Part shown: positions 1-9,541 of the stretch, one piece after another
How positions within the stretch are numbered: position 1 is the stretch's first letter
Layout of the letters: each line of letters begins with the position of its first letter
Source of the DNA: a bacterium
Lineage (GTDB): Bacteria > SM23-31 > JAUVVT01
Assembly (NCBI GenBank): GCA_030616165.1
Contig: JAUWXV010000144.1
Span: 1 to 9,541 of the forward strand
Length of the DNA: 9,541 bases
Direction of reading: 5' to 3'
Notes under the pieces: generated by a model
What the model saw: the letters and a program-made list of their open reading frames with translations, nothing else
What the model was told of the DNA's origin: nothing
Databases searched by the model: none
Translations under genes and position numbers: made by a program

Positions 1-1
1 C

Positions 2-934
2 CCAAGTATGCAGTTTCCAAAAAAAGTATTTTCAAAAGTGGAATTAGATGGAAAGAAATACTTAAGTTCTGGAAAAGAAGATTTATTTGATGGTAATAAT
101 TATTTATGTGCACCGATTATAGTTATAGGAGAGGAAAGAGGTAAATTGTGTATAGGTTATACTGAAGATTTACCTTTTATAGAAATGTTTGAACAAAAAC
201 TTATTGGTGGATATGCTGAAAGATTGGGAAAGATTATTAACAGAAGAGAAACGGAGAAAGCTTTAAGAGAATCAGAAGAAAAGTTCCGAACTTTTATGGA
301 AACTGCAAGTGATTTAATGCACATTACAGATAAAGATGGAAATCTTACTTATGTGAACGAAGCAATGGCAAAGACTTTAGGATATACTAAAGAAGAGATG
401 ATTGGAATGAATGTTACTCAACTATTAACTAAAGAAATGGTGGAAAAACACTATGAATCCTTATGGAAAGAATTGACCACAAAAGGGAGTTTTAGTTTTG
501 AACCCACTTGGGTAACAAAAGGTGGAAAAGAAATTTACGGTGAAATAAATGTTATTGCCATTTATGATAGAAATGGTGAGTATGCAGGAAGTAGAGGGAT
601 ACTTCGTGACACCACCGAACGAAGACAATTGGAAGAGGAGCGAATTAAATCGAGCAAACTTGAGGCAATAAATAATTTGATTGTAACACTAAACCATGAA
701 ATGAACCAATCCCTTTCTGTTATCATTTCATATGCATATTACATAATGGAGAAAGCAGAAAAGGAAAGTCAATTATATAAAGGCGTAAAATTAATCCACG
801 AAGAAGCATGGAAAATATCAAATCTGGTGAAGAAGATTAGTAAATTAAAAGAAATAAAAATTTCTGAATACTCAAAGGGAACAAAAATGTTAGATTTGAG
901 TGATACTGATAAGAAGGATAAAGATGAAGGATAA
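2..934 (+). CDS. PAS-domain sensor with HisKA-like dimerisation domain and no ATPase domain (5'-partial)
   Basis: Signal-transduction protein, probably cytoplasmic in the part seen. The frame is open to the window edge and the first ATG (position 8) has no Shine-Dalgarno, so the gene very likely starts upstream. Counting from that ATG: residues about 30-78 resemble the tail of a GAF domain; a linker helix with the typical ALRESEEKF leads into a PAS domain (about 89-206, ending in RDTTERR); then comes a HisKA-like helical hairpin with an H-box LNHEMNQ, putative phospho-acceptor His230. The protein stops about 78 residues after that His, ending in a GTKMLDL stretch and a charged tail. No N, G1 or G2 boxes of a HATPase_c domain are present, and the next gene begins at once, so there is no room for a frameshifted one. 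It overlaps the response regulator by 11 nt, so the two are presumably co-transcribed and functional partners. It may act as a phosphotransfer or scaffold protein instead of an autokinase. Confidence 0.85.
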   Translation, partial: PSMQFPKKVFSKVELDGKKYLSSGKEDLFDGNNYLCAPIIVIGEERGKLCIGYTEDLPFIEMFEQKLIGGYAERLGKIINRRETEKALRESEEKFRTFMETASDLMHITDKDGNLTYVNEAMAKTLGYTKEEMIGMNVTQLLTKEMVEKHYESLWKELTTKGSFSFEPTWVTKGGKEIYGEINVIAIYDRNGEYAGSRGILRDTTERRQLEEERIKSSKLEAINNLIVTLNHEMNQSLSVIISYAYYIMEKAEKESQLYKGVKLIHEEAWKISNLVKKISKLKEIKISEYSKGTKMLDLSDTDKKDKDEG

Positions 935-1295
935 GAATATATTAGTGGTGGATGATGAAGGTTCGATTCGCCAAATGATGTTCGAAGCGATTACAAGAAA
1001 ATTCATCAATATTTCTGTTATATCTGTTTCAAGTGGAGAAGAGGCTCTTGAAAAAATTAAATCAGTTAATTATGATTTAATTTTTTTGGATATTCATTTG
1101 GGGGATGAAAGCATAAATGGATCGGAAGTTTTGAAACTGATTAAAGAAATTAGACCTAAACAGAAGGTATATATGATTACTGGTTACGCAATTGAAGAAG
1201 AAATAGAAAAAGTATTGAAAAATAATGCCCTCGGCATTCTGTATAAACCATTTAAATTAAATAGTTTGTATAAGATAATTAAGAATCATGTTTAA
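924..1295 (+). CDS. Single-domain response regulator (CheY-like receiver)
   Basis: Stand-alone receiver of 123 aa with no output domain, matching the usual CheY/Spo0F-like length. All hallmark residues are visible: the acidic pair D10-D11 after NILVV, phospho-acceptor D56 in FLDIHLGD, the switch threonine T86 in YMITGYA, and K108 in the YKPF motif. The ATG at 924 is chosen because AAGAAGG lies 6 nt upstream; a GTG at 900 in the same frame would add eight residues before the receiver fold and has no better site. It overlaps the end of the PAS/HisKA gene by 11 nt, which indicates translational coupling. With no output domain it must act through protein-protein contact or pass phosphate on in a relay. 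Its base composition is as AT-rich as its partner gene. Confidence 0.93.
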   Translation: MKDKNILVVDDEGSIRQMMFEAITRKFINISVISVSSGEEALEKIKSVNYDLIFLDIHLGDESINGSEVLKLIKEIRPKQKVYMITGYAIEEEIEKVLKNNALGILYKPFKLNSLYKIIKNHV

Positions 1296-1368
1296 AAAGC
1301 ATTAATAGTGAGAAAAAATAATGCAAAATCATTAATTGTCCTATCCTTGTTTTATGAAAAAGTTTCAT
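1279..1368 (-). CDS. Possible 29-aa membrane micro-protein (speculative)
   Basis: A short minus-strand reading frame starts at ATG 1368-1366 and stops at 1281-1279. Its interest lies in the ribosome-binding region: AAGGAGG followed by nine purines (GAGGGGAAA), then ATG, a near-ideal Shine-Dalgarno. The peptide begins MKLFHKTR, continues with a hydrophobic run (IGQLMILHYFFSLLMLF) long enough to cross a membrane, and ends KHDS. A TATAAT-like hexamer on the minus strand lies at 1435-1430, but no good -35 accompanies it. The last 17 nt overlap the 3' end of the response regulator in antisense. No family is recognised. The purine tract could be chance, since it is the complement of a 21-nt pyrimidine run. 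Confidence 0.2.
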   Translation of the reverse strand: MKLFHKTRIGQLMILHYFFSLLMLFKHDS

Positions 1369-1742
1369 TTTCCCCTCCCTCCTTCTTCACATCTGAAAAC
1401 TATGACTTTTATGGTTAATTTAAAGAATTATTATACCCATTATCCCAATACGGATTTATGTCATAATGTTTCAAATTTTTTCATATATTCTTTAAACAAA
1501 TGGCAATCAAGTGATGTGTTTTAATAAATGTGCCAGTGATTAACTATAATGAGAAAATTTTTAATAGTTCGAATTAGTAACGTTTAAATAACCAAGACAA
1601 CTAAATTCTCCAAGGATTAAAAATGCCGTGACACAAAACTAAATCCACAAGAAACATTATTTTAGCAAAAATGACCTGAAAAAGTGTAGATATGCAGATT
1701 TGAATGTTTAATAATTAATACAATATTTGAACCATAAAAAAC
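1296..1742. other. AT-rich intergenic region without a supported plus-strand gene
   Basis: This stretch separates the response regulator from the promoter of the HTH-REC-PilZ gene. Just after the regulator stop there is a weak stem GCATTA (1299-1304) / TAATGC (1319-1324) with a 14-nt A-rich loop, and a second AT-rich hairpin ATGAAA (1354-1359) / TTTCAT (1363-1368) followed by TTT. Either could help end transcription, but neither is a convincing terminator. A 21-nt pure pyrimidine run lies at 1368-1388. The only plus-strand frame (1336-1524) has no usable start site or coding character. The rest shows no structure I can assign. Confidence 0.6.
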
Positions 1743-1771
1743 TTGACAGTATGCAATTTTTTATATACATT
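1743..1771 (+). promoter_or_regulatory. Sigma70-type promoter candidate for the HTH-REC-PilZ gene
   Basis: A perfect -35 hexamer TTGACA (1743-1748) is followed after 17 nt by TACATT (1766-1771), which matches four of six positions of TATAAT. A closer TATATA (1762-1767) has only a 13-nt spacer. Transcription would begin near 1778, giving a leader of about 150 nt before ATG 1928. The imperfect palindrome TTAAT-ttag-ATTAA just downstream of the -10 could be an operator. FCB-group bacteria may use divergent promoter consensus sequences, so the call is moderate. Confidence 0.4.
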
Positions 1772-1825
1772 AATTTAGATTAATTTTACGTTTGCAGATG
1801 TAAATATAAATTATAGTACTTTATT

Positions 1826-1844
1826 TATCCTGCATAGCAGGCTA
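1826..1844 (+). promoter_or_regulatory. Small hairpin in the 5' leader of the HTH-REC-PilZ gene
   Basis: CCTGC (1829-1833) pairs perfectly with GCAGG (1837-1841) across a 3-nt ATA loop; two further A-T pairs flank it after one mismatch. It is the only GC-rich spot in a very AT-rich leader and lies about 85 nt upstream of the start codon. It could be a regulatory stem or a protein-binding palindrome; no known riboswitch class is recognised. Confidence 0.3.
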
Positions 1845-1927
1845 AGTTTAGATTTAACAAGTTATTCATTAAGTTTCATTCAAATTCAATATGTGCAATA
1901 AGCAAATATAAAAAAGGAAATAGATGT

Positions 1928-2863
1928 ATGACCTCCTCAAAGGATTTTTTCTCCACAGGAGATGCCTCGAGGTTGCTTGGAATCTCGAGAGCAACTGTAT
2001 CCCGCATGTTTGATAAAGGAATTTTGCACGGCAAGAAGAATCCTATTACTGGAAAACGTAACATCAGCCGATATAGCCTCGTAGCTTTCATGAAGCAACA
2101 CAACATTTCCCGAGCCAACATAATCATTGAAAAGAAGAGGATACTACTTGTAAGTTCCGATGAGGCCTTGGTGTCCCTTGTGCATAAAACTTTTGCTGAT
2201 GACGAACGAATTAAGATAAAAGAGGTTACATTCGGTTGCGATGCCCTCATTTTGAGTTCGAAAAGAACTCCTGATCTGATTCTTATCGATGAAGAACTTC
2301 CCGACATCTCCTGTGCCGAAGTTGTCAAGTCCCTCAAGAGAATAGAAGAATTAAAAAATATTAAGATTCTATGCTTCTTAAAATCAGACATAGCCAGTAA
2401 TCTTCTTAAATTGGGAGTCAATGAATGTATTATGAAGGATGCTCTCGATAAGGTCGATCTGATAAGAAGAGTCAATTTACTTATGAACATTCCTGAATCT
2501 CGGTTTACTACTTATCCTTTACCCGATAAAGAAAAACGCAGATGGCCCAGAATTACAATTAACATTCCAGCAAATGTCAGGGTATATAATGTGAATAAAC
2601 CTAACCTTTATAACCCAGGTAAAGGTATTATTGAAAACATAAGCTTAGGCGGTGCATATCTTACTAAAGTTCAGCTATCCAATGGTAGTATCCCTGGTGA
2701 TACTTTCAGATTCCTATTGGAAGTCAACCAGCCCCTCATGAAGAACTGGAAAGCCGAATCCAAGGTACTTCGACTCCAGTTCGATGGAGACACGACAGCA
2801 GGTATCAAATTCGTGAATATATCAAAGGAGAACGAGAATAAAATATTGGAGATGTTCAATTAA
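1928..2863 (+). CDS. HTH-receiver-PilZ fusion regulator
   Basis: Three domains occur in 311 aa. Residues about 6-60 form an excisionase/MerR-like winged HTH (FFSTGDASRLLGISRATVSR, then a basic wing with GKRNISRYSL). Residues about 70-188 are receiver-like: D78 in the first acidic pocket, phospho-acceptor D121 in LILIDEELPD and K170 are kept, but one of the paired acidic residues is Ser77, the switch Thr/Ser position reads LCFLK, and the Pro after the lysine is Asp. Residues about 203-311 are a PilZ domain with both c-di-GMP motifs: R204xxxR208 (RRWPR) and N237xSxxG242 (NISLGG). The protein is thus predicted to bind DNA under control of c-di-GMP and possibly phosphorylation. ATG 1928 is preceded by AAAAAGGA at about 10 nt. 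It has its own promoter candidate and is convergent with the surface-protein genes. The target genes are unknown. Confidence 0.88.
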   Translation: MTSSKDFFSTGDASRLLGISRATVSRMFDKGILHGKKNPITGKRNISRYSLVAFMKQHNISRANIIIEKKRILLVSSDEALVSLVHKTFADDERIKIKEVTFGCDALILSSKRTPDLILIDEELPDISCAEVVKSLKRIEELKNIKILCFLKSDIASNLLKLGVNECIMKDALDKVDLIRRVNLLMNIPESRFTTYPLPDKEKRRWPRITINIPANVRVYNVNKPNLYNPGKGIIENISLGGAYLTKVQLSNGSIPGDTFRFLLEVNQPLMKNWKAESKVLRLQFDGDTTAGIKFVNISKENENKILEMFN

Positions 2864-3003
2864 CAACACTAAACTTTATTTAAACAACTATAACCTAACA
2901 GACCTGCAAAAAGTCTCGAAAACCTTTTTACCATATAAATCCCTAAAATGTTTTTGCCTCTTTTCTATCCAATAATTAATGACTATTAATTAAATGTAAA
3001 ATA
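2864..3003. other. AT-rich 3' flank with weak palindromes
   Basis: Region after the HTH-REC-PilZ stop. A U-rich stem AAAAAG/CTTTTT around 2906-2927 may act as a weak terminator. TAATTAAT (2973-2980) and ATTAATTA (2985-2992) form a perfect 8-bp AT-only inverted repeat around GACT. No gene is seen here. Confidence 0.35.
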
Positions 3004-3005
3004 AT

Positions 3006-3107
3006 GGGAACAGCTGTTCAGTACCTTGTGGGAGCAATCCCTCCTTCAGCACAGTAAAATTTTATTATCCCGCAATTTATTGCTTGATAATAGATTGAGG
3101 GTTTTTT
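3006..3107 (+). other. Candidate structured element (sRNA or REP-like repeat)
   Basis: About 100 nt packed with complementarity. In order: a perfect 12-bp palindrome GAACAGCTGTTC (3008-3019); a stem GGGA (3030-3033)/TCCC (3038-3041) closed by a GCAA tetraloop of the GNRA class; GCTG (3013-3016) able to pair with CAGC (3047-3050); a longer hairpin TATTATC (3063-3069)/GATAATA (3086-3092) with inner GCAA/TTGC pairs; then GAGGG (3097-3101) followed directly by T6. GAGGG can also pair with CCCTC (3039-3043), which would compete with the tetraloop stem in an attenuator-like way. No plus-strand gene lies downstream, so a terminated small RNA or a dispersed repeat fits better than a riboswitch. No clear promoter is seen. 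No known RNA family is recognised. Confidence 0.3.
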
Positions 3108-3164
3108 ATATCATAATAAAAATTCCGGGGATAATACAGGGAGAATGTTTAAAAAGTAAAGATG

Positions 3165-3216
3165 GCGTATAAATAAAAATGTGTTGGTGACAACACCAAC
3201 ACATAGTTGATTTTTA
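3165..3216. terminator. Strong intrinsic terminator, probably bidirectional
   Basis: A perfect 11-bp stem (3179-3189 with 3194-3204, core GTGTTGGTG/CACCAACAC) has a 4-nt ACAA loop. Read on the minus strand it is followed immediately by TTTTATTTATA, a good intrinsic terminator for the surface-protein gene ending at 3327. Read on the plus strand, TTTTT follows after seven bases, so it may also stop transcription arriving from the HTH-REC-PilZ side. Confidence 0.75.
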
Positions 3217-3241
3217 TCAAAGTTTTGCTACTAAATTAGTC

Positions 3242-3290
3242 AGGGATAGGGATTAACAAGAATATTTGGTTACAAGTAATCCCTATCCCT
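3242..3290. repeat. 14-bp perfect inverted repeat downstream of the PorV-like gene
   Basis: AGGGATAGGGATTA (3242-3255) and its exact complement (3277-3290) flank a 21-nt spacer. It lies 37-85 nt past the minus-strand stop codon and before the terminator, so the transcript would carry two successive hairpins in its 3' untranslated region. No T-run follows the repeat, so it is more likely an mRNA 3'-end stabiliser, a protein-binding site or a mobile repeat than a second terminator. Confidence 0.6.
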
Positions 3291-3326
3291 ATTTAACAAG
3301 CATTAATATGAAAAATTCTTCTCTTA

Positions 3327-4319
3327 TTAAAATGAAGCTCCAATAGAGATTCTGTTTACTGCATCAAAGACTCCCAAGTCACTATATGAATAATCAATCT
3401 TTATACCAAATCCTCCTTCAACGGCGTATTTAATGCCAACTCCCGCAGATAGTCCCTCCTCATCGTAATTATATTTATATCCAGCACGAAGGGCTATCAT
3501 ATCCATATACCAGTATTCTCCTCCAATATGAATTCTCTCTGTGTAATCACGTGGATGAACAGCATCAACTGCCAATACCAGAGACTGGCTTTCCTGAAGT
3601 GATGGCACAAAATCAAAAATATCCATACCAAAGCCAAGCGTAAATGTCAGAGGCAGTTCAAATGCCGTTTCCTGATATTTGAACTGCGGAGAAAAGTTTC
3701 TAATACTCATTCCTACCCTGAAACTCCTGAATCCAGGGTAAAATATTGTTCCAAAGTCGTATGCAAGACCGGTAACTTTGTTTTTAACGGTTTCACCATC
3801 AGGAAAAAGGTTTTCTCCCAGGTGCTGGTGTGCATATTTGATGTGACCACCTAACGTGAACTTGTCGGTCATCTGTCTTGCATATGCTAAACCTACTGCA
3901 TAAGCACCAACATCCACATCTCCCGTTTCTATGAAGCCTTTCTCGGTATCTGCAACCCGGGTGCCTATTATTTCACCATAATCACTTGTGATAAGACTAA
4001 TGCCGACGTTGCCCCAATTCCCGAAATTCTGCACAAATGCGGCGGCGTTATACTTGATGTCAACTATCCATTCGGTTCTGCTAACAAAAATATCAGAAGT
4101 TGAGCGCATCGCGGCTATACCGGCAGGATTATAAAACATGGCACTGGCGTCATTCCCAACCATCATAAATGCTCCACCCATAGCGGCAGGCCTGGCTCCT
4201 ACATCAACCTTCAAGAACTGAAGACCTGTCTGAGCAGTCTTCTTTAAAACCGGATGAGTGGGCATTGCAACGACCATACAGAGAAAAGCAATGGTCAATA
4301 ATAAAGTCAATTTCTTCAT
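3327..4319 (-). CDS. PorV/PorQ-family outer membrane beta-barrel protein
   Basis: Outer membrane barrel of the FadL-like superfamily, 330 aa, normal for PorV/PorQ (UPF0164-like) proteins. It has a signal peptide (MKKLTLLLTIAFLCMVVA, cleavage near residue 18), then the family signature GARPAAMGGAF (41-51) and the nearby NPAGIA (64-69), then alternating beta-strands and a terminal aromatic residue (SIGASF). In characterised type IX secretion, PorV carries cargo proteins to the surface sortase; many FCB genomes also have paralogues of unknown role, so this need not be PorV itself. The start is firm: AAAAGGAGGT (4336-4327 on the minus strand) lies 7 nt before the ATG, the strongest Shine-Dalgarno in the window. 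It lies 90 nt downstream of the exported protein gene and is probably in its operon. Confidence 0.9.
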   Translation of the reverse strand: MKKLTLLLTIAFLCMVVAMPTHPVLKKTAQTGLQFLKVDVGARPAAMGGAFMMVGNDASAMFYNPAGIAAMRSTSDIFVSRTEWIVDIKYNAAAFVQNFGNWGNVGISLITSDYGEIIGTRVADTEKGFIETGDVDVGAYAVGLAYARQMTDKFTLGGHIKYAHQHLGENLFPDGETVKNKVTGLAYDFGTIFYPGFRSFRVGMSIRNFSPQFKYQETAFELPLTFTLGFGMDIFDFVPSLQESQSLVLAVDAVHPRDYTERIHIGGEYWYMDMIALRAGYKYNYDEEGLSAGVGIKYAVEGGFGIKIDYSYSDLGVFDAVNRISIGASF

Positions 4320-4342
4320 TCTATATACCTCCTTTTAATCCC

Positions 4343-4372
4343 GACTCTGCCCACTTCTGGCAGACAAAGTCA
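4343..4372 (-). promoter_or_regulatory. Intercistronic hairpin ahead of the PorV-like gene
   Basis: TCTGCC (4346-4351) pairs with GGCAGA (4359-4364) around a 7-nt loop, with an outer GAC/GTC pair possible. On the minus strand it ends just before the strong Shine-Dalgarno and no T-run follows, so it is not a terminator. It may protect a processed downstream mRNA or tune translation. Confidence 0.35.
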
Positions 4373-4409
4373 GGAAAATTTTTTATTTTCAAATAATAAC
4401 TTATAAATA

Positions 4410-6602
4410 TTACCTTACAACCACGAATTTTACGAAATGTGTATTGCCAGTTGCATTACCTTCTGCATTATTTTCTTCAATGAGTGCAATATAAATCCCA
4501 CTTACGATAAGCTGGCCTGTTTCAGTGACTGAATGTTCATAAGTTAAATCTCCCCATGCTTGATCACCAGATCCATCGGTATGCTCCAGGGTCTTGACTA
4601 AATCCCCGCTTTCACTGTAAATCTTGATGGTGCAGTATCCAGGTATATCCAAAAACATTATTTTATCCGGCTCACCAACATATTCCAAAGCACCTATATT
4701 GAACGGGTTAGGAACAACCCTGATGTCGTCTAACGAGGTCCCGGGTATTCTTGTCAGGTATGCCGCACGAGAAGTCATATTAAGATGTCTTCCGCTCTCA
4801 AGGCTCTCTATTTTACCATTCACATCGGCGATATTTCCTACCCCGTCATCAAATGCAGATACATAATAATAATATCCCTGTCCGCGCTTTGCAGCAATAT
4901 CGTCATAACTATGAGTAAGAGCATTTGCGGCGCCCTGTCCACATTCAAAAATAAGTTCCCACAAACCTTGCAGTTTATCATCGATTACTTTGGGTCCCGG
5001 ATTTCCTATAGCCCTATAAACCCTGTAGCCGGCAAAATCAGATGCAGATTCGGATTCGTTACCCCACGATATCTCTACCCTATCGGGCCTGGAGTTTACC
5101 TCTATGGATGGAGGCGGCGGTGCGATTGGAACCTCGTAACCGTTATCAAAGTTACGTTTTACATACCCTGCCCACTTAAAAAGCGTATCCCTGCCTGTAA
5201 ATACCCAGCAGTTTTTAGCCCAGTTGTTATACTCAGACGATTTGTCGTCTGCAGCATAAAGTTCCGGATAATTTATATATTGAGGGGACATGTTATCGGT
5301 AACACCAAATACCATTCCCGGCGGGGGTTCAATATCTATTTTATTAACCCATTTGTTACCTACATCAAATCCGATTTCAGGCGAAATAACTCCTAATAAA
5401 TCTGCCCAGACTATTCGAATATTCTCTCCGGGTCCTAATTGGTAAGGTCCGCAGGAGGTCCAACTTTTTCCACGCCCAGCGAAACCAAGGTCCTTTGTAA
5501 ATTTAACCCGGTCTTCCATTCTAACCGTATGGTGTGTCCCGGGATATGTTTCCTCTTGCGGTATTTGCGGCGTCCCGAAGAGGCCTGCTTCACCGATACT
5601 CATTAACTCGTACACTAGAAGATGCTCATCCGGAGTCCTCAAGTTTGCCTGGTGCTTGGCAGGGAGCCATTCAGGATGGCCTACACCGGTCATCTGTGGT
5701 TGAGTTATGTCATCAGTTTCATCAGTGGGAGATTTGTCAACATGAAGATGGGACTCGCCGTCATATCGTGCATCTCCGAGAAATCCATGTCTCGTATGAG
5801 GAGCGCCAGTGTCATCGTATTTTGCCGTCAGCCTTCTCGCGGAATAAGAATATACCATTCTCAGACTATCCCCGGGATATTCTCCATAGGCACTAAAAAA
5901 GTGTTCTGGTCTCCAAGAACTCCGCCCACCAGATCCACGAGGTCTGGTTTCTCTCATAAAGTAGAGGTCGTTTAAGGTCTGGGTCGGAAGTTCGACTTCA
6001 TCATCAAGGTCTAAATTTCCCGTATTTGTGAATGTCCAGTCCCATATAGCGTAATCATCATGATTATACTGACTCCAGGCAAGTACTCTTTGATTAATAT
6101 CAATCCCAATCTGTGTCCTTATAAATGATTCTATCATTACGTCCGCAGTTCCTGGAATTTTATCGGGGGCTACTTCATCGCCCATCCTGGGGAAGGGGTC
6201 ATCTAACCTGTAGCCATCAACAGTAATTGTAGGAGGCTGGTATCTAAAATACCTGCGAAGAGTTATACCCTCATCATCCGGTAAAGGCATCGTGTTATAT
6301 ACTTCATCAGCACTGGCTGTGGCATTATTAGCTATCCTTACCGGATAATCGACACCATTTTCATCTTTCCAGTTCTTGGAAGCAAGATGGTATCCATTAC
6401 AACTATATATGCCGTCTCTCCAATTGTCATAATAAGTATACTCAAACCGGTGACTACCTGCTACTTCACCCTGGTCACCGGAATCAACTATCTTAAAGCG
6501 TACATTCCCTATTCTTATATGCCTGAAAACATTAGCATAAACGGATTGATAAGCGAACAGGGAAAGTATCGTAAATAAGAGCAAATAATATACTTTTTTC
6601 AT
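4410..6602 (-). CDS. Large exported protein with Fn3-like module and type IX-like C-terminal sorting domain
   Basis: Predicted surface or secreted protein, 730 aa from the ATG at 6602, which GAGGAG precedes by 7 nt; a GTG at 6617 overlaps that site and is rejected as a start. The signal peptide MKKVYYLLLFTILSLFAYQS ends near VYA|NV (residue 23). Residues about 24-490 are rich in Trp, Tyr, Asp and Gly and match no family I can name. Residues about 495-590 look like a fibronectin type III module (strands VEISW, YRVYRA, YYYYVSAFD). Residues about 627-730 form a domain beginning VVPNPFN, with IKIYSESGDLVKTLE and SGIYIALIEE, the pattern of type IX secretion type A sorting domains common in FCB bacteria. 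The gene lies between a TonB-dependent receptor and a PorV-like barrel, which fits surface display. Its ligand or enzymatic activity cannot be told from the sequence. Confidence 0.87.
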   Translation of the reverse strand: MKKVYYLLLFTILSLFAYQSVYANVFRHIRIGNVRFKIVDSGDQGEVAGSHRFEYTYYDNWRDGIYSCNGYHLASKNWKDENGVDYPVRIANNATASADEVYNTMPLPDDEGITLRRYFRYQPPTITVDGYRLDDPFPRMGDEVAPDKIPGTADVMIESFIRTQIGIDINQRVLAWSQYNHDDYAIWDWTFTNTGNLDLDDEVELPTQTLNDLYFMRETRPRGSGGRSSWRPEHFFSAYGEYPGDSLRMVYSYSARRLTAKYDDTGAPHTRHGFLGDARYDGESHLHVDKSPTDETDDITQPQMTGVGHPEWLPAKHQANLRTPDEHLLVYELMSIGEAGLFGTPQIPQEETYPGTHHTVRMEDRVKFTKDLGFAGRGKSWTSCGPYQLGPGENIRIVWADLLGVISPEIGFDVGNKWVNKIDIEPPPGMVFGVTDNMSPQYINYPELYAADDKSSEYNNWAKNCWVFTGRDTLFKWAGYVKRNFDNGYEVPIAPPPPSIEVNSRPDRVEISWGNESESASDFAGYRVYRAIGNPGPKVIDDKLQGLWELIFECGQGAANALTHSYDDIAAKRGQGYYYYVSAFDDGVGNIADVNGKIESLESGRHLNMTSRAAYLTRIPGTSLDDIRVVPNPFNIGALEYVGEPDKIMFLDIPGYCTIKIYSESGDLVKTLEHTDGSGDQAWGDLTYEHSVTETGQLIVSGIYIALIEENNAEGNATGNTHFVKFVVVR

Positions 6603-6872
6603 AATTGTACTCCTCACTTTGTTTATATGTTATGTCAGAAATAGATTTTTTGATTTTAACTATTGCTGTATTTGTTTCTCTGTCATTCCCCCCGCAACTG
6701 CGGGGGAAATCCATTCTTCATTATATTGTCATTATCGTATCAAAACCGAAATAGATTCCTGCTTTCGCAGGAATGACAGTTATTTAAAATCATGAATGAC
6801 AGTTACTCAAAACATTTTTTAATAGTTTTTAATAAAAATTTTGACATTGCCTTCTTTATTCAGTTTTCCCTT
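6603..6872 (-). other. Intergenic gap between receptor and exported-protein genes
   Basis: The 270-bp gap holds the repeat pair at 6680-6805 and AT-rich flanks with a tandem TTTTTAATA motif near 6825-6843. No intrinsic terminator follows the receptor stop in minus-strand reading: neither hairpin is followed by a T-run. Read-through from the receptor gene is therefore plausible, though a separate promoter near the minus-strand TATAAT (6725-6720) is possible. Confidence 0.45.
6680..6805. repeat. Pair of inverted REP/MITE-like hairpins with direct repeats
   Basis: CTGTCATTCC (6680-6689) and its complement GGAATGACAG (6770-6779) bound a 100-bp element. Each end runs into a hairpin: CCCCCGC/GCGGGGG with loop AACT (6689-6706) and ATTCCTGC/GCAGGAAT with loop TTTC (6755-6774). 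The GAATGACAGTTA at the right end recurs at 6794-6805, so part of the unit was duplicated. GGAATGACA next to a GC-rich hairpin is the form of dispersed palindromic repeats seen in many bacterial genomes. It lies between the receptor gene and the exported protein gene. A minus-strand TATAAT (6725-6720) falls inside the element, without a matching -35. Confidence 0.7.
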
Positions 6873-9541
6873 TTAAAAATCGATTTTTAATCCGAAAAAG
6901 ACGTACCTTTGATTTGTAAATGTAAATAGGTCGCGATTCGGCATGTCTATATAAGGCTTATCAGTACCGGGACCTCCAACATCTCCCGGTTTATCGTTTC
7001 CAGAAACATAACCTGCGTTCAGATATTCTTCACCCTCATACATAGGCAGGTGCAGTGATTCAAAATAGTCGTTCCTATCGTCACTATCCAAAAAACCTCT
7101 TGTAGCGAAACGTTTTATATTAAACAAATTATTGACATCCGCAAAGACTTGAACGGAATATTTTCCAAATCTCATCCTCTTACTAAATCTTGCATCGACA
7201 TTATTAGAACTTTTATACTGCAGATTTCTATCTAATTCGTAAGTACTTAACGGGTCCCACGTATAGTAGGAACCTGCCCTCCAACTATAAAGTGCTGACA
7301 AGTGAATATCGCCGATGGGCTTTATTCCAGCCACCGTCGGTCCAAAATCTCCTGGAGTCCTGAAATTAATATTGGCACGCAGTAAGGGTCTGGCAAGTGG
7401 TCTCTCCTGAAACGGATCCTGCAGTCCATATCTTGCCTGCTCTCTCGGATCCTCATAGTAGTGTTCTCGTCCAATATATCCTTCAGTGGATACCATATAG
7501 TTATAATTAAGCCATCCAGTGATAAACCGCCCAAAACGCTTTTCAAGTCTAAACTCAAATCCTCTTATATCTTCATAATGATTGTTTTCAGTAGTCTCGT
7601 AATCAACCAATCCATCAAAATCCGTATACCACACGTCGCCTGTTTGAGCAGTCACATCCTTGTAATAACCAGAAAGATGAACCAGGAACAGGTTACGGAC
7701 ATTGTATTCGACTCCTAACTCATAAGAGACAGTTTTTGGCAAATCTGCAGATGGGTTACCTATAAACTCAATTCCTCCTACCCGGGCTATTTGTCCAAAG
7801 TCAATATGGTACATATCGTGAGTTCCAGCCATTGAATAAAAATGGCCATAATTAAAATAGAGTTTGGCATTTTCAGAGATTGGATGAGATACCCCTAAAC
7901 GGGGGCTAATTTTCAGGTGACCTTTTGCTTTTTCTTGTGGTGCTTGTTCAACGAAAACATCTTTGTATTGTTTTGTAAAATATTCGGAATATCTATCGAC
8001 AGTGTACCAGTCACAATTTGGGTCATTGTAATCAAGTCTTATGCCAAAATTGGTAATCATTCCCTCAAACTCAAGTTTGTCCTGTATATAAGCACCACCG
8101 CGTAATGGAACTTGAGCCCAAACATTCTCAAAACTGCCATGTTCCTGCCCATGCGCCACATGGTCGACGTCATATTTAATATTATCATAGTTAAACATAA
8201 AACCAGCCTTTACCTGGTTATACTTATCGACCTGGCTGGTTATATCAAACTTAAGATTGACAGTGTTTATCTCACCGTTATCCATATTTAAATACTCGAT
8301 GTGAGCGGGATGAAAACGACCCCATCCTTCAGGAAGAGGTACCCACCAGGCTCCATACGGCGTCTCATCAACGGGTGTACTGCCAAAACTTGTAATTGTA
8401 GTTCTATCTCTCATTCTATTAAAGCCGCTGTCCCTTTCCATACTGCGAGTATGAGAGATTCTAATATTATAAAATGTTCTGGGACTCAAAACATGGTCAA
8501 AAGCAATACCAGTCACATTCCGAATCAACTTAATCGGCGTGTCTGTCCAGGGCAAGTATAAATTATTGTCGGGAATTCCCGCGCTTGCACGACGTAATAT
8601 TTCATCGCCGTCATCGATGGTATTTCCATGCGTATTAAGTGTATTAGTCTCTCCATACAATCCCTCGAGGGTTAATTTCATAGATTGAGATAGACGGGAT
8701 GTCACCTTTAAATGAAAATTCTCTTCAACAAAGTAATCTCTGTTAGAGGGAAGGGCAAACATTTCGTAATTAGTTCTATAAGAAGCAAAAAAGCTCAGGT
8801 TGCCCAGATATTTACCAATATAAGGGACTGGACCTCCAAAACTCATATCCATATTCCAGTCAGGCTTATCAGCGTATGTTAACTCTGTCTGGCCAAGTGC
8901 TCCACTTCCTTCAAGGGCATGCCGCCATAAAAATATATCTCTGCACTCTTCAGGAGTTCTGTTATTAATTGCGATTTCGTCTTCTAAAAGCATTTCAGAA
9001 TAAGCATTCCATCCCCTAAATTCAGGATGTTGTTTCTGTGTATACTCATCCCATGTTCCGTTCTCGGTTCCGACCCACATAACACCGGGGTCAAGATAGG
9101 GCCTCAAATACCAACTATTAGGATTTGTAATTTTTACATCAGCATGTTTTAAACGAGCAGGGCTAACCCTGAAATCGAATGAACCATGATATATACTCGG
9201 AGAACCTTCTTTGGTAACAATGTTAATCAGTCCGGAACGAACATTACCATACTCAGCATTAAAGCCTCCCTTGATAATGTTGAGTTCCCTCACAGCGCTG
9301 AGATTAACCATCATCATAGGTCTATTTTCTCTGTTATCCACGACCGTCAATCCATTCATAATAAACCCGGTCTGGTCTAATCCTCCACCTCGAATGTTAT
9401 CACCTATAATTCCAGCCTGCAGACTAATATATTGATTGATATCCGTAACAAGCGGGACTTCCAGTATTTGCTCAGCGTCGGCAACAATATGGCTTGCCGA
9501 AATATCCATTGGAATGATTTCTCTCTCGGCAGTTACTGTAA
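6873..9541 (-). CDS. TonB-dependent outer membrane receptor (5'-partial)
   Basis: Outer membrane active transporter driven by TonB-ExbBD. At least 888 residues lie in the window. The frame is open to the edge and reads TVTAEREIIP before the first in-window Met (9509), so that Met is internal and the signal peptide, probably with a carboxypeptidase-regulatory-like domain, lies outside. Counting from that Met, the plug domain is clear: IRGGGLDQTGFIMNG at about 39-53, then VRELNIIKGGFNAEYGN and SGLINIVTKEG by residue 102. The remainder is a long series of amphipathic beta-strands with tyrosine-rich loops, ending in YVFFGLKIDF, an aromatic C-terminus as expected for a barrel. No SusD-like partner is seen downstream; the next gene, 270 nt on, is the exported protein. 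The substrate cannot be predicted. Confidence 0.93.
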   Translation of the reverse strand, partial: TVTAEREIIPMDISASHIVADAEQILEVPLVTDINQYISLQAGIIGDNIRGGGLDQTGFIMNGLTVVDNRENRPMMMVNLSAVRELNIIKGGFNAEYGNVRSGLINIVTKEGSPSIYHGSFDFRVSPARLKHADVKITNPNSWYLRPYLDPGVMWVGTENGTWDEYTQKQHPEFRGWNAYSEMLLEDEIAINNRTPEECRDIFLWRHALEGSGALGQTELTYADKPDWNMDMSFGGPVPYIGKYLGNLSFFASYRTNYEMFALPSNRDYFVEENFHLKVTSRLSQSMKLTLEGLYGETNTLNTHGNTIDDGDEILRRASAGIPDNNLYLPWTDTPIKLIRNVTGIAFDHVLSPRTFYNIRISHTRSMERDSGFNRMRDRTTITSFGSTPVDETPYGAWWVPLPEGWGRFHPAHIEYLNMDNGEINTVNLKFDITSQVDKYNQVKAGFMFNYDNIKYDVDHVAHGQEHGSFENVWAQVPLRGGAYIQDKLEFEGMITNFGIRLDYNDPNCDWYTVDRYSEYFTKQYKDVFVEQAPQEKAKGHLKISPRLGVSHPISENAKLYFNYGHFYSMAGTHDMYHIDFGQIARVGGIEFIGNPSADLPKTVSYELGVEYNVRNLFLVHLSGYYKDVTAQTGDVWYTDFDGLVDYETTENNHYEDIRGFEFRLEKRFGRFITGWLNYNYMVSTEGYIGREHYYEDPREQARYGLQDPFQERPLARPLLRANINFRTPGDFGPTVAGIKPIGDIHLSALYSWRAGSYYTWDPLSTYELDRNLQYKSSNNVDARFSKRMRFGKYSVQVFADVNNLFNIKRFATRGFLDSDDRNDYFESLHLPMYEGEEYLNAGYVSGNDKPGDVGGPGTDKPYIDMPNRDLFTFTNQRYVFFGLKIDF

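Follow-up and report, generated by a model that had tools for sequence, protein, structure and literature searches.

A 2025 review states that a canonical helix-turn-helix (HTH) is used by most transcription regulators responding to c-di-GMP, whereas MrkH, a PilZ regulator, has a novel DNA-binding domain (PMC12564702). MrkH, from Klebsiella pneumoniae, is a PilZ transcription activator without an HTH (PMC3161979). VpsT and FsnR are proteins of the receiver-HTH (REC-HTH) type that bind c-di-GMP (PMC12564702, PMC7288161). A search of the open-access full-text literature for a PilZ domain joined to an HTH_17 or excisionase domain returned nothing relevant. Here we analyse a bacterial protein in which an HTH_17 domain, a degenerate receiver and a PilZ domain occur in one chain, and we lean towards reading it as a DNA-binding regulator, gated by c-di-GMP, that controls surface-polysaccharide genes.

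Results

The window, meaning the whole 9,541-nt stretch of DNA that was analysed, is an entire contig of a 3.74-Mb host assembly of 343 contigs. The gene is flanked by a receiver gene and, in convergent orientation, a PorV-family gene. Its open reading frame is complete, with an ATG start and a Shine-Dalgarno-like AAGGAAA directly 5' (about 1914-1920), and encodes the following domains:

1928-2863, + strand: HTH_17-degenerate receiver-PilZ protein of 311 aa (open reading frame and Pfam)
1949-2101, + strand: HTH_17 domain of the MerR/excisionase type, residues 8-58 (Pfam; low dN/dS against the paralogue)
2141-2473, + strand: receiver domain, degenerate, residues 72-182 (Pfam and alignment)
2531-2854, + strand: PilZ domain, residues 202-309 (Pfam, homologues and fold model)

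The Pfam matches were to HTH_17 (PF12728; E 2.4e-6, 28.1 bits against a cut-off of 27), Response_reg (PF00072; E 8.7e-9, 36 bits against 30.2) and PilZ (PF07238; E 9.1e-6, a modest 26.4 bits against 22.5). The original prediction had placed an HTH, a receiver and a PilZ domain in one 311-aa chain, and the profile search it called for found both the PilZ domain at 202-309 and HTH_17 at 8-58, with all three domains exceeding their cut-offs. The residues it had named, D121, K170, R204, R208, N237, S239 and G242, are all present; it had overlooked that the receiver carries S76-S77 instead of D-D.

Elsewhere in the window, 2-934 (+) encodes a PAS-HisKA protein whose frame is open at the contig edge. 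It stops about 30 residues past the HisKA match, lacks a HATPase domain and overlaps a single-receiver gene at 900-1295. On the other strand are a 735-aa protein without a Pfam family and a TonB-plug receptor (4410-6617 (-) and 6873-9539 (-)); a second, similar pair is found on another contig, C222 (L072 394-2556 and 2589-5570).

The combination of HTH and receiver is common and the three-domain protein is rare, being found in two genomes in the sets sampled. The host genome encodes one paralogue, 83% identical to the window protein, and three two-domain HTH-REC proteins. Among 386 genomes sampled across bacteria, one (G149) encodes two REC-PilZ relatives without an HTH. A search of the phylum of that genome recovered a congener, the Candidatus Latescibacterota MAG G392, with a three-domain homologue and one REC-PilZ protein. 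No more HTH-REC-PilZ proteins were found in a further 385 and 397 genomes among the roughly five candidates scored per genome in these large searches; the sampled sets overlap in part. In 375 of the 397 genomes a match covered the HTH_17 domain and the receiver, and among the matches listed none covered the PilZ part. In these 375 of the 397 genomes (the sampled set being G448-G842, around G277) a two-domain HTH_17-REC gene occurs once per genome and is thus a near-universal regulator in that group. A search of plasmids for close homologues gave no match, as did a contig search with the single window protein, and with the three-domain alignment the Latescibacterota MAG was the only genome matched. 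That the architecture is uncommon, as originally suggested, is thus borne out, with two genomes only among the four sampled sets.

Within the Latescibacterota homologue the HTH_17 match scores 18.6 bits, below the cut-off, and most HTH residues are shared. The REC-PilZ relatives begin near the last HTH helix in the alignment, a start position consistent with loss of the HTH. Since only three three-domain sequences were found, in two genomes, and two of these are recent paralogues, the neighbourhood evidence amounts to two loci. The Latescibacterota three-domain homologue adjoins convergent glycan genes (inositol-phosphatase family, WbqC, GT2, sulfotransferase and LPG_synthase_TM), and one HTH-less REC-PilZ relative adjoins three HD_5 (HD-GYP-type) genes. 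In the MAG the REC-PilZ gene runs divergently to two others, an HTH-REC gene and a single-receiver gene (L043 526-1128 and 131-529 (-), 1435-2235 (+)).

The PilZ domain retains both of its canonical motifs:

2537-2551, + strand: RxxxR motif, residues 204-208, with R204 and R208 invariant in six homologues
2636-2653, + strand: NxSxxG motif, residues 237-242 (N237, S239, G242), with N or D, S and G kept in six homologues

All six family members match PF07238 at E <= 0.1, and four of the six homologues exceed the cut-off or were matched in the whole-genome search. Residues 187-311, predicted with AF2 (five models, no templates), gave a beta-barrel and a C-terminal helix at low confidence (pLDDT 55), and the top structural matches of this low-confidence model were PilZ domains at Z 6-8. 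The best were BcsA (5ej1/4p00, Z 8.0/7.7) and the PilZ domain of CesA (4i86, Z 7.7), followed by MapZ, MotI, MrkH (5ejl) and YcgR, with unrelated entries ranking lower. Many of the PilZ chains matched in this way are c-di-GMP-bound. A PilZ profile run against PDB sequences retrieved no PilZ chain and only chance matches to Hfq. The assignment is supported beyond a single modest score by the family-wide PF07238 matches and the conserved motifs, together with the fold matches of the low-confidence model, and we infer that the domain would bind c-di-GMP at RxxxR and NxSxxG.

The host very probably contains c-di-GMP, judging by its gene content. Two GGDEF genes have GGEEF with RxxD upstream of it. 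HD_5 lies above the cut-off at three loci, two of which are fragments, maybe of one gene or parts of genes. EAL was not found in the host genome. Two other host genes encode longer proteins with a C-terminal PilZ domain.

We considered whether the PilZ domain might instead serve protein or DNA contact without c-di-GMP, or whether c-di-GMP might tune an output other than transcription, with the HTH acting as an anchor on DNA. Non-canonical PilZ domains do act in contacts, as in PilZ with FimX and the N-terminal domain of PlzA (PMC10333796), and the existence of HTH-less REC-PilZ relatives means that PilZ in this family needs no HTH. However, the canonical motifs are intact in all six members, unlike in non-binding PilZ domains, and the host has both cyclases and HD-GYP-type genes. 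We therefore hold this explanation to be unlikely, while giving it some weight.

The receiver has lost its phosphorylation pocket, as seen in the receiver alignment:

2153-2158, + strand: S76-S77, replacing the acidic pair (CheY D12/D13 position)
2288-2290, + strand: D121, the phospho-acceptor position, retained
2435-2437, + strand: K170, retained; the next residue is D171 and not the conserved Pro

The acidic pair is absent from all six members of the REC-PilZ family, its position reading S-S in the window protein, T-S in the paralogue and T-T, T-R, S-P and S-C in the other homologues, and D-D or E-D is kept in 16/16 receivers used for comparison (14 from HTH-REC proteins, two stand-alone). 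The conserved Thr/Ser, which is L151 in the window protein, is lost in five of the six and the K-P motif in every one. The six form one clade (support 0.999), so the acidic pair may have been lost just once. Every one of the six nevertheless retains D121 and K170, which makes a structural role for both likely. Whole-protein AF2 from two sequences modelled the receiver fold (pLDDT about 72-88 over residues 71-190, except 101-110); the HTH and PilZ domains were not modelled with confidence in the same run.

Phosphorylation of a receiver requires Mg2+ bound by the acidic pair, and with this pair lost phosphorylation is an unlikely input for the window receiver. Could the protein still be an ordinary two-component regulator, in which a histidine kinase (such as the one encoded upstream) phosphorylates D121 and PilZ provides another input? 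The retention of D121 and K170 in all six homologues would fit, as would the PAS-HisKA and receiver genes upstream in the window. However, the acidic pair and K-P are lost in 6/6 and the conserved Thr/Ser in 5/6. The upstream HisKA protein ends without an ATPase domain, and its gene overlaps the receiver gene beside it and does not adjoin the paralogue. We consider this very unlikely. The original prediction had named c-di-GMP, and perhaps phosphorylation, as the signal: the first part is supported in that the motifs are intact, the host has turnover enzymes and c-di-GMP is the probable input, and the second is not supported, both acidic-pocket residues being lost in 6/6.

It is also highly improbable that the degenerate receiver itself senses c-di-GMP or another ligand, in the manner of VpsT or the ShkA pseudoreceiver, with PilZ secondary. 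Binding of c-di-GMP is known both for pseudoreceivers and for REC-HTH proteins (PMC7288161), but the W[F/L/M][T/S]R motif of VpsT is absent from the window protein, whose only Trp residues, W206 and W274, are both in PilZ with none in the receiver, and the intact PilZ motif set provides a simpler site.

The paralogue lies on contig C237 of the host genome (L016:3132-4070 (-)), divergent from an exopolysaccharide export operon that encodes Poly_export/SLBB, Wzz/GNVR, an AAA_31 ATPase, a small protein that matches no Pfam family, Bac_transf and Wzy_C. A 143-aa protein inside this operon (L016:8884-9315) has no Pfam match and by eye resembles a degenerate GGDEF domain. Between window gene and paralogue dN/dS is 0.31, indicating purifying selection. 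Constraint is strongest in the HTH part (dN/dS 0.11, with 95% identity over residues 1-60), so the two copies probably recognise DNA sites of one kind. The PilZ part is less constrained than the HTH part (dN/dS 0.36), and the PilZ domains of the two copies may be tuned differently.

The similarity extends upstream of the gene:

1327-1368, - strand: remnant of the start of a polysaccharide export gene (MKLFHKTRIGQLM...), 39/42 nt identical to the intact gene
1369-1927, no strand: duplicated non-coding region, homologous to the whole C237 intergenic region (sequence comparison)
1743-1771, + strand: candidate promoter, TTGACA-17-TACATT, a consensus match only, with the -35 exactly kept in the paralogue

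Identity to the divergent promoter region of C237 is 78% over the distal part (1381-1735) and 84% over the proximal part (1736-1927), with one long insertion in C237 relative to the window. The export-gene remnant comprises the first 13 codons; beyond them the frame departs from the intact gene, and it ends after 29 codons. As the window still carries the operon promoter region and these codons, its copy is a duplicate exported from the C237 locus; the simplest history is a copying event that took the regulator out of the polysaccharide locus along with its divergent promoter and the extreme 5' end of the export gene. Although the duplication did break off the neighbouring export gene, it is highly improbable that the window copy is a non-functional duplicate: the frame is open, all motifs are retained and dN/dS is 0.31 overall and 0.11 in the HTH.

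Promoter-like sites in the upstream region are no more numerous than in shuffles, and conservation of the proximal region beyond that of synonymous sites was not significant (p 0.27). A riboswitch in this long conserved region was considered and rejected, with no Rfam match. Two similar direct repeats of 24 nt occur upstream of the gene at 1682-1705 and 1782-1805, 100 bp apart, with a GCAGAT core kept in the paralogue, and may represent an operator. The motif TNTGCAGATNTRAAT is common to both paralogues, with two direct copies upstream in each. It did not hold up as a shared operator candidate: in a genome-wide scan the other exact matches lay within ordinary genes, so it is not a regulon marker.

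Discussion

The best reading of these sequences is that the window regulator evolved from an HTH-REC response regulator. A fuller history, in which an HTH-REC two-component regulator gained PilZ, lost the phosphorylation pocket and became c-di-GMP-gated through a silent receiver, with some relatives dropping the HTH, is plausible and is put forward tentatively.

In the c-di-GMP-gated regulator that we favour, the HTH would bind a site in the shared intergenic region, and the receiver, no longer phosphorylated, would remain folded and serve for dimerisation or as a linker. Binding of c-di-GMP at RxxxR and NxSxxG would change the arrangement of the two HTHs in a receiver-held dimer, which would alter DNA binding and switch the polysaccharide operon, and probably also the regulator's own gene. 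As the operon is gone beside the window copy, this copy would act in trans or on itself. The paralogue at the exopolysaccharide operon supplies the likely target, and the pair, one member at the operon and the other exported with the promoter region, offers a concrete candidate DNA sequence on which the regulator may act. If this reading is correct, a phosphorylation-dependent regulator has been rewired to a diffusible messenger within a single chain.

How does the window protein compare with known regulators? The two-domain HTH_17-REC proteins, also present in the host genome, have an identical HTH-linker-receiver order; they differ in keeping the D-D/E-D pair and in ending after the receiver, with no PilZ. 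VpsT and FsnR similarly combine a receiver and an HTH with c-di-GMP input and matrix or motility genes as output. However, VpsT binds c-di-GMP in its receiver and its HTH is C-terminal, whereas the window protein has an N-terminal HTH_17 and a PilZ domain. BrlR, from descriptions of it, pairs a MerR-type HTH with a c-di-GMP response, but binds the ligand outside any PilZ (GyrI-like domain; PMC12564702). PlzA of Borrelia burgdorferi is a DNA/RNA-binding protein with a c-di-GMP-binding PilZ domain, but is an xPilZ-PilZ tandem without HTH or receiver (PMC10333796). MrkH resembles the window protein in its RxxxR/NxSxxG-bearing PilZ domain and, if our reading holds, in regulating a surface structure through DNA binding; its structure (5ejl) aligned to our low-confidence PilZ model over 113 residues (Z 6.4, rmsd 4.4). 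In contrast to MrkH, the window protein joins a canonical HTH_17 to a single PilZ through a degenerate receiver. On its sequence features we would file it with the c-di-GMP-responsive transcription regulators, a known class, in which a classical HTH and a canonical PilZ in one protein would, if our reading is correct, fill a gap beside MrkH.
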